DNA from: Planctomycetota bacterium
GTDB taxonomy: Bacteria > Planctomycetota > UBA1135 > GCA-002686595
NCBI GenBank assembly: GCA_016220085.1
Contig: JACRIN010000008.1
Span: 62,001 to 126,000 of the forward strand
DNA: 64,000 nucleotides
Reading direction: 5' to 3'
The notes below the pieces were generated by a model, which did no database searches, was not told the DNA's origin, and saw only the letters and a program-made list of their open reading frames with translations. Of this stretch, positions 1 through 64,000 are shown one piece after another; position 1 is the first letter of the stretch; each line of letters opens with the position of its first letter. The position numbers and the translations under genes were made by a program.

Positions 1-152
1 TGGTTGCGCGCGAGCGACTCGCCGGAGCCGAAGTCCCGTCGATCCGCGCCAGGCGCGGTTGCTCGCGCGGCTCGGCGCGCCATTTGAATCTGTCCCAGCA
101 GCGTGAGCGGCTCGATTCGCTCGTGCCCCGAAGTCCTGCGTACGAGGTCCCC

Positions 153-2234
153 ATGCTCCGCTTGCTGTGCTCGGCGCTCCTGCTCGCCGATCGATCCGCG
201 CCCCAAGTCGCGATTCACTTCCCGCCCGATGGCTCCGTGACGGACGCGTCGACGATCACCGTCACGGGCGCGGCCCATGACGAGCATGGCGTCGTCGCCG
301 TGACCGTGGACGGGGTCGCCGCCAGCTCGAACGACGGTTTCGCGACGTGGCGCGCGAACGTGCCGGTGACCCAAGGCGTCCATGAGTACCGCATCGGTGC
401 GACGGATTCGCTCGGCAACACCGATCCGGACGCCGCGCGAGTCCGCGTCGTGAATCGAGGCCCGATCTCGAACATCCCGGGACCCGGCGTGCTCGACGCC
501 GACGGCGGAACCCTCTATTGCTTGGATGCCGACTGGTGGGGCGTGCTCGGCTTCGATCTCACCACGGGAAATCGGTGGGAGGTTTCGACGACGACGACCG
601 GCAGCGGACCGCTTCCGACGAACCTCGGTGCGATCGGTCGGCTCGAGACCACCGGCGAGCTCGTGTTCTGCGAATACGATGGGGGCCTGATCCTGCGCGT
701 GCATCCCGGCACCGGGGCGCGCACCGTGGTCTCGAGCTACGCGGTCGGAACCGGACCCCCGATCTATTGGAAAGAGTCGCTCGTCCACGACCCGAGCGGG
801 GACCGACTGCTTACCGGCGGTTCCTTCGGCTTCTATGGCAGCGGCGTCGGGGCGGTCGACCTGGCGACGGGGAATCGCTCGATTCTGTCGGGCGCGAGCG
901 TTGGAAAGGGCCCCGGGCTCGGGTCCGAGTTGCACCTCGATCTCGACGAGCTGCACGGTCGCGTCGTGGTGACCGACTACCAACACTCGGCGATCCTCGG
1001 GGTCGACCTCGCGAGCGGCGATCGGACGATGATCGCGAGTTGGACGGTCGGTTCCGGCGCGCGAATCGCTGGGCCGAGAGGTCTGTCCGTTGCGGCTTCG
1101 GGCGAGCGCGCATGGGTCGTCGACGATTGGTTCCAGGGCTTGATGGAGGTCGACCTCGCGAGCGGCGTACGCACGTGGATCTCACGCAACGGCGACGGAC
1201 GCGGCCCGTGGCTGTCCAAGTGGATGGACGTATCGGTCGACGAAGCCCGCGGGCTCGCCTACGTGCTCGACTACCGCGGTGCGTTCGCCATCGATCTCCT
1301 GACCGGTGCTCGCACTTTGGTCAACGACTGCGGTCGCGGCGACGGGCGGACACTCGAGAAGCCGATGGAGCTCGTGCTCGATCGCGAACGGAGCCGCGTC
1401 ATCACTCGGAGCGTGGCCTTCCCATACAGTGCGACGGTACAGGGCCTGTTCGAGATCGACCTGCGCAGCGGTGATCGTCGCTCGATCTCCGATGTCGGCC
1501 AGTGGCCGCACCCTGAGCCGCTGCAGCTGGACTTCGATGCGCAACGACGCGCGCTCGTGATGGTCGGTGGCTTGTGGAGCGATGCGGAGCTCGTGCGCGT
1601 CGACGCGGATTCGGGCGAGATGGCCGATCTCGGCTTCGCCGTCCTGTCGCCGCCGTCGGAATTGGTCTGGATCCCGCCTGGTCGAGCGCTGCTGGGCTAC
1701 CCCTCGTGGGTCGATTCCTTCGACCTGCTCACGGGCAAGCGTTCGGTGCTCACCGGTCCGGGAGTCGGCTCCGGCCCGACGTGGTACTTCACCGCCGGAA
1801 TGGACTTCGATGCCACCGCGAACGAACTGCTGATCGCCTCCAGGAGCCTGGACCGCACGATCTTCGGTGTCGATGCGCAGTCGGGCGATCGCCGCACCGT
1901 CGCCGACGCGTCCCTGGGTGGTGGTCCGCCGACGGGCACGCTCGGACGCATCAGCGTCGATTCCGTCGGTCGCAAGCTCTACGCGCTCGTCACTTCCGAG
2001 CTCTGGAGCATCGACTTGACGAACGGAACTTGGACGCTCGTCACCCGAGGTCGACCTCACTGGCCGTCGAAGTGGAACCCGGGGCAGGATGTCGGAACCG
2101 GTCCGTTCTTAGAGAGCCCTGCGGACATCGTGATTGCGCCGGAGCACGGCGTCGTCTTCGCGTCGTCGCCGATTTCGCGCGGGCTGATGGCGATCGAAGT
2201 CAGCAGCGGCGACCGCGTGATCGTCTCGCGCTGA
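153..2234 (+). CDS. Secreted Ig-like plus beta-propeller repeat protein
   Basis: 693 residues if started at ATG 153, which has a GAGGT Shine-Dalgarno four bases upstream and a short hydrophobic N-terminus (LLCSALLLA) that could be a signal peptide. The frame is also open to the left window edge, and a TTG at 84 is possible, so the true start is uncertain. Residues about 20-105 resemble a bacterial Ig-like domain (VTVDGV, FATWRANVPV, DSLGN). The rest carries eight or more copies of a motif close to VDLASGxRxxxSxxxVGxGP, spaced as expected for beta-propeller blades (for example VDLATGNRSILS, VDLASGDRTMIA, FDLLTGKRSVLT). No catalytic motif is visible. The likely role is as an extracellular or surface-exposed protein, perhaps carbohydrate or protein binding. 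The repeats are seen directly; the role is inferred. Confidence 0.7.
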   Translation: MLRLLCSALLLADRSAPQVAIHFPPDGSVTDASTITVTGAAHDEHGVVAVTVDGVAASSNDGFATWRANVPVTQGVHEYRIGATDSLGNTDPDAARVRVVNRGPISNIPGPGVLDADGGTLYCLDADWWGVLGFDLTTGNRWEVSTTTTGSGPLPTNLGAIGRLETTGELVFCEYDGGLILRVHPGTGARTVVSSYAVGTGPPIYWKESLVHDPSGDRLLTGGSFGFYGSGVGAVDLATGNRSILSGASVGKGPGLGSELHLDLDELHGRVVVTDYQHSAILGVDLASGDRTMIASWTVGSGARIAGPRGLSVAASGERAWVVDDWFQGLMEVDLASGVRTWISRNGDGRGPWLSKWMDVSVDEARGLAYVLDYRGAFAIDLLTGARTLVNDCGRGDGRTLEKPMELVLDRERSRVITRSVAFPYSATVQGLFEIDLRSGDRRSISDVGQWPHPEPLQLDFDAQRRALVMVGGLWSDAELVRVDADSGEMADLGFAVLSPPSELVWIPPGRALLGYPSWVDSFDLLTGKRSVLTGPGVGSGPTWYFTAGMDFDATANELLIASRSLDRTIFGVDAQSGDRRTVADASLGGGPPTGTLGRISVDSVGRKLYALVTSELWSIDLTNGTWTLVTRGRPHWPSKWNPGQDVGTGPFLESPADIVIAPEHGVVFASSPISRGLMAIEVSSGDRVIVSR

Positions 2235-2236
2235 GT

Positions 2237-2355
2237 GTGTATGAAGAAACCGATCCCACCGTCCACGGAGCCCTCTGTTCGGCATTCGCTCGCGGTCTCG
2301 AACATCGAAACATTGGCTCACGTGGCGCGAGGACGCGATTGGTTCGCGCTCTCTG
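2237..2355 (+). repeat. Dispersed 119-nt post-stop element, copy A
   Basis: This segment begins 2 nt after the TGA of the upstream gene. By hand alignment without gaps it matches 47911-48029 (minus strand) at about 104 of 119 positions, and 13 of the 15 differences are transitions. Both copies follow a stop codon at the same distance and lie in the sense direction of the preceding gene. A complementary pair, CTCGCG and CGCGAG, enclosing about 35 nt is conserved in both copies, so an RNA structure is possible. An ATG within it (2241) opens a 41-codon frame starting MKKPIPPSTEP, with a GTG-started counterpart in copy B. Few differences fall at third positions of that frame, which argues against a small protein. 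Confidence 0.6.
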
Positions 2356-2426
2356 TGCGCTCCTGATCGATCGAGGTCGGGACGCGCATGGCGTCGCGAC
2401 CCCGGTGCGCCTAGCATGCGGGGCGC

Positions 2427-4928
2427 ATGAAGAAGCCGCTCTTCTACACCTTCGCCAACCACATGCACTGGGCGGACATGCAGTGGTTGTGGGGGTACGA
2501 CGTGCTGCCGTCCTCGGTGCGCGACATGCTGCGGCTCTGCGAGGCGGTCGGCGCGAAGGGCAACGTCAACTTCGACGTGATCGGCTACGAGAAGCTCGCG
2601 GTCGAGACGCCCGACGCGTTCGCCGAGCTGCGCGCGGCCGTCCAAGCGGGCAAGGTCGAGATCGTCGGCGCGAGCTACGGCCAACCGTACGGGCTCTTCC
2701 ACGGCGGCGAATCGAACGTGCGCCAGCACGTCTTCGGCGTGCAGGCGGTGCACCGGCTCTTCGGCGTCCGTCCGCGCGTCTTCTGGGAGGAAGAGTTCGA
2801 CTTCTTCCCGCAATTGCCGCAGATCCTGAAGAGCTGCGGCTATTCCGGCGCGTCTCTCTTCTTCCAATGGACGTGGCACACGCCGACGGTGCCCGAGGAG
2901 GCGCTCGCGCTGGTGATGTGGGAAGGCCTCGACGGCTCGCGCCTGCCGACGCTGCCGAAGAACGAGCTCTGCCTGCACCAATGGCCGGAGGACTTCGAAG
3001 GCAGGCTCGATTCGAAGCTGATCCACTCGCTCGAGCGCGCGGCGTTGGTGCAGTGGGTCGAGCTGCTCCCTTCGCCCGATTGGATGTGCAAGAGCGCGGT
3101 GCTCTTGCCGAAGCTCAAGGAGCTCTTCGCCGACCCGCGCTTCGAGATCCGTCCGGTGACCGCCGGCGAGCTGATCGCCGAGCTCGCGAAGTCGCCCGCG
3201 CCGGTGCGACGCTACGGGATGGACGACGTTTTCCACGGCGTGTCGCTCGGCAAGAACGGCGACAACATGCCGCGCTGGAGTCGCGCGTGCGAAGAGCAAG
3301 TGCTCGCCGCCGAGTCGATCTCCGCGCTCGCCGGGATGTTCGGACGGCCGTACGCTTCGTGGGACGTCTACCCGACGTGGGAGCTCGAGGAAGCGTGGCG
3401 CGAGCTGCTCTCCGCGCAACACCACGACAACCACGAGTGCGAAGGGCTCTGCGGATTCGTCGGCTTGCGCAGCTTCGAGCGCTCGCTCGGACTCGCCAGC
3501 GAAGTCTTCGCGCGCACGCTCGAGCACCTCGCGGATCGCGTGCAGGCGGAAGCGGGTTCGCAGCTCGTCTTCAACACGCTCGGTTGGACCCGCGATGTCG
3601 CGCTCGAGGACGGCGCGATCGCGCGCGCGGTGCCCGCGTTCGGCTACAAGGTCGTCGATCCCGAGGAAGACGAGGAGGATCCGCCCGAGGCGGTCGAGAT
3701 CGAGGAGCGCGAAGGCGCGTTGGTGCTCGCTCGCGGCGACTTCGAGGTCGAGATCGACAAGAAGAGCGGTTTCGTGCGCCAAGTCTGGACGCGCGAGTTC
3801 CAGCAAGGGCTGCTGCATGCGCGGCGGCCGCTCGGCGAGCTCGAAATGCTGCGCGACGGTCGGCCGGAGCGTTTCCGGACCACCAGCATGGCCGAAGGCG
3901 ACGAGAACTACGCCGAGGTCACGTTCCTGCGCGAAGGCCGCTACGGCAGCCGCATGCGCGTCAGCTACCACGTCGCGCCGCTGCACGACGCGCTCGGCAT
4001 CCACTTCGAGTGTGAGAGCCTCGCGAGGCCCGACGCGGGCATGCACTCCGGCTTGCGGACGTCGCTGGCGCCGCAGTTCGGCGACTTCACGCTCGTCCAC
4101 GATCATCCGTACGGCATCAGCGAGATTCGCGCGGACAAGAACCATCTGCGCAAGTACCCGACCGGCGATTGGATGACGTCGAAGCAGTGGTTCGAGGACG
4201 TCAAACGCCCGTTCACCGCGCTCTCCTTCGTCGACCTGCTCGACGACGACGCGCGCGGCGCCGGCATGCTCGTCGTCCATGACGGAGGCCAGGGCTTCTT
4301 CCGCACCGATCACGGCGTCGAGGCGTTGCTCTCGATGTACGACGCGTGGGACGAGGAGTACTTCCACGACGCGTTCAGCGCGGACCTCTGGATCGTTCCG
4401 CACGGCAAGCTGACTCACACCGAGCGCATGCGGCTCGCGCTCGAGCTCACCACCGGTTCGCCGCGCTTCTCCGACGCCGCGATCACGACCGGCGAAGGCG
4501 AGCTGCCGCCGACGTTCGGCGCGCTCCAGGTCGAATGCGATCACGTCCTGCCGACCGCGTTCTATCGCGAGAGCCAGCGCGGCGTCGGCGGCGTGCAACA
4601 CGCGTTCGCAGTCGACGTGCGCGATCCGTACGTGCTGCGGCTCGTCGAGTTCGACGGCCGGCCGGCGACGGTTTCGGTGCTCTTGCCCGGCCCGATCGCG
4701 AAGGCGGCGCGCACGACGATGCTCGGCGAGATCGAGGAGCTCCTCGAGCCCGAGCCCGCCGCCGCGCCGTACGGCCCCGAGGGCGTGCCGTGGACGCGCG
4801 TGCGCTTGACGATGCGGCCGCACGAGATCGCGACGGTGATGTTCGATCTCGAGCTCGGCCGTCAGATCCCGCGCAACCTCGACGGGTACCGCCACGTGTG
4901 GGCGACGTCGCACCGCACGGACCGTTGA
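2427..4928 (+). CDS. GH38 alpha-mannosidase-like glycoside hydrolase
   Basis: 833 residues with no signal peptide, so probably cytoplasmic. The N-terminal half fits the GH38 catalytic fold: a metal-site-like HMHWAD at 12-17, the family pattern VEIVGASYGQPYGLFHGGES at about 77-96, the nucleophile-region segment FWEEEFDFFPQLPQIL at 119-134, and a second His cluster QHHDNHE at 331-337. The C-terminal half (about 380-820) looks like the GH38 beta-sandwich region. Family members remove alpha-mannose from glycans using Zn. The nucleophile Asp of the usual DxFG motif appears to be Glu122 when LPQIL is used as anchor, which is unusual. The stop is 5 nt before the next gene, so the two are likely co-transcribed. 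The family call is strong; the substrate is unknown. Confidence 0.85.
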   Translation: MKKPLFYTFANHMHWADMQWLWGYDVLPSSVRDMLRLCEAVGAKGNVNFDVIGYEKLAVETPDAFAELRAAVQAGKVEIVGASYGQPYGLFHGGESNVRQHVFGVQAVHRLFGVRPRVFWEEEFDFFPQLPQILKSCGYSGASLFFQWTWHTPTVPEEALALVMWEGLDGSRLPTLPKNELCLHQWPEDFEGRLDSKLIHSLERAALVQWVELLPSPDWMCKSAVLLPKLKELFADPRFEIRPVTAGELIAELAKSPAPVRRYGMDDVFHGVSLGKNGDNMPRWSRACEEQVLAAESISALAGMFGRPYASWDVYPTWELEEAWRELLSAQHHDNHECEGLCGFVGLRSFERSLGLASEVFARTLEHLADRVQAEAGSQLVFNTLGWTRDVALEDGAIARAVPAFGYKVVDPEEDEEDPPEAVEIEEREGALVLARGDFEVEIDKKSGFVRQVWTREFQQGLLHARRPLGELEMLRDGRPERFRTTSMAEGDENYAEVTFLREGRYGSRMRVSYHVAPLHDALGIHFECESLARPDAGMHSGLRTSLAPQFGDFTLVHDHPYGISEIRADKNHLRKYPTGDWMTSKQWFEDVKRPFTALSFVDLLDDDARGAGMLVVHDGGQGFFRTDHGVEALLSMYDAWDEEYFHDAFSADLWIVPHGKLTHTERMRLALELTTGSPRFSDAAITTGEGELPPTFGALQVECDHVLPTAFYRESQRGVGGVQHAFAVDVRDPYVLRLVEFDGRPATVSVLLPGPIAKAARTTMLGEIEELLEPEPAAAPYGPEGVPWTRVRLTMRPHEIATVMFDLELGRQIPRNLDGYRHVWATSHRTDR

Positions 4929-4933
4929 GCGCC

Positions 4934-5359
4934 ATGGACGCCGCACGCGAGGCTTCGACGACGCGCGCCGAGCTCGAGACGCGGACGCGGAGCTGGGTCT
5001 CGCTCTGGCACGCGCCGTTCGATCGCGCGCGCTTCGACGAGCTCCACGCCGACGATTTCGAGGACTGCGCGAGCGGCGGGAGGCCCTCGACGAAGCGCGG
5101 CTTCGAGAGCGGGCTCGAGCTCTTCCTCCGCGCGTTCCCCGACGTGCGCACGGAGGTCGACGACCTGGTCGTCGACGTCGAGCGAGCGCGCGTCGCCGTG
5201 CGCTGGACCGCGCGCGGCACCAATCGCGAGCGCTATCTCGGCGTCGGCCCGACCGAGCGCGCGACGCGGATCACCGGCATCGAGATCGTCGAGTTCGCTC
5301 GCGGCCGCGTCGTGCGCCGCTGGGGCGAATGGGACGCGTCGGATCACCTGCGCGGCTGA
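4934..5359 (+). CDS. SnoaL-like / NTF2-fold small protein
   Basis: 141 residues from ATG 4934, five bases after the GH38 gene and in the same direction. The sequence has the layout of the SnoaL-like ester cyclase family within the NTF2 superfamily: an N-terminal helix with FDRARFDELHADDFED, a central FLRAFPDVRTEVDDLVVDVERARVAVRWTARGT stretch read in pieces, and a C-terminal strand IEIVEFARGRVVRRWGEWD. Proteins of this fold bind small hydrophobic or carbonyl substrates, and many have no known reaction. The tight linkage suggests a role connected to the GH38 enzyme, but nothing in the sequence identifies the ligand. Confidence 0.7.
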   Translation: MDAAREASTTRAELETRTRSWVSLWHAPFDRARFDELHADDFEDCASGGRPSTKRGFESGLELFLRAFPDVRTEVDDLVVDVERARVAVRWTARGTNRERYLGVGPTERATRITGIEIVEFARGRVVRRWGEWDASDHLRG

Positions 5360-5366
5360 CGCGGGC

Positions 5367-7007
5367 TCACTCGATCGAGTGCAGCGCCGCGAACGCGTCG
5401 CTGACGCCGCCGACGAAGTCCGGGACGAGCGCGAAGCCGGTGGTCGGGAAGTCGGTGACGTCGGTGTCGCCGGAGAAGACGAGCTTGCCGTCGCTCGGCC
5501 GCACGGCGAGCCCGCGCCCTCGATCGCCCTCGAAACCGCCGCCGACGATCGAGCCGCCGCCGAAGTAGGTCGAGTAGACGAGCGTCGAGCCGACCGAGTC
5601 GTACGAGAGCGCGCAGACGATCGCGTCGATCGCGCCCTGGTACTTCGCTCGATACGCGTTGGCGCTGACCGGGAAGTCGAGCGAGCTCGTGTCGCCGGTG
5701 AACACGATCCTCCCTCGTGCGTCGAGCGCGATGCCCGCTCCGTCGTCGTGGTCGGAGCCGCCGAGATACGTGCAGTACGTCACGTTCGCCAGCGCGGGAT
5801 CGAGCACCGCGACGAACACGTCGGAGCCCTCCGTCCCGCCGGCCGGGCCGTTGTGCGTTCCGTCGAGCGCGTTCGCGGTGACCGGGAACGGCGCGGCGCC
5901 GTTCTCGGGCGAGCGCGTCGCTCCGATCACCAAGACGTCGCCGTTCGGAGCGACGAAGAGCCCCTCGTTCGGCGAGACGGTCTCGTTCTGCGAGCCGCCG
6001 ACGTACGTGCACGAAAGCAGCGCGCCGGTCGGTGAGAGCTTCGCGACGAAGCCGTCGCCCAAGCTGGTCTCGGCGGGTCCCTCGTCGCCGTTGTAGGTGA
6101 CGTCGAACGCGTTGGTCGCCGGGAAGCCGTCCGTGTCCTCGTCGGAGCGCGTGAAGCCCGCGACGTACACCGCGCTCTCGTCGGGCGCGAGCCGCAGCCC
6201 CGACCACGCGGATTCCTGATCGGCGCCGCCTAGATACGTCGCCCACGCGATCTCGCCGGTCGGGTCGAGCTTGGCGACCCACGCGTCCCAATCGCCGTTG
6301 GCGGTCGCGTCGAAGAGCGTGTTGCCGGGCGAGGCCTGCGCTGGGAAGTCCGTCGAGGCGGTCATGCCGCTGAGGTACACCTCGCCGGTCGACGCGACGG
6401 CGAAAGCGGCGCGCGGCGATTCGTCGTCGGTGCCGCCGAGACAGCGCGAGAACTCGCAGACGCCGAGGTTCGGCGTGAACCGAGCGATGAACGCGTCCCA
6501 GCTGTGCGCGGCGCCGGTGTGAGGTTGGCCACCGCCGACCGCGGGGAAGTCGACCGAGCCGGTGAACCCGACGACCCACACGTCGCCGTTGGCGTCGACT
6601 TGAACGCCGTATGCGCGGTCCTCGCCGGCGCCGCCGAGGTACGTCCACGCGAAGATCGAGTGCAGATCCTTCGAGAGGATCGCGACGTACGCGTCGCTCG
6701 CGCCGACGACCGACTTGCGCCAACCCGGGACGCCCGGGTAGACGCTCGCGAAATCCGTCGAGGTCGTGTTGCCGCAGATGACGACGTTCTCGCTGCCCGG
6801 GATCAGGCAGACGCCCTGCGCGCGATCGTTGCCGACGCCGCCGGTCTTGCCGCCGAAGTACGTGCACGCCGTGTTCATCGGCGAGTTCGAGCCGCCGCCC
6901 GAGCCGCCACCGGTGCCGCCACCCGTGCCATCGGAGCTCGAGCTCCCGCCGCACGCCGCGACCACGACCGCGACCAGCACGCACGCCGAATACTTCCGTC
7001 TCGTCAT
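5367..7007 (-). CDS. SBBP-repeat beta-propeller lipoprotein
   Basis: 546 residues. The start at 7007 is fixed by an AAAGGTGG ribosome binding site just upstream on the minus strand and by a lipoprotein signal MTRRKYSACVLVAVVVAACG, with the lipid-accepting Cys followed by a Ser/Gly linker. The mature part is built from repeats of the SBBP type, with recurring YLGG, DAYVA, GVQVDANGDVWVVGFT and DFPA elements. I count about eight such units. Proteins of this family are secreted or surface anchored, and most have no known enzymatic role. It converges with the SnoaL-like gene (7 nt between stops). The longer frame back to 7394 has no convincing N-terminus and was not used. Confidence 0.8.
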   Translation of the reverse strand: MTRRKYSACVLVAVVVAACGGSSSSDGTGGGTGGGSGGGSNSPMNTACTYFGGKTGGVGNDRAQGVCLIPGSENVVICGNTTSTDFASVYPGVPGWRKSVVGASDAYVAILSKDLHSIFAWTYLGGAGEDRAYGVQVDANGDVWVVGFTGSVDFPAVGGGQPHTGAAHSWDAFIARFTPNLGVCEFSRCLGGTDDESPRAAFAVASTGEVYLSGMTASTDFPAQASPGNTLFDATANGDWDAWVAKLDPTGEIAWATYLGGADQESAWSGLRLAPDESAVYVAGFTRSDEDTDGFPATNAFDVTYNGDEGPAETSLGDGFVAKLSPTGALLSCTYVGGSQNETVSPNEGLFVAPNGDVLVIGATRSPENGAAPFPVTANALDGTHNGPAGGTEGSDVFVAVLDPALANVTYCTYLGGSDHDDGAGIALDARGRIVFTGDTSSLDFPVSANAYRAKYQGAIDAIVCALSYDSVGSTLVYSTYFGGGSIVGGGFEGDRGRGLAVRPSDGKLVFSGDTDVTDFPTTGFALVPDFVGGVSDAFAALHSIE

Positions 7008-7473
7008 CTCGAAACCACCTTTGAGGTTGCCGCTAACAGTCTCGGAGCTTCCCGCGCGCCGAGCACCCATCGTTCTGTTCAGGTGCCGCGATTCGGCGAC
7101 CTTCGAGCCCGCGGCGCCCGTCGCCGCGGTTCGGCCGTCGCCGAGCTCGCGGCGGCGAGTCCGCGGAGCGGTTCCGCGCAGCCACGTGGCGAAGCGCTCG
7201 ATGAAACCGCCGGTCCTCGAACCTCGCCCGTCCTTGCACGCCTGCCGTCGTGGGGACGACCGTGCATGCGGCACCTCAACCCGCGTGCCCGGGCGTCTGT
7301 GCGTCCTTTGGTTGGGCGGACCGCGCTCGGACCTTGAGCGACCGGGAAGATTCAAGGCACACTCTGCGTCCCTTCCGCCCCCTTCCCGGCGCACCGCTCG
7401 CGCCCGTCTGCATCCCGCGCGCGCAATCCCGGTGCGCGCCTAGTCGGGCCCCGCCGGCCCCAGCCCATCTGCC
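7008..7473. other. Divergent intergenic region (466 bp), no gene seen
   Basis: This stretch separates the minus-strand SBBP lipoprotein from the plus-strand MoxR gene and should carry promoters for both. The overlapping open frames here lack start signals and protein-like composition. A CTAGTC hexamer at about 7440 lies some 30 nt before the MoxR start and could be part of a -10 element, but there is no clear -35 partner. No repeat or strong hairpin was recognised. Confidence 0.5.
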
Positions 7474-8496
7474 ATGCTCCAAGCCCACGCTCCGCTCTCG
7501 CACGAGGACTTCCAGAAGACCGAGGCGTTCATCCAGGCCGTGCGCGCGCGCGTCGGCACGGTGGTGGTCGGCCAGGACGTCGTGGTCGAGCGACTGTTGA
7601 TCTCGCTCTTCACCGGCGGCCACCTCCTGCTCCAGGGCGTGCCGGGGCTCGCGAAGACGCTGCTGGTCAGCGTGCTCTCGAAATCGATCGACCTCGATTT
7701 CGCGCGGGTGCAATTCACGATCGACTTGCTGCCGTCGGACATCATCGGCGCGGAGATCCTCGATCAGCGCACCAACGAGTTCCGCGTCCGCAAGGGACCG
7801 ATCTTCACCAACCTCTTGCTCGCCGACGAGATCAACCGCGCGGCGCCGAAGGTGCAGAGCGCGTTGCTCGAGGCGATGCAGGAGCGCAAGGTCACGATCG
7901 GCAGCACGACGTTCCGCCTGCCCGCGCCGTTCCTCGTGATCGCGACGCAGAACCCGATCGAGCAGGCGGGCACGTTCGAGCTCCCCGAAGCGCAGCTCGA
8001 CCGCTTCATGCTCGTCCACCGCCTCGACTACCCCGGGCGCGACGAGGAGCGCGAGATCTTGGTCCGCAATGCCGCGCTCGGGATCCAGCGCCAGGACAAG
8101 GGCGCGCTGGTGCAGACCGAGTTCGACGTGCTGAACCAAGAGCCCGTGGGCTCGAGCGTCGAGCTCGTCGCCGCGATGGAGGCCGTGCACCGCGTCCACG
8201 TCAGCGAAACCTTCGTCGAGCACGTCGTCGACCTGGTCGCGCGCTCGCGCAAGCATCCGGCGGTCGCGCTCGGCTGCTCGCCGCGCGCCGGGATCTCGTT
8301 GGTCAAGGCGTCGCGCGCTCGCGCGCTGATGCACGGCCGCGCGTACGCGATCCCCGAAGACCTCTTCGCGCTCGCCGAGGACGTGATGCTGCACCGCATG
8401 CGCCTGCGCTACGAATCGATCGCCGAGGGCATCACCGGGCGCGACGTGCTCGCCGACCTCCTGCGCGACTTCGGCGGCGGCGCGAGCCGAGGCTGA
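7474..8496 (+). CDS. MoxR-family AAA+ ATPase
   Basis: 340 residues, the usual MoxR length. Walker A is GVPGLAKT at 55-62, Walker B is LLLADE at 114-119 followed by INRAAPKVQSALLEAMQE in its usual place, and a sensor-1-like IATQNP follows. The C-terminal lid region contains the GCSPRAG segment typical of the family. MoxR ATPases act as chaperones that mature or activate VWA-domain partners. That fits the following genes: DUF58 starts 4 nt later and two VWA proteins follow. It is the first gene of the cluster. The client complex itself is unknown. Confidence 0.93.
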   Translation: MLQAHAPLSHEDFQKTEAFIQAVRARVGTVVVGQDVVVERLLISLFTGGHLLLQGVPGLAKTLLVSVLSKSIDLDFARVQFTIDLLPSDIIGAEILDQRTNEFRVRKGPIFTNLLLADEINRAAPKVQSALLEAMQERKVTIGSTTFRLPAPFLVIATQNPIEQAGTFELPEAQLDRFMLVHRLDYPGRDEEREILVRNAALGIQRQDKGALVQTEFDVLNQEPVGSSVELVAAMEAVHRVHVSETFVEHVVDLVARSRKHPAVALGCSPRAGISLVKASRARALMHGRAYAIPEDLFALAEDVMLHRMRLRYESIAEGITGRDVLADLLRDFGGGASRG

Positions 8497-8500
8497 GCCG

Positions 8501-9391
8501 ATGGGCCTGTTCAGCGGTCGCGAACGCAGCGGCGAAGGCTGGATCGACGAGCTCACGACGCTCGACGCGCGGCGCTTCGCGATCGCGGTGCGCAAGCTCG
8601 CCGACGGGCTCGCGTACGGCATCGATCGCTCGCCGTTCGTCGGCTCGGGATTGGAGTTCGCGCAGGCGCGGCCCTACCAAGAGGGCGATTCGATCCGGTC
8701 GATCGACTGGCGCGTCACCGCGCGCACCGGCAAGCACTTCGTGCGCGAGTACGAGACGCCGAAGAGCATGCCGTGCTACCTGTTGCTCGACACGTCGGCG
8801 TCGATGACGGTGTCGTCGGGCGCGAAGAGCAAGTACGAGCTCGCGCTGCACGTCGCCGGCGGCATCGCGTTCGCCGCGCTCGATCGCGTCAGCCCCGTCG
8901 GCGTCATCGGCGTCGGCGAGCGCGCGCTGCGGATCGTGCCGAGCCCCTCGCGCGACCGCGTGATGCAGTGGCTGCTCGAGCTGCGGCGCTATCGCTTCGA
9001 CGAGCGCACGACGCTCGCCGCGCGCATCGCCGAGCTGACGCCGAGCCTCGGGCAGCGTTCGATGGTGTTCGTGCTCTCCGACTTGCACGAACCCGCCGCC
9101 GTCGGCGCGATCAAGCGGCTCGGCCAGCTCCACGACTGCGTCGTCCTGCGGCTCGTCGACCCCGCGGAGCGTTCGTTCTTCGGCGCGGGCCTGTTCCGCG
9201 CGCGCGAGGCCGAAACCGGCCGCGAGTTCGTCACGCACGGCCGCGCGCGCTGGAGCGATCCGGAGGCGCTCTCCGAGGAGCTCGAGAGCGCCGGCGTCGA
9301 CGAGCTCCTGATCCGCACCGACCAACCGTTCGAGTCGCGCTTGCGCGAGCTCCTGCGCAACCGCGAATGGTTCGGGAAGGGGACGCGTTGA
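8501..9391 (+). CDS. DUF58 domain protein (degenerate VWA)
   Basis: 296 residues. It shows the DUF58 signature around residues 48-75, GSGLEFAQARPYQEGDSIRSIDW read in pieces, followed by a VWA-like strand CYLLLDTSASM at about 92-102 that keeps a DxSxS-type metal site. There is no transmembrane segment. DUF58 proteins almost always sit directly after MoxR and are thought to link the ATPase to membrane VWA proteins. The stop codon shares one base with the start of the next gene (TGATG), which implies translational coupling. Confidence 0.9.
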   Translation: MGLFSGRERSGEGWIDELTTLDARRFAIAVRKLADGLAYGIDRSPFVGSGLEFAQARPYQEGDSIRSIDWRVTARTGKHFVREYETPKSMPCYLLLDTSASMTVSSGAKSKYELALHVAGGIAFAALDRVSPVGVIGVGERALRIVPSPSRDRVMQWLLELRRYRFDERTTLAARIAELTPSLGQRSMVFVLSDLHEPAAVGAIKRLGQLHDCVVLRLVDPAERSFFGAGLFRAREAETGREFVTHGRARWSDPEALSEELESAGVDELLIRTDQPFESRLRELLRNREWFGKGTR

Positions 9392-10182
9392 TGCTCGCGT
9401 GGCTCTGTTGGCTCGGCTTGCAGGCGGTGCAGCTCGAAGCGCCGGTCGGTTTGACCGCGCGCGTCGGCGACGTGGTGCTCGCGGGCTCCGAGCTCGAAGT
9501 CGCGCCGCTCGTGAAAGACTCGCCGCTGACCGTGCGCATCACGCGCGTCGCGCCGCACGGCGACGCGTTCCGCTACGACTTCGAGCTCGTCGGGCTCGAG
9601 CCCGGCACCCACGAGCTCGCGCCCTACCTGCGTCGCAAGGACGCGAGCGCGATCGGCGAGCTCGCCGCGCCGAAGCTCGTCGTCCGCACCAGCCTCGCCG
9701 ACGGCCAGGTGCTGCCGCACCATCCGCCCGCGGGACCGACGGTGCGCTTCGGCGGCTACACCGCGTTGCTCTGGACCGCCGGGGTGGTCTGGATCGTCGG
9801 CTTGGTCGCGATCCTCTACGCCGGCCGCCGTCGGCGCGCTCGCGAGCACGCGGAGCAGCGACCGAAGACGCTCGCGGAACGATTGGAGCCGCTGGTGCGG
9901 AGCGCGATCGCCGGCGAGCTCGGTCGCAGCGAGCGCGCGGCGCTCGAGCTCGGGCTCGTCGCGTATTGGACGCGTCGGCTCGGTTGGGAAGCGGAGCGGC
10001 CCGACCATGTGCTGCCGAAGCTGCGCGCGCATCCGGAGGCCGGGCCGTTGTTGGTCGGGCTCGAGCAATGGCTCCACGCGCCCGGCAAGCCCGTGGTCGA
10101 TCTCGAAGCGTTGCTCGCGCCGTACCGCAGCCTGCCCGCCGACGCGCTGACGCTGGAGTCCGCGGGAACGAGCCTGGGCTGA
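9391..10182 (+). CDS. Single-pass membrane protein of MoxR/VWA cluster
   Basis: 263 residues starting at the ATG that overlaps the DUF58 stop by one base. It has a short N-terminal hydrophobic segment (MLAWLCWLGLQAVQL, possible signal peptide), an extracytoplasmic region rich in beta strands (VGLTARVGDVVLAGSELEV), one strong membrane helix at about 127-148 (LLWTAGVVWIVGLVAILYAG), and a basic cytoplasmic tail. The position corresponds to the DUF4381-like or BatD-like membrane subunits found in MoxR/VWA operons of other phyla, but I see no decisive motif, so only the topology and context are claimed. Confidence 0.75.
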   Translation: MLAWLCWLGLQAVQLEAPVGLTARVGDVVLAGSELEVAPLVKDSPLTVRITRVAPHGDAFRYDFELVGLEPGTHELAPYLRRKDASAIGELAAPKLVVRTSLADGQVLPHHPPAGPTVRFGGYTALLWTAGVVWIVGLVAILYAGRRRRAREHAEQRPKTLAERLEPLVRSAIAGELGRSERAALELGLVAYWTRRLGWEAERPDHVLPKLRAHPEAGPLLVGLEQWLHAPGKPVVDLEALLAPYRSLPADALTLESAGTSLG

Positions 10183-10184
10183 GC

Positions 10185-11111
10185 ATGGAAGCCCTCTCGC
10201 TCTTCCGGCACGCGTGGGTGCTCGCGTTCCTGGTGCTGCCGGCGGCGCTCGCGTTGTGGACGTGGATGCGCGCGGGCAGCGGCATCGCGTTGCCGTTCGA
10301 CCACGCGCGCGGCGGCAGCGGTCGCTGGTTGCGCGTGACGCTGCAGAGCGCGGAAACGTTGCCCGCGTTGGTGCTCGCGCTCGCGATCGTGCTCGCCGCC
10401 GGCCCGCAAGCGTGGGACGTGCCGAAGTCGAAGCGCGTGCTGACGAACATCGAGTTCTGCGTCGACGTCTCCGGCAGCATGACCGCGAAGTTCGGCGACG
10501 GCGATCGCTACGCGGGGGCGATGTCGGCGATCACCCAGTTCGTCGAGCAGCGCCAGGGCGACGCGTACGGATTGACGTTTTTCGGCAACAACGTGCTGCA
10601 CTGGGTGCCGTTGACCACCGACATCTCGGCGATCCAGCACGCGCCGCCGTTCATGCATCCGCGGAACCTGCCGGGTTGGTTCCAGGGCACGATGATCGGC
10701 AAGGCGCTGCGCGCGTGCCGCAAGGTGCTCGTCGAGCGCGACGAAGGCGACCGGATGATCATCCTGGTCAGCGACGGCGAGAGCTTCGACCTCGAGGACG
10801 GCGCCGACGAGGAGATCGCGAAAGAGCTCCGCGCCGACGGCATCGTCGTCTACATGGTCCACATCGGCGACGGCGACATCCCGGCGACGGTCGTGCGCAT
10901 CGCCGCGCTGAGCGGCGGCGAGGCGTTCAAGCCCGAGGACAAGGACGGGCTCGCCCACGTCTTCGCGCGCATCGACTCGATGCAGAAGACGCGGATGGAG
11001 AAGACGCGCTCCGAAGCGACCGACGACTTCGTGCCGTGGAGCTTCGCGGGCCTGGTGCTGCTCGGCGCGCTGCTCTTGTGCTCGTTCGGACTGAGGGCGA
11101 CGCCGTGGTAG
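10185..11111 (+). CDS. BatA-like membrane VWA protein
   Basis: 308 residues, ATG two bases after the previous stop. Two N-terminal membrane helices (around 8-27 and 55-75) are followed by a von Willebrand factor A domain with an intact MIDAS motif DVSGSM, a downstream Thr-containing loop (FQGTMIGKAL) and the late LVSDGES strand. A last membrane helix (SFAGLVLLGALLLCSFGL) lies near the C-terminus. This topology matches BatA-type proteins of aerotolerance-like operons, which place a VWA domain beside the membrane. The last seven bases overlap the next gene. Confidence 0.88.
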   Translation: MEALSLFRHAWVLAFLVLPAALALWTWMRAGSGIALPFDHARGGSGRWLRVTLQSAETLPALVLALAIVLAAGPQAWDVPKSKRVLTNIEFCVDVSGSMTAKFGDGDRYAGAMSAITQFVEQRQGDAYGLTFFGNNVLHWVPLTTDISAIQHAPPFMHPRNLPGWFQGTMIGKALRACRKVLVERDEGDRMIILVSDGESFDLEDGADEEIAKELRADGIVVYMVHIGDGDIPATVVRIAALSGGEAFKPEDKDGLAHVFARIDSMQKTRMEKTRSEATDDFVPWSFAGLVLLGALLLCSFGLRATPW

Positions 11112-12217
11112 ACGACCTGCTCTACCCGTTGATCGTCGGCGCCGCGGAGTTCGTGCTCGCGAGCCTCGCCGAGGCGATCCACGCGAGGCGCGTGCGCCGG
11201 CTCGCAGGCCTCGCGTTCGGCCCGACGCGCCGCCCGCACGCCTGGGCGCACGCGGCCCCGGTGCTGCGGGTGCTCGGCGCGACCGCGGCGGGGTGGGGGC
11301 TCTCGACGTTGCTGTGGCTCGAACCGCAGCGCTACGAGATCGGCACCGAGGCGACGCTCGCGGCGCGCGACCCCGAGCACATCCTGATCGCGCTCGACGT
11401 CAGCCCGAGCATGCGCCTCGTCGACGCTGGCCCGAAGAAGACCGAGAGTCGGATGGCGCGCGCTCGCGCCCTGATGGAGTCGTTCTTCGACCGCGTGCCG
11501 CTCGAGGTCTGCCGCGTCAGCGTCGTCGCGTTCTACAACGGCGCGAAGCCGGTGGTCGTCGACACGCAGGACTTCGAGGTCGTCCGCAACATCCTCGGCG
11601 ACCTGCCGATGCACTACGCGTTCCCGGCGGGGCGCACCAAGCTCTTCGACGGGCTCGAGGAAGCGGCGCGTCTCGCCAAGCCCTGGAATCCGCGCAGCAC
11701 GACGCTCGTCGTGCTCAGCGACGGCGACACGGTTCCGTCGACGGGGATCCCGCGCATGCCGCCCTCGGTGCGCAGCGTGATCGTCGTCGGCGTCGGCGAT
11801 CCGACCGTCGGCAAGTTCATCGACGGTCGACACTCGCGTCAGGACGTGTCGACGTTGAAGCAGGTCGCCGCGCGGCTCGGCGGCGCCTTCCACAACGGCA
11901 ACGAGAAGCAGCTCGGCTCGAGCCTGATCGCCGATGCGATGGGGTTGGAGGAGCAGAGCGTCTTCCAACGCTTGTCGCGCCGGGAGTACGCGTTGATCGC
12001 CAGTCTGGCGGGCGCGCTCGCGTACGCGGTCCTGCCGCTCTTGCTCGCCGCTTTCGGCACCGCGTTCCGGCCCGGCGTCCGCCGTTTCGCCGTCGCGCCC
12101 GAGAGGTCGGGGACGAAGGCGTTCGCGAACTCGTCCTCCGGGCGTTCGAGCCCCGACCACTCGATCACGAGATCGCGCGAGGTGGGTCAACGCCGCGCCG
12201 CGGCGGGGATAGAATGA
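11105..12217 (+). CDS. BatB-like membrane VWA protein
   Basis: 370 residues from a GTG at 11105 that overlaps the preceding gene by 7 nt. An ATG start is not available near the N-terminus, so coupling to the upstream gene is likely. One or two hydrophobic segments at the N-terminus (LLYPLIVGAAEFVLASLAEA and a helix near 60-75) precede a VWA domain with MIDAS DVSPSM and a conserved LVVLSDGDT strand. A C-terminal membrane helix follows (ASLAGALAYAVLPLLLAAFG). It is the second VWA gene in tandem, as in BatA/BatB pairs. The charged C-terminal tail looks disordered. Confidence 0.85.
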   Translation: MVDDLLYPLIVGAAEFVLASLAEAIHARRVRRLAGLAFGPTRRPHAWAHAAPVLRVLGATAAGWGLSTLLWLEPQRYEIGTEATLAARDPEHILIALDVSPSMRLVDAGPKKTESRMARARALMESFFDRVPLEVCRVSVVAFYNGAKPVVVDTQDFEVVRNILGDLPMHYAFPAGRTKLFDGLEEAARLAKPWNPRSTTLVVLSDGDTVPSTGIPRMPPSVRSVIVVGVGDPTVGKFIDGRHSRQDVSTLKQVAARLGGAFHNGNEKQLGSSLIADAMGLEEQSVFQRLSRREYALIASLAGALAYAVLPLLLAAFGTAFRPGVRRFAVAPERSGTKAFANSSSGRSSPDHSITRSREVGQRRAAAGIE

Positions 12218-12263
12218 GCGCCGTCCCGAACGCCTTGCCGCGTCCGCGCGGAAAGAGGAACGC

Positions 12264-12890
12264 ATGAAGAAGCTCGTCCTGTTCGCGTGGCTGCTCGCGC
12301 CCGTCGCGGCAGTCGCGTACCACTACGGTCCCGGTCAGGATCGCCTGCGCGACGACGAAGCGTCCGCCGCGGCGCAACACGCCCAAGCGCTCGCGACCGA
12401 GGCGCGAGAAATCGCCGCCGCGGACGGCGACGCCGCCGCGCGCAGCCTGTGGGCGCAAGCCGAGCAAGCGTACGCCGAGGCGCTCGCCGCGCTGCCGAAC
12501 GGACGGGTCGCCGAGGCACGGATGCTGCGGCTCGAGCACGCGAAGGCGCAGATGTTCGTCAGCCAACTACCGGACGCGCGTCGGACGCTCGCGGGGCTCG
12601 TCGAAGAGCTCTCCGCCGACGCGAGCGCCGATCCGAAGCTGCTCGACGAAGCGCGCGACGCGCTGGCGAACGCTCAGTACTACACGACGTGGCTGATGCG
12701 GCTCGAAGGCGCTGCGCGTGAGGAATGGGAGCCCGAGATCGAAGCCTCGCGGCAGAACTACAAGCTCGTCGCCGAGCGCGCGAGCGACGCGGAGCAACGC
12801 GAGCTCGCCGCGCAGAACGTCGAGAGCTCGATCCGGCTCGCACGGATGGACTTGAAGGACCTGCAAGGTCTGCCGTTGCCCTCGCAGTGA
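12264..12890 (+). CDS. Membrane-anchored TPR-like protein, possible TGA readthrough
   Basis: 208 residues with an N-terminal signal anchor (MKKLVLFAWLLAPVAAVAY) and an otherwise helical, Ala/Glu-rich body with TPR-like spacing (AEQAYAEALAALPNGRVAEARML, read in pieces). It stands where BatC-like TPR proteins occur in related operons. A TAGAAT hexamer at about 12210 could be a -10 element. The frame stays open for 39 codons after the TGA at 12888-12890 (see the separate entry), so the natural product may be longer. The function is unknown; the link to the VWA proteins is inferred from position. Confidence 0.75.
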   Translation: MKKLVLFAWLLAPVAAVAYHYGPGQDRLRDDEASAAAQHAQALATEAREIAAADGDAAARSLWAQAEQAYAEALAALPNGRVAEARMLRLEHAKAQMFVSQLPDARRTLAGLVEELSADASADPKLLDEARDALANAQYYTTWLMRLEGAAREEWEPEIEASRQNYKLVAERASDAEQRELAAQNVESSIRLARMDLKDLQGLPLPSQ

Positions 12891-13010
12891 CAGGGTTGCG
12901 GTAGCGGCCGCGGTCGCGGCTCGAAGAACAAGCCCAAGGCGAAAAGTCAGCAACCCAAGGATGCGCGCGGCGCCGGTTCCGGCCCGCCGCCGGACGGCTC
13001 CGGTTCTTGA
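12888..13010 (+). other. In-frame TGA with 39-codon open extension
   Basis: After TGA 12888-12890 the same frame continues with QGCGSGRGRGSKNKPKAKSQ and a Gly/Ser/Pro-rich end to a second TGA at 13008-13010. If the first TGA were decoded, the junction would read U-Q-G-C, a UxxC pattern seen in redox selenoproteins. A hairpin GCCGC-GGTC-GCGGC lies at 12907-12920, with its loop beginning 22 nt after the TGA. The TGA is followed by C, a leaky context in many bacteria. Forty open codons are not rare at this GC content, so this is only a candidate. A TGC-to-TGA mutation or a sequencing error would give the same picture. Confidence 0.35.
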
Positions 13011-13182
13011 AGTCGGATCGTCGGGTCGGCGCGCCGGGCCGGAGCTCGAGTCGACGATCGAGCTTAGGCTCGAGCCGGCGCTCGGGCTCGGCATCGCGCG
13101 GGCGTGACGCCGACGAGCTCCCGCCCGCGAACGTCAGTCCATGGAAGTCAGCCCGCGAAGTGCTGTTTGGGGGAGTGAGAGC

Positions 13183-16100
13183 ATGTTGAGCTGGAAACGC
13201 GCGCTCGGCGTCGTCGCTGTGGCCTGGCTGTGCCAACCGTCGCTTGCGCAGCAAGTGATCCGAATCGGTGACGGCGAGATGGTCGTGTTCGGCGACGACG
13301 GCGAGATGTTCGACCCGTCGATGCTGGAGGGCACGGCGCAAGCGCCCAACGCGGCCGGGGCCGCCGGCGCCGTCTCGCCGCGGCAGCAGAAGTTCGCGCA
13401 GCTCGAGTTCAACCGCCGGCCGAGCGCGATCCTCGCGGCGTGGGCGACGCCGCTGAAGCCGTCCGCGGACGCCGAGGCCGAGAGATCGCCCGCGGATGCT
13501 GGCGCCGCGAAGTCGGCGTCGGAAACCGAGCCCGCGAAGCCCGCCGCGGACGTCGCGGACGCGAAAATCATCGATCCCGCGAAACCCGCCGACACCGAGC
13601 CCGTCGCCGCGCCGAAGACGCCGGAGGAAGAAGCCGCCGCGAAGGCCGCGGCCGAGGCAGCGGCGAAGGCCGCCGAAGCCGCCGCGAAAGCCGCGGAAGC
13701 GGCGAAGAAGCAGGCGGAGGAAGCCAAGGCGCTCGAGGCGGAGCTCGCGCTCTTCCAACGCCGCGTCACGCTCGGCGAGTGGTCGGCGGTGCAGGAGTAC
13801 CTGAAGGGCCTGACCGAAGCCGAGCGCAAGGCGGGCTACGCGCGCCTGCTGCAATCGCTCGCGCAAGGTCCGCGCGACCGCCCGCAGGTTCCGCCGCAGG
13901 GTCAGCAGTACATCGAGAAGAACCGCTTCGCGCCGTCCGACGTCGTCGCACTCGCGCGCTCGGCGCCCGATGGCTTGGAGAAGGAGCACCTCGCGTCGCT
14001 CGGTCGCATCCTCGCGCAGGCGCTGGAGCAAGGTCACCAGCTCGAGCGGTTCCTCGAGGAAGCGCGGCCGTTGCTCGGGACGCCCGAGTGTCCGCTCGAT
14101 CGACGTCAGCTCGCGCTCCTTCTGGTCGCCGCGAACCAACCGCACGCGCTCGAAGGCTTGATCCCGAGCGTCGAGGAGGCGCTCGGCGCGAACGATCGCG
14201 AGGCGCTCAACCTGATCTCGCGCCATTGCCTCGCGCAGAACGATCGCGAGCCGAAGGTCGCGTGGCTCGAGCAGGCGTGGGCCGCGACGCTCGCGGTGCT
14301 CGCCGTCGGCGAAGTCGACGAGGAAGCGAAGAACGAGGCGCTGCAGCGCGCCGTCGCGCTCGCACCGAAGCTGAAGAAGGAGCTCGGTCAGGCTTGGCTC
14401 GACGAGAGCTTCACGTCGCGGCCCGAACGCGGAATGGAGATCCTCTCTCGCATCGGTTCGGCCGCGTCGACGTCGCTCTCGGCGAGTCCGCACGACTCGG
14501 ACGCGCGGCGGGTGCTGCTCGAGCTGCAGACGACCGCCGCGAACGCGCTGATCGCCGCCGCGCCCGAGCGTGCGAAGGAATGGAGCGCGAAGCTGCAGTT
14601 GCTCGCGCTCAACTGGCTCGCGGAAGCCGACGTCACGCAGCAGTTCGACGAATCGAGCTCGCTCGGTCCGCGGCGCCAACGCGATCGTTGGGGCAACTAC
14701 TACTACTGGAGCTGGAACAACGGCCGCAACCCGAACGCGCCGACCGCGGTGACGACGGAGAAGATCCTCGAGATCCGCCCGAGCGACGCGTGGCTCGAAC
14801 TGCTCGAACCGAGCTTGTCCCCGCGCTTTCGCATGCTCTTCGCGCACCTCTTCCTGAAGGTCGGCGAGGACGCGCAGGCGTTCCCGTACATCGAGGGCAT
14901 CGCGGCGAGCTTGCCGCGGCAGGGGAAGGAGCTCGCCGACGAATTCGTGCGCGTGTGGACGAAGAACCACGACCCGAACCAAGCTCGGCAGCAGGAGAAC
15001 CAGTACATCTTCTATTACGGCTTCGAGGAGCGCGCGAACGGCATCCCGCTGACGCGCTCGAAGCAGGAGCGCAACCTCACCGAGCTCGCCGAGTGGGTCG
15101 CGCGGTTGAAGCAGCTCCCGATCGAGGTCGACGATCAGCTCGTCACCGCCGCGTTCACCACCGCGCACAGCACCGCGGAGGTCTATCGCCTCGAAACGAT
15201 CGAGCGCATCTTCGGCTCGGTCGCCGCGCTCGAGCCCTCGATGCTCGCGTCGCTCGCGCAGGGGATGCGCACGAACTTGCTGACGATCTGGCGCGATCCG
15301 GCGCTGCAGGAGGAGAAGAAGACCAAGCGTCGCCAGGCGGACATCCAGGCCGAGGTGCTGCGCGGCTACGAGCTCGCGTACACGACGGTCGAGAAAGCGC
15401 TCGCCGATCACCCGACGAGCTGGCAACTCCACCTCGCGAAGGCCGCGCTGGCGCACGACGAGAACGACTATCGTCGCGAGCTCGCGAAGGACGGCGAGTT
15501 CAGCTCCCGTCGCGAGGCCGCGTTCGCGCTGTTCCACCGCGCCGCCGAGCTCTATCGCGAAGCGCTGCCGACGCTGGAGGAGGAGAAGGAGTCGACCGAG
15601 GTCTACGACCTATGGTTCAACGCCGCGCTCGGCTCGTGCGACCTGCGCGCGCTCGACGAGGAGAAACAGCTCGCGAGCGGGGAGATCCCGTCGATCCGCG
15701 AGGCGTTGCTCGCGCTGCCCGCCGATCGACAAGAGCGGCACATCGGCAAGTTCGCGGGCTCGCTTTTCACCAAGATGTCGGCGGTGAAGCCGGTCTGCAA
15801 GGTGCGCTTCGTGCGCGAGGGGCTCGCGATCGTCGGCGAGCACAAGCTCGCCGCGGAAGCGCGCGAGGTGTTCGACTACTACGGCGACTTGGTGACCGAG
15901 ATCCAGCTCCGCACGACGCTCGACGGAGGCGATCGCGTCGGCCACGAGGCTCCGTTCGGCCTGCTCGTCGAGCTGCGTCACACCCGCGAGATCGAGCGCG
16001 AGGCCGGCGGCTTCGCCAAGTACCTGCAGAACCAGAACGCGCAGAACTTCTCCTACAACTACGGCCGGCCGACCGAGGACTACCGCGACAAGTTCGAGAG

Positions 16101-17067
16101 CACCGCGCGAGCCGCGCTCTCCGAGCACTTCGACGTCCAATCGGTGACGTTCAACGATCCGGCGACCAAGTCGAAGGCTGACAGCGAGTACGGCTGGCGC
16201 CGCACGCCCTACGCGTACGTCCTGCTGAAGTCGAAGGGCCCGCAGGTCGATCGCATCCCGCCGCTGCGCCTCGATCTCGACTTCCTCGACACCTCGGGCT
16301 ACGCGGTGCTGCCGATCGAGTCGGCGGCGATCCCGATCGATTCGAACACGGCCGACGACGACGCGCGGACGGTCGAGAAGCTGGCGATCACGCAGACGCT
16401 CGACGAGCGCCACGCGGCGAAGCAGAAGCTCGTCCTCGAGATCAAGGCGACCGCGCGTGGGCTCGTCCCCGAGCTCGATCGGCTCGTCGACTTCGCACCG
16501 GAGGGTTTCGACGTCGCGGAGAGCGACGACGGCGGGCTTTCGATCGCCAAGTTCGACGAGGACGGCGAGCGCGTGCTGAGCGAGCGCCTGTGGACGCTGA
16601 CGCTCCAGGCGAAGCCAGAGCTCGAGCGATTGCCGACGACGTTCGCGTTCGCGACGGCGAAGACCCCAGAGACGACGATGGAGCTCTTCCGCTTCGTCGA
16701 CGCGGACCTCGCCAAGGCGGAACCGACGGTGCAGCTCGAACAGGTGTACGGCGAGACCAGCAAGAGCTGGATCGGCTGGACGCTCGGTGCCGCCGTGCTG
16801 GTGATCGGCGGCATCGTGCTGTGGCTGCGCCGCGAGCGCACGGTCGTCCTGGAGCCGCAGCGCTTCCGCGTGCCCGATCCGGTGACGCCGTTCACGGTGC
16901 TCGGCCTGCTGCGCGAGATCGAATCGCACGACGGTCTCGACGCGTCGTCGAAGCGCGAGCTCGCGGGCACGATCGCGACGCTCGAGGAAGGCTACTTCGC
17001 CGACAAGCCGGGCGATCGACCGGACCTGCGTTCGATCGCGGAGGCGTGGGCCGGCCGCGCGACCTGA
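13183..17067 (+). CDS. 1294-residue secreted/membrane protein of VWA cluster
   Basis: The start at ATG 13183 is preferred because it has a GGGGGAG ribosome site upstream and begins a clear signal peptide (MLSWKRALGVVAVAWLCQPSLAQ); an in-frame ATG at 13141 is less likely. After an acidic region come Ala/Lys/Glu-rich heptads (about 145-190) that look like a coiled coil or flexible spacer, then a long helical, TPR-like region, a Tyr/Asn-rich patch near 505-520 (NYYYWSWNNG), a beta-rich region at about 940-1190, one membrane helix near 1205-1225 (WIGWTLGAAVLVIGGIVLWL) and a short cytoplasmic tail. I do not recognise a named family. Its place after the MoxR/VWA genes suggests a scaffold or client of that machinery. 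Confidence 0.75.
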   Translation: MLSWKRALGVVAVAWLCQPSLAQQVIRIGDGEMVVFGDDGEMFDPSMLEGTAQAPNAAGAAGAVSPRQQKFAQLEFNRRPSAILAAWATPLKPSADAEAERSPADAGAAKSASETEPAKPAADVADAKIIDPAKPADTEPVAAPKTPEEEAAAKAAAEAAAKAAEAAAKAAEAAKKQAEEAKALEAELALFQRRVTLGEWSAVQEYLKGLTEAERKAGYARLLQSLAQGPRDRPQVPPQGQQYIEKNRFAPSDVVALARSAPDGLEKEHLASLGRILAQALEQGHQLERFLEEARPLLGTPECPLDRRQLALLLVAANQPHALEGLIPSVEEALGANDREALNLISRHCLAQNDREPKVAWLEQAWAATLAVLAVGEVDEEAKNEALQRAVALAPKLKKELGQAWLDESFTSRPERGMEILSRIGSAASTSLSASPHDSDARRVLLELQTTAANALIAAAPERAKEWSAKLQLLALNWLAEADVTQQFDESSSLGPRRQRDRWGNYYYWSWNNGRNPNAPTAVTTEKILEIRPSDAWLELLEPSLSPRFRMLFAHLFLKVGEDAQAFPYIEGIAASLPRQGKELADEFVRVWTKNHDPNQARQQENQYIFYYGFEERANGIPLTRSKQERNLTELAEWVARLKQLPIEVDDQLVTAAFTTAHSTAEVYRLETIERIFGSVAALEPSMLASLAQGMRTNLLTIWRDPALQEEKKTKRRQADIQAEVLRGYELAYTTVEKALADHPTSWQLHLAKAALAHDENDYRRELAKDGEFSSRREAAFALFHRAAELYREALPTLEEEKESTEVYDLWFNAALGSCDLRALDEEKQLASGEIPSIREALLALPADRQERHIGKFAGSLFTKMSAVKPVCKVRFVREGLAIVGEHKLAAEAREVFDYYGDLVTEIQLRTTLDGGDRVGHEAPFGLLVELRHTREIEREAGGFAKYLQNQNAQNFSYNYGRPTEDYRDKFESTARAALSEHFDVQSVTFNDPATKSKADSEYGWRRTPYAYVLLKSKGPQVDRIPPLRLDLDFLDTSGYAVLPIESAAIPIDSNTADDDARTVEKLAITQTLDERHAAKQKLVLEIKATARGLVPELDRLVDFAPEGFDVAESDDGGLSIAKFDEDGERVLSERLWTLTLQAKPELERLPTTFAFATAKTPETTMELFRFVDADLAKAEPTVQLEQVYGETSKSWIGWTLGAAVLVIGGIVLWLRRERTVVLEPQRFRVPDPVTPFTVLGLLREIESHDGLDASSKRELAGTIATLEEGYFADKPGDRPDLRSIAEAWAGRAT

Positions 17068-17187
17068 ACGCGCTGCGTCACTTCGGACGCGCGGGCTCCG
17101 CGTGAGCTCGCCGGCACCGTCGAGCGCGGGATGGCGTTCGCTGCGTTCGCGGCGTAGCGTCGTGCGCGGTTCGACCAAGGAGACGCC

Positions 17188-18315
17188 ATGACGGGGTTCA
17201 TTCGACACATTCCCGGGGTCAAGTCGCGGCCGCGCGCGCCGGAGAACGGCTGCAAAGGCGTCGGCGTGCTCGGGCTGCACGAGGGACGCACGCTGCTCGT
17301 CGGCCTCGAGCGCATCGCGAGCGCGCGCGCCGTCGCGGGGTGCGATCTGTCGGAGGAGAAGCTCGCCGCGTCGCGCGCGGAGCGGCCCGAGCTCTTCTAC
17401 ACCACCGACTACGACGAGTTGCTCGCGCGCCCGGACGTCGAGATCGTCGCGATCTACACGCCCGACGCGTTGCACGGCGAGCACGTTGCGCGCGCGTTCG
17501 AGGCCGGCAAGGACGTGATCTGCACCAAGCCGCTGGTCAACTCCGTGGCCGACGCGCGGCGCGTGCTCGCCGCGGCGCGCAAGACGAAACGGCGCCTGCT
17601 CGTCGGCCAGAGCACGCGCTTCTTCGAGCCCTTCCTGCGCCAGCGCGCGGCGTTCGAGCGCGGCGAACTCGGCGCGCTCGAGCTCGTCGACGCGCACTAC
17701 ATCCACCGCATGGATTGGTACTACGCGAAGAGCCCGTGGGCGGTTCGCGACACCGACTGGGTGTTCCTCGGGCTCAGTCACCCGATCGATCTCGTGCGCT
17801 GGTACTGCGGTCGCATCGAGGAAGTGCAGGCGTTCGGCACGACGAGCGCGCTCGGACGTGAGCACGGGCTCGCCGGCTTCGACGTCTACGTCGTCAACCT
17901 GCGCACGTCGGACGGCCGCGTTGCGCGCGCGCTCGGGCACTATGGCTGCGAGGAATTGCCGGCGGCGCGCAATTGCATCGAGCTCTTGCTCTACGGCTCG
18001 AAAGGCACGAGCCTCGCGCAGTACCACGACATGCGCTACACGCACACCGCCGTCGACGGGACCCAGGTCGTCGAGGATCCGCTGTATGCGCTGCGCGAGT
18101 ACTACTTCAACAGCGAGGTGCACGGGATGCACTACGGCGAGTTCGCGAACTACGCCGACCACTTCGCGCGCGGGCTCATCGACGGCACGCCGTGCTCGCC
18201 GGAGCTCGAGGAGGGGCTCGAGACGTTCTGCGTGATGGAAGCGGTGCGCCGTTCGGCCAGGACGCGCGCGCCGGTCGCCGTGGGCAGCGTCCACGACGAG
18301 GTCTTCGGCGCATGA
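17188..18315 (+). CDS. Gfo/Idh/MocA-family oxidoreductase
   Basis: 375 residues. The N-terminal half has the NAD(P)-binding Rossmann layout of the family (GVGVLGLHEGRTLL, then the acidic end of strand 2 in GCDLSEEK), followed by VAIYTPDALHGEHVARAFEAG read in pieces and the catalytic-type Lys-Pro of DVICTKPLV (EKP in most relatives, TKP here). The C-terminal domain contains DWVFLGLSHPIDLVRW, a likely substrate-facing His helix. Members oxidise or reduce sugars and cyclitols. The gene overlaps the following sugar-kinase-like gene by 4 nt (ATGA), which suggests one carbohydrate pathway. The glycine-rich motif is atypical (GLHEGR in place of GxGxxG). Confidence 0.85.
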   Translation: MTGFIRHIPGVKSRPRAPENGCKGVGVLGLHEGRTLLVGLERIASARAVAGCDLSEEKLAASRAERPELFYTTDYDELLARPDVEIVAIYTPDALHGEHVARAFEAGKDVICTKPLVNSVADARRVLAAARKTKRRLLVGQSTRFFEPFLRQRAAFERGELGALELVDAHYIHRMDWYYAKSPWAVRDTDWVFLGLSHPIDLVRWYCGRIEEVQAFGTTSALGREHGLAGFDVYVVNLRTSDGRVARALGHYGCEELPAARNCIELLLYGSKGTSLAQYHDMRYTHTAVDGTQVVEDPLYALREYYFNSEVHGMHYGEFANYADHFARGLIDGTPCSPELEEGLETFCVMEAVRRSARTRAPVAVGSVHDEVFGA

Positions 18316-19232
18316 GCGGCGCGCGCCCGACGATCGTCGTGCTCGGCTCGCTCAACATGGACCTCGTGGTCCGCGTCCAGCGCTTCCCCGAGCCGGGCGA
18401 GACGTTGCTCGGCGGCGGCTTCGCGACGTTCCCGGGCGGCAAGGGCGCGAATCAGGCGGTAGCAGCGGCGCGGCTCGGCGCGAACGCGCGGATGCTCGGC
18501 TGCGTCGGCGACGACGCGTACGGCCGCGAGCTCGTCGCCGGTCTTCGCCGCGACGGCGTCGACGCGAGCCGGGTCTCGAGCTCGTCCACCGCGCCGACCG
18601 GCGTCGCGGTGATCACGGTCGACGCGCGCGGCGAGAATCACATCGTCGTCGCGTCGGGCGCGAACGCGACGCTCGACGCGCGCGCGGTCGAGTCGGCCCA
18701 CGACGCGTTCGACGGCGCGCGCGTGTTCCTCGCGCAGCTCGAGACGCCGCTCGCCGCCGTGCTCGCGGGCGCTCGGGCCGCGCGCGCGGCGGGGGCCGTC
18801 GCGATCCTCAACGCAGCTCCGGCGCAAGAGCTCTCCGACGACGCGCTCGCTGCGTTCGACGTGCTCGTGGTGAACGAGCACGAGGCCGCTCTGCTCGCCG
18901 GACGCAGCGCCGAGCCCGAGGCGCTTGCCCGCGAGCTCGCGCGACGCGGTCCGCGCGCGGTGGTGGTGACCTTGGGCGCCGCCGGCGCGCTGGTGCTCGT
19001 CGAAGGCCGCCCCGAGCGTTGCGCCGCGTTCGCCGTCGAGGTGCGCGATGCGACCGCGGCGGGCGATGCGTTCGTCGGAGCACTCGCATGCGCGCTCGCG
19101 GACCGTGCGCCGTGGTCGATGGCGCTCGCGCGCGCGTCGGCGGCCGGCGCGCTCGCCTGCACGCGCCCGGGTGCTCAACCCTCGCTGCCGAACGCGGACG
19201 AGCTACGCGATTTCCTCACTCCGCGCGTGTGA
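18312..19232 (+). CDS. rbsK: Ribokinase-like PfkB sugar kinase
   Basis: 306 residues, starting within the stop of the oxidoreductase gene. Family marks are the N-terminal GSLNMDLVVRVQRFPEPGE, the GGKGANQAVAAARLGA segment typical of ribokinases, VVNEHEAALLAG, and the C-terminal PfkB signature DATAAGDAFVGALA with the catalytic Asp. Ribokinase phosphorylates D-ribose at O5; closely related kinases use deoxyribose or other pentoses. The N-terminal substrate motif resembles true RbsK, but the partner oxidoreductase points to a less standard sugar, so the exact substrate is open. Confidence 0.85.
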   Translation: MSGARPTIVVLGSLNMDLVVRVQRFPEPGETLLGGGFATFPGGKGANQAVAAARLGANARMLGCVGDDAYGRELVAGLRRDGVDASRVSSSSTAPTGVAVITVDARGENHIVVASGANATLDARAVESAHDAFDGARVFLAQLETPLAAVLAGARAARAAGAVAILNAAPAQELSDDALAAFDVLVVNEHEAALLAGRSAEPEALARELARRGPRAVVVTLGAAGALVLVEGRPERCAAFAVEVRDATAAGDAFVGALACALADRAPWSMALARASAAGALACTRPGAQPSLPNADELRDFLTPRV

Positions 19233-19261
19233 CGTTCGCGTCTCTTGGGTCCACTACTCGC

Positions 19262-20680
19262 ATGAGCTTTCGCGCGAGCCTCCTCGGTCCGTTGCTCCTC
19301 GCGGTTTGCGCGGCGAGCGCGAACGCCGAGGTCCGCCTCGCAAGCGTCTTCGGACCGAGCATGGTGCTGCAGCGCGATCGGCCGCTCGCGATCTGGGGTG
19401 AGGCGGCGCCGGGCGAGTCGATCGAAGTCGAGCTCGCCGAGCGCCGCGCGCGGACGCTCGCCGCTCCGGAGGGGCATTGGCGCGTCGAACTCGCGCCGCT
19501 CGCCGCGGGCGGGCCCCACGAGCTCTTCGTGCGCGGCGAGAACGAGCTGCGGCTGAAGGACGTGCTGATCGGCGACGTGTGGCTCTGCGCCGGCCAATCG
19601 AACATGGAATGGGCGTTGGTCGAGTCGGAAGGCGCGGAAGAGGCGCTCGCCGCCGCGAAACCGGAACGCGTGCGTTTCCTGCGCGTCGCGCACGCCGACG
19701 CCAAGGAGCGGCGAGCGCACTTCGATGGCGTCTGGATGCGCTGCGAACCCGAGGTGGTCGAGGGGATGAGCGCGGTCGCGTTCCACTTCGCGCGCGAGCT
19801 CGAGCAGGCGCTCGGCGTGCCGATCGGCATCGTCCAAGCGACCCGCTCCGGCGCTCCCGCCGAGCCGTTCGTGCCGCGCGAAGTGCTGGAAGCGGAGCCG
19901 GAGCTCGGCCCGGCGTTGCGGCGCTACGCGCGCAGGGAGCAGTCGGAGCCCGGAGCGCTCTTCAACGCGATGATCGCGCCGCTCGCGCCGTTCGCGCTGC
20001 GCGGCGTGGTCTGGTACCAGGGCGAGGCGAACGTCGACTACGCGGCGACCTATCGCACCTTGTTGCCGACGTTGATCCAGAGCTGGCGCGCGACGTTCGG
20101 TCAGCCGGAACTGCCGTTCCTGGTCGTGCAGTTGCCCGGGTGGGGAGAGTCGGCGGCGCAACCGGGCGAGAGCGCGTGGGCGGAGTTGCGAGAGGCCCAG
20201 GCGCTCGCCCGCAATCTGCCGCGCGTCGAACTCGCGATCACGCTCGACCTGCCGGCGTCGACGGTGTTCCACCCGCGCGAGAAGCGACCGATCGCGCACC
20301 GGCTCGCGTTGCTCGCTCGCGCACGCGTGCTCGGCGAGAAGCTCGACGCCCTCGGGCCCCGCATGAAGTCGATTGCGATCGAGTCGCACGCCGTGCGCGT
20401 GCGGTTCGAACACGCCGAAGGTCTGCGATCGACCTCCGCGCGCGAGCTCCGCGGCTTCCAAGTCGCGGGCGCCGATCGCGTGTGGCAGGTCGCGACAGCG
20501 CGCATCTCGGGCGAGGACGTGGTCGTGACTTCGGACTCCGTGCCGGAGCCGGTCGCGGTGCGCTACGGCTGGGCGGACCTTCCGGAGGTGGACCTCGTCG
20601 ACGGCTCCGGTCTGCCGGCGGAACCGTTCCGCAGCGACGACTGGTCGCTCTCGACGACGCCGAAGCCCGGTCGGCGCTAG
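19262..20680 (+). CDS. Secreted sialate O-acetylesterase-like SGNH hydrolase
   Basis: 472 residues from ATG 19262 with a signal peptide (MSFRASLLGPLLLAVCAASANA). The esterase core has the nucleophile block LCAGQSNMEWAL at about 105-116 and the WYQGEANV block near 250, both diagnostic of SASA-type acetylesterases. These enzymes remove O-acetyl groups from sialic acids or plant polysaccharides. The usual WGGTP segment is replaced by TRSGAPAEPF, so one oxyanion region differs from the norm. A late His-Pro (VFHPREKRPIAHRLAL) fits the catalytic His. The stop codon TAG lies inside the left terminal repeat of the adjacent MITE-like element, so insertion may have changed the C-terminus. Confidence 0.87.
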   Translation: MSFRASLLGPLLLAVCAASANAEVRLASVFGPSMVLQRDRPLAIWGEAAPGESIEVELAERRARTLAAPEGHWRVELAPLAAGGPHELFVRGENELRLKDVLIGDVWLCAGQSNMEWALVESEGAEEALAAAKPERVRFLRVAHADAKERRAHFDGVWMRCEPEVVEGMSAVAFHFARELEQALGVPIGIVQATRSGAPAEPFVPREVLEAEPELGPALRRYARREQSEPGALFNAMIAPLAPFALRGVVWYQGEANVDYAATYRTLLPTLIQSWRATFGQPELPFLVVQLPGWGESAAQPGESAWAELREAQALARNLPRVELAITLDLPASTVFHPREKRPIAHRLALLARARVLGEKLDALGPRMKSIAIESHAVRVRFEHAEGLRSTSARELRGFQVAGADRVWQVATARISGEDVVVTSDSVPEPVAVRYGWADLPEVDLVDGSGLPAEPFRSDDWSLSTTPKPGRR

Positions 20681-20919
20681 CAGGCCGTTGAAAAAGCCAC
20701 CTACTCGGCTTCGCGCGTTTCGGCGAACCTTCGTCGCGCTCCGAAGATCGTGCTCGGCGGTCGTACGGGCCGCTCCCCGCCGCGAAGGCTCCGCGGGAGC
20801 TTTCGCGACGAACGCATCGCGTTCCATCGCGGTGCCCCTTGCCGCGGCTCTGTCGCGCTCCTCGTGTCGCCTTTGCGCGCTCCGCCTCGCTGCGGCGCCC
20901 TTTTTCAACGGGCTGTTAG
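20677..20919. mobile_element. MITE-like element with 20-bp terminal inverted repeats
   Basis: A 243-bp segment bounded by CTAGCAGGCCGTTGAAAAAG on the left (20677-20696) and the inverse complement of CTAACAGCCCGTTGAAAAAG on the right (20900-20919), matching at 18 of 20 positions. There is no credible transposase frame inside. This end sequence resembles insertion-sequence termini that I recall from several bacterial phyla, so a non-autonomous derivative moved by a transposase encoded elsewhere is likely. A target duplication is not clear. The flank from 20920 to 21053, before the FkbM gene, holds nothing recognisable apart from a CTCTAAT stretch about 40 nt before the start. Confidence 0.7.
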
Positions 20920-21053
20920 CCCGCGACTCCTCCGACTCGCCCGACTCGTCTGGCACCGCGCAGGAATTTCCGCCGGCGCGTCGCTCGCGTTGACGGCTCA
21001 TTCCGCGTGGGCTCTAATGCCGATCTTTCGCTCTCGTCTCGGTCCCACGCTGC

Positions 21054-21806
21054 ATGCCCCTTCTTCCCCGTTGGATGTCCAGGGTCAAAGCCCTGTTCGG
21101 TGGCGGGGGGGCCCGGCCCGAAATCGACTGGCCGGCCTGGGAAGCCCGTATCGGCCGGATCGTCACGAGCGAGGTCGAGCGGGTCCTGCCGTACTTCCCT
21201 GACGACGGCGTGATCGTCGACGTCGGCGCCAACATCGGCCTGTTCACCGCGACCCTGCTCGGGCGACGTCCGAAGGCGAGCGCGATCTGCTTCGAGCCGG
21301 TGGCGAGCTTCTGCGAGCGCTGTCGCGCGCGCTTCGCCGACAACCCGCGGGTGCGGATCGAGAACCTGGCGCTCGGCAACCGCAACGAGCGCACGACGAT
21401 CTACAAGCCGACCCACAATCCGGGCGGGAATTCGCTCGTCCGCGCTCAGGTCGAGATCTACACCTCCAAGCACCGCGTCAACTGGGAGCGCGAGCAAGTC
21501 GAAGTGCGCGTCTTCGACGATTGGGCCCGCGAGGCGGGCATCACACGCGTCGATCTGATCAAGACCGACACCGAGGGGCACGACTACGCGGTGCTCCAGG
21601 GCGTTCTGCCGTTCCTGGAGCGCACGGGTCAGCGCCCCGTGATCCTCTCGGAGCTGCTCGCGAAGAGCCTCCACCACGCTTGGGGCGAACAGATGGCCGT
21701 GGTCGAGCGTCTCTACGCGCTCGGGTACCAGAAGGTCGACCTCGAGTCGATGCGCGAGATCGACGACATCCTGTTCGTGCCCGCTGGGCGCGCGCGGGTC
21801 GAGTAG
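21054..21806 (+). CDS. FkbM-family SAM-dependent methyltransferase
   Basis: 250 residues. SAM motif I is VDVGANIGLFTATLL at about 55-69, followed by the acidic strand end CFEPVASF. The family-specific block DLIKTDTEGHDYAVLQG lies near 170-186. FkbM-type enzymes O-methylate hydroxyl groups of polyketides, sugars and lipids and are common in surface-polysaccharide gene sets. The next gene, 22 nt downstream, encodes a polysaccharide flippase, which supports a role in methyl-decorating an exported glycan. The N-terminus (MPLLPRWMSRVKALFGGG) is amphipathic and may touch the membrane. Confidence 0.88.
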   Translation: MPLLPRWMSRVKALFGGGGARPEIDWPAWEARIGRIVTSEVERVLPYFPDDGVIVDVGANIGLFTATLLGRRPKASAICFEPVASFCERCRARFADNPRVRIENLALGNRNERTTIYKPTHNPGGNSLVRAQVEIYTSKHRVNWEREQVEVRVFDDWAREAGITRVDLIKTDTEGHDYAVLQGVLPFLERTGQRPVILSELLAKSLHHAWGEQMAVVERLYALGYQKVDLESMREIDDILFVPAGRARVE

Positions 21807-21828
21807 GCGTGCGGAGCGGGGCCGCGCC

Positions 21829-23223
21829 TTGAAGTTCCTCGAGCGTATCCGGCACAAGTTCGTCCGCGATGCCCTGACGCTGCAGGTCGGTGCGTTGTTC
21901 AACGCGGTCGGCAACTTCGTCTCAGCCGCGTTGCTCGCGCACCTGCTCGGCGCGGAGGTGCAGGGCAAGTTCTACGTCGCCACCTCGCTCTACTCTTTGC
22001 TCTGGTTCCTCGTGAACCAGGGGCTGATGCAGGCGACCGTCAGCCAAGTGGCCGCCGCGAATTCGCGCGGCCAGCCCGACAAGGTCGCGGGATGGACCGC
22101 GTGGCTCGTGAAGGCGAGCGTGGTCTTCGGACTGGTGCTTGCCGGACTCGGGTTCTTGACGCTTCCGTTCCTCGCCGAGCACGTGCTCGACACCGATCGG
22201 CGCGTCGGTTGGTGGGCCGCGTGGATGGCATTGTCGCCTTTGCTCGAGACGCCGCGCGTCGTCGCATGCGCGGCGATGCAAGGCACTCGCCGCATGCTGC
22301 CGTTCGCGCAGACCGAGAACGCACAAGAGGCGATTCGCGTGTTCCTCGTGATCATCGGAGCGCTGATCACCAACTCGGCTGTCGGACCGGTCATCGGCAC
22401 GCTCGCGGCCTCCGCGCTCGGTTCCGTGGTCGCCACCGAGCTCTACCGCCGCGACCGTCTGCACGCGGATTCGCCGCTCCCGAGCTTCGCCGCGATCCGC
22501 AAGTTCGTCTTCGTCGCGCCGCTGCTGTACGGCGCGCGCCTCGGCGTCAAGCTCGGCATCGTCCGCAACCTGAACGCGCTCTGCATGGAGGTCGTGCCAT
22601 CGCTCCTGATCGAGCGCTTCGGCTCGAGCGAATGGGTTGCGTACATGCGCATCGCGCAGCGCCTCATGCGCGTGCCGCTGATGTTCATGCAGGGCATCAG
22701 CCGCACCGCGCTTCCGATGTTCAGCGAGCGGGCCGCGCTGAAGGACATCGCAGGTCTGCGCCGAGCCTTCTTCAAGGCGAGCGTCGTGTCGGGCTTGGTG
22801 ATCACGCTCGGCATCGCCGTCGTGCTCCCGTTCCTGCCCTGGATCCTGCGCTTGGCGTTCCCTGCGACCTACTCGGACCCCGTCCTGATGGTGTGCCTGA
22901 TCCTGGTGCCGGGCTTCATCGTGATGTCATTCTCGATCGCGAACGACACGTTCTACCTGGTGACCAACACCTTGCGCGTCGCCGTGACGATCTCGGTGGT
23001 CGGCATGTGCATCAGCGTCGTGATGCTCGTGTTGCTCGCTCGCTGGAATCCCACGACCGGCGTGGCCTGGGGTCTGACGATCAACATGGCGTGCAGCTCG
23101 CTGCACCTCGTCTACGCGGCGTGGTACTTCCGCAAGCACGCGCGCGAGAGCTTGCCGCCCGGTACCGCCGTCGCTCGCGTGCCGGCGCCGGCCGCCGAAG
23201 ACGCGCCGGTCGCCGAGGGCTAG
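21829..23223 (+). CDS. Polysaccharide flippase (Wzx/MATE-like, MOP superfamily)
   Basis: 464 residues from a TTG at 21829; no in-frame ATG lies near, and a GGAG sits about 12 nt upstream. The protein is almost entirely hydrophobic, with roughly 12 to 14 membrane helices. It begins with a basic stretch and a helix containing FNAVGNFVSAALLAHLLGAEVQGKF, read in pieces, the usual first helix pattern of Wzx-type exporters. These proteins move lipid-linked oligosaccharides across the inner membrane. The C-terminus is a Pro/Ala-rich cytoplasmic tail. Tandem hairpins follow the stop, so this is the last gene of the unit with the FkbM methyltransferase. Confidence 0.83.
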   Translation: MKFLERIRHKFVRDALTLQVGALFNAVGNFVSAALLAHLLGAEVQGKFYVATSLYSLLWFLVNQGLMQATVSQVAAANSRGQPDKVAGWTAWLVKASVVFGLVLAGLGFLTLPFLAEHVLDTDRRVGWWAAWMALSPLLETPRVVACAAMQGTRRMLPFAQTENAQEAIRVFLVIIGALITNSAVGPVIGTLAASALGSVVATELYRRDRLHADSPLPSFAAIRKFVFVAPLLYGARLGVKLGIVRNLNALCMEVVPSLLIERFGSSEWVAYMRIAQRLMRVPLMFMQGISRTALPMFSERAALKDIAGLRRAFFKASVVSGLVITLGIAVVLPFLPWILRLAFPATYSDPVLMVCLILVPGFIVMSFSIANDTFYLVTNTLRVAVTISVVGMCISVVMLVLLARWNPTTGVAWGLTINMACSSLHLVYAAWYFRKHARESLPPGTAVARVPAPAAEDAPVAEG

Positions 23224-23236
23224 CAACTGGGATGAG

Positions 23237-23284
23237 CTGACCGAAAAGGTCAGGGTCCCGCGACTCTTTCGAGTCGCAGGACCC
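23237..23284. terminator. Tandem hairpins between convergent genes
   Basis: Two adjacent inverted repeats follow the flippase stop. The first is CTGACC-GAAAA-GGTCAG (23237-23253). The second pairs GGGTCCCGCGACTC (23253-23266) with GAGTCGCAGGACCC (23271-23284) around a TTTC loop, with a single internal mismatch. No long T run follows on either strand, so termination may be factor-assisted. The convergent WXXGXW gene ends 61 nt further on, and a two-way terminator would suit both. Confidence 0.6.
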
Positions 23285-23345
23285 CTGCGCAGGTTCCGAC
23301 GTCCGGTGCGTTGCTGCGACGCCCGAGGCACCCATCCCCGAAGGT

Positions 23346-23750
23346 CTACGGTGACGTCCAGTAACCCTCGACCCAGACCTGGACCCTGCGTGTTTGGTAG
23401 TGGCCGGGCTCTTCGATCGTCTCCCAGTAGCCCGCGCGAATCTGCACCCGAGCGCGGCAGCCGCGGTAGTCGGTGCGCCAGCCGTACACCGGCTCGACCC
23501 AGACCCGGCGGCATTCGCCGGCGACCCAGACGCGCTCGTCACGGCTCTCGTAGTGGCCCGGCACCCAAACGCGGTAGCTCGGGCGGCACTCGGAGCGACG
23601 GTCGTCGTGCCGGTCGCCGTGTCGGAGGCCGATCGAGATCGAGCCGTGCTTGAAGGCATGCTTGAAGCCGATCTCTACGACTTGGGCTTCGCCGCGACCG
23701 GCGAGAGAGCAAAGGGCGAGGACGGGGAGAAGAACGGTGGTGAGCTTCAT
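23346..23750 (-). CDS. Secreted WXXGXW-repeat protein
   Basis: 134 residues. The start at 23750 is chosen for its AGAGGAAA ribosome site and for the signal peptide that begins there (MKLTTVLLPVLALCSLAGRGEAQ). The mature region is made of aromatic repeats of the form RVWVPGHYESRDERVWVAGE, ending with VWVEGYWTSP, which match the YxWxxGxW pattern of a widespread family of small exported proteins of unknown role. A His-rich patch (GFKHAFKHGSISIGLRHGD) follows the signal peptide. Four Cys residues in the repeat region could form disulfides outside the cytoplasm. Confidence 0.8.
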   Translation of the reverse strand: MKLTTVLLPVLALCSLAGRGEAQVVEIGFKHAFKHGSISIGLRHGDRHDDRRSECRPSYRVWVPGHYESRDERVWVAGECRRVWVEPVYGWRTDYRGCRARVQIRAGYWETIEEPGHYQTRRVQVWVEGYWTSP

Positions 23751-24098
23751 GGCTTGGTTTCCTCTGCGGTTCGCGCGAGGTGCTGACGCGAAGGCGTCGG
23801 CGCAAAGCCAACGGCGTGCCGCGGCCGGGACGCCGGCTCGGAACGGCTGACGTTCCAACGGCTTACATCCGGACCGGGCCGTGAACGCGCTCTCCCCATC
23901 CCTGCGCGCGCACGGCCGTCCACGAGGTCAATTGTCCTCGCACGGGGCCGTTCGATGCTCGTCGCACGCGTCGTCCGAGCACGCGTCCGAAGTCCGGATC
24001 GTCTCGGGCAGGTCGAGCGGCGGCGCGGCGGTCGTCGGTGAGCCGGTGGACGCGCGCGCGTGGTCGACTTCGGAAGAGCGCTCCGGTAGCGCGGTCGC
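23751..24098. other. Intergenic region (348 bp), no gene seen
   Basis: Upstream of the WXXGXW gene and downstream of the spermidine-synthase-like gene, both on the minus strand. It should hold the promoter for the WXXGXW gene. Open frames across it have no start signals and poor amino-acid composition. The bases GGAACGGCTGACGTTCC (about 23842-23858) form a short imperfect palindrome that could be an operator or part of a terminator. Nothing else was recognised. Confidence 0.45.
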
Positions 24099-26954
24099 TC
24101 AGCGCTCGGAGTCGAGCACGCGTTCCAGGTTGCGCCCGAGCTCGTCGAACGGATCGATCTTGCGAGCGTGCTCTAGCGCCGACCGAGCGTCCTCCTCGCG
24201 GCCGACGGTCGCGTAGCACGTCGAGAGCGCCGTCAGCACACGCGGCGAGTCCGGGTGCCGCGCGCGGAGCGCTTCGAACACCGGCAGCGCGCGCGCGGGC
24301 GCACCGTTCTGCGCGAGGATCGTGCCCGCTTCGAATGCGAAGTCCGGTGCGAGCGCGACGAGGTGCTCGATCCGCTCGCGCGCCTCGTCCGGCCCCGCAT
24401 CGGTGGCGAGGACGAGCTGGTCGACCAGCAGCGCGGGCCGGTCGGGCGCGAACGTCAGCGCGAGCTCGACCAGTTGCGCCGCCGCGTCCCGCCTGCCGCA
24501 CTGCAGCATCAGGTCCTTGAGCGACGTCAGCGCCTCGACTTGCTCGGCGCCGGAACCCCATGCGAGGAAGGTGTCGCGCGCGAACGCGAGGTCGTACGCG
24601 CGCAGCACCGCTTGGCCGGGCGGCACCGCGTCTCGCACCGCGAACAGGCTGCGCGGCGCGGAGTACTCGATTTGCAATGCGAGGTCGGTGTGGACGGAAG
24701 TACCGCCCTCGGCAGCGAGCAGTCGCTCCAGGCCGCGCTGGTCGAGCATCAGCGACGACAGGAGATACGTCCGCGCGTCGGTCGTTCCGCACCAGCGCTC
24801 GAGATCCTCACGCACGTCCGGCGTGGTGTCGATCCAGCGTTGGATCGCGTCGACACCGACCGCATCGGGGACGATCCTCTCGCGCGAGGCGAAGAGGATC
24901 GTGTCCGACTCGTCGATGCGCGCGAGCACGACGTGCGGGAACACTTTGCGCAGCGTGCGCACGATCATCGCGTAGTCGGAGAGCGAGAGCGCGTAGGTTT
25001 GCAGCCACTGCGCGAGCACTCCGCCGCGTTCGAGTCGCTCGTTCGCGCCGCGGTAGAACTCCTCGGTGAAGAGGTTCGACACGCCGACCATCCACGGGTT
25101 CGACGGCTCGGACACGATCAGGTCGAAGCGCTCGTCCGTCGCCTGCACGAACGCGCGGCCGTCCTCGGGCACCACGCGGAAGTTCGGCGAGTCCCACGGG
25201 CGGTGGTTGATCTCGGCGAAGTGCTCGGCGGCGGCGATCACCGAGGGCTCGATCTCGACGCAGGTCACCTTGGTCTCCGGATACAGGAGGCTGGCGCCCG
25301 CCGTCGTGCCGGTGCCCATACCGATCACGAGCACGCTCCGAGCGTCGGGGCGAATGCAGCGCGGCAAGTACGCGAGCGAGAGCTGCGTGCGCATGTCGGT
25401 CGCCGTCGAGGCATCGACCTTTCCGTCGACGAAGAGCGAGCGGCGGCGTTGGGCGTAGCGTGCTTCGCTCGGCAGCGCGTCCTCGTTCTCGCCGACGACC
25501 AGCACGTCCGCGCTCGCGCCGTTGGCGAAGTACACCGCGCGCAGCGAGCTCGGGTTCTCGTTGCCGATCGAGTTGCCGTACATGTAGCGACCGCGGTGCG
25601 TCGCGAGCGGCTCGGCCGGCGTCGGCCAGAGCGTCAGCGCGGCGACGCCGAGCAGCAGGGTCACCGGCGCGACGCGGCCGGCCTGGCGCGGACGGGCGAA
25701 CTGCAGCGCGAGCAACGCGGCGAGGTACGCGCCGAGCGCGACGCGGTAGCCGTGGCTCGAACCGAGGCTCGGCAGGATCGCGACGTTGGTCAACGCCGCG
25801 GCGGGGATCGAGCCGAGCGTGTTCCAACCGTAGACGAATCCGACGGCGCCGGAGTCCTGGTCGTCGCGACCGGCGAGGCGCACCAGGCTCGGGAAGAGCG
25901 CGCCCATCGCGAACGTGGGCAGGAGGACGAGGGCGCACGCGAATCCGACGCAGACCGCGGTGTCGCCCGCCGCTTCGACGCGCACCCCGAGCAAGCCGCC
26001 GGCGGCGAGCGAGAGCCACGGTTGCAGCGCGCGGCCGAGCAGCGTCGTGGCGACGACGAGCGCGACCAGCGCTCCAGATGCTTGCAGCGGATCCCAGTTC
26101 CGGCCGATCAATCGCAGCACCAGGCTGCCGAGCCCGAGACCGGCGACGAACACCGCGAGCAACGCGGTGTACGCGTACGTCGTGCTGCCGATCAGCACCG
26201 CGAGGTCGCGCGACCAGAGCATCTGCAGGATCAGCGCGCCCGCGCCGGTCGCCGCGGCGGCGAAGGCGAGCGCGATGCCGCGCGGCGGCCGCGCGAGCTC
26301 GATCTCGGGCGCGCCCTCGTTCGTCGCGCCACGGCCGAGCGCGCAAGCCGCGACGCCGATCGCGGAGCTGACGGCCGCGACCAGGTAGTTGGCGCGCAAC
26401 AACCCGAGCGCGGGCAGGAGGTCGAAGCCCGCGAGCCACGCGCCGCCGGCGGCGCCGAGCGCGTTGAGAGCGTAGAGCACGGAGGTCGCGGCGCCGGTGC
26501 TCTGGCCGGTGACGACGAAGTGGCGGACGAGCAGCGGCAACGTCGCGCCCATCGCGATCGTCGGCGGCGCGAGCACCGCGAACGTCAACGCGAAGCGAAT
26601 CGCCGCGCGCGCCCAGGCCGCGTCGCCGAGCACGCTCGTCCACGCCGCCGCGCGCGTCGCGAGCCAGCCGATCTCGAACGGGATCGCGAGCGCCGCGACG
26701 GTGACGACGAGCTCGGCGACGCCGTAGGCGAAGAGCGGTCGACGGACGCGCGCTGCCCACGCGCCGAGGAAGCGCGCACCGAGCCCGAGTCCGAGCAAGT
26801 ACGCGGCGACCACCGCGGCCCACGCGTGCGCCGAGCTGCCCCACACGTGCCCGAAGCGCTTGAACCAGATGACCTCGTACGCGAGCGCCGTCGCGCCCGA
26901 CGCGACGAAGAATGCGCCGGAGAGGAACAGGTTCTGGCGACGCGCGTCGAGCAT
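24099..26954 (-). CDS. Multi-pass membrane spermidine-synthase-like protein with TPRs
   Basis: 951 residues in three parts. Residues 1 to about 480 hold some 12 to 14 membrane helices, beginning LFLSGAFFVASGATALAYEV. Residues about 500-720 form a spermidine-synthase-type SAM-fold domain: VLVIGMGTGTTAGASLL near 537, TCVEIEPSVIAAAEHF, and DLIVSEPSNPWMVGVSNLFT in which the acidic residue sits in the usual catalytic place. Residues about 830-945 are TPR-like. Similar fusions are common in environmental phyla and usually have no proven polyamine synthase activity, so a membrane-linked aminopropyl or methyl transfer is only a guess. The gene follows the aminotransferase by 6 nt in one operon. Confidence 0.82.
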   Translation of the reverse strand: MLDARRQNLFLSGAFFVASGATALAYEVIWFKRFGHVWGSSAHAWAAVVAAYLLGLGLGARFLGAWAARVRRPLFAYGVAELVVTVAALAIPFEIGWLATRAAAWTSVLGDAAWARAAIRFALTFAVLAPPTIAMGATLPLLVRHFVVTGQSTGAATSVLYALNALGAAGGAWLAGFDLLPALGLLRANYLVAAVSSAIGVAACALGRGATNEGAPEIELARPPRGIALAFAAAATGAGALILQMLWSRDLAVLIGSTTYAYTALLAVFVAGLGLGSLVLRLIGRNWDPLQASGALVALVVATTLLGRALQPWLSLAAGGLLGVRVEAAGDTAVCVGFACALVLLPTFAMGALFPSLVRLAGRDDQDSGAVGFVYGWNTLGSIPAAALTNVAILPSLGSSHGYRVALGAYLAALLALQFARPRQAGRVAPVTLLLGVAALTLWPTPAEPLATHRGRYMYGNSIGNENPSSLRAVYFANGASADVLVVGENEDALPSEARYAQRRRSLFVDGKVDASTATDMRTQLSLAYLPRCIRPDARSVLVIGMGTGTTAGASLLYPETKVTCVEIEPSVIAAAEHFAEINHRPWDSPNFRVVPEDGRAFVQATDERFDLIVSEPSNPWMVGVSNLFTEEFYRGANERLERGGVLAQWLQTYALSLSDYAMIVRTLRKVFPHVVLARIDESDTILFASRERIVPDAVGVDAIQRWIDTTPDVREDLERWCGTTDARTYLLSSLMLDQRGLERLLAAEGGTSVHTDLALQIEYSAPRSLFAVRDAVPPGQAVLRAYDLAFARDTFLAWGSGAEQVEALTSLKDLMLQCGRRDAAAQLVELALTFAPDRPALLVDQLVLATDAGPDEARERIEHLVALAPDFAFEAGTILAQNGAPARALPVFEALRARHPDSPRVLTALSTCYATVGREEDARSALEHARKIDPFDELGRNLERVLDSER

Positions 26955-26960
26955 GCGATC

Positions 26961-28124
26961 TCAGCTCGCGAGCACGGCTCCGGCGGCGGCGAGCGCCTCC
27001 GAGCGCGGTCGGAACCCGTGGGGACCGAGCACCGACGACAACGCCGACACCGCGAGCAGCACGTTGCGCGGCGTCGCACCGGAGCCCATCAGCCCGATGC
27101 GCCACACCTTGCCCTTGAGCGCCCCGAGACCGCCGCCGATCTCGATCGAGTACTGCTCGAGCAGCGCCTTGCGCACCGACAGGTCGTCGACACCGTCGGG
27201 GATCTTGACCGCGAGCACCTGGGGCAGCCGCTCGTGCGCGGGGATCAGCAGTTCGAGCCCGAGCCCCTCGAGTCCGGCGACCAACGCCTTCGACAGGCAT
27301 GCATGGCGCGCGAAGCGGGCTTCGAGGCCTTCCTCGAGCACCAACCGCGTCGCCTCGTGCAGCGCGGCGAACAGATTCGAGCACGCCGTGTGGTGGTAGA
27401 GGTGATCGCCGTGCCAGTAGCGCTCGAGCAGCGCGATGTCGAGGTAGAAGCTCGCGACGCGCTGTTTGCGGCGCGCGATCGCTTCCATGGCGCGCGGAGA
27501 GAAGCTCACCGGCGACAGACCGCTGGTGCACGACAACCCCTTCTGGCTGCACGAGTACACCGCGTCGATACGCGCGCGATCGACTCCGACCGGCGTGCAG
27601 CCGAGCGACGTCACCGCGTCGACGACGAAGAGCGCACCGAGTTCCTCCGCGACCGTCGAGAGCGGCGCGAGCTCTTGCTTGACGCCCGTCGAGGTCTCCG
27701 CGTGCACCGCCGCGAGCACCTTGAACTTGCGCCCGGCCGCCGCGGCGCGCAGCTTCGCGGGATCCGACGGTTTGCCCCATTCCTGCTCGACGACGGTGAC
27801 GTCGCCGCCGACGCGTTGCGCGATCTCCGCGAGGCGCGCGCCGAAGTAGCCGTGCACGGCGACGAGCACTCGATCGCCCGGCTCGATCAGATTGACCAAC
27901 GCGGTTTCCATCCCGGAGGTACCGGTGCCCGACACGGCGAGCGTGCACGGGTTCTTGGTGTCGTAGATCGCACGCAGCATCTCCGCGAGCTCGCGCATCA
28001 TGTCGAGCGTCCGCGGATCGAGGTGGCCGAGCGTCGGCGCCGCGAGCGCGCGCAAGACCGACGGCGCGACGTCGGACGGACCGGGGCCGAGCAAGCTTCG
28101 TTGCGGAGGGTCGATGCGGTTCAT
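26961..28124 (-). CDS. Class V aminotransferase, alanine-glyoxylate type
   Basis: 387 residues with the fold-type I PLP signature: the cofactor-binding SGTGTSGMETAL near 65-76, the Asp of VVDAVTSLGC at 169, and the Schiff-base Lys195 in SCSQKGLSCTSG. The N-terminal LLGPGPSDVAPSVL and the overall length match alanine-glyoxylate and serine-glyoxylate aminotransferases, which make glycine from glyoxylate using alanine or serine as donor. It is cytoplasmic. It lies 3 nt after the thioredoxin-like gene and 6 nt before the membrane synthase-like gene, forming a three-gene minus-strand unit whose shared purpose is not evident. Confidence 0.9.
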   Translation of the reverse strand: MNRIDPPQRSLLGPGPSDVAPSVLRALAAPTLGHLDPRTLDMMRELAEMLRAIYDTKNPCTLAVSGTGTSGMETALVNLIEPGDRVLVAVHGYFGARLAEIAQRVGGDVTVVEQEWGKPSDPAKLRAAAAGRKFKVLAAVHAETSTGVKQELAPLSTVAEELGALFVVDAVTSLGCTPVGVDRARIDAVYSCSQKGLSCTSGLSPVSFSPRAMEAIARRKQRVASFYLDIALLERYWHGDHLYHHTACSNLFAALHEATRLVLEEGLEARFARHACLSKALVAGLEGLGLELLIPAHERLPQVLAVKIPDGVDDLSVRKALLEQYSIEIGGGLGALKGKVWRIGLMGSGATPRNVLLAVSALSSVLGPHGFRPRSEALAAAGAVLAS

Positions 28125-28127
28125 GGC

Positions 28128-28520
28128 TCAGGCTCCGATCGAATCGAGCAGGCGTCGGAAGGACAGCGGGTTGGTCGCGCCGGACGTACCGCCGAGGAAC
28201 TTGCCGCTCGGGTCCGCGAAGATCACGAACGGCAGCATGTAGGCGTCGTCGAGGTTCTCAGCGAGCGCGATCACCTCGCTCTCGGTCTCGTCCGCGTCCG
28301 AGGCGAGCGCGACGAAGCGCTCTTTCAGCACCGGGGCGACCTGCGGGTGGGGGATGACGCTCTGGACGAGCGTGCGGCACTGGCTGCAGAGCTCGCGCCC
28401 CATGTCGATGAAGACGAGCTTGTTCTCGCGCTTGGCGGCCGCGGCGGCGTCGGCCCAGGTGGTGTACCAGTCGAGGGTGCCCTGGTCGTCGAAGTGGGGG
28501 TGGCGGCGCGCGGGGGTCAT
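28128..28520 (-). CDS. Thioredoxin-fold protein with CSQC motif
   Basis: 130 residues if started at ATG 28520. The longer open frame upstream overlaps the PilZ gene on the other strand and is not protein-like, so it was rejected. Core features are WADAAAAAKRENKLVFIDMG, the redox pair C45-x-x-C48 in RELCSQCRTL, and a cis-Pro region MLPFVIFADPSGKFLGG. This is the Thioredoxin_7-like layout. No signal peptide is seen, so it probably acts in the cytoplasm in thiol reduction or disulfide handling. It leads the three-gene unit with the aminotransferase. Confidence 0.8.
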   Translation of the reverse strand: MTPARRHPHFDDQGTLDWYTTWADAAAAAKRENKLVFIDMGRELCSQCRTLVQSVIPHPQVAPVLKERFVALASDADETESEVIALAENLDDAYMLPFVIFADPSGKFLGGTSGATNPLSFRRLLDSIGA

Positions 28521-28703
28521 GGCGGAGGGGTTCCGGGGCGCGCGGGGGCGTCGACGGACGCGCTCCGGTACCCCTGCGGAGGGCGGATCGTACCCGAATC
28601 CGAGAGCCCGTCCGAGCGCCGTTCGGCGCCGGCATCGAGGGCGGTCAAGCCCCGGATGGCGGAACGTCGAAGAGGAGCGTCGATCCCGCCCAGCCAGGCC
28701 GAA

Positions 28704-28723
28704 CCGGAGTCTTTGGACTCCGG
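28704..28723. promoter_or_regulatory. Hairpin in PilZ gene leader
   Basis: A perfect 8-bp inverted repeat, CCGGAGTC and GACTCCGG around TTTG, lies 26 nt before the PilZ start codon, in the divergent region shared with the thioredoxin-like gene. It could be a leader structure or an operator. The sequence alone does not decide. Confidence 0.35.
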
Positions 28724-28748
28724 CGGAGTCCCCTCGAAAGCCACGCAC

Positions 28749-29033
28749 ATGGAAACCCCCGAAGACAATCCGACGCTGGTCGACAACCGTCGCCGCGCCG
28801 ACAGGCGTGAGTCGGACGCCGTGGTCAGCGTCAGCCTCGAGACCGGCCGCGTCTCCGGCCGCGCGGAGAACCTCTCCGCCGCCGGCGTCTTCTTCTTCAC
28901 GCCCGATCAGGTCCGCGTGCGCGTCGAGGTCAACGAGGACGGCAAGCTGAAGGTCTACTCCGGCCGCCTGGTGCGAGTGGAGTCGTTCTCGCAGGACAAC
29001 AACGGCTTCGCGATCGAGTTCGACCGCGCCTGA
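28749..29033 (+). CDS. PilZ-domain protein
   Basis: 94 residues, a stand-alone PilZ domain. The two c-di-GMP contact motifs are present: the Arg-rich RRRADRR at 14-20 and NLSAAG at 41-46, the equivalent of (D/N)xSxxG. The C-terminal strands carry GRLVRVESFSQDNNGFAIEF. Such proteins read the c-di-GMP level and act by binding partners. No cyclase or phosphodiesterase gene is visible nearby. The start at ATG 28749 is the first one compatible with the domain. Confidence 0.82.
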   Translation: METPEDNPTLVDNRRRADRRESDAVVSVSLETGRVSGRAENLSAAGVFFFTPDQVRVRVEVNEDGKLKVYSGRLVRVESFSQDNNGFAIEFDRA

Positions 29034-29069
29034 TCCGCCGGGACGCGCGCGGGTCCGAGCGTCCCCACC

Positions 29070-29080
29070 GCTATACTCGC
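29070..29080 (+). promoter_or_regulatory. Possible -10 region GCTATACTCGC
   Basis: The hexamer TATACT within GCTATACTCGC lies 26 nt before the methyltransferase/P-loop start and just after the PilZ stop. A near-identical string, GCTATTCTCGC, occurs 9 nt before the related P-loop gene at 53661. No clear -35 box is seen. Confidence 0.4.
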
Positions 29081-29106
29081 CGCGCGCCGCACGTTCGGCG
29101 CTGCGG

Positions 29107-30420
29107 ATGAGCACGACGAACACCCCCACGCAGTCGCGTTGGACCCGCGAGGCGATCGAAGCGTTCCTCGCGCGCGAGAAACCGCGCTACCAGCGCATCG
29201 AGCTGCCCTACGGCCTCGCAACGGAAGGCGAGGACCGCCGCACGAGCTCGGACTCGCTGCTTCCGGAGCGCCTCGACGGAAAGAGCGTGCTCGACGTCGG
29301 CTGCTTCCTCGGTCACTTCAGCCACGAGAGCCTGCGGCGCGGCGCGACGCGCGTCACCGCGATGGAGCTCAATCCCGATCGTTTGCGCCAAGCGCGCACG
29401 ATCGCGGACATCCTCGGGTTGCCGATCGAGTTCGTCCGCGGCGACATCGAGCGCGCGGCGCCGCCGGGGACGTTCGACCTGGTGCTCTGCCTGAACGTCG
29501 TGCACCACCTGAAGGACCCGATTCGCGGGCTCGACAACCTCGTGCGGGCGACGCGCGACCACCTCGTGCTCGAGATCGCGGGCCTCGAGAACCACACCGC
29601 GCGCAAGCTGCTCTTCGGCCGCGGCCTGCTCGCCAAGGTGCCGCGGCCGGGCCTCGGGCGGCGGCCGCTCGCGGTGATCGGCGGCGGACGCAAGGCGCGG
29701 TACGACGAGCTCTTCTTCTTCACGCCCAAGGCGCTCGAGCACATCCTGCTCGGGCATCGCAACACGGTCGCGAAGGTCCGGACGCGCGCTTCGCCGTTCC
29801 GCGGGCGCTTCGTCGTCGAGGCGTGGAAGCGGCGCTTCGACGACCTGATGCTCGTGTGCGGTCTGCCGGGCTCCGGGAAGTCGACGGTGTGCGACCGACT
29901 GCGCTCGGGCGATCTGCCGGAGTTCGCGCGCGGCCTCGCGCTCGACAAGCCGGCCGAGTGGGTCTTCACCGGCCCGGTGATCCTCGACGAGCTCGCGGAG
30001 CCGTACGTGCCGCGCGTGCTCTTCCACTACGACCTGTTGCGCGGCAGCGCGCTCGCCAACTGCGGCTACGAGCGCGACGCGGCGCTCGACGCGGTCGATT
30101 GCGCGACGCGGGTGCGGGCGGTGATGGTCTGGGCGGATCCCAAGCTGCTGCGCGAGCGGTTGGAGAAGCGGTGGCGCGCCGACCACGGCGACGAGCCGAG
30201 CGCGAAGGCCCGCCGCGAGCGCGAGGAACGCCTCGACTTCCTCGCGAGTCCCGAACGCCTCTCGGGCTTGCTCGACGAGTGGTTCGCGCACGCGCGCGCG
30301 AAAGGCTGGCAGCTCGAGTTCCTCGACAACTCCGGCAACCTCGAGCGCATCACGCGCGCCGAGTTCCACGCCCGCGCGAAGCGAGCAGGGCTTTCGCTCA
30401 GCGACTCCAGCTCAAGCTGA
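29107..30420 (+). CDS. Fused SAM methyltransferase and P-loop kinase-like protein
   Basis: 437 residues. The first 245 or so form a class I methyltransferase: LAREKPRYQRIELPYGLATE at 21-40, SAM motif I VLDVGCFLGHFS at 61-72, the acidic end MELNP, and LCLNVVHHLKDP at 127-138. The N-terminal block recalls the CmoB/Mo5U34 tRNA methyltransferase neighbourhood. Residues 247-437 are a P-loop domain with Walker A GLPGSGKS at 252-259 and a conserved FHYDLLRGS at 306-314. Its closest relative in the window is the stand-alone P-loop protein at 53661, and the methyltransferase matches the one at 54284. The last 23 nt overlap the convergent TonB receptor gene. The substrate is unknown. Confidence 0.85.
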   Translation: MSTTNTPTQSRWTREAIEAFLAREKPRYQRIELPYGLATEGEDRRTSSDSLLPERLDGKSVLDVGCFLGHFSHESLRRGATRVTAMELNPDRLRQARTIADILGLPIEFVRGDIERAAPPGTFDLVLCLNVVHHLKDPIRGLDNLVRATRDHLVLEIAGLENHTARKLLFGRGLLAKVPRPGLGRRPLAVIGGGRKARYDELFFFTPKALEHILLGHRNTVAKVRTRASPFRGRFVVEAWKRRFDDLMLVCGLPGSGKSTVCDRLRSGDLPEFARGLALDKPAEWVFTGPVILDELAEPYVPRVLFHYDLLRGSALANCGYERDAALDAVDCATRVRAVMVWADPKLLRERLEKRWRADHGDEPSAKARREREERLDFLASPERLSGLLDEWFAHARAKGWQLEFLDNSGNLERITRAEFHARAKRAGLSLSDSSSS

Positions 30421-32404
30421 AGTACACGTTGCGCTCGACCTCCGAGCCGACGCCGATCAGGTCCTCGCCGGTTTCGGCGTGTTGGTCGGTGAACGCGTTC
30501 TGCACGCCGAGCGAGAACCGCAGGTTCGGGTTCGGATTCCAGCCGAGGCGCGCGTCGACTCGCGTGTACGACCCGTTGTCGAAGCCCGGGACGTCATCGA
30601 GGTAGTACGCGCCGACATCGAGCTCCCAGTGCGCGCTGAGGTCGTAGTACGAGCGCAGGTTGATCTGGTTCTTCGGTGCAGATTCGTCGGACGGCAGCGA
30701 CACGTCGAACGAGTCCGGATCGAGGTCGGTGTGCTGCTTGAAGAGCGTATAACCCGAGCGGATGCGCCAATCGGGCGTCGCGTCCCAGTCGCACGCGACT
30801 TCGAGTCCGTAGGCGTTGGAGCTCGCCTTGTTGTCGAAGACGAACGGGTAGAAGTTCAGGCCGCCCGCGCTGTACGGCGTGCCGAACTCGATCGTGCGCT
30901 TCTCGCCGGTGTGGTTGTAGAACGCCGTCGTGTCGAACGCGAGCGTGTCGCTCGGCGACCAGCGCCAGCCGAACTCGACCGCGTCGACCTTCTCCGAGTC
31001 GTACATCTCGGAGCCTTCCTCGACGAAGAAGTCGCCCGAGAAATTGTCGAACGGCAGACGGAAGATGATGTCGTTCTCCTCGATCGACGGCGTGCGCACG
31101 GCGCGCGAGAACGAAGCCCAGTACGTCTGGTTCTCGCGCGGGTTCCAGAGCGCGCGCACCGAGGGTTGGAACTCGAATCCGGTGAACGTCGTGTGCTCCA
31201 CCTGCGCGCCGATCGTCACGCTCGCGCGCTTGTCGGGGAAGCGGACCTCGTCGTGCACGAAGAGCCTCGGCGTCGATTGGACGCGCGAGATCGGGTCGAA
31301 CGTGTACGTGTAGTCCGACGGCAAATGGCTGACGATGCCGCGCCAGCCGACGCCCCAGGTCAGCGTGTTGTCCGTCGAGAGGTCCTTCGTGCGTTGGAAG
31401 TCGACGTCGAACACGTCGATGTCCATCCGGAAGTCGACCTGCTTCTGGAAGTCCTTCGACCACCACGCGGAGAGCTTCATGCTCGACGTCGCGGAGTCGT
31501 CGCGCTCCCACGTACCGAGCAAGAAGCCGCCGTTCTTCGGAGTCGTGTCGTTCTCGATGTAGGAGAACGGCGCCGTCGGGAACGCGACCTCGTACGACTC
31601 TTGCACGCGCGCGCTGTACGCGTTGCCGAGCAGCGTGACTCGGTCGCCGTTCTCCCGCGTCCAGTCGGTGCGGAAGCCGAGCTTGCCGATCGCCCAATGC
31701 TCGTTCGCCGGATCGCCGAGCGAATCGACGAGCGGGCTGTTCTCGGAGCCCTTGAACCAGACGCGGTAGTCGACGCCATCGTCGAGCTGACCGCCGAAGC
31801 GCACCGCGGTCTCGCGGTTCTCGTGGCCGACGAGCCCGCTGACGCGCAGTCCGTGCGTGTCGGAAGCGTGCTTGGTGATCACGTTGATCACGCCGTTGAC
31901 CGCGTTCGCGCCCCAGAGCGATGCGCCCGGGCCGCGGATGATCTCAATGCGCTCGATGTCGCCCATGTCGAGCGCCTGCAGCTCCCACCACACGCCCGCG
32001 AACAGCGGCGTGTAGACCGAGACGCCGTCGACCATCACTTGGAGGTCGCTCGCGAACGGTCCGCTGAAGCCGCGAGCGGTGACCTCCCACGCGGTCGACG
32101 TGAATCGGCCGACGTAGAAGCCCGGCACCATGCGCAGCGCTTCTTGAATCGTCGTGAAGCCCGAGCGCCGGATCTCGTCGCCGGTCAACACGTACACCGC
32201 GGCGGGAGCGTCGGAGAGCTTCTGATCGGAGCGCGAGACGATCGACACCTCGACGCCGAGCAGCTCTTCGAGCGACAGCTCGGTCAGGTCCTGACTCGGC
32301 CCGGAGTCCTGCGCGATCGCGGGTCCGACGAGCGCCAACAGGCCGAGCCAGGGGCTCGACCGCAACACGCGGGTATCCGCGGACCGGGGGCTTTGTCCGT
32401 GCAT
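30398..32404 (-). CDS. TonB-dependent outer-membrane receptor
   Basis: 668 residues with an N-terminal signal region (LGLLALVGPAIAQD). The plug domain spans about 55-170 with the usual SDAPAAVYVLTGDEI, TIQEALRMVPGF, IERIEIIRGPGASLWGANAV and NGVINVITK segments. The remainder is a beta-barrel with alternating aromatic strands and ends in NVYFSLSWSR, with a terminal aromatic pattern suitable for BAM recognition. A segment EELLGVEVSIVSRSDQK before the plug resembles the entry sequence of colicin-I or vitamin-B12-receptor-like proteins. The ligand is unknown. Its presence implies a diderm envelope. The 3' end overlaps the convergent fusion gene by 23 nt. Confidence 0.92.
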   Translation of the reverse strand: MHGQSPRSADTRVLRSSPWLGLLALVGPAIAQDSGPSQDLTELSLEELLGVEVSIVSRSDQKLSDAPAAVYVLTGDEIRRSGFTTIQEALRMVPGFYVGRFTSTAWEVTARGFSGPFASDLQVMVDGVSVYTPLFAGVWWELQALDMGDIERIEIIRGPGASLWGANAVNGVINVITKHASDTHGLRVSGLVGHENRETAVRFGGQLDDGVDYRVWFKGSENSPLVDSLGDPANEHWAIGKLGFRTDWTRENGDRVTLLGNAYSARVQESYEVAFPTAPFSYIENDTTPKNGGFLLGTWERDDSATSSMKLSAWWSKDFQKQVDFRMDIDVFDVDFQRTKDLSTDNTLTWGVGWRGIVSHLPSDYTYTFDPISRVQSTPRLFVHDEVRFPDKRASVTIGAQVEHTTFTGFEFQPSVRALWNPRENQTYWASFSRAVRTPSIEENDIIFRLPFDNFSGDFFVEEGSEMYDSEKVDAVEFGWRWSPSDTLAFDTTAFYNHTGEKRTIEFGTPYSAGGLNFYPFVFDNKASSNAYGLEVACDWDATPDWRIRSGYTLFKQHTDLDPDSFDVSLPSDESAPKNQINLRSYYDLSAHWELDVGAYYLDDVPGFDNGSYTRVDARLGWNPNPNLRFSLGVQNAFTDQHAETGEDLIGVGSEVERNVYFSLSWSR

Positions 32405-32545
32405 GGGTGTCAGGGGACGTCCGCGATATCGGGCGGCGACGGCTCCGTCCTGAGCGAGGAATCCGATCTGCCGCTCTCAGGCCCGTTTCCGGCCCCGGCC
32501 ACGGGACGAACGGAACTTCGTTCCTTGCTCGCGGCCCCGGACGAC

Positions 32546-32580
32546 AGCGGGGCGGCGCCGTCGATCGGCGCCGCCCCGCT
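32546..32580 (-). terminator. Perfect 15-bp hairpin after nuo operon
   Basis: AGCGGGGCGGCGCCG and its exact complement flank a five-base TCGAT loop, about 20 nt beyond the nuoN stop. Being almost all GC, it is a very stable stem. A T run is missing, so this may be a factor-helped terminator or a 3'-end protector of the long operon message. Confidence 0.6.
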
Positions 32581-32600
32581 CTGGAGTCGCTTTCGTCCGC

Positions 32601-34055
32601 TCAGGGCAGACGGTCGAGGAAGAGGCTCGGCAGCACGCCCATCACGAGCACGAACACCGCGCAGACGCCGGCGGCGAGCGTCGCGGGCATCGCGGAGACG
32701 CCGCGCACGCTCTGCGTCGCCGCGTCGCGTTCGGAGGCCGGCTGCATGTACATCGCGATCACCACGCGCAGGTAGTAGCCGAGCGCGATCACCGAGAGCA
32801 GCGCGCCGATCACCGCGGGCCAGATCAGGCCGGCGCGAACGAGCGAGCTGAACACCATCCACTTGCCGAGGAAGCCCCCGGTCGCCGGGATGCCTCCGAG
32901 CGACAGCATGAACAGCGTCAAGGCCGCCGCGACGACCGGTCGGCGGTGCGCGAGGCCCTTCAGCGATTCGAGCGAGGTGAAGCGCTCGCCGTCGCGCTCG
33001 AGGAGCGCGAGCAGGCCGAACGCTCCGGCCGCCGTGAACACGTAGGCGCCCATGTAGAAGAGCGCGGCGTGCAGCGCGCCGCCCGATTCCGGATCGCCCG
33101 CGAGCGTGCCCGCGACGACGAGCAGCAACGTGCCCGCGTGCGCGATGCCCGAATACGCGAGCATTCGCTTCACGTCGGTCTGCGCGAGCGCGCCGAGATT
33201 GCCGAGCGCCATCGTCACCAACGCGACCACCGCGACGAGCACCGCGGCCTTCGCCGGCAGCATGAACATCGCGTTCAGCAGGAACGCGAACGCCGCCGCC
33301 TTCGTGCCGGTTGCCATCAGCGCGGTCACCGGCGTGGGACTGCCTTGGTAGACGTCCGGCACCCAGAGGTGGAACGGGAAGACGCTGATCTTGAAGAACA
33401 GGCTCGCCATCAGCAGCGCGACGCCGGCGAGCGCAAGCGGTCCGTGGATGCCGATCGCCTTGATCTCGGCGAGCTGGACCGTGCCGGTCGCCGCGTAGAT
33501 CAGCGACGAGCCGTAGAGGAAGAACGCCGCGGCGAACGCACCGAGCAGGAAATACTTCAGCCCCGCTTCGACCGAGCGTGCGCGGTTGCGGCGGAAGCTC
33601 GCGAGCGCGTACAGCGGGATCGAGAGGATCTCGAGGCCGACGAAGAACACGATCAGGTTCTGCGCGCCGCCCATCAGCATCATGCCGATCGGCGTCGTCA
33701 GCATCAGCACGTCGTGCTCGAGCCGGAACGGCCGCTCCTCGTCCGAGTAGTAGTTGTGGCTGAAGAGCCACGCGAGCAACGTCGCGACGACGAAGAGCAG
33801 TCCCCACGCCGAAGCCGCGCGGTCGGCGGAGTAGGTGCCGTCGAGGACGACGCCCGGTTGCGTCACGAAGTTCGAAGCCGTCAGCCAGCCGCCGAACAGC
33901 AGCGTCGCGACGACGATCGGACCGCGCAGGGCCTTGAGGCCGTCGAACACGCCCGAGAGCAGCAGGACGATCAGGCCCGCCGAGAGCGCGAGCAGCGGTC
34001 GCACCGCTTCGATCGCGCGCTCGTCGAACAGGTGCAGGAGGTCTTGCGGGTTCAT
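32601..34055 (-). CDS. nuoN: NADH-quinone oxidoreductase subunit N
   Basis: 484 residues, about 14 membrane helices, one of the three antiporter-like proton-pumping subunits of complex I. Family marks include the channel-type Lys/His helices (LKYFLLGAFAAAFFLYG, FHLWVPDVYQGSP, ALAQTDVKRMLAYSGIAH). The start at 34055 overlaps the nuoM stop by four bases (ATGA). It is the last gene of the operon, and the hairpin at 32546-32580 follows. The first few residues (MNPQDLLHLFDERAIEAV) are amphipathic, as in other NuoN proteins. Confidence 0.95.
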   Translation of the reverse strand: MNPQDLLHLFDERAIEAVRPLLALSAGLIVLLLSGVFDGLKALRGPIVVATLLFGGWLTASNFVTQPGVVLDGTYSADRAASAWGLLFVVATLLAWLFSHNYYSDEERPFRLEHDVLMLTTPIGMMLMGGAQNLIVFFVGLEILSIPLYALASFRRNRARSVEAGLKYFLLGAFAAAFFLYGSSLIYAATGTVQLAEIKAIGIHGPLALAGVALLMASLFFKISVFPFHLWVPDVYQGSPTPVTALMATGTKAAAFAFLLNAMFMLPAKAAVLVAVVALVTMALGNLGALAQTDVKRMLAYSGIAHAGTLLLVVAGTLAGDPESGGALHAALFYMGAYVFTAAGAFGLLALLERDGERFTSLESLKGLAHRRPVVAAALTLFMLSLGGIPATGGFLGKWMVFSSLVRAGLIWPAVIGALLSVIALGYYLRVVIAMYMQPASERDAATQSVRGVSAMPATLAAGVCAVFVLVMGVLPSLFLDRLP

Positions 34056-35590
34056 CGGACGACCTCCTCGGTCGTGAGCGGCCGGACTTCGAGCGCCGCG
34101 CTCTGCGCGCCGCGGGCGAGCTCGATCTTCTTCATCACGCGGTCGAGCGAACCACGGCTCTGGTCGAGGAACGGCGTCGGCTGGAAGCCGATCCACACCG
34201 CGAGCACGACCATCGGCAGCATCAATCCGATCTCACGCACGTTCAGGTCCTCGAGATGCTTGTTCTCCTCGTGCGTCACCGGCCCGAACAGCACACGGCG
34301 CGTCGCCACGAGCAGGTAGACCGCGCCGAAGATCACGCCGAGCACGCCGATGATCGCCCACAGCGGCTTCGCTTGGAACGCGCCGAGCAGGATCAAGTAC
34401 TCGCCGACGAACCCGTTCAAGCCCGGCAGTGCGGCGCTCGAGAGCACCGTGAAGACCAGGAAGAACGCGAAGATCGGCATGGTCGACGCGATGCCGCCGA
34501 ACTGGTCGAGCGCGCGCGTGTGCCGGCGCTCGTAGATCATGCCGATCAAGAGGAAGAGTAGGCCGGTCGAGATGCCGTGGTTGACCATCTGCAGGATCGA
34601 GCCGGAGAGGCCCGCGCGCGTCAGCGCGAACATCCCGAGCACCACGTAGCCGAGGTGGCTGACCGACGAGCAGGCGACCAGGCGCTTGACGTCGGTCTGC
34701 GCCATCGCGAGGAATGCGCCGTAGACGATGCCGACCGCGCCGAGCGCCATGAAGAGCGGCGCGAGCTCCAGCGACGCCGCGGGGAACATGTCGACGCCGA
34801 AGCGCAGCAGGCCGTACGTGCCCATCTTCAGCAGCACGCCCGCGAGCACCACCGAACCGGAGGTCGGGGCCTCGGTGTGCGCGTCCGCGAGCCACGTGTG
34901 GAACGGCAGCAGCGGCACCTTGATCGAGAACGCGAGCGCGAAGCCGGCGAAGAGCCAAAGTTGCTTCGTGAGCTCCAGCGAGCCAGCCTGCGCGCACAAC
35001 GCCTCGATGTCGGCCGTGCGGAAGTGATAGATCAGCGCGATGACCGCGACGAGCATCACCAGCGAGCCGGCGAGCGTGTAGAGGAAGAACTTGATCGTCG
35101 CGTAGAGCCGGCGCTCGCCGCCCCAGATGCCCACCATGAAGTAGAGCGGGATCAGCGACACTTCCCAGAAGAAGTAGAAGAGTACCAGGTCGGTCGCGAG
35201 GAAGACGCCGAGCATGCCCGTCTGCATGACGAGCATCCAGACCATGAACTCCTTGACGCGCTTGTGGATGTGTCCCCACGTCGAGAGGATCACGGTCGGC
35301 ATCAGCACCGCGGTCAGGACGACCATCAGGATCGACAGGCCGTCGACACCGAGCTTGTAGCGGATCGCGATCGCGCTCCCGGGCAGCACGAACCACGGCT
35401 TGTCGACGGCGCACTGCAGCGCGGCGCTCGTGCCGTCGAATTGCAGGTAGAGCCGCACGCCGAGCACCGCGACGACCAGCGTCGTCACGAGCGCGATCGC
35501 GCGCAGGGCTTTTTCCTGGCTCGCCGGCGTGAGGAGCACCAGCAGGGCTCCGAGCAGCGGCAGGAACGTGATGAGAGTCAGTTGGTCCAT
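34052..35590 (-). CDS. nuoM: NADH-quinone oxidoreductase subunit M
   Basis: 512 residues, an antiporter-like membrane subunit. Diagnostic segments are YKLGVDGLSILMVVLT, FYFFWEVSLIPLYFMVGIWGG with the key Glu of helix 5, LPFHTWLADAHTEAP and MAQTDVKRLVACSSVSHLGY. It pumps protons in the membrane arm together with NuoL and NuoN. The stop overlaps the nuoN start by 4 nt, and the start lies 10 nt after the nuoL stop. Length and motifs are normal. Confidence 0.97.
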   Translation of the reverse strand: MDQLTLITFLPLLGALLVLLTPASQEKALRAIALVTTLVVAVLGVRLYLQFDGTSAALQCAVDKPWFVLPGSAIAIRYKLGVDGLSILMVVLTAVLMPTVILSTWGHIHKRVKEFMVWMLVMQTGMLGVFLATDLVLFYFFWEVSLIPLYFMVGIWGGERRLYATIKFFLYTLAGSLVMLVAVIALIYHFRTADIEALCAQAGSLELTKQLWLFAGFALAFSIKVPLLPFHTWLADAHTEAPTSGSVVLAGVLLKMGTYGLLRFGVDMFPAASLELAPLFMALGAVGIVYGAFLAMAQTDVKRLVACSSVSHLGYVVLGMFALTRAGLSGSILQMVNHGISTGLLFLLIGMIYERRHTRALDQFGGIASTMPIFAFFLVFTVLSSAALPGLNGFVGEYLILLGAFQAKPLWAIIGVLGVIFGAVYLLVATRRVLFGPVTHEENKHLEDLNVREIGLMLPMVVLAVWIGFQPTPFLDQSRGSLDRVMKKIELARGAQSAALEVRPLTTEEVVR

Positions 35591-35600
35591 CGAGGTGGGA

Positions 35601-37577
35601 CTAGACGAACATCCACAGGAGGGCGAGCAGCACGGCGCCGGCGCCGATCCAGAGCGCGTAGCTCTTCAGACTGCCGTCCACGAGGAGCTTGAGTCGATTG
35701 CCGGTGGCTGTGGCGAGGCCGCCGGCTCCGTTGACGAGGCCGTCGATCGCGAATTGATCGACGATCACGGCGGTGACGAACGCGACGAGCTTCGAGGGGT
35801 AGACGATCTTCGCGTAGTACTGCGCGTCGATCTTCCAGGCGCCGACGAGGAAGTCGGCGAGCGCCGGACGGTTGCGTTGCACGCTCTCGTCCTGCTCGAC
35901 GCCCTTCACGTAGGTGCGGAAGCCGAAGTGCGCGAACCCGAGCGCGATCGCCGCGCCCAGTCCGAGCAGCGCCCATTCCATCGCATGCGAGAGCTCGTGC
36001 GTGCCGTTCGCGGCGAGCAGCGCGTGGCCCGGCGCGGTCACCGGCTCGAGCCAGTGCTCGAGCACGTGCACGACGTGGAACACCGGCGGCAAGCCGAGCG
36101 CGCCGCCGAGCACCGACAACACCGCGAGCACCGCGAGCGGCACCCACATCAGCGCGGGCGACTCGTGCGGGTGCACGTGGTGGTGGTCGAAGCGCTCCTT
36201 CCCGAAGAAGGTCAGCGCGACCATCCGCCACGTGTAATACGCGGTCACGGCGGCGGTGACGATGCCGATGCCCCAGAGCACGAAGTAGAAGCCGCCGTGC
36301 GCGAACGTGTGCGCGAGGATCTCGTCCTTCGAGAAGAAGCCCGAGAGCAGCGGCAATCCGGACAGCGCCGCCGCGCCCGCCATGAACGTGACGAACGTCT
36401 TCGGCATGTGGCGCCGGAGCCCGCCCATCTTGTGCATGTCCTGTTCGTCGTGCATGCCGTGGATCACGGAGCCCGCGCCGAGGAACAAGAGGCCTTTGAA
36501 GAAGGCGTGCGTCACCAAGTGGAAGATCGCCGCCGCGAACGCGCCCGAGCCGAGGCCCAGGAACATGTAGCCGAGCTGCGAGACGGTCGAGTAGGCGAGC
36601 ACCTTCTTGATGTCGCGCTGGAAGATCGCGCTCGTGCCGCCTACCAACGCCGTCAACGCGCCGATCGTTCCGATCACGGTCAGCACCGTCGGATCGAACG
36701 CGAACACCGGGTTCATCCGGACGACCAGGTACACGCCCGCGGTGACCATCGTCGCCGCGTGGATGAGCGCGCTGACCGGCGTCGGGCCCGCCATCGCGTC
36801 GGGGAGCCACGTGAACAGCGGAATCTGCGCCGACTTGCCCGTGCAGCCGCCGAACAGGCACAGCGCGGCGATGGTCAGCCACCACGCGTTCGCGGGATCG
36901 GCGCTGACGCTCGCGACCGCCGTGTTGATGTCGGACAGATCGAGCGTGCCGAACAGCTTGATCAGGATGAAGGACCCGATCAGGAAGCTCGCGTCGCCGA
37001 CGCGGTTGAAGATGAACGCCTTCTGTCCGGCCTCGGCCGGCCAGCCTTTCTCGTACCAGAAGCCGATCAGCAGGTACGAGCACAGTCCGACGCCTTCCCA
37101 ACCGACGAAGAGTCCGATCAGGGACGAGCTCAGGACCAGCATCAGCATCGAGAACACGAAGAGGTTCAGGAACGCGAAGAACTTCGCGTAGCCCGGATCG
37201 CCCTTCATGTAGCCCGCCGAGTAGACGTGGATCAGGAAGCCGACGCCGGTGACGACCATCAGCATCACCGCCGATAGAGGGTCGACGACGAGCGAGATGT
37301 CGAGCTGCAGCGAGCCGACATGGATCCACGGCCAGACCGCGCTTTCGATCACGCGCGCGTCGGCCGCGAGACCGGCGAGCTGCTTGAACGCCGCGATCGA
37401 GAGCAAGAGCGAGCCGAGGATCGCCGCGCACGCGACGACCGGAGCGAGCCCCGACGGGCCCTTCGCGTTCGCGTCGTGCTTGCGCGCCGCGAGCGTCGCG
37501 AAGTGAATGAGCCCGCAAGCCGCCGCGCCGAACAGCGGGAGCAGCGGGATGAACCAGAGGAGCCAGGTGCCGCCCAT
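35601..37577 (-). CDS. nuoL: NADH-quinone oxidoreductase subunit L
   Basis: 658 residues, the distal antiporter-like subunit with the long lateral helix at the C-terminus. Seen motifs include LVVDPLSAVMLMVVTGVG, FVGWEGVGLCSYLLIGFW, GKSAQIPLFTWLPDAMAGPT, FQRDIKKVLAYSTVSQLGY and HAFFKGLLFLGAGSVIH. These hold the conserved Lys and His residues of the proton route. The His-rich loop FDHHHVHPHES before the late helices is a loop feature and may not be functional. Gene spacing to nuoK is 4 nt. Confidence 0.97.
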   Translation of the reverse strand: MGGTWLLWFIPLLPLFGAAACGLIHFATLAARKHDANAKGPSGLAPVVACAAILGSLLLSIAAFKQLAGLAADARVIESAVWPWIHVGSLQLDISLVVDPLSAVMLMVVTGVGFLIHVYSAGYMKGDPGYAKFFAFLNLFVFSMLMLVLSSSLIGLFVGWEGVGLCSYLLIGFWYEKGWPAEAGQKAFIFNRVGDASFLIGSFILIKLFGTLDLSDINTAVASVSADPANAWWLTIAALCLFGGCTGKSAQIPLFTWLPDAMAGPTPVSALIHAATMVTAGVYLVVRMNPVFAFDPTVLTVIGTIGALTALVGGTSAIFQRDIKKVLAYSTVSQLGYMFLGLGSGAFAAAIFHLVTHAFFKGLLFLGAGSVIHGMHDEQDMHKMGGLRRHMPKTFVTFMAGAAALSGLPLLSGFFSKDEILAHTFAHGGFYFVLWGIGIVTAAVTAYYTWRMVALTFFGKERFDHHHVHPHESPALMWVPLAVLAVLSVLGGALGLPPVFHVVHVLEHWLEPVTAPGHALLAANGTHELSHAMEWALLGLGAAIALGFAHFGFRTYVKGVEQDESVQRNRPALADFLVGAWKIDAQYYAKIVYPSKLVAFVTAVIVDQFAIDGLVNGAGGLATATGNRLKLLVDGSLKSYALWIGAGAVLLALLWMFV

Positions 37578-37581
37578 GGAC

Positions 37582-37902
37582 TCAGCCCTTCATCTCGGAG
37601 AGCGAATCGGCCTCCACCGTCTGCTTGAGACGGAAGAGAGCGATGATCAGCGCGAGACCGACCGCCGCTTCGCACGCGGCGACCAGGATCACGAAGATCG
37701 AGAAGACCGCGCCGTCGAGGTTGGCGACTTGCGCGGTCGAATGCTGACGACTCGCAGCGAGGAACGTCAGGTTGGCGGCGTTGAGCATCAGCTCGATGCA
37801 CATCAACACGATGATCACGTTGCGGCGGATCAGGAAGCCCAGCACGCCGATGGCGAAGAGCCCGGCGGCGAGGAACAAGAGGTGTTCGCTCGGCACGTTC
37901 AT
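37582..37902 (-). CDS. nuoK: NADH-quinone oxidoreductase subunit K
   Basis: 106 residues, three membrane helices. The conserved acidic positions are present in IVLMCIELMLNAANL and in VAACEAAVGLALIIALFR. These Glu residues belong to the hydrophilic axis of complex I. The start overlaps the nuoJ stop by 4 nt (ATGA). Length is the usual one. Confidence 0.97.
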   Translation of the reverse strand: MNVPSEHLLFLAAGLFAIGVLGFLIRRNVIIVLMCIELMLNAANLTFLAASRQHSTAQVANLDGAVFSIFVILVAACEAAVGLALIIALFRLKQTVEADSLSEMKG

Positions 37903-38438
37903 GCGCGGCCTCCGTCCTTCAGACCGCGACGCTGACGCTTCGCCAGGGCGATCACCGCGACGATCGTCGCGAGCAGGAGGATCGACGCGGCCTCGAACGC
38001 GAGCGAGTAGCGACCGAAGAGCTCGGTCGCGATCGCCTCGAGCCCGTCGAGGCCCGTGCCCGGCTCGACGCGGACCGGCTGGAACGCCGCGCGGCTCGCC
38101 GCGGCGAGTCCGACGACGCCCATGCCGACCGCGATCACCGCGCCGATGCGCGCGGAGGTGCTGTCGAGGAACGAGTTCGACCGCTCCGCGATCGCGCCCA
38201 TCTCGCCCAAGTTGAGCAACATGATCACGAACAGGAACAGCACGAGGATCGCGCCCGCGTAGACCAAGATCTGCGCGGCGGCCAGGAACTGGAATCCCGC
38301 CAACAAGTAGATGATGGCGAGACAGAAGAAGCTGCCCAGGAGCGAGAGCACGCTCATCATCGGGCTCTTGGCGAGTACCACGCCGAGACCGAAGAGGAGC
38401 GCGGCCGCGCTCAGGACGTAGAAGAGGATTTCCGCCAC
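37899..38438 (-). CDS. nuoJ: NADH-quinone oxidoreductase subunit J
   Basis: 179 residues from a GTG at 38438, which starts inside the end of nuoI (28-nt overlap). No ATG is present near, and the first helix begins directly after this codon (MAEILFYVLSAAALLFGLGVV from GTG). Five membrane helices are expected; the conserved helix 3 region reads AGAILVLFLFVIMLLNLGE. NuoJ carries the flexible pi-bulge helix of complex I. The C-terminal tail is short and basic. Confidence 0.93.
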   Translation of the reverse strand: MAEILFYVLSAAALLFGLGVVLAKSPMMSVLSLLGSFFCLAIIYLLAGFQFLAAAQILVYAGAILVLFLFVIMLLNLGEMGAIAERSNSFLDSTSARIGAVIAVGMGVVGLAAASRAAFQPVRVEPGTGLDGLEAIATELFGRYSLAFEAASILLLATIVAVIALAKRQRRGLKDGGRA

Positions 38439-38932
38439 CGGTTGTTCAGCCTGTAGACGTAGTCGATGCGCTTCTGCAGCGCGGACTTGGGACGCTTGAG
38501 CTTCTCGAGGTCGTAGATCAACGCAGCTCGCGAGTAGTCGGCGAGCTCCAACTCGTCGCTCATGAAGATCGCATCCTTCGGGCAGGCCTCTTCGCAGAAG
38601 CCGCAGAGGATGCAACGCAGCATGTCGATCTCGAACTTCTTCGGCTCGCGCTCGATCGGACGATCGGTCTCGCCGCCGTCGATCGTGATCGCGTAGGCCG
38701 GGCAGGCGATCTCGCACATGCCGCACGAGACGCACGCGATGTTGCCGTCGTCCTTGACGACGAGGCGCGGCTGACCGCGCGTCACTTCGTTCTTCGGCAG
38801 AGGCTCTTCGGGATACTGCCGGGTGATCGGCTTCTCGAAGAGCTTGCGGAAGGTGATCGAGAGACCACGCGCGATCTCGGGCAGGTACAGCCGCTCGCGG
38901 AGCGACAGTTCCTTGCGTCGGACGATGACCAT
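38411..38932 (-). CDS. nuoI: NADH-quinone oxidoreductase subunit I (2x 4Fe-4S)
   Basis: 173 residues with two ferredoxin-type CxxCxxCxxxCP motifs at C67-C77 (CVSCGMCEIACP) and C107-C117 (CILCGFCEEACP). These hold clusters N6a and N6b, which pass electrons toward NuoB. The N-terminal helix (LYLPEIARGLSITFRKLF) docks on the membrane, and the C-terminal region YDLEKLKRPKSALQKRIDYV is the usual NuoI tail. The stop at 38411 lies inside the nuoJ start region, giving the longest overlap in the operon. Confidence 0.97.
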   Translation of the reverse strand: MVIVRRKELSLRERLYLPEIARGLSITFRKLFEKPITRQYPEEPLPKNEVTRGQPRLVVKDDGNIACVSCGMCEIACPAYAITIDGGETDRPIEREPKKFEIDMLRCILCGFCEEACPKDAIFMSDELELADYSRAALIYDLEKLKRPKSALQKRIDYVYRLNNRWRKSSSTS

Positions 38933-38935
38933 GGA

Positions 38936-39994
38936 TCAGGACGCTCCGTTCACGAGGCCGTTCCAGAGGCTCTTCAGCTGCGGCGCGAACGAAATCACCG
39001 CGCCGGTGATGAACAGGTGGACGAGCGCGATCGGCAGCATGACCTTCCAACCGAGGTTCATCAGCTGGTCGAAGCGGAAGCGCGGCAAGGTCCAGCGCAC
39101 CCAGAGGAAGAAGAACAGGAAGCAGGTCACCTTCGCGCAGAACGCGAGGATGCCGAGCGTCCAGTGCGCCTCGGGCATGAACGGCACCGAGAAGCCGCCG
39201 AACCACAGGGCGACGGCGACCGAGCTCATCACGACCATCGCGCAGTACTCGCCGAGCGCGAAGAGCGCGAAACGCATCGCGCTGTACTCGGTGTGGAAAC
39301 CGCTGACGAGCTCGGGCTCGCACTCCGCGAAGTCGAACGGATGCCGGTTGGTCTCGGCGAACGCCGCGATCAGGAACAGCAGGAACGCGACCGGTTGGTA
39401 GAGGATGTTCCACTCGCCGAGCGTCTTTTGCTGCATCACGACCTCGCGCAGGTCGAGCGAGCCCGAGATCGCGACCACCGAGAGGATCGCGAGGATCATC
39501 GAGAGCTCGTAGCTGACCATCTGCGCCGACGCGCGCAGTCCGCCGAGCAGCGAGTACTTCGAGTTCGACGCCCAACCGCCGACGATCACGCCGTACACGG
39601 ACAGGCCGCCGATCGCGAGGATGTACATCAGCCCGATGTCGAGGTCGACGATCGAGAACGGCGTCGTCACGCCGAAGAGCGTCACGTCCGGCCCGAACGG
39701 GATCACCGCGACCGTCAACATCGCGGGCCCCGCCGCGAGCGCGGGCGCGAAGCGGAACATCCACTTGTTCGCGCCGTCGGGGACGAGCGACTCCTTGAAG
39801 ATGAACTTCACGCCGTCGGCGAGCGGTTGCAACAGGCCTTGCGGACCGACGCGGGTCGGACCGTGGCGGTACTGCATCCACGCCGAGACCTTGCGCTCGG
39901 CGAGAGTCGTGATCGCCGCGACGCCGACCATGCCGAGGAAGATGACGTGGACCTTCACGATCCACACCACGATCTCCAGAAGCTCGGGGCTCAT
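38936..39994 (-). CDS. nuoH: NADH-quinone oxidoreductase subunit H
   Basis: 352 residues, about eight helices. NuoH forms the quinone chamber with NuoB and NuoD. Clear family segments are LAERKVSAWMQYRHGPTRVG, GLLQPLADGVKFIFKE, AETNRHPFDFAECEPELVSG and WVRWTLPRFRFDQLM. The start at 39994 overlaps the nuoG stop by 4 nt. No unusual feature is seen. Confidence 0.97.
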   Translation of the reverse strand: MSPELLEIVVWIVKVHVIFLGMVGVAAITTLAERKVSAWMQYRHGPTRVGPQGLLQPLADGVKFIFKESLVPDGANKWMFRFAPALAAGPAMLTVAVIPFGPDVTLFGVTTPFSIVDLDIGLMYILAIGGLSVYGVIVGGWASNSKYSLLGGLRASAQMVSYELSMILAILSVVAISGSLDLREVVMQQKTLGEWNILYQPVAFLLFLIAAFAETNRHPFDFAECEPELVSGFHTEYSAMRFALFALGEYCAMVVMSSVAVALWFGGFSVPFMPEAHWTLGILAFCAKVTCFLFFFLWVRWTLPRFRFDQLMNLGWKVMLPIALVHLFITGAVISFAPQLKSLWNGLVNGAS

Positions 39995-41436
39995 GCCTTG
40001 GCTCCGGCGGGGGAAACGAGCTCGCTGAGTCGCTTCAAGTTCAGGTCGAGCGCGCGCACGCCCCGCGGCGCGCTGCGCGCGATCGTCAACCGGCCGGCAC
40101 GGCCTTCGACGTTAGTCCAGTGGCCGTCCTTTTCGACGTGCACCGGCACGCCGATGCACGCGTCGAGCGCGGGCGCGTCGACGCAGTGGGTGTCGAAGAG
40201 CACGGCCCGCGTTCCGGTCAGCGCCGCGACGCGTTCGGCGCCGAGGAGCTCGACCACGCGCTCGCCCGCGAGCACCACGGCACCCGCACCGGCGAGCGCG
40301 CCCGCGACATCGGCCGCGGCGAGGCCCGCGAAGCCGAGGTCGGTGAGTCCGCGTCGATTGGGGCACGGATCGCCGGTGTGCAGGAAGTCGTCCTTCAGCG
40401 CGTTCGGCGCCGGAGAGACGAAGCAGGTCTTCGCGCCGAGCCGAGCTGCGAGCGCCTTGGCTGCGGCCGCTTCCTCGTTGGTCGAGAACGGCGACAGCAC
40501 GACGGCGACGTTCGACTTGCCGCGCAGCGTGTTCGCCGCGGCGGAGAGCGCTGCGTCGAGGTCGCACGCTTCGAGGCCTTCCGCGGTGCGCCGCAGCGCG
40601 ACGGCGCGATCGGCGGCGTTGACATGCGAGAACGCGAAGCGTCCGGTGTCGCACATCCACCACTGGTTGACCTTGGGATTGAAGCGCGGGCGGAAGCGCT
40701 TGGTGTCGCCGCCGCGCAGGACTTCAGCGGTCACCGAGCAGCCGCGCGAGCACTCCGCGCAGGTCGACAGGTGCTTCGAGAGGTTCCAGACGCGCGCTTG
40801 GAAGCGGAAGCGCGTCAAGGTCAGCGCGCCGACCGGGCAGATGTCCGCGATGTTGCCCTGGTAGTTGCCCTTCAGCGGCTTGTCCAGGAACGTCGAGATC
40901 ACCGACCGCGAGCCGAGGTCCGCGACCGTGAGCTGCGGTTTCTTGGTGACGTCCTCGAAGAAGCGCACGCAGCGCGAGCACAGGATGCAGCGCTCTTCGT
41001 CGAGGACGATCACGTCCCCGAGCGACTTGCGCTTCTCGAGCTTGCGCCGCGGCTCGTGCGTGCGGCCCTTGGTCTGGCCTTCGGCGAACGAGTAGTCCTG
41101 GAGGTCGCACTCGCCGGCCTTGTCGCAGATCGGGCAGTCGAGCGGGTGGTTCTTCAGCAGGAACTCGAGGCACTCGCGGCGCACGTCGTGCGCTTTCGGC
41201 GAGTCCGTGTTGACGACCATGCCCTCCGCGACCGGCGTGCGGCAGGACGCGACGACGCGCGCGGGCGCGTCCCCCTGCTTGACCTCGACTTGGCAGATGC
41301 GGCAACTGCCGACCGGGCGCAGGCCCGGGTGGTAGCAGTACATCGGCACGTCGATCCCGTTCTCGTGGCAAGCGGCGATCAGCGGCTTCTTCGGATCCGC
41401 GTCGATCTCGCGGCCGTTGACAGTGATCTTGGTCAC
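39991..41436 (-). CDS. nuoG: Short NADH-quinone oxidoreductase subunit G
   Basis: 481 residues from a GTG at 41436, markedly shorter than many NuoG proteins (E. coli about 900). The iron-sulfur part is complete: the 2Fe-2S ligands C34, C45, C48 and C65, the His-ligated N5 motif HPLDCPICDKAGEC, and the N4-type motifs ERCILCSRC and DICPVGALT. A further CAECSRGCS cluster near 225 marks the entry to the molybdopterin-like domain. That last domain is cut down to about 230 residues, and no cofactor-binding features are obvious in it. The protein routes electrons through complex I. The reduction affects only the non-catalytic domain. Confidence 0.92.
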   Translation of the reverse strand: MTKITVNGREIDADPKKPLIAACHENGIDVPMYCYHPGLRPVGSCRICQVEVKQGDAPARVVASCRTPVAEGMVVNTDSPKAHDVRRECLEFLLKNHPLDCPICDKAGECDLQDYSFAEGQTKGRTHEPRRKLEKRKSLGDVIVLDEERCILCSRCVRFFEDVTKKPQLTVADLGSRSVISTFLDKPLKGNYQGNIADICPVGALTLTRFRFQARVWNLSKHLSTCAECSRGCSVTAEVLRGGDTKRFRPRFNPKVNQWWMCDTGRFAFSHVNAADRAVALRRTAEGLEACDLDAALSAAANTLRGKSNVAVVLSPFSTNEEAAAAKALAARLGAKTCFVSPAPNALKDDFLHTGDPCPNRRGLTDLGFAGLAAADVAGALAGAGAVVLAGERVVELLGAERVAALTGTRAVLFDTHCVDAPALDACIGVPVHVEKDGHWTNVEGRAGRLTIARSAPRGVRALDLNLKRLSELVSPAGAKA

Positions 41437-41448
41437 CTGGGGTGGCTC

Positions 41449-42758
<1,310 letters not shown>

Positions 42759-42762
<4 letters not shown>

Positions 42763-43229
42763 GCGAGGCCTCCGAGGAGCTTGTCCACCTTCTCGGTGGT
42801 GAGGTCTTCGTGATAGACGCCGTCGAGGTCGATCATCGGCGCGTTCGCGCACGCGCCCTGGCACTCGACCGGCCACACGGTGAACTTGCCGTCGGCGGAG
42901 GTGCCGTACGGCTTGGTGCCCGTCTTCTTGCAGACGTGCTCCATGAGCTCTGTCGCACCGCGCAGCTCGCACGAGATGTTGTGGCACACGCTGATCACGT
43001 GCTTGCCCGGCGGCGTCAGGCGGAACATCGGGTAGAAGCTCGCCACGCCGTAGACCTCGACGGGCTCGAGCCCGAAGTACTCGGCCAGCGCCTCCATCGT
43101 GTCCGGAGAGACCCAGCCGCCGAGTTCTTCTTGGCAGCGGTGCAGCGCGGGAATCAAGCCGGCGCGCTTCTCCGGGTAGTGCGTGACGAGTTCGTCGAAC
43201 TCTTGAATCAGTTTCGCGGGGAGAGCCAT
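42759..43229 (-). CDS. nuoE: NADH-quinone oxidoreductase subunit E
   Basis: 156 residues, thioredoxin-like fold carrying the 2Fe-2S cluster N1a. The ligand motifs are SVCHNISCELRG and VECQGACANAP, giving four Cys residues in the usual spacing. The N-terminal region has LIPALHRCQEELGGWVSPDT. The start shares one base with the nuoD stop (TGATG), so translation is probably coupled. Confidence 0.97.
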
Positions 43230-44461
43230 CAGCGATCCACCTCACCCATGACGAAGTCGAGACCACCGATGATCGCGACCATGTCCGACAACAAGCGACC
43301 TCTGCCGAGCACCGGCACCGCTTGCACGTTCATCAATCCGGGCGCGCGGATGTGGCAGCGCACCGGTTTCGAAGAGCCGTCGCTCACGAGATAGAAGCCG
43401 AGCTCGCCCTTCGACGATTCGACCGCGTGGTACGCCTCGCCCTTCGGCAAGCGCAGGTCCGACACGATCTTGAACTGGGCGATCAGCTCCTCCATCGACG
43501 AGTGCACGTCGCCCTTCGGCGGCAGAACGTAACGTCGATCCTCGGTGAGCACGTCCGCGCCCTTCGACTTCTTCAGGCGCTCGAGGGCTTGCGTGCAAAG
43601 CCGCAGCGACTGGCGCATCTCTTCCATCCGGACGAGATAGCGGTCGTACGCGTCGCCGACGGTGCCCACCGGCACGTCGAAGTCGTACGTCTCGTAGCCC
43701 GAGTACGGTTGCGCCTTGCGCAGGTCGTAGGCGAGGCCCGAGCCGCGCAGGTTCGGACCGGAGAGCGACAATCGCTTCGCGTCCTCGACCGAGATCACGC
43801 CGACGCCGCGATTGCGGTCGTGCCAGATGCGATTGGCGGTCAAGAGCTTCTCGATCTCGTCGAGTCGAGCCGGCGCGGTGCGGAGGAACTCCGCGACCAT
43901 GCCCTCGACGTTCTCGTCGACGTCCGCGTACACGCCGCCGATGCGCACGTACGTGTTGTTCATCCGGTGTCCGGTGTACGCGTCGAGGATCGAGTAGAGC
44001 TCCTCGCGCAGCCGGAACGAGTAGAAGAAGATCGTCACCGCGCCGAGGTCGATCGACGTCGTGCCGATGTAGATCAAGTGCGCCATTACGCGCGAGAGCT
44101 CCATCAGGAGCACGCGCACTTCTTGGCCGCGCTGCGGCACCTGGATCCCGGCCAGCTTCTCGCACGCCAGCGCGTAGCCGACGTTGTTGAGCAGCGGCTG
44201 CACGTAGTCGAGGCGATCGGTGTGGGGGAAGAACTTGTGCCAACCGAGGCTTTCGCAGGTCTTCTCCTTGCCGCGGTGCAGATACCCGACGATCGGATCG
44301 ATCGACGTCACCGTTTCGCCGTCGAGCTCGATCGCGAGCCGCAACACGCCGTGGGTCGCAGGGTGCTGCGGACCCATGTTGACCTTCATCGGCGCGCCGT
44401 GCACGGGATCGTCGTGATCCGGCGCGTGGTGCATGTACTCGAAGACTTGCTTGGTGGTCAT
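43229..44461 (-). CDS. nuoD: NADH-quinone oxidoreductase subunit D
   Basis: 410 residues starting at ATG 44461, which overlaps the nuoC stop by 4 nt. Typical NuoD segments are NMGPQHPATHGVLRLAIELDGE read in pieces, GYLHRGKEKTCESL, the loop with ELSRVMAHLIYIGTTSIDLGA, and the C-terminal PGLMNVQAVPVLGRGRLLSD. It shapes the quinone site. It is separate from NuoC, unlike the NuoCD fusion of enterobacteria. Confidence 0.97.
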   Translation of the reverse strand: MTTKQVFEYMHHAPDHDDPVHGAPMKVNMGPQHPATHGVLRLAIELDGETVTSIDPIVGYLHRGKEKTCESLGWHKFFPHTDRLDYVQPLLNNVGYALACEKLAGIQVPQRGQEVRVLLMELSRVMAHLIYIGTTSIDLGAVTIFFYSFRLREELYSILDAYTGHRMNNTYVRIGGVYADVDENVEGMVAEFLRTAPARLDEIEKLLTANRIWHDRNRGVGVISVEDAKRLSLSGPNLRGSGLAYDLRKAQPYSGYETYDFDVPVGTVGDAYDRYLVRMEEMRQSLRLCTQALERLKKSKGADVLTEDRRYVLPPKGDVHSSMEELIAQFKIVSDLRLPKGEAYHAVESSKGELGFYLVSDGSSKPVRCHIRAPGLMNVQAVPVLGRGRLLSDMVAIIGGLDFVMGEVDR

Positions 44462-44976
44462 GCGTTGGGTTGCCAGCCTTCGCGGCGCTTCTTGTCCCAC
44501 TCGCGATAGAGGCGATCGGGCTCGATGCCTGCGTGGGGGAAGTCCTTGCGCAACGGATGGTGTAGATAGCCGTCGGGCATCAGCAGACGCCGCAGGTCCG
44601 GGTGTCCGTCGAACCGGACCCCGAACATGTCGAAGCACTCGCGCTCGCTGAAGCTCGCGCCCGGCCACTGCGGCGTACACGTCGGCACGTGCGCATCGGC
44701 TTCGGCGAGCGAGCACTTCACGCGCACGCGGTCGTTGTGGTCGTAGGACAGGAACTGCCAGACCATCTCGAAGCGCGGTTCCGCGGGGAAGTGGTCGACC
44801 GCGGTCACCAGGGTGTTCTGATCGAAGCCCGCGCGATCGGAGAGACGCGCGAAGAGCTCGCCGAGCACCGCGCGCTCGACTCGCAGGGTCAACATCCCGT
44901 CGCGCGCGTCGATCGTGTCGAAGGCGACGCCTTCGAGCGCCTTGACGACGCGCTCTCGCGTTTGCGGAGCGGTCAC
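44458..44976 (-). CDS. nuoC: NADH-quinone oxidoreductase subunit C
   Basis: 172 residues. The conserved 30-kDa subunit signature is [22 protein letters not shown] read in pieces, followed by [10 protein letters not shown]. It supports NuoD at the quinone module and carries no cofactor. It overlaps nuoB by 4 nt and nuoD by 4 nt. The length is typical for a stand-alone NuoC. Confidence 0.95.
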
Positions 44977-45593
44977 TTCTGGAGCTCCTCGAGCTTGGCC
45001 TTGGGGTCGTGCGGATGCAGGTCGAGGCTCGAGCGCGCGATCCCCGCGTTCGGCTGCTTGAACGCCTCACCGGTGCCGATGTCGGGCTTGTTTTCCGGGC
45101 CCTTCAGGAGCCGACGCAGCGGATCCTCGCGCTCGATCTTCTTCTGGAGCTTGATGATCGCGTCGATCACCGCATCCGGCCGCGGCGGGCAGCCCGGGAC
45201 GTAGACGTCGACCGGCAGGATCGAGTCGACGCCTTGCACGACCGCGTACGAGTCGTACATGCCGCCGGAGCTCGAGCACACGCCCATCGCGATGACCCAC
45301 TTCGGGTCAGGCATCTGGTCGTAGATCGTGCGGACCGCTTCCGCCATCTTCCACGTCATCGTGCCGGCGACGACCAGCAGGTCGCACTGCCGCGGCGAGA
45401 AGCGCGCCGCCTCCGCGCCGAAGCGCGCGAGGTCGAACTTCGGCCCGATCATCGCCATGAGCTCGATGCCGCAGCACGACAGCCCGAGCGGCATCGGCCA
45501 CAACGAATTCTTGCGGCCCCAATTGATCAGCTCGTCGACGCGCGTCGCGAGGAAGCCGACGCCTTCGCCTTCGACCGGTTTCAGCGATCCCAA
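44973..45593 (-). CDS. nuoB: NADH-quinone oxidoreductase subunit B
   Basis: 206 residues. The start is a TTG at 45593, chosen because a GGGAGG ribosome site lies about 7 nt upstream and no ATG fits; it overlaps the last 13 nt of nuoA. The four ligands of cluster N2 are visible: C40 and C41 in [13 protein letters not shown], one in [19 protein letters not shown], and one in [14 protein letters not shown]. The C-terminus is extended by about 40 residues ([15 protein letters not shown] at the end), which is common. Confidence 0.95.
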
Positions 45594-45955
45594 TCGAGAC
45601 CTCCCTTGCGCCACACGTAGGCGAGTCCGGCGCCGAGCACGACCACGAACAACACGACCTCGGCGAAGACGATCGCGCCGACTCCGGCGGCGGTGAAGGA
45701 CTTCGCGGCGACCGCCCAGGGGATCAGGAAGATCGACTCGACGTCGAAGAGGATGAACAGCACCGCCACCAGATAGAAGTGGATCGAGAGGCGGATGCGC
45801 GCGTCGCCCTGCGGCGCCATGCCGCACTCGTACGCCTTCCCCTTGTCGATGCTGCGGCGTTTGCCGCCGAGGATGTCGCTGGCGAAGATGTTCACCACCG
45901 CGAACCCCACGACCACCAACACGAGGATGATCAGCGGAGCGTAGTCTCTGAGCAT
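45581..45955 (-). CDS. nuoA: NADH-quinone oxidoreductase subunit A
   Basis: 124 residues from ATG 45955, where the first membrane helix starts ([17 protein letters not shown]). Three helices are expected. The conserved loop has [21 protein letters not shown] in pieces and the helix [15 protein letters not shown]. It is the first gene of the 14-gene operon. The longer frame to 46093 adds a basic, non-membrane tail and was rejected. Confidence 0.95.
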
Positions 45956-46249
45956 GGGTGGGACGGCCGCGCGGGTCGTCGGCTGGGGGGCCTTTCGGGT
46001 CTCGGCGGGCAGGTCATGGCGCGCCGCGGAGCCCTGGGGAAAAGACGCGGGAGTGTAGCCATGCCGAGGGGTGAGAAGAAGCACTCGGCGCACGCCTCGC
46101 TCTCCTTACAGAGGTGCCCGTCGCCGCTCGGACGGCGTGCGCGCGCGTCCGGGGCGGTCGGGCTCTTCGGCGGCTCCTCGAACTGCGCCGTCGTTGTCGT
46201 CGATCTGCGAACAAGGACGTAATCGACTGTCCGAAACGGCTTACGGAGC
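45956..46249. other. nuo operon leader region (294 bp)
   Basis: This segment lies between the nuoA start and the stop of the upstream minus-strand VWA gene. It should contain the nuo promoter. I see no strong -35/-10 pair, no gene and no long inverted repeat. Confidence 0.4.
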
Positions 46250-47791
46250 TCAGTCCATGCTCTGAACGAACTGGCCGCCACTGTGGAGCGCGAGCGCGGA
46301 GAGCGTGCCGTCGCCGCCGCCGCCGATCTGGACGCCGTAGAAGACCATGCAGCGCTCCGCGTTGACCGCCTCGAGGAACGGCACGACCCAGGCGGGACCC
46401 TCCGCGGTTTGGCCGTCGCACAGGACGATCACCGAGTCGGCGTCGAGCGCCCCGAGCAGCGCGCCGCGCTCGTCGACGCCGAGCGCCTCGCGGATCGCGG
46501 GCTGGAGCTCGGTGCCGCCGCCTGGCCGGTGGCCGGAAAGCCAGTTCCTGAGCGACGCGATGTTCTGGGGGGTCGCCTGCTTCATCTCCCGGCTGGAGCT
46601 CCACGTTTCATCGCTGAATAGGATCACCCGGAAGCGCCCGCTCGGGCCGAGCTTCTCGACGAAGTCGAGCAACTGCGCCACCGCCGCCTTCCAGCGCGTG
46701 GTGCCGCCGGTGCCGAGCGTCCCGTCCATCGAACCCGACCGGTCGAGCACGAACACCACGCGATCGGTCGTCGGGCGCAGGCCGAAGAAGCTGGTCACCG
46801 TCTCCGGCTCCGGGTCGCCCTCCGCGCCGGACGCGCGTCGCTCGAGGTACGAGCGCCACCACGACCGCCAGCGCTCCGGGTACGGGCCGAGGTGGCGCTT
46901 CGAACGGCGCTCGAGCTCGCGCGCGATCTCGCCTTCGATGCGCGAGGAGCCCTGGGCCCTCGCGCGCCGGCCGACCCACTCGGTGAGCGCCGCGATCAAC
47001 ACCGGCACCGCGTCGTCGTGCGAGAGCGCGGGCGCGACCCGCAGCGCGCGCGTCGCGACGCGCCAATCGGGCGAGGTCGCGCCGCGTGCGAGGTAGCGCT
47101 CGACGATCGTGCACGCTTCGCTCGTGCTCGGCAGCACAGTGGTCTCGAAGTGGCGCAGCGCGAACGCGGCGTGGCGCGCACCGGGCGAAACGAGCGATTC
47201 CTCGAGCTCGCGCGCCATCCGGCGATGCACGGCGTCCTCGGGCCAACCCGCGAGCGCTCGCAACGCCGCGCGGCGCACCACCGGTTGCTCCGAATCGGCG
47301 CAATGGAGCAAGGCGAGCTCGGTTTCGCGCCGGAACTTGCCGTTGAAAAGCTCGATCGCCGCGACCCGCCGCGTCAGCGGCTGACCCTTCGCGTCGATCA
47401 TCACGTGCACCGCGAGCTCGCGCGCGAGCTCGCCGCGCGCATCGGTCGCGAGCAACGCTTCCAACGCCTTCACCGCGCTCCCGCGCAGCGCTTTCGTGCG
47501 CGCGTCGGGTTGGTAGGCGTCGTCGGGCCGCATCTCGCCCGTGCTGCGCGGCCGCAGCCCGGCGCAGTCGAGCAGCGCGAGCGCGATGTCGGGCCGTCGC
47601 TCGGGCGCGCGCACGTCGAGTGCCGCGAGCTCCGCGAGCAGCGCCTCGCCCTCGGCTACGACCTCGGCGCCGCGATCGGTTCCGGAGCCGCCGTAGTCCT
47701 CGATCCACTCGCGCGCACGGGCGATCGGATCCGCGCTCTTGGATTGCGCGGGGCCGAACAGCGCGGCCAGGATCACGAACACGGCGAGCAT
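46250..47791 (-). CDS. Secreted HEAT-repeat and VWA-domain protein
   Basis: 513 residues. Signal-like start MLAVFVILAALFGPAQS. The N-terminal two thirds have alpha-helical repeats of HEAT type (TRRVAAIELFNGKFR, PVVRRAALRALAGWPED), then a C-terminal VWA domain at about 335-510 with MIDAS DRSGSMD and LCDGQTAEG. VWA domains bind partners through a metal. The sequence shows no membrane helix after the signal peptide. It is a single gene with no tight neighbour. The molecular partner is unknown. Confidence 0.82.
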   Translation of the reverse strand: MLAVFVILAALFGPAQSKSADPIARAREWIEDYGGSGTDRGAEVVAEGEALLAELAALDVRAPERRPDIALALLDCAGLRPRSTGEMRPDDAYQPDARTKALRGSAVKALEALLATDARGELARELAVHVMIDAKGQPLTRRVAAIELFNGKFRRETELALLHCADSEQPVVRRAALRALAGWPEDAVHRRMARELEESLVSPGARHAAFALRHFETTVLPSTSEACTIVERYLARGATSPDWRVATRALRVAPALSHDDAVPVLIAALTEWVGRRARAQGSSRIEGEIARELERRSKRHLGPYPERWRSWWRSYLERRASGAEGDPEPETVTSFFGLRPTTDRVVFVLDRSGSMDGTLGTGGTTRWKAAVAQLLDFVEKLGPSGRFRVILFSDETWSSSREMKQATPQNIASLRNWLSGHRPGGGTELQPAIREALGVDERGALLGALDADSVIVLCDGQTAEGPAWVVPFLEAVNAERCMVFYGVQIGGGGDGTLSALALHSGGQFVQSMD

Positions 47792-47910
47792 GCGGGGTGC
47801 GCGCGCGGCATCGCGGCGGTCGTCCTACCCGGCGGCGCGCGCACGGCAACGAGTAGCACGTCGCATGCCCCGGCGATAGCCCTCGACGCCCATCTGCTCG
47901 CGCGCGGACC

Positions 47911-48029
47911 CAGAGAGCGTGAGCAAATCGCGCACTCGCGCCGCGTGAGCCAGCGTTTCGACGTTCGAGGCCGCGAGCGAACGCCAAACAAAGGGCTCCG
48001 TGGACGGTGGGATCGATTTCTTCACACAC
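47911..48029 (-). repeat. Dispersed 119-nt post-stop element, copy B
   Basis: Minus-strand match of the element at 2237-2355 (about 87% by hand count). It starts 2 nt after the TGA of the five-heme cytochrome gene, which is the same distance as copy A from its gene. A GTG in the same place as the ATG of copy A opens a frame of about 66 codons (first residues KKSIPPSTEPFV), without a clear ribosome site. The rest of the 240-nt gap to the HEAT/VWA start shows nothing else. Confidence 0.6.
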
Positions 48030-48031
48030 CC

Positions 48032-49039
48032 TCAGCGGCCGACGACGTCCAGCTCGCGCGCGAGGAACTCGACCGGCTGCTCCAGGCGCGGATCGCGGTG
48101 CAGGCCGCGCAACCGCACCTTCGGACCGACGGCGCCGAGCTCGATCTCTAGGGCTTCGTCGACGGGCACGAAGCTTCGCGAGTCGATCTCGACGGTGCGC
48201 TCCGCGAGTACGGCGCCGGTCGCGTCGAGCACTTCGGCGGTCACCTTCAGGCTGCGGCCGATCAAGCCGGGCACGCGGTGGCCGCTGACGTTCAGGAGCT
48301 CGACGCGCGTGCGCCCGTCGGCGGAACTCGCGTGGAGCTCGAACGCGCGCGCGAGGAAGCTCGGATCGCGCGGCGTCTGCAGCGCGTGGCTGCGCCCGGC
48401 GCGTTTCGGGAGCTCGCGCGGCTCGGCGCCGGTCGGCGTGTTCGCGGCGGCGCGTTCGATCGGCGCCATGTGGCAACCGACGCACGAGCGACCTTTCCGC
48501 GCCTGCTCGCTGACCTCGAAATCCTTCGCGACGCCGAGCACCGGTCCGACGTTCGTGCGGTGGCACGCCGCGCAGAGCGCGTCGCCGTCGGCGCCGCCGA
48601 AGCGCGCGTCCTTCACCGAACGATGCGCTTCGGTCGCAGCGCCGAACGGTCCGAGGATCGCGCCGTCGGGCGCGAGGTGGCAGCTCACGCACGCGACGCC
48701 GTGCTCGCGCAGCTCCTCGCGCGGCGCGGGCTTCTGCGAGAGGTCGGTCCCCGCGAGCGGAACCGGGACGTGGCAGCCCCAGCAGCCTTCCGGCTTCTTC
48801 TTCTCCAGGAGCTCTTCTCGATAGAGCTCGTCGACCCACGCGAGCGCGTGTACCGAGGTCGCCCACTCCTCGGCGACGTCGCGGTGACACGGCGTGCAAT
48901 CCAGAGCGTCGACCGCCGCGAGCCGCGCGATGCGGCCGTCGGCGATCGGGGCGGGCGGTTTCAGGTCCTTGAACCCGTCGCCGGCGACCGACGGGACGGC
49001 GAGGAGCGCGAGCGACGCGACGCAGCGGACGAGCGACAT
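48032..49039 (-). CDS. Secreted five-heme c-type cytochrome
   Basis: 335 residues with a signal peptide (MSLVRCVASLALLAVPSVAGD). Five CxxCH heme-attachment motifs are present at 48-52 (CTPCH), 86-90 (CWGCH), 117-121 (CVSCH), 156-160 (CAACH) and 186-190 (CVGCH). The C-terminal 130 residues are heme-free and beta-rich (HASSADGRTRVELLNVSGHRVPG), which looks like a carbohydrate-binding or Ig-like module. The protein should work outside the cytoplasm in electron transfer, in the cytochrome c-554/NrfA-like multiheme group by layout. No partner redox enzyme is adjacent. Confidence 0.88.
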   Translation of the reverse strand: MSLVRCVASLALLAVPSVAGDGFKDLKPPAPIADGRIARLAAVDALDCTPCHRDVAEEWATSVHALAWVDELYREELLEKKKPEGCWGCHVPVPLAGTDLSQKPAPREELREHGVACVSCHLAPDGAILGPFGAATEAHRSVKDARFGGADGDALCAACHRTNVGPVLGVAKDFEVSEQARKGRSCVGCHMAPIERAAANTPTGAEPRELPKRAGRSHALQTPRDPSFLARAFELHASSADGRTRVELLNVSGHRVPGLIGRSLKVTAEVLDATGAVLAERTVEIDSRSFVPVDEALEIELGAVGPKVRLRGLHRDPRLEQPVEFLARELDVVGR

Positions 49040-49070
49040 GGTCCGCGATTGTAGAGCTCGCGCGACGGGC

Positions 49071-50546
49071 TCAGAACTCGAACTTGCGGGCGTCCTCGGG
49101 CGACTCGACGCGCGCGAAGCCGCGCTCGGCGAGCTCGCGCGCGAGCGGCAAGCGTTGGTCGTTCTCGCCGTGGACGAGGAAGAGGGCGCTCGCTCGCCGC
49201 GCGTGCGGCGTCAGCGCCGCGAGCAGCCCCTCGCGATCGGCGTGCGCCGAGAACCCGTTCAACGTCGTCACCTTCGCGCGCACCTGGAAGCGGTGGCCGA
49301 GGATGTTGACCTCGCGCGCTTTCTCGACCAGCCGCCGACCGAGCGTGTTCCCGGCCTGGTAGCCGACGACCAGGATCTCGCAGTCTTCGTTCGAGACGTG
49401 CCACGCGAGGTGGTGCACGATGCGGCCCGACTCCATCATCCCCGACGCGGAGAGCACGACGTACGGGCGCGGGTCTCGAGTGAGCCGCTTCGAGTCCTCG
49501 ACGGTCTCGGTGAATTCGAGCCGATCGCGCAAGCGCGACTGCGCCTGCCACTTGACCCATTGCGACAGCGCCTCTTCGTCGAAGTACTCCGGGTGCTTCA
49601 TCACGATCTCGGTCGCGCGCGACGCGAGCGGGCTGTCGACCGCGACGCGCACGTCGCCGATCGAGCGCTGCTCGAAGAGCCGAGCGAGCGCGTAGAGGAT
49701 GTTCTGCGTGCGTCCGACCGCGAAAACGGGCACGAGCAGTCGCCCGCGTCCTCGCCGCGCGAGGCGCTCGACCGCATCGCCGAGCTGGCGTTCCATGTCG
49801 CCGAACGGCGGATGCGAGCGCGCGCCGTAGGTGCTCTCCGAGATGTACACGTCCGCTTCGCAGAGCGGCTCGGGGTCGCGGAGGATCGGCTGCCCGGGAC
49901 GGCCGTAGTCGCCGGTGAAGACGACCCGCGTCACCTTCTTGCCTTCGGTGACCTCCGCTTCGATCCAAGCCGAACCGAGGATGTGCCCCGCGTCGTGGAA
50001 GCGCACGCGCACGCCGGTCGCGACGTCGAACCACGCGCGATACGCGTGCTGGTCGAACAGCGGCAGCGTCGCGTCGACGTCCTCGTCGACGTACAGCGGC
50101 ACGACTTCGCTCGGCGGAAGCTCGCCGCGCGCGACGGCGTTCGGAAAGCTCGGCGGGCACGGCCGTCCGTCGCGGCAGCGCTCGACGTACGCTCGTTCGC
50201 GCCAGCGCTCTCGGTTCATGTGCTCCGCATCCTTCACCTGGATGTTCGCGGAGTCGTGGAGCAGGATCTCGGCGAGGTCGCGCGTGCCGTGCGTCGCGTG
50301 GATGCGGCCGCCGAAGCCGGCGCGGACGAGCATCGGCAGCTTGCCGCAGTGATCGACGTGGGCGTGCGACTGCACGACGGCGTCGATGCGCGCCGCATCG
50401 AAACCGAACTTGCGATTGCGCGCGTAGCTCTCCGACCGTCGGCCCTGGTACAGACCGCAGTCCAGCAGCACTTGGCACCCGTTGGCGCGCAGGAGGTGGC
50501 AAGAGCCGGTGGTGTCGCCCGTCGCGCCGTGGAAGTGGAGTTCCAT
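49071..50546 (-). CDS. Beta-CASP metallo-beta-lactamase-fold nuclease
   Basis: 491 residues from ATG 50546. Motifs of the beta-CASP family are complete: MELHFHGATGDTTGSCHLL, LLDCGLYQGRR, the HAHVDH metal site at 61-66, FHDAGHILGSAW, VVFTGDYGRPGQPIL, and VLSASGMMESGRIVHHL, followed by a C-terminal GFSAHADREGLL. These resemble archaeal and bacterial mRNA 3'-end processing factors or RNase J-like exonucleases; the N-terminal KH domains of archaeal forms are absent. It is cytoplasmic and probably acts on RNA. Confidence 0.92.
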   Translation of the reverse strand: MELHFHGATGDTTGSCHLLRANGCQVLLDCGLYQGRRSESYARNRKFGFDAARIDAVVQSHAHVDHCGKLPMLVRAGFGGRIHATHGTRDLAEILLHDSANIQVKDAEHMNRERWRERAYVERCRDGRPCPPSFPNAVARGELPPSEVVPLYVDEDVDATLPLFDQHAYRAWFDVATGVRVRFHDAGHILGSAWIEAEVTEGKKVTRVVFTGDYGRPGQPILRDPEPLCEADVYISESTYGARSHPPFGDMERQLGDAVERLARRGRGRLLVPVFAVGRTQNILYALARLFEQRSIGDVRVAVDSPLASRATEIVMKHPEYFDEEALSQWVKWQAQSRLRDRLEFTETVEDSKRLTRDPRPYVVLSASGMMESGRIVHHLAWHVSNEDCEILVVGYQAGNTLGRRLVEKAREVNILGHRFQVRAKVTTLNGFSAHADREGLLAALTPHARRASALFLVHGENDQRLPLARELAERGFARVESPEDARKFEF

Positions 50547-50583
50547 GGCCGCGATTGTGCCGTCGGACGGATCCGAGCGCTCC

Positions 50584-51777
50584 TCAGCGTTTGCGGTCGC
50601 CGCCGCGCGACCAGGCGCGCTGCATGTCCGCGACGACCTTCGGGCCGAAACGCAGGAGCAGCAGACGCTCTTGGTCCGCCGTCGGGAGTTCGAAGCCGGT
50701 CTCGGTGATCCACGTGCCGTCGGGCAGGTCGCGGCGACTCTTCGCCACGGTTTCCGCACGCAGGTCCTGGAGCAGCGCGGAGAGCGCGGCCCCGTCCTTC
50801 CGCACGAGGTAGTCGATCGCGCCCCACGCGCGGTGCGCGGCGGCGGTGTTCCACGAGCCGCGCTTGCACTCGACCAGGTCCGCGAACTCGAGCGGCGTCG
50901 CGTCGCGGCCGCCGTAGCGGTTGGCGAGCAGCTCGTCCCAGTCGCTGTGCTCCGCGATGGAGACGAACTCGTGACGATAGGGGAAGCAGTACGCCGAACC
51001 TTGGAGCTCGAACTCCGCGTACCACCCGAGGCCCTGCATGATCCAGTTCGGCTGGCGACCCGAGCGCTGCAGCACGGCGAGCTGCATGCATCGATTGACG
51101 ATCTCGTTGTCCGGGTTCCATTCCTCCTGATCGGGTTGGTCGATCACCATCGAGCCGCACAACGGCCGTTCGAGCGCGTAACCGCTCTCGGTGCTCGCCT
51201 CGTCGACCCACGGCTTCAAGTACGACTCGAGCGCGACGAGGTAGTGCACCGAGCGCTCGTACGCGGCGTGGTTCTGGAGCAGCAAGATCACCGCGGGAGC
51301 GGGCGCAAGCTCGACCGCGGTCACCGTGCGCACCTCCGCGCCCGCCGTCTTGCCCGTCGGGGGCGGCGCGCCCGCGGGCGGCTCTTCGGGATCCTCGGGC
51401 AGCGGCGTCGGCTCGTCCGCGGGTTTCGCGGCCGGTCCCACCGGTGCTTCCGCGGTCACCGTGCGCGGCGGGGGAGTCGGCAGCGCGCGCTCCGCGAGAT
51501 CGAACGTCTTGTCGATCAGCGGCTTTGCGTGCTCGACGTATTGCGAGGCCTGCGGCGAGAGCACGACGAACCGTCCGTTCGCGTCGACGTCGAACCGGAG
51601 CTCGTTCGACCTCGCGAACGCGCCCCAGCGCACCACGACCTCGCGCATCCGGAGGTCGAACGTCGCCGGCAACGTCGCCGGCGTGTACGCCTTCCCGCGC
51701 CAGTGCACTTCGGAGTCTCCGGAGCTCGGGGAAACGAGCGCGAGCGCGAGACACGCTGTCAGGAGCAAGTTCGTCAC
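50584..51777 (-). CDS. Secreted peptidase-MA-like protein without HExxH
   Basis: 397 residues, signal peptide MTNLLLTACLALALVSPSSG. A Pro-rich linker at about 100-145 separates an N-terminal domain from a C-terminal domain with a gluzincin-like helix pair. The segment PNWIMQGLGWYAEFE corresponds to the WLxEGLAEY region of such metallopeptidases, but the preceding helix reads NRCMQLAVLQRSG where HExxH would be expected, so it is probably not an active protease. It is followed, on the same strand, by a similar gene with 16 nt between them. The role is unknown. Confidence 0.7.
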   Translation of the reverse strand: MTNLLLTACLALALVSPSSGDSEVHWRGKAYTPATLPATFDLRMREVVVRWGAFARSNELRFDVDANGRFVVLSPQASQYVEHAKPLIDKTFDLAERALPTPPPRTVTAEAPVGPAAKPADEPTPLPEDPEEPPAGAPPPTGKTAGAEVRTVTAVELAPAPAVILLLQNHAAYERSVHYLVALESYLKPWVDEASTESGYALERPLCGSMVIDQPDQEEWNPDNEIVNRCMQLAVLQRSGRQPNWIMQGLGWYAEFELQGSAYCFPYRHEFVSIAEHSDWDELLANRYGGRDATPLEFADLVECKRGSWNTAAAHRAWGAIDYLVRKDGAALSALLQDLRAETVAKSRRDLPDGTWITETGFELPTADQERLLLLRFGPKVVADMQRAWSRGGDRKR

Positions 51778-51793
51778 GGCAGCCTCCCCACGG

Positions 51794-53251
51794 TCAACGT
51801 CGTTCCGAGAGCCAGCGCCGCACGCGCGCGTCCGTGGCGGCGAAGTCCATCCCGAGCACCTGGCGGAACACGTCCTCGACCGCCTTCGCGTCGGCGAGCG
51901 CGCGCAGCAGCGTCGGCGTCTCGACCGCGCGGGCTTCGATCAGGTAGGCGGCGAGCACGTAGGCGTAGAGCAACTCCTCGATCGTGAGCCCGTCGATGCC
52001 CTTCGCGACCAGCGCGCCGAGGTCGGGCTTGCGCGGGCTCTCCAGCAGCTCGTGCGCGTCGTTCATCCAGTTCGACTTCGCTCCGATCAGCTTCTTGCGC
52101 AGCGCGATCTGCTCCGCGTTGGCGCCGTTCGGCAGCGAGAACCAGGTCATCCGCGTGCCGGTCAGCTCGCGGGTCAGGTACATGCCGAAGCCTTCGAACG
52201 CCCAGCCGAACGAGGGCTCGATCCTGAACTCGTCGATCAGCGCGTGCGCGATCGTCTGCCGGACGACCGAGTCGAGCCGCTCCTCGGCGTTCGTGCTCGA
52301 GATCGCGAAGTCGCCGCGGAAGTTCAAACCCATGCCCGAGAACTCGGCGAGCGCCGCGCGCTGCTCCGGATCGATGTCGGGATGGATCGCGATGAACTGC
52401 ACGCGCTCCTCGGCGCCGCCGAGCGCGTAGACGGTGAACGCCGCGCGCTCCTTCGCCGGCAGCGCGAAGAGCTGATGGAGCAGCACGAGCGTCGCGCTCG
52501 CGTACTTCGCGAGCTTGACCGCTTCCGCCGCATCGCCGGTCGAGAGCACCCGCACCGTCGGCGTGCGCACGGAGACCTTCCAATGGAGCGCGAGCGTCGG
52601 CTCGTCGTCGCCGAGCGCGAAAGCCGCGGGCTCGGGCACGCCGGCGAGCGCCGCGCGGACGGCGGCCTTGACCTCCGGCCTGCGCACCTTGCCTGCGAGC
52701 GTCTCCTGCAACACCCACGCGCCGTCGAGGCGCGCTTCGCCGCGCTCTTGGCGAACGCGCGCGTTGTCGGGATCGAAGCGCACGATGTCCTCGTACACCG
52801 AGTCGCGATCCGCGCCGGCGAGCGAACTGCGGTCGACCAGCGCGAAGAGCGCGTCGCACGTCGGCGCGAGCGTCGTGCGCATTCGCTCCGGGAACTTTCC
52901 CGCCGCGATCGGATTGAAGTTCTTCGACACGACGCGCTTCTCCGGCGGCACCCATTTTCCGTCGCGCGTCTGCACGTGCTTCAGGCCTTTGTGCGCGCGG
53001 AAGTGCTCCGGATCGATCCGCAGGATCAGCTCGAACACGCGATCGCGCTCGACGAACACCTCGTTCGAGTTGCACCAATCGGCGAGAGCCTCCAACGAGG
53101 CGACCGACTGGACGAGGATCTCGTCGCGCGCCGAACGCCAACTCGAGGCGCTCGCGGACGCTTCGGCGGCGTCTTGTGCGTCGGAACTAGCGCCGAGCAC
53201 GCACGGCACGAGCGCGAGCAGCAAGGCAGTGCAAAGTACACGGACGGACAT
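51794..53251 (-). CDS. Second secreted peptidase-MA-like protein without HExxH
   Basis: 485 residues if started at ATG 53251 (MSVRVLCTALLLALVPCVLGA). An in-frame ATG at 53287 would place 12 extra residues before the signal peptide and is less likely. After a TPR-like N-terminal region (ADWCNSNEVFVERDRVFELILRIDP in pieces), the C-terminal domain has the gluzincin pattern, with AHALIDEF where HExxH is expected and WAFEGFGMYLTRELTG for the zinc-Glu helix. The helix pair is kept but the catalytic residues are lost, as in its neighbour. Both may bind peptides or peptidoglycan rather than cut them. Confidence 0.68.
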   Translation of the reverse strand: MSVRVLCTALLLALVPCVLGASSDAQDAAEASASASSWRSARDEILVQSVASLEALADWCNSNEVFVERDRVFELILRIDPEHFRAHKGLKHVQTRDGKWVPPEKRVVSKNFNPIAAGKFPERMRTTLAPTCDALFALVDRSSLAGADRDSVYEDIVRFDPDNARVRQERGEARLDGAWVLQETLAGKVRRPEVKAAVRAALAGVPEPAAFALGDDEPTLALHWKVSVRTPTVRVLSTGDAAEAVKLAKYASATLVLLHQLFALPAKERAAFTVYALGGAEERVQFIAIHPDIDPEQRAALAEFSGMGLNFRGDFAISSTNAEERLDSVVRQTIAHALIDEFRIEPSFGWAFEGFGMYLTRELTGTRMTWFSLPNGANAEQIALRKKLIGAKSNWMNDAHELLESPRKPDLGALVAKGIDGLTIEELLYAYVLAAYLIEARAVETPTLLRALADAKAVEDVFRQVLGMDFAATDARVRRWLSERR

Positions 53252-53660
53252 TTCGCGTGCGACGGACGCGGGCTGGCGAGCATTCATGTCAGGAATCCAC
53301 AGGAGAGTGGGACGCTCCCTGTGCTTTCGGTCGAACGAGGATCGCTTCTATTCCGGATTTCGCAAGCGGGTCGCGCGACGGACGGGTGCGTACGGCGGTC
53401 GGCGAACCACTCGAACGCAACGTCGCGACCGGAGCTGCGACGCTCGCTTCGTCCGACTTCTGCCCGGACTCCTGTCACGCGCGCGAAACACATCTCGCCT
53501 GCTTGTCGCGGCGCGGGCGAACGCAACCGAGTTTCGGAGCCTTCCAAACCCCTTTGCGGGGCGAATCGCTCGCCCGGACGGCCGCTGCGGGCGTTCGCGC
53601 GGCCCTGAACGCGCCTTCCTCGCGTCGCGCGCCGCGCCGCGCTATTCTCGCACCCAAGCG
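53252..53660. other. Divergent intergenic region (409 bp)
   Basis: It lies between the minus-strand peptidase-like gene and the plus-strand P-loop gene and should hold promoters for both. A GCTATTCTCGC string is present just before the P-loop start (listed separately). No small gene or repeat was recognised. Confidence 0.5.
53641..53651 (+). promoter_or_regulatory. Possible -10 region GCTATTCTCGC
   Basis: TATTCT lies only 11 nt before the ATG at 53661, so the transcript would have a very short leader or none. The 11-mer differs in one base from the one ahead of the paralogous fused gene at 29107. No clear -35 box is visible. Confidence 0.4.
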
Positions 53661-54251
53661 ATGCAACGCGCGCGCCTGCACATCGTCAGCGGTCCGTCGA
53701 GCGGCGGCAAGTCGCAGTTCATCGGGACTCTGGAGGGGAGTTACGACGAGCTCCTGTTCCCGAGCTCGCTCGATGCGCTCGCCCCGCAGCCCGGCCGCCG
53801 CTACGTGCTGCACTACAACCTGATGCGGCCGATGGAGCGGCTCGCGAAGCTGCACGGCGCCGGCTCGCTGGAGCAGCGAGCCCGCGCCCTCGGGCTGGAG
53901 ATGCGCATGCGCGTGCAGAATCCGTTCGGAACCGATCGGGCGCTGCGCGCGCTGAAGCGACTCGACACCGATGCGTGCGCGACCGTGCTGGTGACGTCGC
54001 GCGCCGAGCTGGAGCGGCGGATGCGAGCGCGCGACGCCCGGGAGACGCTGGTCGAGGACGGCATCGCCTACCCGCGCGAAAAATGGCTCGAGCTGCTCGC
54101 CGAGGTCGATCTCGGCGCGCTCTACCGCGACTGGCTCGAGTTCCTGCGCTCGCGCGGCATTCCCTACGCGCTGGTCGACGCCGGCGATCCGACGTATCGA
54201 CGCTTGGTGTCACTCGGCGAGCTCCGAGTCTGCTTGATGGAGCGCGGTTGA
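53661..54251 (+). CDS. P-loop kinase-like protein, partner of methyltransferase
   Basis: 196 residues from ATG 53661. Walker A GPSSGGKS lies at 11-18, and a conserved VLHYNLMRP at 49-57 corresponds to FHYDLLRG in the fused protein at 29107. Later segments also align by eye (ALYRDWLEFLRSRGIPYALVD against LLDEWFAHARAKGWQLEFLD), so both are the same family. A small-molecule or nucleotide kinase fold is most likely. The stop is overlapped by a TTG that is in frame with the next gene, which suggests translational coupling with the methyltransferase. The function is unknown. Confidence 0.8.
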   Translation: MQRARLHIVSGPSSGGKSQFIGTLEGSYDELLFPSSLDALAPQPGRRYVLHYNLMRPMERLAKLHGAGSLEQRARALGLEMRMRVQNPFGTDRALRALKRLDTDACATVLVTSRAELERRMRARDARETLVEDGIAYPREKWLELLAEVDLGALYRDWLEFLRSRGIPYALVDAGDPTYRRLVSLGELRVCLMERG

Positions 54252-54283
54252 GTCCCGAAGTCCAGCCCGCCCCCGGCCCGCGG

Positions 54284-54958
54284 ATGACCCAGGCCGAGCT
54301 CGAGTCGCTGCTCGCGCGCGAGAAATTCGTGTATCAACGGATGGCGTTGCCGCACGGGCTCGCGACGCGCGGTGAAGACCGCACCGCGACCGCGAACGTG
54401 ATCTTCCCGGCGCGCATGGACGGGAGGTCGGTGCTCGACGTCGGTTGCTGCTACGGGTTCTTCCTCTACGAGGCGCAGAAGCGCGGCGCGACGCGGCTGG
54501 TCGGGCTCGAGAGGAATCCCGAGCGTCTGCGCCACGCGCGGATCCTGCGCGACGTGTACGGCGGCGGGCCGGAGCTGTCGGACGACGACTTCGAAGCGGT
54601 GTGCGCGCGCGATGCGTTCGACGACGTGCTCTTGCTCAACGTGTTGCATCACCTGAAGGAGCCGGTCGCCGCGCTGCGCACGCTCGCGCGGGCCGCGAAG
54701 CGCCGATTGGTCGTCGAGTTCCCGACCCCGGCCGACCCGAAGTTCGCGGAGGGCCTGCTGCCGGGCGTCGCGGCGGCTTTGACGCGCCTGCCGCTGATCG
54801 GCGTGAGCTCGCTCGCGGAGAACGACCAGACGTTCCTCTTCTCGAAGGCCGCGTTCGAACGCGTTCTGACCGAGCACGAGCAGCTCGTCTCCAAGATCAC
54901 CTTCCTCGCCTCTCCGAAGAAGGAGAAGGGCCGCGTGATCGCGATCTGCGAGAAGTAG
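54284..54958 (+). CDS. SAM methyltransferase paired with P-loop gene
   Basis: 224 residues from ATG 54284; a TTG at 54248 overlapping the previous stop would add 12 residues and is also possible. SAM motif I LDVGCCYGFF at 51-60, acidic end GLERNPERL, and LLNVLHHLKEP near 118. The first 60 residues align with the methyltransferase half of the protein at 29107 (AREKFVYQRMALPHGLATRG against AREKPRYQRIELPYGLATEG). So the pair 53661/54284 is a split version of that fusion. The substrate is unknown. Confidence 0.82.
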   Translation: MTQAELESLLAREKFVYQRMALPHGLATRGEDRTATANVIFPARMDGRSVLDVGCCYGFFLYEAQKRGATRLVGLERNPERLRHARILRDVYGGGPELSDDDFEAVCARDAFDDVLLLNVLHHLKEPVAALRTLARAAKRRLVVEFPTPADPKFAEGLLPGVAAALTRLPLIGVSSLAENDQTFLFSKAAFERVLTEHEQLVSKITFLASPKKEKGRVIAICEK

Positions 54959-55016
54959 CGCGCGAATCGGGAGGATCTTGCGACGCGGCGCGTCCCGTGG
55001 CGTTCTGGAAGTCCGC

Positions 55017-58000
55017 ATGGACGCCGACGCACGCAAGCCGGAACTCGACGAGCTCCTCGCGCACTCCGCGTGGGCCTGGACGCTCGCCAGGCGATTGGTG
55101 CGCGACGGCGAGAGCGCCGATGACGTCGTGCAGGAAGCGTGGGTGCGGGCGCTCCAACGTCCGCCTTCGTTCGCGTCGCCGGAAGCGTCGCCGCGGCCGT
55201 GGCTCGCGACGGTGATGCGCAACGCGCTCACGCAGTGGCGCCGTTCCGATGCGCGGCGCGTCGGGCGCGAGCAAGCCGCGGCGCGCCCCGAAGCGCTGCC
55301 GGCGGTGGATCGCGCGTTGGCGCGCGAGCAAGCGCGGCGTGGCCTGGTCGACGCGGTGCTCTCGCTCGACGAACCGTATCGCTCGACGTTGCTCTTGCGG
55401 TACTTCGACGAGCTCTCGCCTGCTGCGATCGCCAAACGCGAGGGCGTGCCGGCTTCGACGGTGCGCAACCGCGTGAGCCGCGGTCTCGAGCTGCTGCGCG
55501 CCCGCTTGCGCGGCACGCGGGCCGCGGACGGCCGCGACGCCCTTTCCGCACTCGCGCCGTTCGCCCTTTCGCGCCTGCCTTGGAACCTGATCCCGATCGG
55601 ACTGCTCGCCATGAAGAAGTTCCACGTCGCGTGGGTTGCCGTCATCGCGCTGTGCGGAGTCGACGGAGGAGCTTGGTACGCATCGCGACTCGCGCCGCTC
55701 GAGGTCGAAGCGGGGGTGAGTCCTGAAGCGCAAGTCGCGCCCGTCGCGCAGCCCTCCGAGAGCGCGCCGCCGATGTCGGAGCGTTCGCCGGTCGCGTCCG
55801 AAGCGAGTGTCGCGGCGGCAGCGCCAACCGGTCACCTTCTGCGCGTCCTGGACGGTGTCACGCGCGCGCCGGTCGCCGGTGCGACGGTGGTCTACGCCTC
55901 GCGCGCGTCGATCTCGAGCGGTTGGGCGCGTTTCGCGCCGCCGCTTTCCGGCGACGTCGAACGCGATCTCGAAGCAGTCGGTACGCGGGCTACCAGTGAC
56001 CAGCACGGCGAGCTCCGGATCCCCGAACCGCCGGAGACGCTGGTCGTCGTCGCGCGCGCCGACTGTTCGTGGGGACAGACGTCCGTGGATCCGCGCGCGA
56101 CAGGTCCAACCGAAGTGCTGCTGGAGGACGACGTCACGCTGCACGCGCGCGTCGTCGACGAGCGCGGCGAGCCGGTCGCAGGCGTGCCTCTGGCGATCTC
56201 CAGGATCTCCGACACCGGCCGTGCCGGAGATCTCGAAACCTGGCCTACCGACGCCGCCGGTCGCGCGGAGATCCCGCACGCGCAGATGCGCGGACAGTCG
56301 AGGCGCGGCGAGCTGATGGTCCACTTCGGTTTCCCGAGCTCCACCCCGGGCGTGCGCGTCGATCTCTCGCGGCCCGAAAAGGTGCTCGAGCTCACGCTGC
56401 CGGCGACCGGATCCTTGCGCGTTCGCTTGCTCGACGGCGACGGCAAGCCGCTGACCGGCCGGTATCGCGTCGACGCGAGCATCGCCGACGTTCGGTCCGA
56501 TACCGAACGGCGCGTGGGAGGTGACATCGAGGTCGTCGGATCCGAAGGCGTGTTCCCGTTCGTCGATCTCGGTCGGCAGATCGGCGCGACGGCATGGCCG
56601 GGCGATCTCGCGGAGACGGACGCGTGCACCGGAGTCGGCGCAGGTCCGCGGCAGCCCGGCGAGGAGGCGATTCTCGAGCTGCGACGTCCGCCCGGGCCGC
56701 GCGATTGCATCATCGCCGTGCAGGATCACGATGGAACCGTGCTCGCGAAGAGCCGCCTTGCCTACGAACTGATCGACAGCCTTCAAGTGCCTCTGGAAGC
56801 CCTGACCGAGGTCGTCACCGATGACCAAGGGAGCTTCACGATTCCGCGCGGCCGGTCCGGCGCCTTTCGTGGACGCGCAGCGTTCGTGCGCGTCGTGCGC
56901 CGCGGCGCGGACGGCACGATCGAACAGGAAGTGCGGGAGCGCCTCGCGCTGCTCGAGCCCTCGAGACGAGGCCGGTCGTACGTTCGACTCGGGCCGTCGC
57001 GCGTGCTCGCCGCCGGGTGTGTGCTGAGTCCGAGCGGCGCTCCGTGCGCGGGCGCGAGCGTCGTGCTCTACCGCCGCAAGCCGCCGCCCGATGCCGAGGC
57101 GCGTCGCCGCGCGGATGAAGGCTGGGTGTCGCTGACCGACGAGTTGCAGAAGCTCGCGCAGCTCGGCTACGGCCCGGCGTCCGGTCCGAGCGACGACTGG
57201 GTACGAGTGTGCGCGACGCGCTCGAACGACAACGGTTCGTTCGAGCTGCGAGGGCGGGAGCTCAGTGCCGAGTGTGCGCTGCTCGCGTCGGCCGACGGCG
57301 CGCGACCGTCGGAGCTCGAGCGGATCGTCCTCGGTTCGATCGACAACGAGCTCCGTCTGCGCGCGACGTGTTCGTTCTCGGGCCGCGTCCTGGTTGCCGA
57401 TCCGGAGTTCCTGGCGGTGCTGACCGTGTGCGCTTCGCGCGAACCGCTCGTCCTGCTCACGCCGTCGACCCGTGATGCGAGCGTCGTGGGCGTCGACCGA
57501 ACGGGTCGCTTCGCCTTCGACGACGCCCCGTGCGGGCCGATCCACGTGACGGCGTCCATCGATGGGCAGCTCGCCTACGATGCCGGCACGGTCGTCCCCG
57601 ACGAGCTCGGGGGTGCCGAGTACGTACTCGACCTGCGCGGTCGGCTGTTCGAGCATCAGGTCGAGCTCGTCGACGAAGCGGCCGCTCCGATCGGCACGGG
57701 CAGCCTGCGCTGGCGCGACGCGCGCTCGCCCGATGCGCCCTGGCTCGAAGCGTTGGTCGTCGACGGGCTCGCCATCGTGCGCACGGCGGCGCCCGCGATC
57801 GACGTCGAAGCGCGCGTCGACGCGCGGAGGATCGTCGCGAGCGAGGATCTCGCCGGCAGCGCCAAGCTCGTGCTCCCGCCCGCGTGTCGGCTGACCGCCG
57901 TGCTCGGCGACGCGTTCGACCTCACCGAGCCCGGAGTGCACGTGGAGCTGTGGGTGCACCCGACCGGCGTGCTCGGCGAGCGCGGTCACGGCAGGGAACT

Positions 58001-58217
58001 GCGCGATGAACGCTCCGCGGCGTTCTGGCTCCAGGAACCCGGCGAGTGGATCGTCGAGTGGTACCTGGCCGACGACGCGAAACGTTTGCGCGAGCCGCTC
58101 GCGTGGAGTTCCGTGACCGTCGACGAGGGAACGCGGGAACTCTCGACGGCGCTCGAGATCTCGCCCGACGAGTTCGCGCGGCATCGAGCGAACCTGCGAA
58201 CCGCACGCGACAAGTGA
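55017..58217 (+). CDS. ECF sigma factor fused to membrane anchor and ectodomain
   Basis: 1066 residues from ATG 55017, which has GGAAG 6 nt upstream; a TTG at 54978 has a poorer spacing. Residues 1-165 are an ECF sigma factor: region 2 with DDVVQEAWVRAL (35-46) and PWLATVMRNALTQWRR (61-76), region 4 with LSLDEPYRSTLLLRYFDELS (116-135) and the recognition helix ASTVRNRVSRGLELLRARL. A linker leads to one membrane helix at about 202-222 and then about 840 residues with repeated carboxypeptidase-regulatory-like or Ig-like beta units (GHLLRVLDGVTRAPVAGATV, HARVVDERGEPVAGVPLAIS). The whole is one open frame with no internal stop, so the sigma domain would be held at the membrane. Confidence 0.88.
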   Translation: MDADARKPELDELLAHSAWAWTLARRLVRDGESADDVVQEAWVRALQRPPSFASPEASPRPWLATVMRNALTQWRRSDARRVGREQAAARPEALPAVDRALAREQARRGLVDAVLSLDEPYRSTLLLRYFDELSPAAIAKREGVPASTVRNRVSRGLELLRARLRGTRAADGRDALSALAPFALSRLPWNLIPIGLLAMKKFHVAWVAVIALCGVDGGAWYASRLAPLEVEAGVSPEAQVAPVAQPSESAPPMSERSPVASEASVAAAAPTGHLLRVLDGVTRAPVAGATVVYASRASISSGWARFAPPLSGDVERDLEAVGTRATSDQHGELRIPEPPETLVVVARADCSWGQTSVDPRATGPTEVLLEDDVTLHARVVDERGEPVAGVPLAISRISDTGRAGDLETWPTDAAGRAEIPHAQMRGQSRRGELMVHFGFPSSTPGVRVDLSRPEKVLELTLPATGSLRVRLLDGDGKPLTGRYRVDASIADVRSDTERRVGGDIEVVGSEGVFPFVDLGRQIGATAWPGDLAETDACTGVGAGPRQPGEEAILELRRPPGPRDCIIAVQDHDGTVLAKSRLAYELIDSLQVPLEALTEVVTDDQGSFTIPRGRSGAFRGRAAFVRVVRRGADGTIEQEVRERLALLEPSRRGRSYVRLGPSRVLAAGCVLSPSGAPCAGASVVLYRRKPPPDAEARRRADEGWVSLTDELQKLAQLGYGPASGPSDDWVRVCATRSNDNGSFELRGRELSAECALLASADGARPSELERIVLGSIDNELRLRATCSFSGRVLVADPEFLAVLTVCASREPLVLLTPSTRDASVVGVDRTGRFAFDDAPCGPIHVTASIDGQLAYDAGTVVPDELGGAEYVLDLRGRLFEHQVELVDEAAAPIGTGSLRWRDARSPDAPWLEALVVDGLAIVRTAAPAIDVEARVDARRIVASEDLAGSAKLVLPPACRLTAVLGDAFDLTEPGVHVELWVHPTGVLGERGHGRELRDERSAAFWLQEPGEWIVEWYLADDAKRLREPLAWSSVTVDEGTRELSTALEISPDEFARHRANLRTARDK

Positions 58218-58271
58218 CCGCGCGCGCGGCTGCCATCGGCACGGCCGCTCGCTAAGCTCGTGCTCGCGCGC

Positions 58272-58973
58272 ATGCCCGCCCTGACCGCTCTCACGTGTCC
58301 GTCGTGTCGTTCGGCGATCTCCGAGCAAGGACTCGATCTCGCGCGCGGCATCGCCACGTGCTCGCACTGCGGCGCACTCGCGCTGCTGCCCGCGGCGGCG
58401 CGTCCCGCGCACTCCGCGGAACGACCGCCGGTGCCGTTGCCCGAGCGCGTCACCGTGCGCGAGCTCGCCGACGGCGTCGAACTCCGGCTGCGTTGGTTCA
58501 CCCCGACGGTGTGGTTCCTGCTCTTCTTCGTGATCGCGTGGGACGGCTTCCTGGTCTTCTGGTACTCGATCGCGCTGCGCGACGAGGCGCCGTGGATCAT
58601 GGCGGTCTTCCCGATCGCTCACCTGGCGGTCGGCGTCGGGCTCACGTACTTCGTGGTCGCGACGTTCCTCAACACGACGACGGTGACGGCGACGCGCGAT
58701 CGCCTTCGCGTGCGCCACGGACCGGTGCCGTGGTTCGGCGCCCAGGATCTCGCGAGCGACGAGCTCGTGCAGTTCTTCTGCAAGGAGCGCGTGCATCGCG
58801 GGAAGCGCGGGACGCACTCGAGCTACGAGCTCTGGGCTCGACGCAAGCAAGGCGCGAGCCTGCGGATCGTGCGCGGCGGCGCGGAGGCGGACCAGGCGCT
58901 CTTCCTCGAGCAGACGATCGAGCGCGCGCTCGGCATCCGCGACGAGCCGGTCGCGGGCGAGCTGCCGCGCTGA
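58272..58973 (+). CDS. Zinc-ribbon two-pass membrane protein
   Basis: 233 residues from ATG 58272; a GTG four codons earlier is possible. The N-terminus is a zinc ribbon with TCPSCRSAI and ATCSHCGALA. A hydrophobic region with two membrane helices follows at about 78-100 and 115-140, and a C-terminal beta-rich domain (FLNTTTVTATRDRLRVRHGP, then DLASDELVQFFC) resembles a PH-like fold by layout. It lies downstream of the sigma fusion with a GCTAAGCTCG string between them. The function is unknown. The 176 nt after its stop, up to the convergent FG-GAP gene, hold no clear gene. Confidence 0.7.
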   Translation: MPALTALTCPSCRSAISEQGLDLARGIATCSHCGALALLPAAARPAHSAERPPVPLPERVTVRELADGVELRLRWFTPTVWFLLFFVIAWDGFLVFWYSIALRDEAPWIMAVFPIAHLAVGVGLTYFVVATFLNTTTVTATRDRLRVRHGPVPWFGAQDLASDELVQFFCKERVHRGKRGTHSSYELWARRKQGASLRIVRGGAEADQALFLEQTIERALGIRDEPVAGELPR

Positions 58974-59149
58974 CGGTCACCGCCTCGTTCCACGAGCCGC
59001 GTCAAGTCACGGCGTGGTTTGACGACGACCTGCTGCCGACTCCGGCGAAGCGGCGAGCGCTGGACGGCGAGACCGTGATCGTCGACCCGCCGATCGACGA
59101 AGGCGTGCGCAGGTTCCGCGTCGACGTGCGCCTCGCGGGCGATAGAGCG

Positions 59150-60724
59150 CTACGGCGCGAGCGTGAACTCGAGAGCGTTCGAGAGCCCGGTGTTGTTCGG
59201 CGGGGTGAAACCGGGATCGCGGAACCAGTACTGCGCGTCGACGAGCACGCCGCCGATGAGCGCGGGATCGGCGCCGCTCGCGACGTACGCGTTGAAGTCG
59301 AGCGCGAACGAGCCGGAGCAGTCGTTCGGCGGCGGGTTGCCGCCCGAGCTCTGCACCGCGGTGCGCTTGATCGGCGACTTGACGCAGAGCGTGCCGCCTT
59401 GGAACGGCGCCGACGCACGGCCGTGCGTGCCGTAGAAGAGCAGACCGTTCTTGTTGTTGAGCGCTTGGCTCGCGGAGATCGTGAAGCCGGAGCCGGCGCT
59501 CGCGCTCGGGGTCCCGCTCGACGCGATCGCGGGCGAGCAACCGACGCTGGTCGTCTTCGCGACGCAGTAGGTGACGGTCGTCGGCGGGACTTGCTCGTAG
59601 ATCGACACCAGCGAGCTCAGCCCCGCCAGGTTGCCGCACACGACGCCGAGGTCGAGCCAACCGTCGCCGTTCCAATCGCCGACGACGCACGAGCGCGGGT
59701 AGAGCCCGGTCGGCACCGTTTGCGGCGCGGAGAACGCTCCGCCGCCCTGACCGAAGAAGATCTGCACGCCCGCGACGCCGGCGAGCACGACGTCGAGCTC
59801 GCCGTCGTTGTTCAAGTCGCCGAGCTCGGTCTCCGCCGCGCCCGTGGTCGTCGGATACGCGTGGAGCAGCGTGAACGTGCCGTTGCCGACGCCATGCCAG
59901 ATACGCAGCATCGACCCGCCGCTCAGCACGTCGTCCTGCCCGTCGCCGTCGATGTCGACGACCGCCGCGCTCTCGACGTTCTCGTTGAGCACGAGTCCGC
60001 CGGAGTCCGCGAAGTTGCCGAGCGTACCGAGGTAGTTGTTCAAGAGCACCTGCACGCCGGCTCCGTGCGCGAAGAGCAGGTCGAGGTGCCCATCGCCATC
60101 GAAGTGCCCGGCGTAGATCCGCCGACCGACCTTGCCGTGGGTGTTCAGCACCGGTTGGAAGCCGCCGAACGTGCCGTTGCCGTTGCCCTTGAACCAATCG
60201 ACGGCCCAGCCGCCGCCCTCGCTCGCCGCGGCGAGGTCGAGTTTGCCGTCCTCGTTGAAATCGCCCGCCACCGCCGCCACCGGCGGAGTTGCGAGCGTCG
60301 AGACCGTCGAACCGCCGCCGAACCCGCCGGTCGTGTCGTTCAGGCGGAGGGTGACGCCGTGCTGTGCCCAGCCGTACGCGGTGGAGACGAGATCGTCCCA
60401 GCCGTCGCCGTCGAAGTCGCCGTCGGCGAGTCCCCACGCGGAGTAGGACGCGTACTCGAACGTCGAGCCGAAGTCGGACTGACCGTCGCCGAAGAGCACC
60501 TCGACCTTGCCCTGCCCGTAGCCCTCCTGACTGACGGCGATGTCGAGGTTGCCGTCGTGGTCGAAATCGGCGCAGAGCGCTTGTCGCGCGTTCTCCTGCG
60601 CGGTGCCGTAGTCGACGCGCGGCGCGAAGGTGACGCTCTGGGCGGCGACGGAAGCGACCAGGATCGCGAAGCACGAAGCGGCGTGGACGCCGCGCGCGGC
60701 GCGAGCGAGGGGAATGATTTTCAT
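59150..60724 (-). CDS. Secreted FG-GAP/VCBS-repeat protein with Cys-rich C-domain
   Basis: 524 residues with a signal region (GVHAASCFAILVASVAAQ). Residues about 35-385 carry six or more FG-GAP/VCBS units with Ca-binding DxDxDG loops (DFDHDGNLDIAV, DFDGDGWDDLVS, DFNEDGKLDLAA, DIDGDGQDDVLS, DLNNDGELDVVL, DWNGDGWLDLGV), forming an integrin-like propeller. Residues about 390-524 are a separate module beginning YCVAKTTSVGCSPAI, with SASAGSGFTISASQALNNK and the late PPNDCSGSFALDFNAY. I recall very similar C-terminal modules on many secreted proteins of some planctomycetes. It may be an attachment or sorting domain, which is an inference. Confidence 0.85.
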   Translation of the reverse strand: MKIIPLARAARGVHAASCFAILVASVAAQSVTFAPRVDYGTAQENARQALCADFDHDGNLDIAVSQEGYGQGKVEVLFGDGQSDFGSTFEYASYSAWGLADGDFDGDGWDDLVSTAYGWAQHGVTLRLNDTTGGFGGGSTVSTLATPPVAAVAGDFNEDGKLDLAAASEGGGWAVDWFKGNGNGTFGGFQPVLNTHGKVGRRIYAGHFDGDGHLDLLFAHGAGVQVLLNNYLGTLGNFADSGGLVLNENVESAAVVDIDGDGQDDVLSGGSMLRIWHGVGNGTFTLLHAYPTTTGAAETELGDLNNDGELDVVLAGVAGVQIFFGQGGGAFSAPQTVPTGLYPRSCVVGDWNGDGWLDLGVVCGNLAGLSSLVSIYEQVPPTTVTYCVAKTTSVGCSPAIASSGTPSASAGSGFTISASQALNNKNGLLFYGTHGRASAPFQGGTLCVKSPIKRTAVQSSGGNPPPNDCSGSFALDFNAYVASGADPALIGGVLVDAQYWFRDPGFTPPNNTGLSNALEFTLAP

Positions 60725-61033
60725 GGGGGATCCGAGCGCTGGAAGAGGGGCGGAGCGGCGATTCGCCGTCGATGCGACGAGCGGCGCGCCGCGTCGGCAA
60801 CTCGCGTTCCGGTTGCAGGCTCAGGCCAAGACGCGAGTCAGGTCGCATCGCGTCGCGAACGGGCTCGCGCGAACGCACGGATTCCGGGCCGCGCGGTGTA
60901 AGAACGACAAGCGCGCCGCGGGATCGAAGCGCGAAGCTCACGCCCGCGGTCGTAGGCGAAGGTGCCGTACTGCGTAGGCGAACACCCGCGCGGTCGAGAG
61001 GTCTGCGCGCTCGCGGCCGGCGCGGCGCGCGAC
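60725..61033. other. Intergenic region (309 bp), no gene seen
   Basis: It lies between the ABC permease stop (minus) and the FG-GAP start (minus). It likely contains the FG-GAP promoter. Open frames here have no start signals. No inverted repeat longer than 8 bp was noticed. Confidence 0.4.
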
Positions 61034-62722
61034 TCAACGCACAGCGTAGATCGTCTCGACGCGCGCGCCGTCGAGCGAATGCCACTCGACGCGATCGGGG
61101 AGACGCGTCACGAAGCCCTCGGCGCCGCACTCGATGGGCCAGGCGCGAGGCAGCTCGACACGAGAGCCGTCGAGCCCGAGCGCGAACGTCGCGTCGCGGT
61201 GGGTGATCGTCGCGAGGCGTCCGTGGCTCGACCACTCGACGAGTACGCCTTGCTCCGGGCCGAAGACGAGCTCGCCGTCGCGCGCGCCGCGGATCGAGAG
61301 CTTCTCGCGCTCCTGGATCGCGACCCAACGACCGTCGGGCGAGACGCGGGGACGTCCGATCGACTCGCCGTCGAAGCGGGCGAACACGCGCTCGCTCCCG
61401 TCGAGGAGGTTCTTGCGAAGGAGCGCGCCGGCCTCGTCGCGGTAGAACGCGATGCCGACCTCCGGCGAGAGCGTCACCGGCTGATCGTCGCGCAAGCGCA
61501 CGCCGTGGCTGCCGTCCGCGAGCGCGAGCACGGAGTGGTTGCCGATCCGTTCGAGTCGATACCAGGAGGGCGGAATGTCGGCGGCGAGCTCGAGCGCGTC
61601 GGAATCGTCGCCGAACGACTCGACGACTCGAGCAGTGCGCGGATCGACGAGCTCGTAGCGGTACTCGCCCGAACCGAACGTGCCCGGCGCCGACACCGTC
61701 AGCAGATGGCCGTCGCTCGTCCACTCCCGCGCGCTCCAGCCGCGACGGCTCGGCGACCAGATCGAGCGCCAGCGGTCGTCGAGCTCGCGGCACTCGCCGG
61801 TCGCGCGATCGAGGATCCAGACTTCCAGGCGCGAGAGCTCGGTCGTGGAGAGCCACGATTCGCGCGACAACGTCGGCCAGTCGCCGTCGAGCTTGGCTAC
61901 GCGCTCGGCTTGCAGCGCCACGTAGCGGCCGTCGGGACTCGGTCTGACGTTCCAGATCGAGACGCCGTGCGTGAACGGCACGAGGTCGGCGCGCGAGCTC
62001 GTGCTCGCGAAGGTCCACGCGAGCGGCGGCGCGACGACGCACATCCCACCGGCGGCGAACGCGCCCACGCGGCGCAGCCCGAAGCGATCGAAGCGCACGA
62101 CGCAGTAGGCCGCGACCGATGCGATGCAGAGCGCCGCGGTGAGCGCGAGCGCGACGCCGAGCGGTCCGCTGGCACTCGCGACGCGGCCGAGCAGATCGAC
62201 GTTCGGCATGCGCTCCGCGCCGAGGACGAGCCAGCCGAGCAAGGCCGGCACCCCGACGCCGACCAGCGCCGCCGGCAGCGCCCGCCGCAGCAAGCTCGCC
62301 GCCGCGAGCAGGGCCGCGAGCCACCACGCGAAGACCGGCGTCAGGCGCGACGAGTCGGCCGCCGGCTCGAACGAAGCGAGCACGAGCTCGGCCGCGAACG
62401 CGACGAGCTCGAACCCGGCGAGCGCGGCGACGACGAAGCTCGCTTTCGCGCTCCACAGCTTCCAGCGCGAGACCGGCAGGCGCATCAGCGTCGTTTCGAC
62501 GCCGCTCGCCGCGTCGTGCGCGAGCGCTTCCGCCGCGAACGCCGCGGCGACGACCAGCAGCGCAGCCGGATGGATCGCGCCCAAGCGCAGCGTCGCGTCG
62601 AACCCGTCGCCGAGCACGAGTTCAGCGCCGGCGAGCAACGCGACGTAGAGCAACGCGCACGTCGCGAAGAGCACGCGGTGATCGCGCGCTTCCTTCCACC
62701 AGAGCGCTCGCCACACGTTCAT
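61034..62722 (-). CDS. ABC-2-type permease with C-terminal propeller-like domain
   Basis: 562 residues from ATG 62722 (GGAGA 8 nt upstream), overlapping the ATPase stop by 4 nt. The N-terminal third has about seven membrane helices in the pattern of ABC-2 permeases of YtrC type (RALWWKEARDHRVLFATCALLYVALL first). Residues about 260-562 are soluble and repeat-like, with WNVRPSPDGRYVALQ, WTSDGHLLTVSAPG, RVSPDGRWVAIQE and VEWSSHGRLATIT, similar to TolB or WD40-type propellers. The fusion of a permease with a propeller is uncommon. It probably exports or senses a substrate with the adjacent ATPase. Confidence 0.8.
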   Translation of the reverse strand: MNVWRALWWKEARDHRVLFATCALLYVALLAGAELVLGDGFDATLRLGAIHPAALLVVAAAFAAEALAHDAASGVETTLMRLPVSRWKLWSAKASFVVAALAGFELVAFAAELVLASFEPAADSSRLTPVFAWWLAALLAAASLLRRALPAALVGVGVPALLGWLVLGAERMPNVDLLGRVASASGPLGVALALTAALCIASVAAYCVVRFDRFGLRRVGAFAAGGMCVVAPPLAWTFASTSSRADLVPFTHGVSIWNVRPSPDGRYVALQAERVAKLDGDWPTLSRESWLSTTELSRLEVWILDRATGECRELDDRWRSIWSPSRRGWSAREWTSDGHLLTVSAPGTFGSGEYRYELVDPRTARVVESFGDDSDALELAADIPPSWYRLERIGNHSVLALADGSHGVRLRDDQPVTLSPEVGIAFYRDEAGALLRKNLLDGSERVFARFDGESIGRPRVSPDGRWVAIQEREKLSIRGARDGELVFGPEQGVLVEWSSHGRLATITHRDATFALGLDGSRVELPRAWPIECGAEGFVTRLPDRVEWHSLDGARVETIYAVR

Positions 62723-63612
62723 CGTCGTGTCTCCTCGCCGAGTGCGGCGGCCAGCAGGTCTTCGAGCTCGCGGCCGAGCGGCTCGACGTGCCGCACGCGC
62801 GCGTCGCACGCGAGCGAACGTTCGACGTCCGCGCCGCGTTCGAGCGCGCAGACGATCGCCTCGCGCGCGTCGCGGCGTTCGATGCGTGCGTCCTCCGGCG
62901 GTCGCCAGTCCGCCGCGGAGCCTTTGAGCTCGACTGCGAAGCGCCGCGCGTCCGCGCGGAGCCCTTCGAGCTCGCCCGCGAGTCGCACGCGGCCGTCGAC
63001 GAGCAGCACGACGCGGTCGGCGAGGCGCTCGACGTCGCCGAGCGAGTGCGTGGCGAACAGCGCGCTCGCCCCGGTGTTGCCCAAGTGCTCGAGCAGCGCC
63101 GCGAAGACGCGCCGGCGCGCCAGCACGTCGAGGCCGCCGAACGGTTCATCGAGCAGCAGGAGCTTTGGTCGATGCGCGAGCGCCGCGACGAGCAGCGCGA
63201 CCGCGCGTTCGCCGCGCGAGAGCTCCGCGAGCTTCGCGCGCGGCTCGACGTGGAACTCGCGCGCGAGCCGCCGCGCCTCGGCGTCGTCCCAGGTCGGATG
63301 GAACGGCGCGAGGAAGCGCCACTGCTCTTCGACGCGCATCCACTTCGGCCACGCGGTGCGCTCGTCGACCCAGCCGATGCGCGCCGCGAGCTCGGTGCGC
63401 GCGCGCCACGGGTCGAGACCGAGCACCGTGAGCGAGCCCGAGTCGGGCCGCAGCTCGCCGCCGAGCGCGCGCAAGAGCGTCGACTTGCCGACGCCGTTCT
63501 TGCCGAGCAAGGCGGTCAAGCTGCCTTCGGGCACCTCGACATCGACGCCGCAGAGCACCTGTTTGCGGCCGAACGCGACCGCGAGGCCGCGCGCTTCGAT
63601 CGAGTTCGTCAT
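62719..63612 (-). CDS. ABC transporter ATP-binding protein
   Basis: 297 residues from ATG 63612, which overlaps the regulator stop by 4 nt. Walker A is GKNGVGKST, the signature is LSRGERAVALL (LSGGQ variant), Walker B is LLLLDEP and the switch His is in FATHSLGD. The C-terminal 70 residues after the nucleotide-binding domain are an extra domain of unknown role. It pairs with the permease at 61034 in a GntR-ABC unit like ytrABC of Firmicutes. Confidence 0.93.
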   Translation of the reverse strand: MTNSIEARGLAVAFGRKQVLCGVDVEVPEGSLTALLGKNGVGKSTLLRALGGELRPDSGSLTVLGLDPWRARTELAARIGWVDERTAWPKWMRVEEQWRFLAPFHPTWDDAEARRLAREFHVEPRAKLAELSRGERAVALLVAALAHRPKLLLLDEPFGGLDVLARRRVFAALLEHLGNTGASALFATHSLGDVERLADRVVLLVDGRVRLAGELEGLRADARRFAVELKGSAADWRPPEDARIERRDAREAIVCALERGADVERSLACDARVRHVEPLGRELEDLLAAALGEETRR

Positions 63613-64000
63613 GACGCTTTCCCTTTCGCTTTCGCGCTTGCCGTGAGCTCCCCGCGCACGAGCGCGAGCACCGCGTTCGAATCGAGCCCCGCTGCGAGCG
63701 CCTCGCGCGTCGCGCTCGCGAGTCGTTCCGCGACGACGTCGTCGCGGTGGCGGCGACAGTGCGCAAGCGCGCCGCCCGCGACGAACACGCCGTCGCCGCG
63801 GCGCGCTTCGAGCACGCCCTCGAGCTCGAGCTCGCGCCACGCGCGGCTGACCGTGTTCGGATTGACGCGCACGGCCTCCGCGAGCGCGCGCACGGTCGGC
63901 AAACGCTCGCCGAGCGCGAGCCTGCCCGCCGCGACCGCCGACCGGACCTGGTCGGCGAGCTGCTCGCTCGGACTCTGCGCCGCGTGCGGATCGACCTCGA
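63609..64000 (-). CDS. YtrA-type GntR-family regulator (5' end outside window)
   Basis: At least 129 residues are visible; the N-terminus is cut by the window edge. Visible parts read PSEQLADQVRSAVAAGRLAL, LPTVRALAEAVRVNPNTVSR and a recognition-helix end RAWRELELEGVLEARRG, which match the winged-helix domain of YtrA-subfamily GntR repressors. The C-terminal tail has only about 55 residues, as expected for the small YtrA type. It probably controls the ABC genes it overlaps, by analogy with YtrA. Confidence 0.85.
   Translation of the reverse strand, partial: EVDPHAAQSPSEQLADQVRSAVAAGRLALGERLPTVRALAEAVRVNPNTVSRAWRELELEGVLEARRGDGVFVAGGALAHCRRHRDDVVAERLASATREALAAGLDSNAVLALVRGELTASAKAKGKAS

Follow-up and report, generated by a model that had tools for sequence, protein, structure and literature searches.

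Proteins that join a methyltransferase to a kinase are known to cap surface polysaccharides, and two types of kinase are found in them. In WbdD, the O-antigen chain terminator of E. coli O9a and Klebsiella O3, the terminal mannose is phosphorylated and the phosphate is then methylated (PMC3482155). The Klebsiella pneumoniae O7 protein ORF6 produces a methyl-phosphate cap by an N-terminal methyltransferase-kinase with a different kinase. This kinase resembles AmiN, the protein also has a coiled coil and a carbohydrate-binding module, and that report makes no mention of a P-loop (PMC11231755). A P-loop kinase able to phosphorylate a membrane glycolipid is also described, namely LpxK, the lipid A 4'-kinase (PMC6286764).

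The window, by which we mean the whole stretch of 64,000 nucleotides analysed, contains a methyltransferase and a P-loop kinase-like domain in two arrangements, 23 kb apart. In the first, referred to here as type A, both are parts of one 437-aa protein (29107-30420, + strand), with a class I SAM methyltransferase at the N-terminus (residues 1-240; Methyltransf_25, 4.7e-14) and the P-loop domain at the C-terminus (about residues 243-437; AAA_33, PF13671, 1.3e-6, 29.2 bits against a gathering threshold of 27). The methyltransferase motif I VLDVGC (residues 61-66, 29287-29304) is kept in relatives, the Walker A motif GLPGSGKS (residues 252-259, 29860-29883) aligns with theirs, and a HYDLLR motif follows (residues 307-312, 30025-30042). 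In the second arrangement, type B, two genes on the + strand take the opposite order. A 196-aa P-loop kinase-like gene (53661-54251), with Walker A GPSSGGKS (residues 11-18, 53691-53714) and HYNLMR (residues 51-56, 53811-53828), precedes a 224-aa methyltransferase gene (54284-54958; Methyltransf_23, 2.1e-10) with motif I VLDVGC at residues 50-55 (54431-54448). The split P-loop gene had no significant Pfam match, its AAA_33 score of 11.3 bits being below the threshold of 27, and AAA_33 was also weak in the remaining P-loop members scanned. The open reading frames and all the shared strings named in the original prediction were found in the translations.

The type A protein has the order of WbdD, methyltransferase then kinase in a single protein. 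However, the kinase of WbdD is folded like a eukaryotic protein kinase, with a long coiled coil behind it, whereas the module of the window has a P-loop domain with a Walker A motif and an AAA_33 match, has no such coiled coil, and also exists as a permuted lineage. The fusion is without a coiled-coil ruler, as its P-loop domain reaches about residue 426 of 437 and no long terminal helix is seen in the model. WbdD chains were among the PDB matches of the methyltransferase profile (E 4e-6), over the SAM-binding core only. The O7 protein is alike in being an independent pairing of a methyltransferase and a kinase in one protein, although its kinase is of another kind. As the kinase type differs and the ruler is missing, the module was not placed in the WbdD or the O7 group of terminators. 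LpxK resembles the activity proposed below, in being a P-loop kinase acting on the sugar of a membrane glycolipid, but it is built of two Rossmann-like domains and has no methyltransferase partner, and the families listed for the P-loop half up to an E-value of 1 did not include LpxK.

The kinship of the two methyltransferases of the window is beyond chance, with 96 of 219 positions identical (44%, E 4e-41). The strings shared between the fusion and the split pair are AREKPRYQRIELPYGLAT and AREKFVYQRMALPHGLAT, GKSVLDVGC and GRSVLDVGC, and HYDLLR and HYNLMR, respectively, with HHLK in both methyltransferases. For the P-loop halves, the homology had been claimed by eye, and the two window sequences alone aligned only marginally, with 10 of 23 identities around the HY motif (E 0.03) and a probability of 11% in a first hhalign comparison. 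Since the pair can barely be aligned, the claim was weak by itself and distant relatives were needed. Once these had been included, the profiles of types A and B aligned over 142 columns with an hhalign probability of 97% and an E-value of 4.8e-11, which bears the claim out: the P-loop halves are remote but genuine homologues belonging to one family, instead of to unrelated ones.

Both arrangements are conserved within the genus. The fusion was found in three other genomes of the genus with 81-97% identity, and the split pair in all four genomes sampled, always as separate ORFs 20-32 nt apart (4/4), so that a frameshifted fusion was rejected as the origin of the pair. Where one contig carries both loci, they are spaced by about 23-24 kb. 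Compared with the window copies, dN/dS was 0.07-0.27 in the two parts of the fusion and 0.11-0.30 in the split pair, and values of 0.07-0.30 indicate that all four pieces are under purifying selection.

Outside the genus, a scan of genome contigs with the methyltransferase alignment detected two relatives, for which we use the taxon names of the MAG records. One, in the gammaproteobacterial MAG Gammaproteobacteria WB5_5_057 (L046, 5443-6660), is a reverse fusion that starts with the P-loop domain, matching the order of the genes in the split pair of the window. The other, in the Nitrospirota MAG Nitrospirae bacterium GWC2_42_7 (L047, 5980-7233), is a fusion with the methyltransferase first, as in the window. 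A search of 343 planctomycete genomes gave two more fusions of the same order, in the distant planctomycetes G184 (246 bits) and G252 (238 bits). Every methyltransferase above 200 bits in these genomes was paired with a P-loop partner, and the next one, at 108 bits, is from a shorter subfamily that lacks the P-loop half. Sampling the Nitrospirota phylum (346 genomes) and the gammaproteobacterial class (321 genomes) revealed no additional members. The module is rare and patchy, being known outside the genus from four genomes. The original prediction had taken fusion in one place and pairing in another as a sign of joint function. This is well supported, as each methyltransferase found in the subfamily has a P-loop partner, in the same ORF or in the adjacent gene, and fusions are present in other phyla.

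The module recurs as a unit whose halves come in either of two permuted arrangements, and the difference in domain order noticed at the outset is real and tracks lineage. In the P-loop tree, types A and B were split with support of 100/100; in the methyltransferase tree, monophyly was supported for type B (98/92), and for type B only. Type A carries the motif (H/Y/E)(Y/H/F)D and type B carries HYN, Asn replacing Asp in every type B member found. There are therefore two old lineages: in type A the methyltransferase comes first and the motif is HYD, and in type B the P-loop comes first and the motif is HYN. Because the type B split genes group with the gammaproteobacterial fusion, apart from the type A fusion, a recent local duplication followed by fission was rejected, and the window carries one member of each old permuted lineage and no recent split duplicate. 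Other origins were also considered. The fusion had no match in annotated phages or, in four scans, in viral contigs, and a phage or viral origin was rejected. On plasmids, only the methyltransferase domain was matched (at most 49% query coverage), with no matches for the P-loop half. A defence system was rejected, since PADLOC gave only generic methyltransferase matches to mad2 and a weak mad8 match in one relative.

The P-loop half also occurs without this methyltransferase. Lone P-loop genes, both of type A, were found in G347 and G732. In the planctomycete G276, a type B P-loop domain is fused behind a sulfotransferase-like domain (L084:8654-10009, + strand), and in another planctomycete, G188, a type B P-loop gene adjoins and overlaps a sulfotransferase gene (L085:9413-10706, - strand). 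The G188 sulfotransferase is homologous to the sulfotransferase domain of G276 (44% identity, E 4e-41), which makes these two loci a second pair, for the same P-loop module, that is fused in one genome and adjacent in another.

For each AlphaFold2 model, five sequences were used. The model of the type B P-loop protein had a mean pLDDT of 77; that of the fusion reached about 90 over much of residues 241-435, with a poor N-terminus and a whole-chain mean of 70. With the type B model, Foldseek placed polyphosphate kinase 2 (PPK2) best (E 2.4e-4), followed by adenylate kinases, deoxycytidine kinase (dCK) and thymidylate (dTMP) kinases, and the P-loop half is predicted to have a kinase-type fold. 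These best fold matches are nevertheless distant, with about 9-17% identity, TM-scores of at most 0.54 and no match at the level of sequence families, PPK2 not being among the families listed for the P-loop half. In both models a core strand (residues 300-309 in the fusion, 47-53 in type B) terminates at the HY(D/N) residue, a Walker B-like position. A PPK2 analogy for the Asp or Asn at this position was dropped, as a published review gave no support for it. The alignment gave as signatures of the P-loop half the Walker A motif, HY(D/N)xxR, an Asp after it and a YxxW-like helix near the C-terminus. The Walker A GK was kept in 10 of 11 aligned members and the full GK[ST] in 9 of 11. For the G184 fusion, GKK is found in place of GK[ST]; for the G252 fusion (L069:8009-9349, - strand), GK is lost while EYDFLRP and the methyltransferase motifs are intact, which suggests that its kinase half is degenerate or altered.

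For the methyltransferase half, the matches of the fusion model were mostly small-molecule methyltransferases, including NodS, EvdMO1 and CmoB. The closest curated NCBIfam models were TIGR04290 (E 2.3e-19; 69.7 and 63.9 bits, below its cut-off of 300) and CmoB (E 2.9e-9, within a range of 1e-9 to 9e-9), which gave 36 bits against a cut-off of 209 and 34.5-37.5 bits against 275, below both. By the curated cut-offs, this half is CmoB/TIGR04290-like and a member of neither.

Most loci outside the genus, when their neighbours were read locus by locus, have genes for glycosyltransferases, sulfotransferases, LPS kinases or LPS export around them. The Nitrospirota fusion is surrounded by a Kdo/WaaP-family LPS kinase, two glycosyltransferases and a sulfotransferase, and the gammaproteobacterial fusion is directly followed by a sulfotransferase. 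There are only 2 and 3 Sulfotransfer_3 genes in these two 2.6-Mb MAGs, so that chance would hardly place one beside the module in both, although this was noticed post hoc. Near the G184 fusion are two ELM1 proteins and an ABC exporter, and an LptF/LptG-family permease lies about 5 kb away; in G252 an ABC exporter adjoins the fusion and is the only such context there. The two exporters (L068:10608-12455, - strand, and L069:5642-7333, + strand) are homologous with 41% identity. Glycosyltransferases lie around the G188 pair, a GT92 gene is next after the G276 fusion, and the lone P-loop gene of G732 is in a cluster with a glycosyltransferase and ManC, while that of G347 has no clear glycan context. 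In the window itself, neither locus is within a glycan cluster, and the only such genes seen nearby are those of an FkbM-family methyltransferase (21054-21806, + strand; PF05050, 1.2e-14), 7 kb upstream of the fusion, and a Wzx-like flippase of the Polysacc_synt family (21829-23223, + strand; PF01943, 7.7e-16), about 6 kb upstream, together 6-8 kb away and given as context only. These two adjoining genes (21054-23223, + strand) form a small polysaccharide locus of their own.

Taken with the fold, these neighbourhoods incline us, with modest confidence, to an enzyme of surface glycans that would both phosphorylate and methylate a sugar, in the manner of WbdD or of the O7 terminator of Klebsiella, but using a P-loop kinase from an undescribed family. 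The module would act at the cytoplasmic face, on a glycan or glycolipid of the cell surface. ATP would bind the P-loop, the kinase-like half would phosphorylate a sugar hydroxyl of a lipid-linked or surface-destined glycan, and the methyltransferase half would transfer a methyl group from SAM onto the phosphate or onto the same sugar. We infer that the P-loop half is a kinase and does not perform other P-loop chemistry, that the substrate is a sugar, and that phosphorylation comes before methylation. Types A and B probably act on different acceptors or positions. Against the kinase and glycan reading stand the lost Walker A GK of G252 and the Asn of type B at a position in which one would expect an Asp for catalysis or Mg binding; with the GKK of G184, these are difficulties for a kinase mechanism common to all members. 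The missing coiled-coil ruler, the placement of both window loci outside any glycan cluster, and the neighbourhoods of G252 (an ABC exporter only) and G347 (no clear glycan genes) also count against this reading, as does a review that reported no O-antigen pathway in early planctomycete genomes (PMC3422733).

Another, unlikely but reasonable explanation is that both halves act on the same surface glycan without acting in sequence, the methyltransferase capping or decorating a sugar hydroxyl and the P-loop half phosphorylating another position or regulating assembly through ATP. The P-loop module alone (G347, G732) or with a sulfotransferase (fused in G276, adjacent in G188) implies that methylation is not required, and in G252 the methyltransferase motifs have outlasted the Walker A motif. 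However, the methyltransferase subfamily was never found without its P-loop partner, suggesting that methylation depends on the P-loop step. The original prediction had also offered a nucleotide or a tRNA as the substrate beside a surface glycan, and it is the glycan that the neighbourhoods in other genomes favour, the other two being without support. An RNA or nucleotide modification, with a kinase and a methyltransferase acting on tRNA or RNA ends, as in CmoB or bacterial Pnkp/Hen1 repair, would be consistent with the weak CmoB similarity and with the nucleotide and nucleoside kinases among the fold neighbours of the P-loop half. Yet about 36 bits is far from the CmoB cut-offs of 209 and 275, no Pnkp or Hen1 families were reported in the family scans, and in the loci read no RNA-processing neighbours were seen and surface-glycan genes predominated, which leaves this improbable.

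The P-loop scaffold is common to sulfotransferases, and the P-loop half could be a sulfotransferase-like user of PAPS and no kinase at all, the more so as sulfotransferases adjoin or are fused to this domain. A kinase-type Walker A GK in 10 of 11 members, the lack of any sulfotransferase family match in the P-loop half and the listed Foldseek matches, which include kinases and no sulfotransferases, make this very improbable. The marginal alignment of the two window P-loop sequences might also suggest chance adjacency with convergent short motifs and no joint function. This is scarcely credible given independent fusions of both orders in other genomes, homology at the family level and purifying selection on all four pieces, and chance adjacency is refuted by the recurrence of the fusion.

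Returning to the phosphorylation and methylation of a surface glycan, a tentative and rather doubtful extension is that the module represents a third, independently evolved class of glycan-capping enzymes that form methyl-phosphate (or phosphate plus methyl) and are based on a P-loop kinase, with two ancient permuted lineages and with the P-loop module also paired with sulfotransferases for other phospho-decorated surface glycans. If true, the P-loop version would be a further solution beside the two kinase types, and would provide a function for a P-loop family now matched only by generic AAA domain models. The methyltransferase fusions in both orders and the sulfotransferase fusion predict which reactions are coupled, and there would be a bearing on the envelope glycans of planctomycetes, which are poorly known.

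Some minor observations were made at these loci. At the end of the G276 contig, a truncated ORF (L084:10933-11196, + strand) runs from a sulfotransferase-type loop, GTGRCGTTLL, straight onto HYNLLRPF, possibly through misassembly. In the window, the gene directly 3' of the split pair (54978-58217, + strand) encodes 1079 aa, comprising an ECF-type sigma factor (Sigma70_r2 and r4) and a long C-terminal part with CarboxypepD_reg. A 951-aa protein encoded at 24099-26954 (- strand) combines a hydrophobic N-terminal half with a spermidine-synthase-like domain and TPR repeats.
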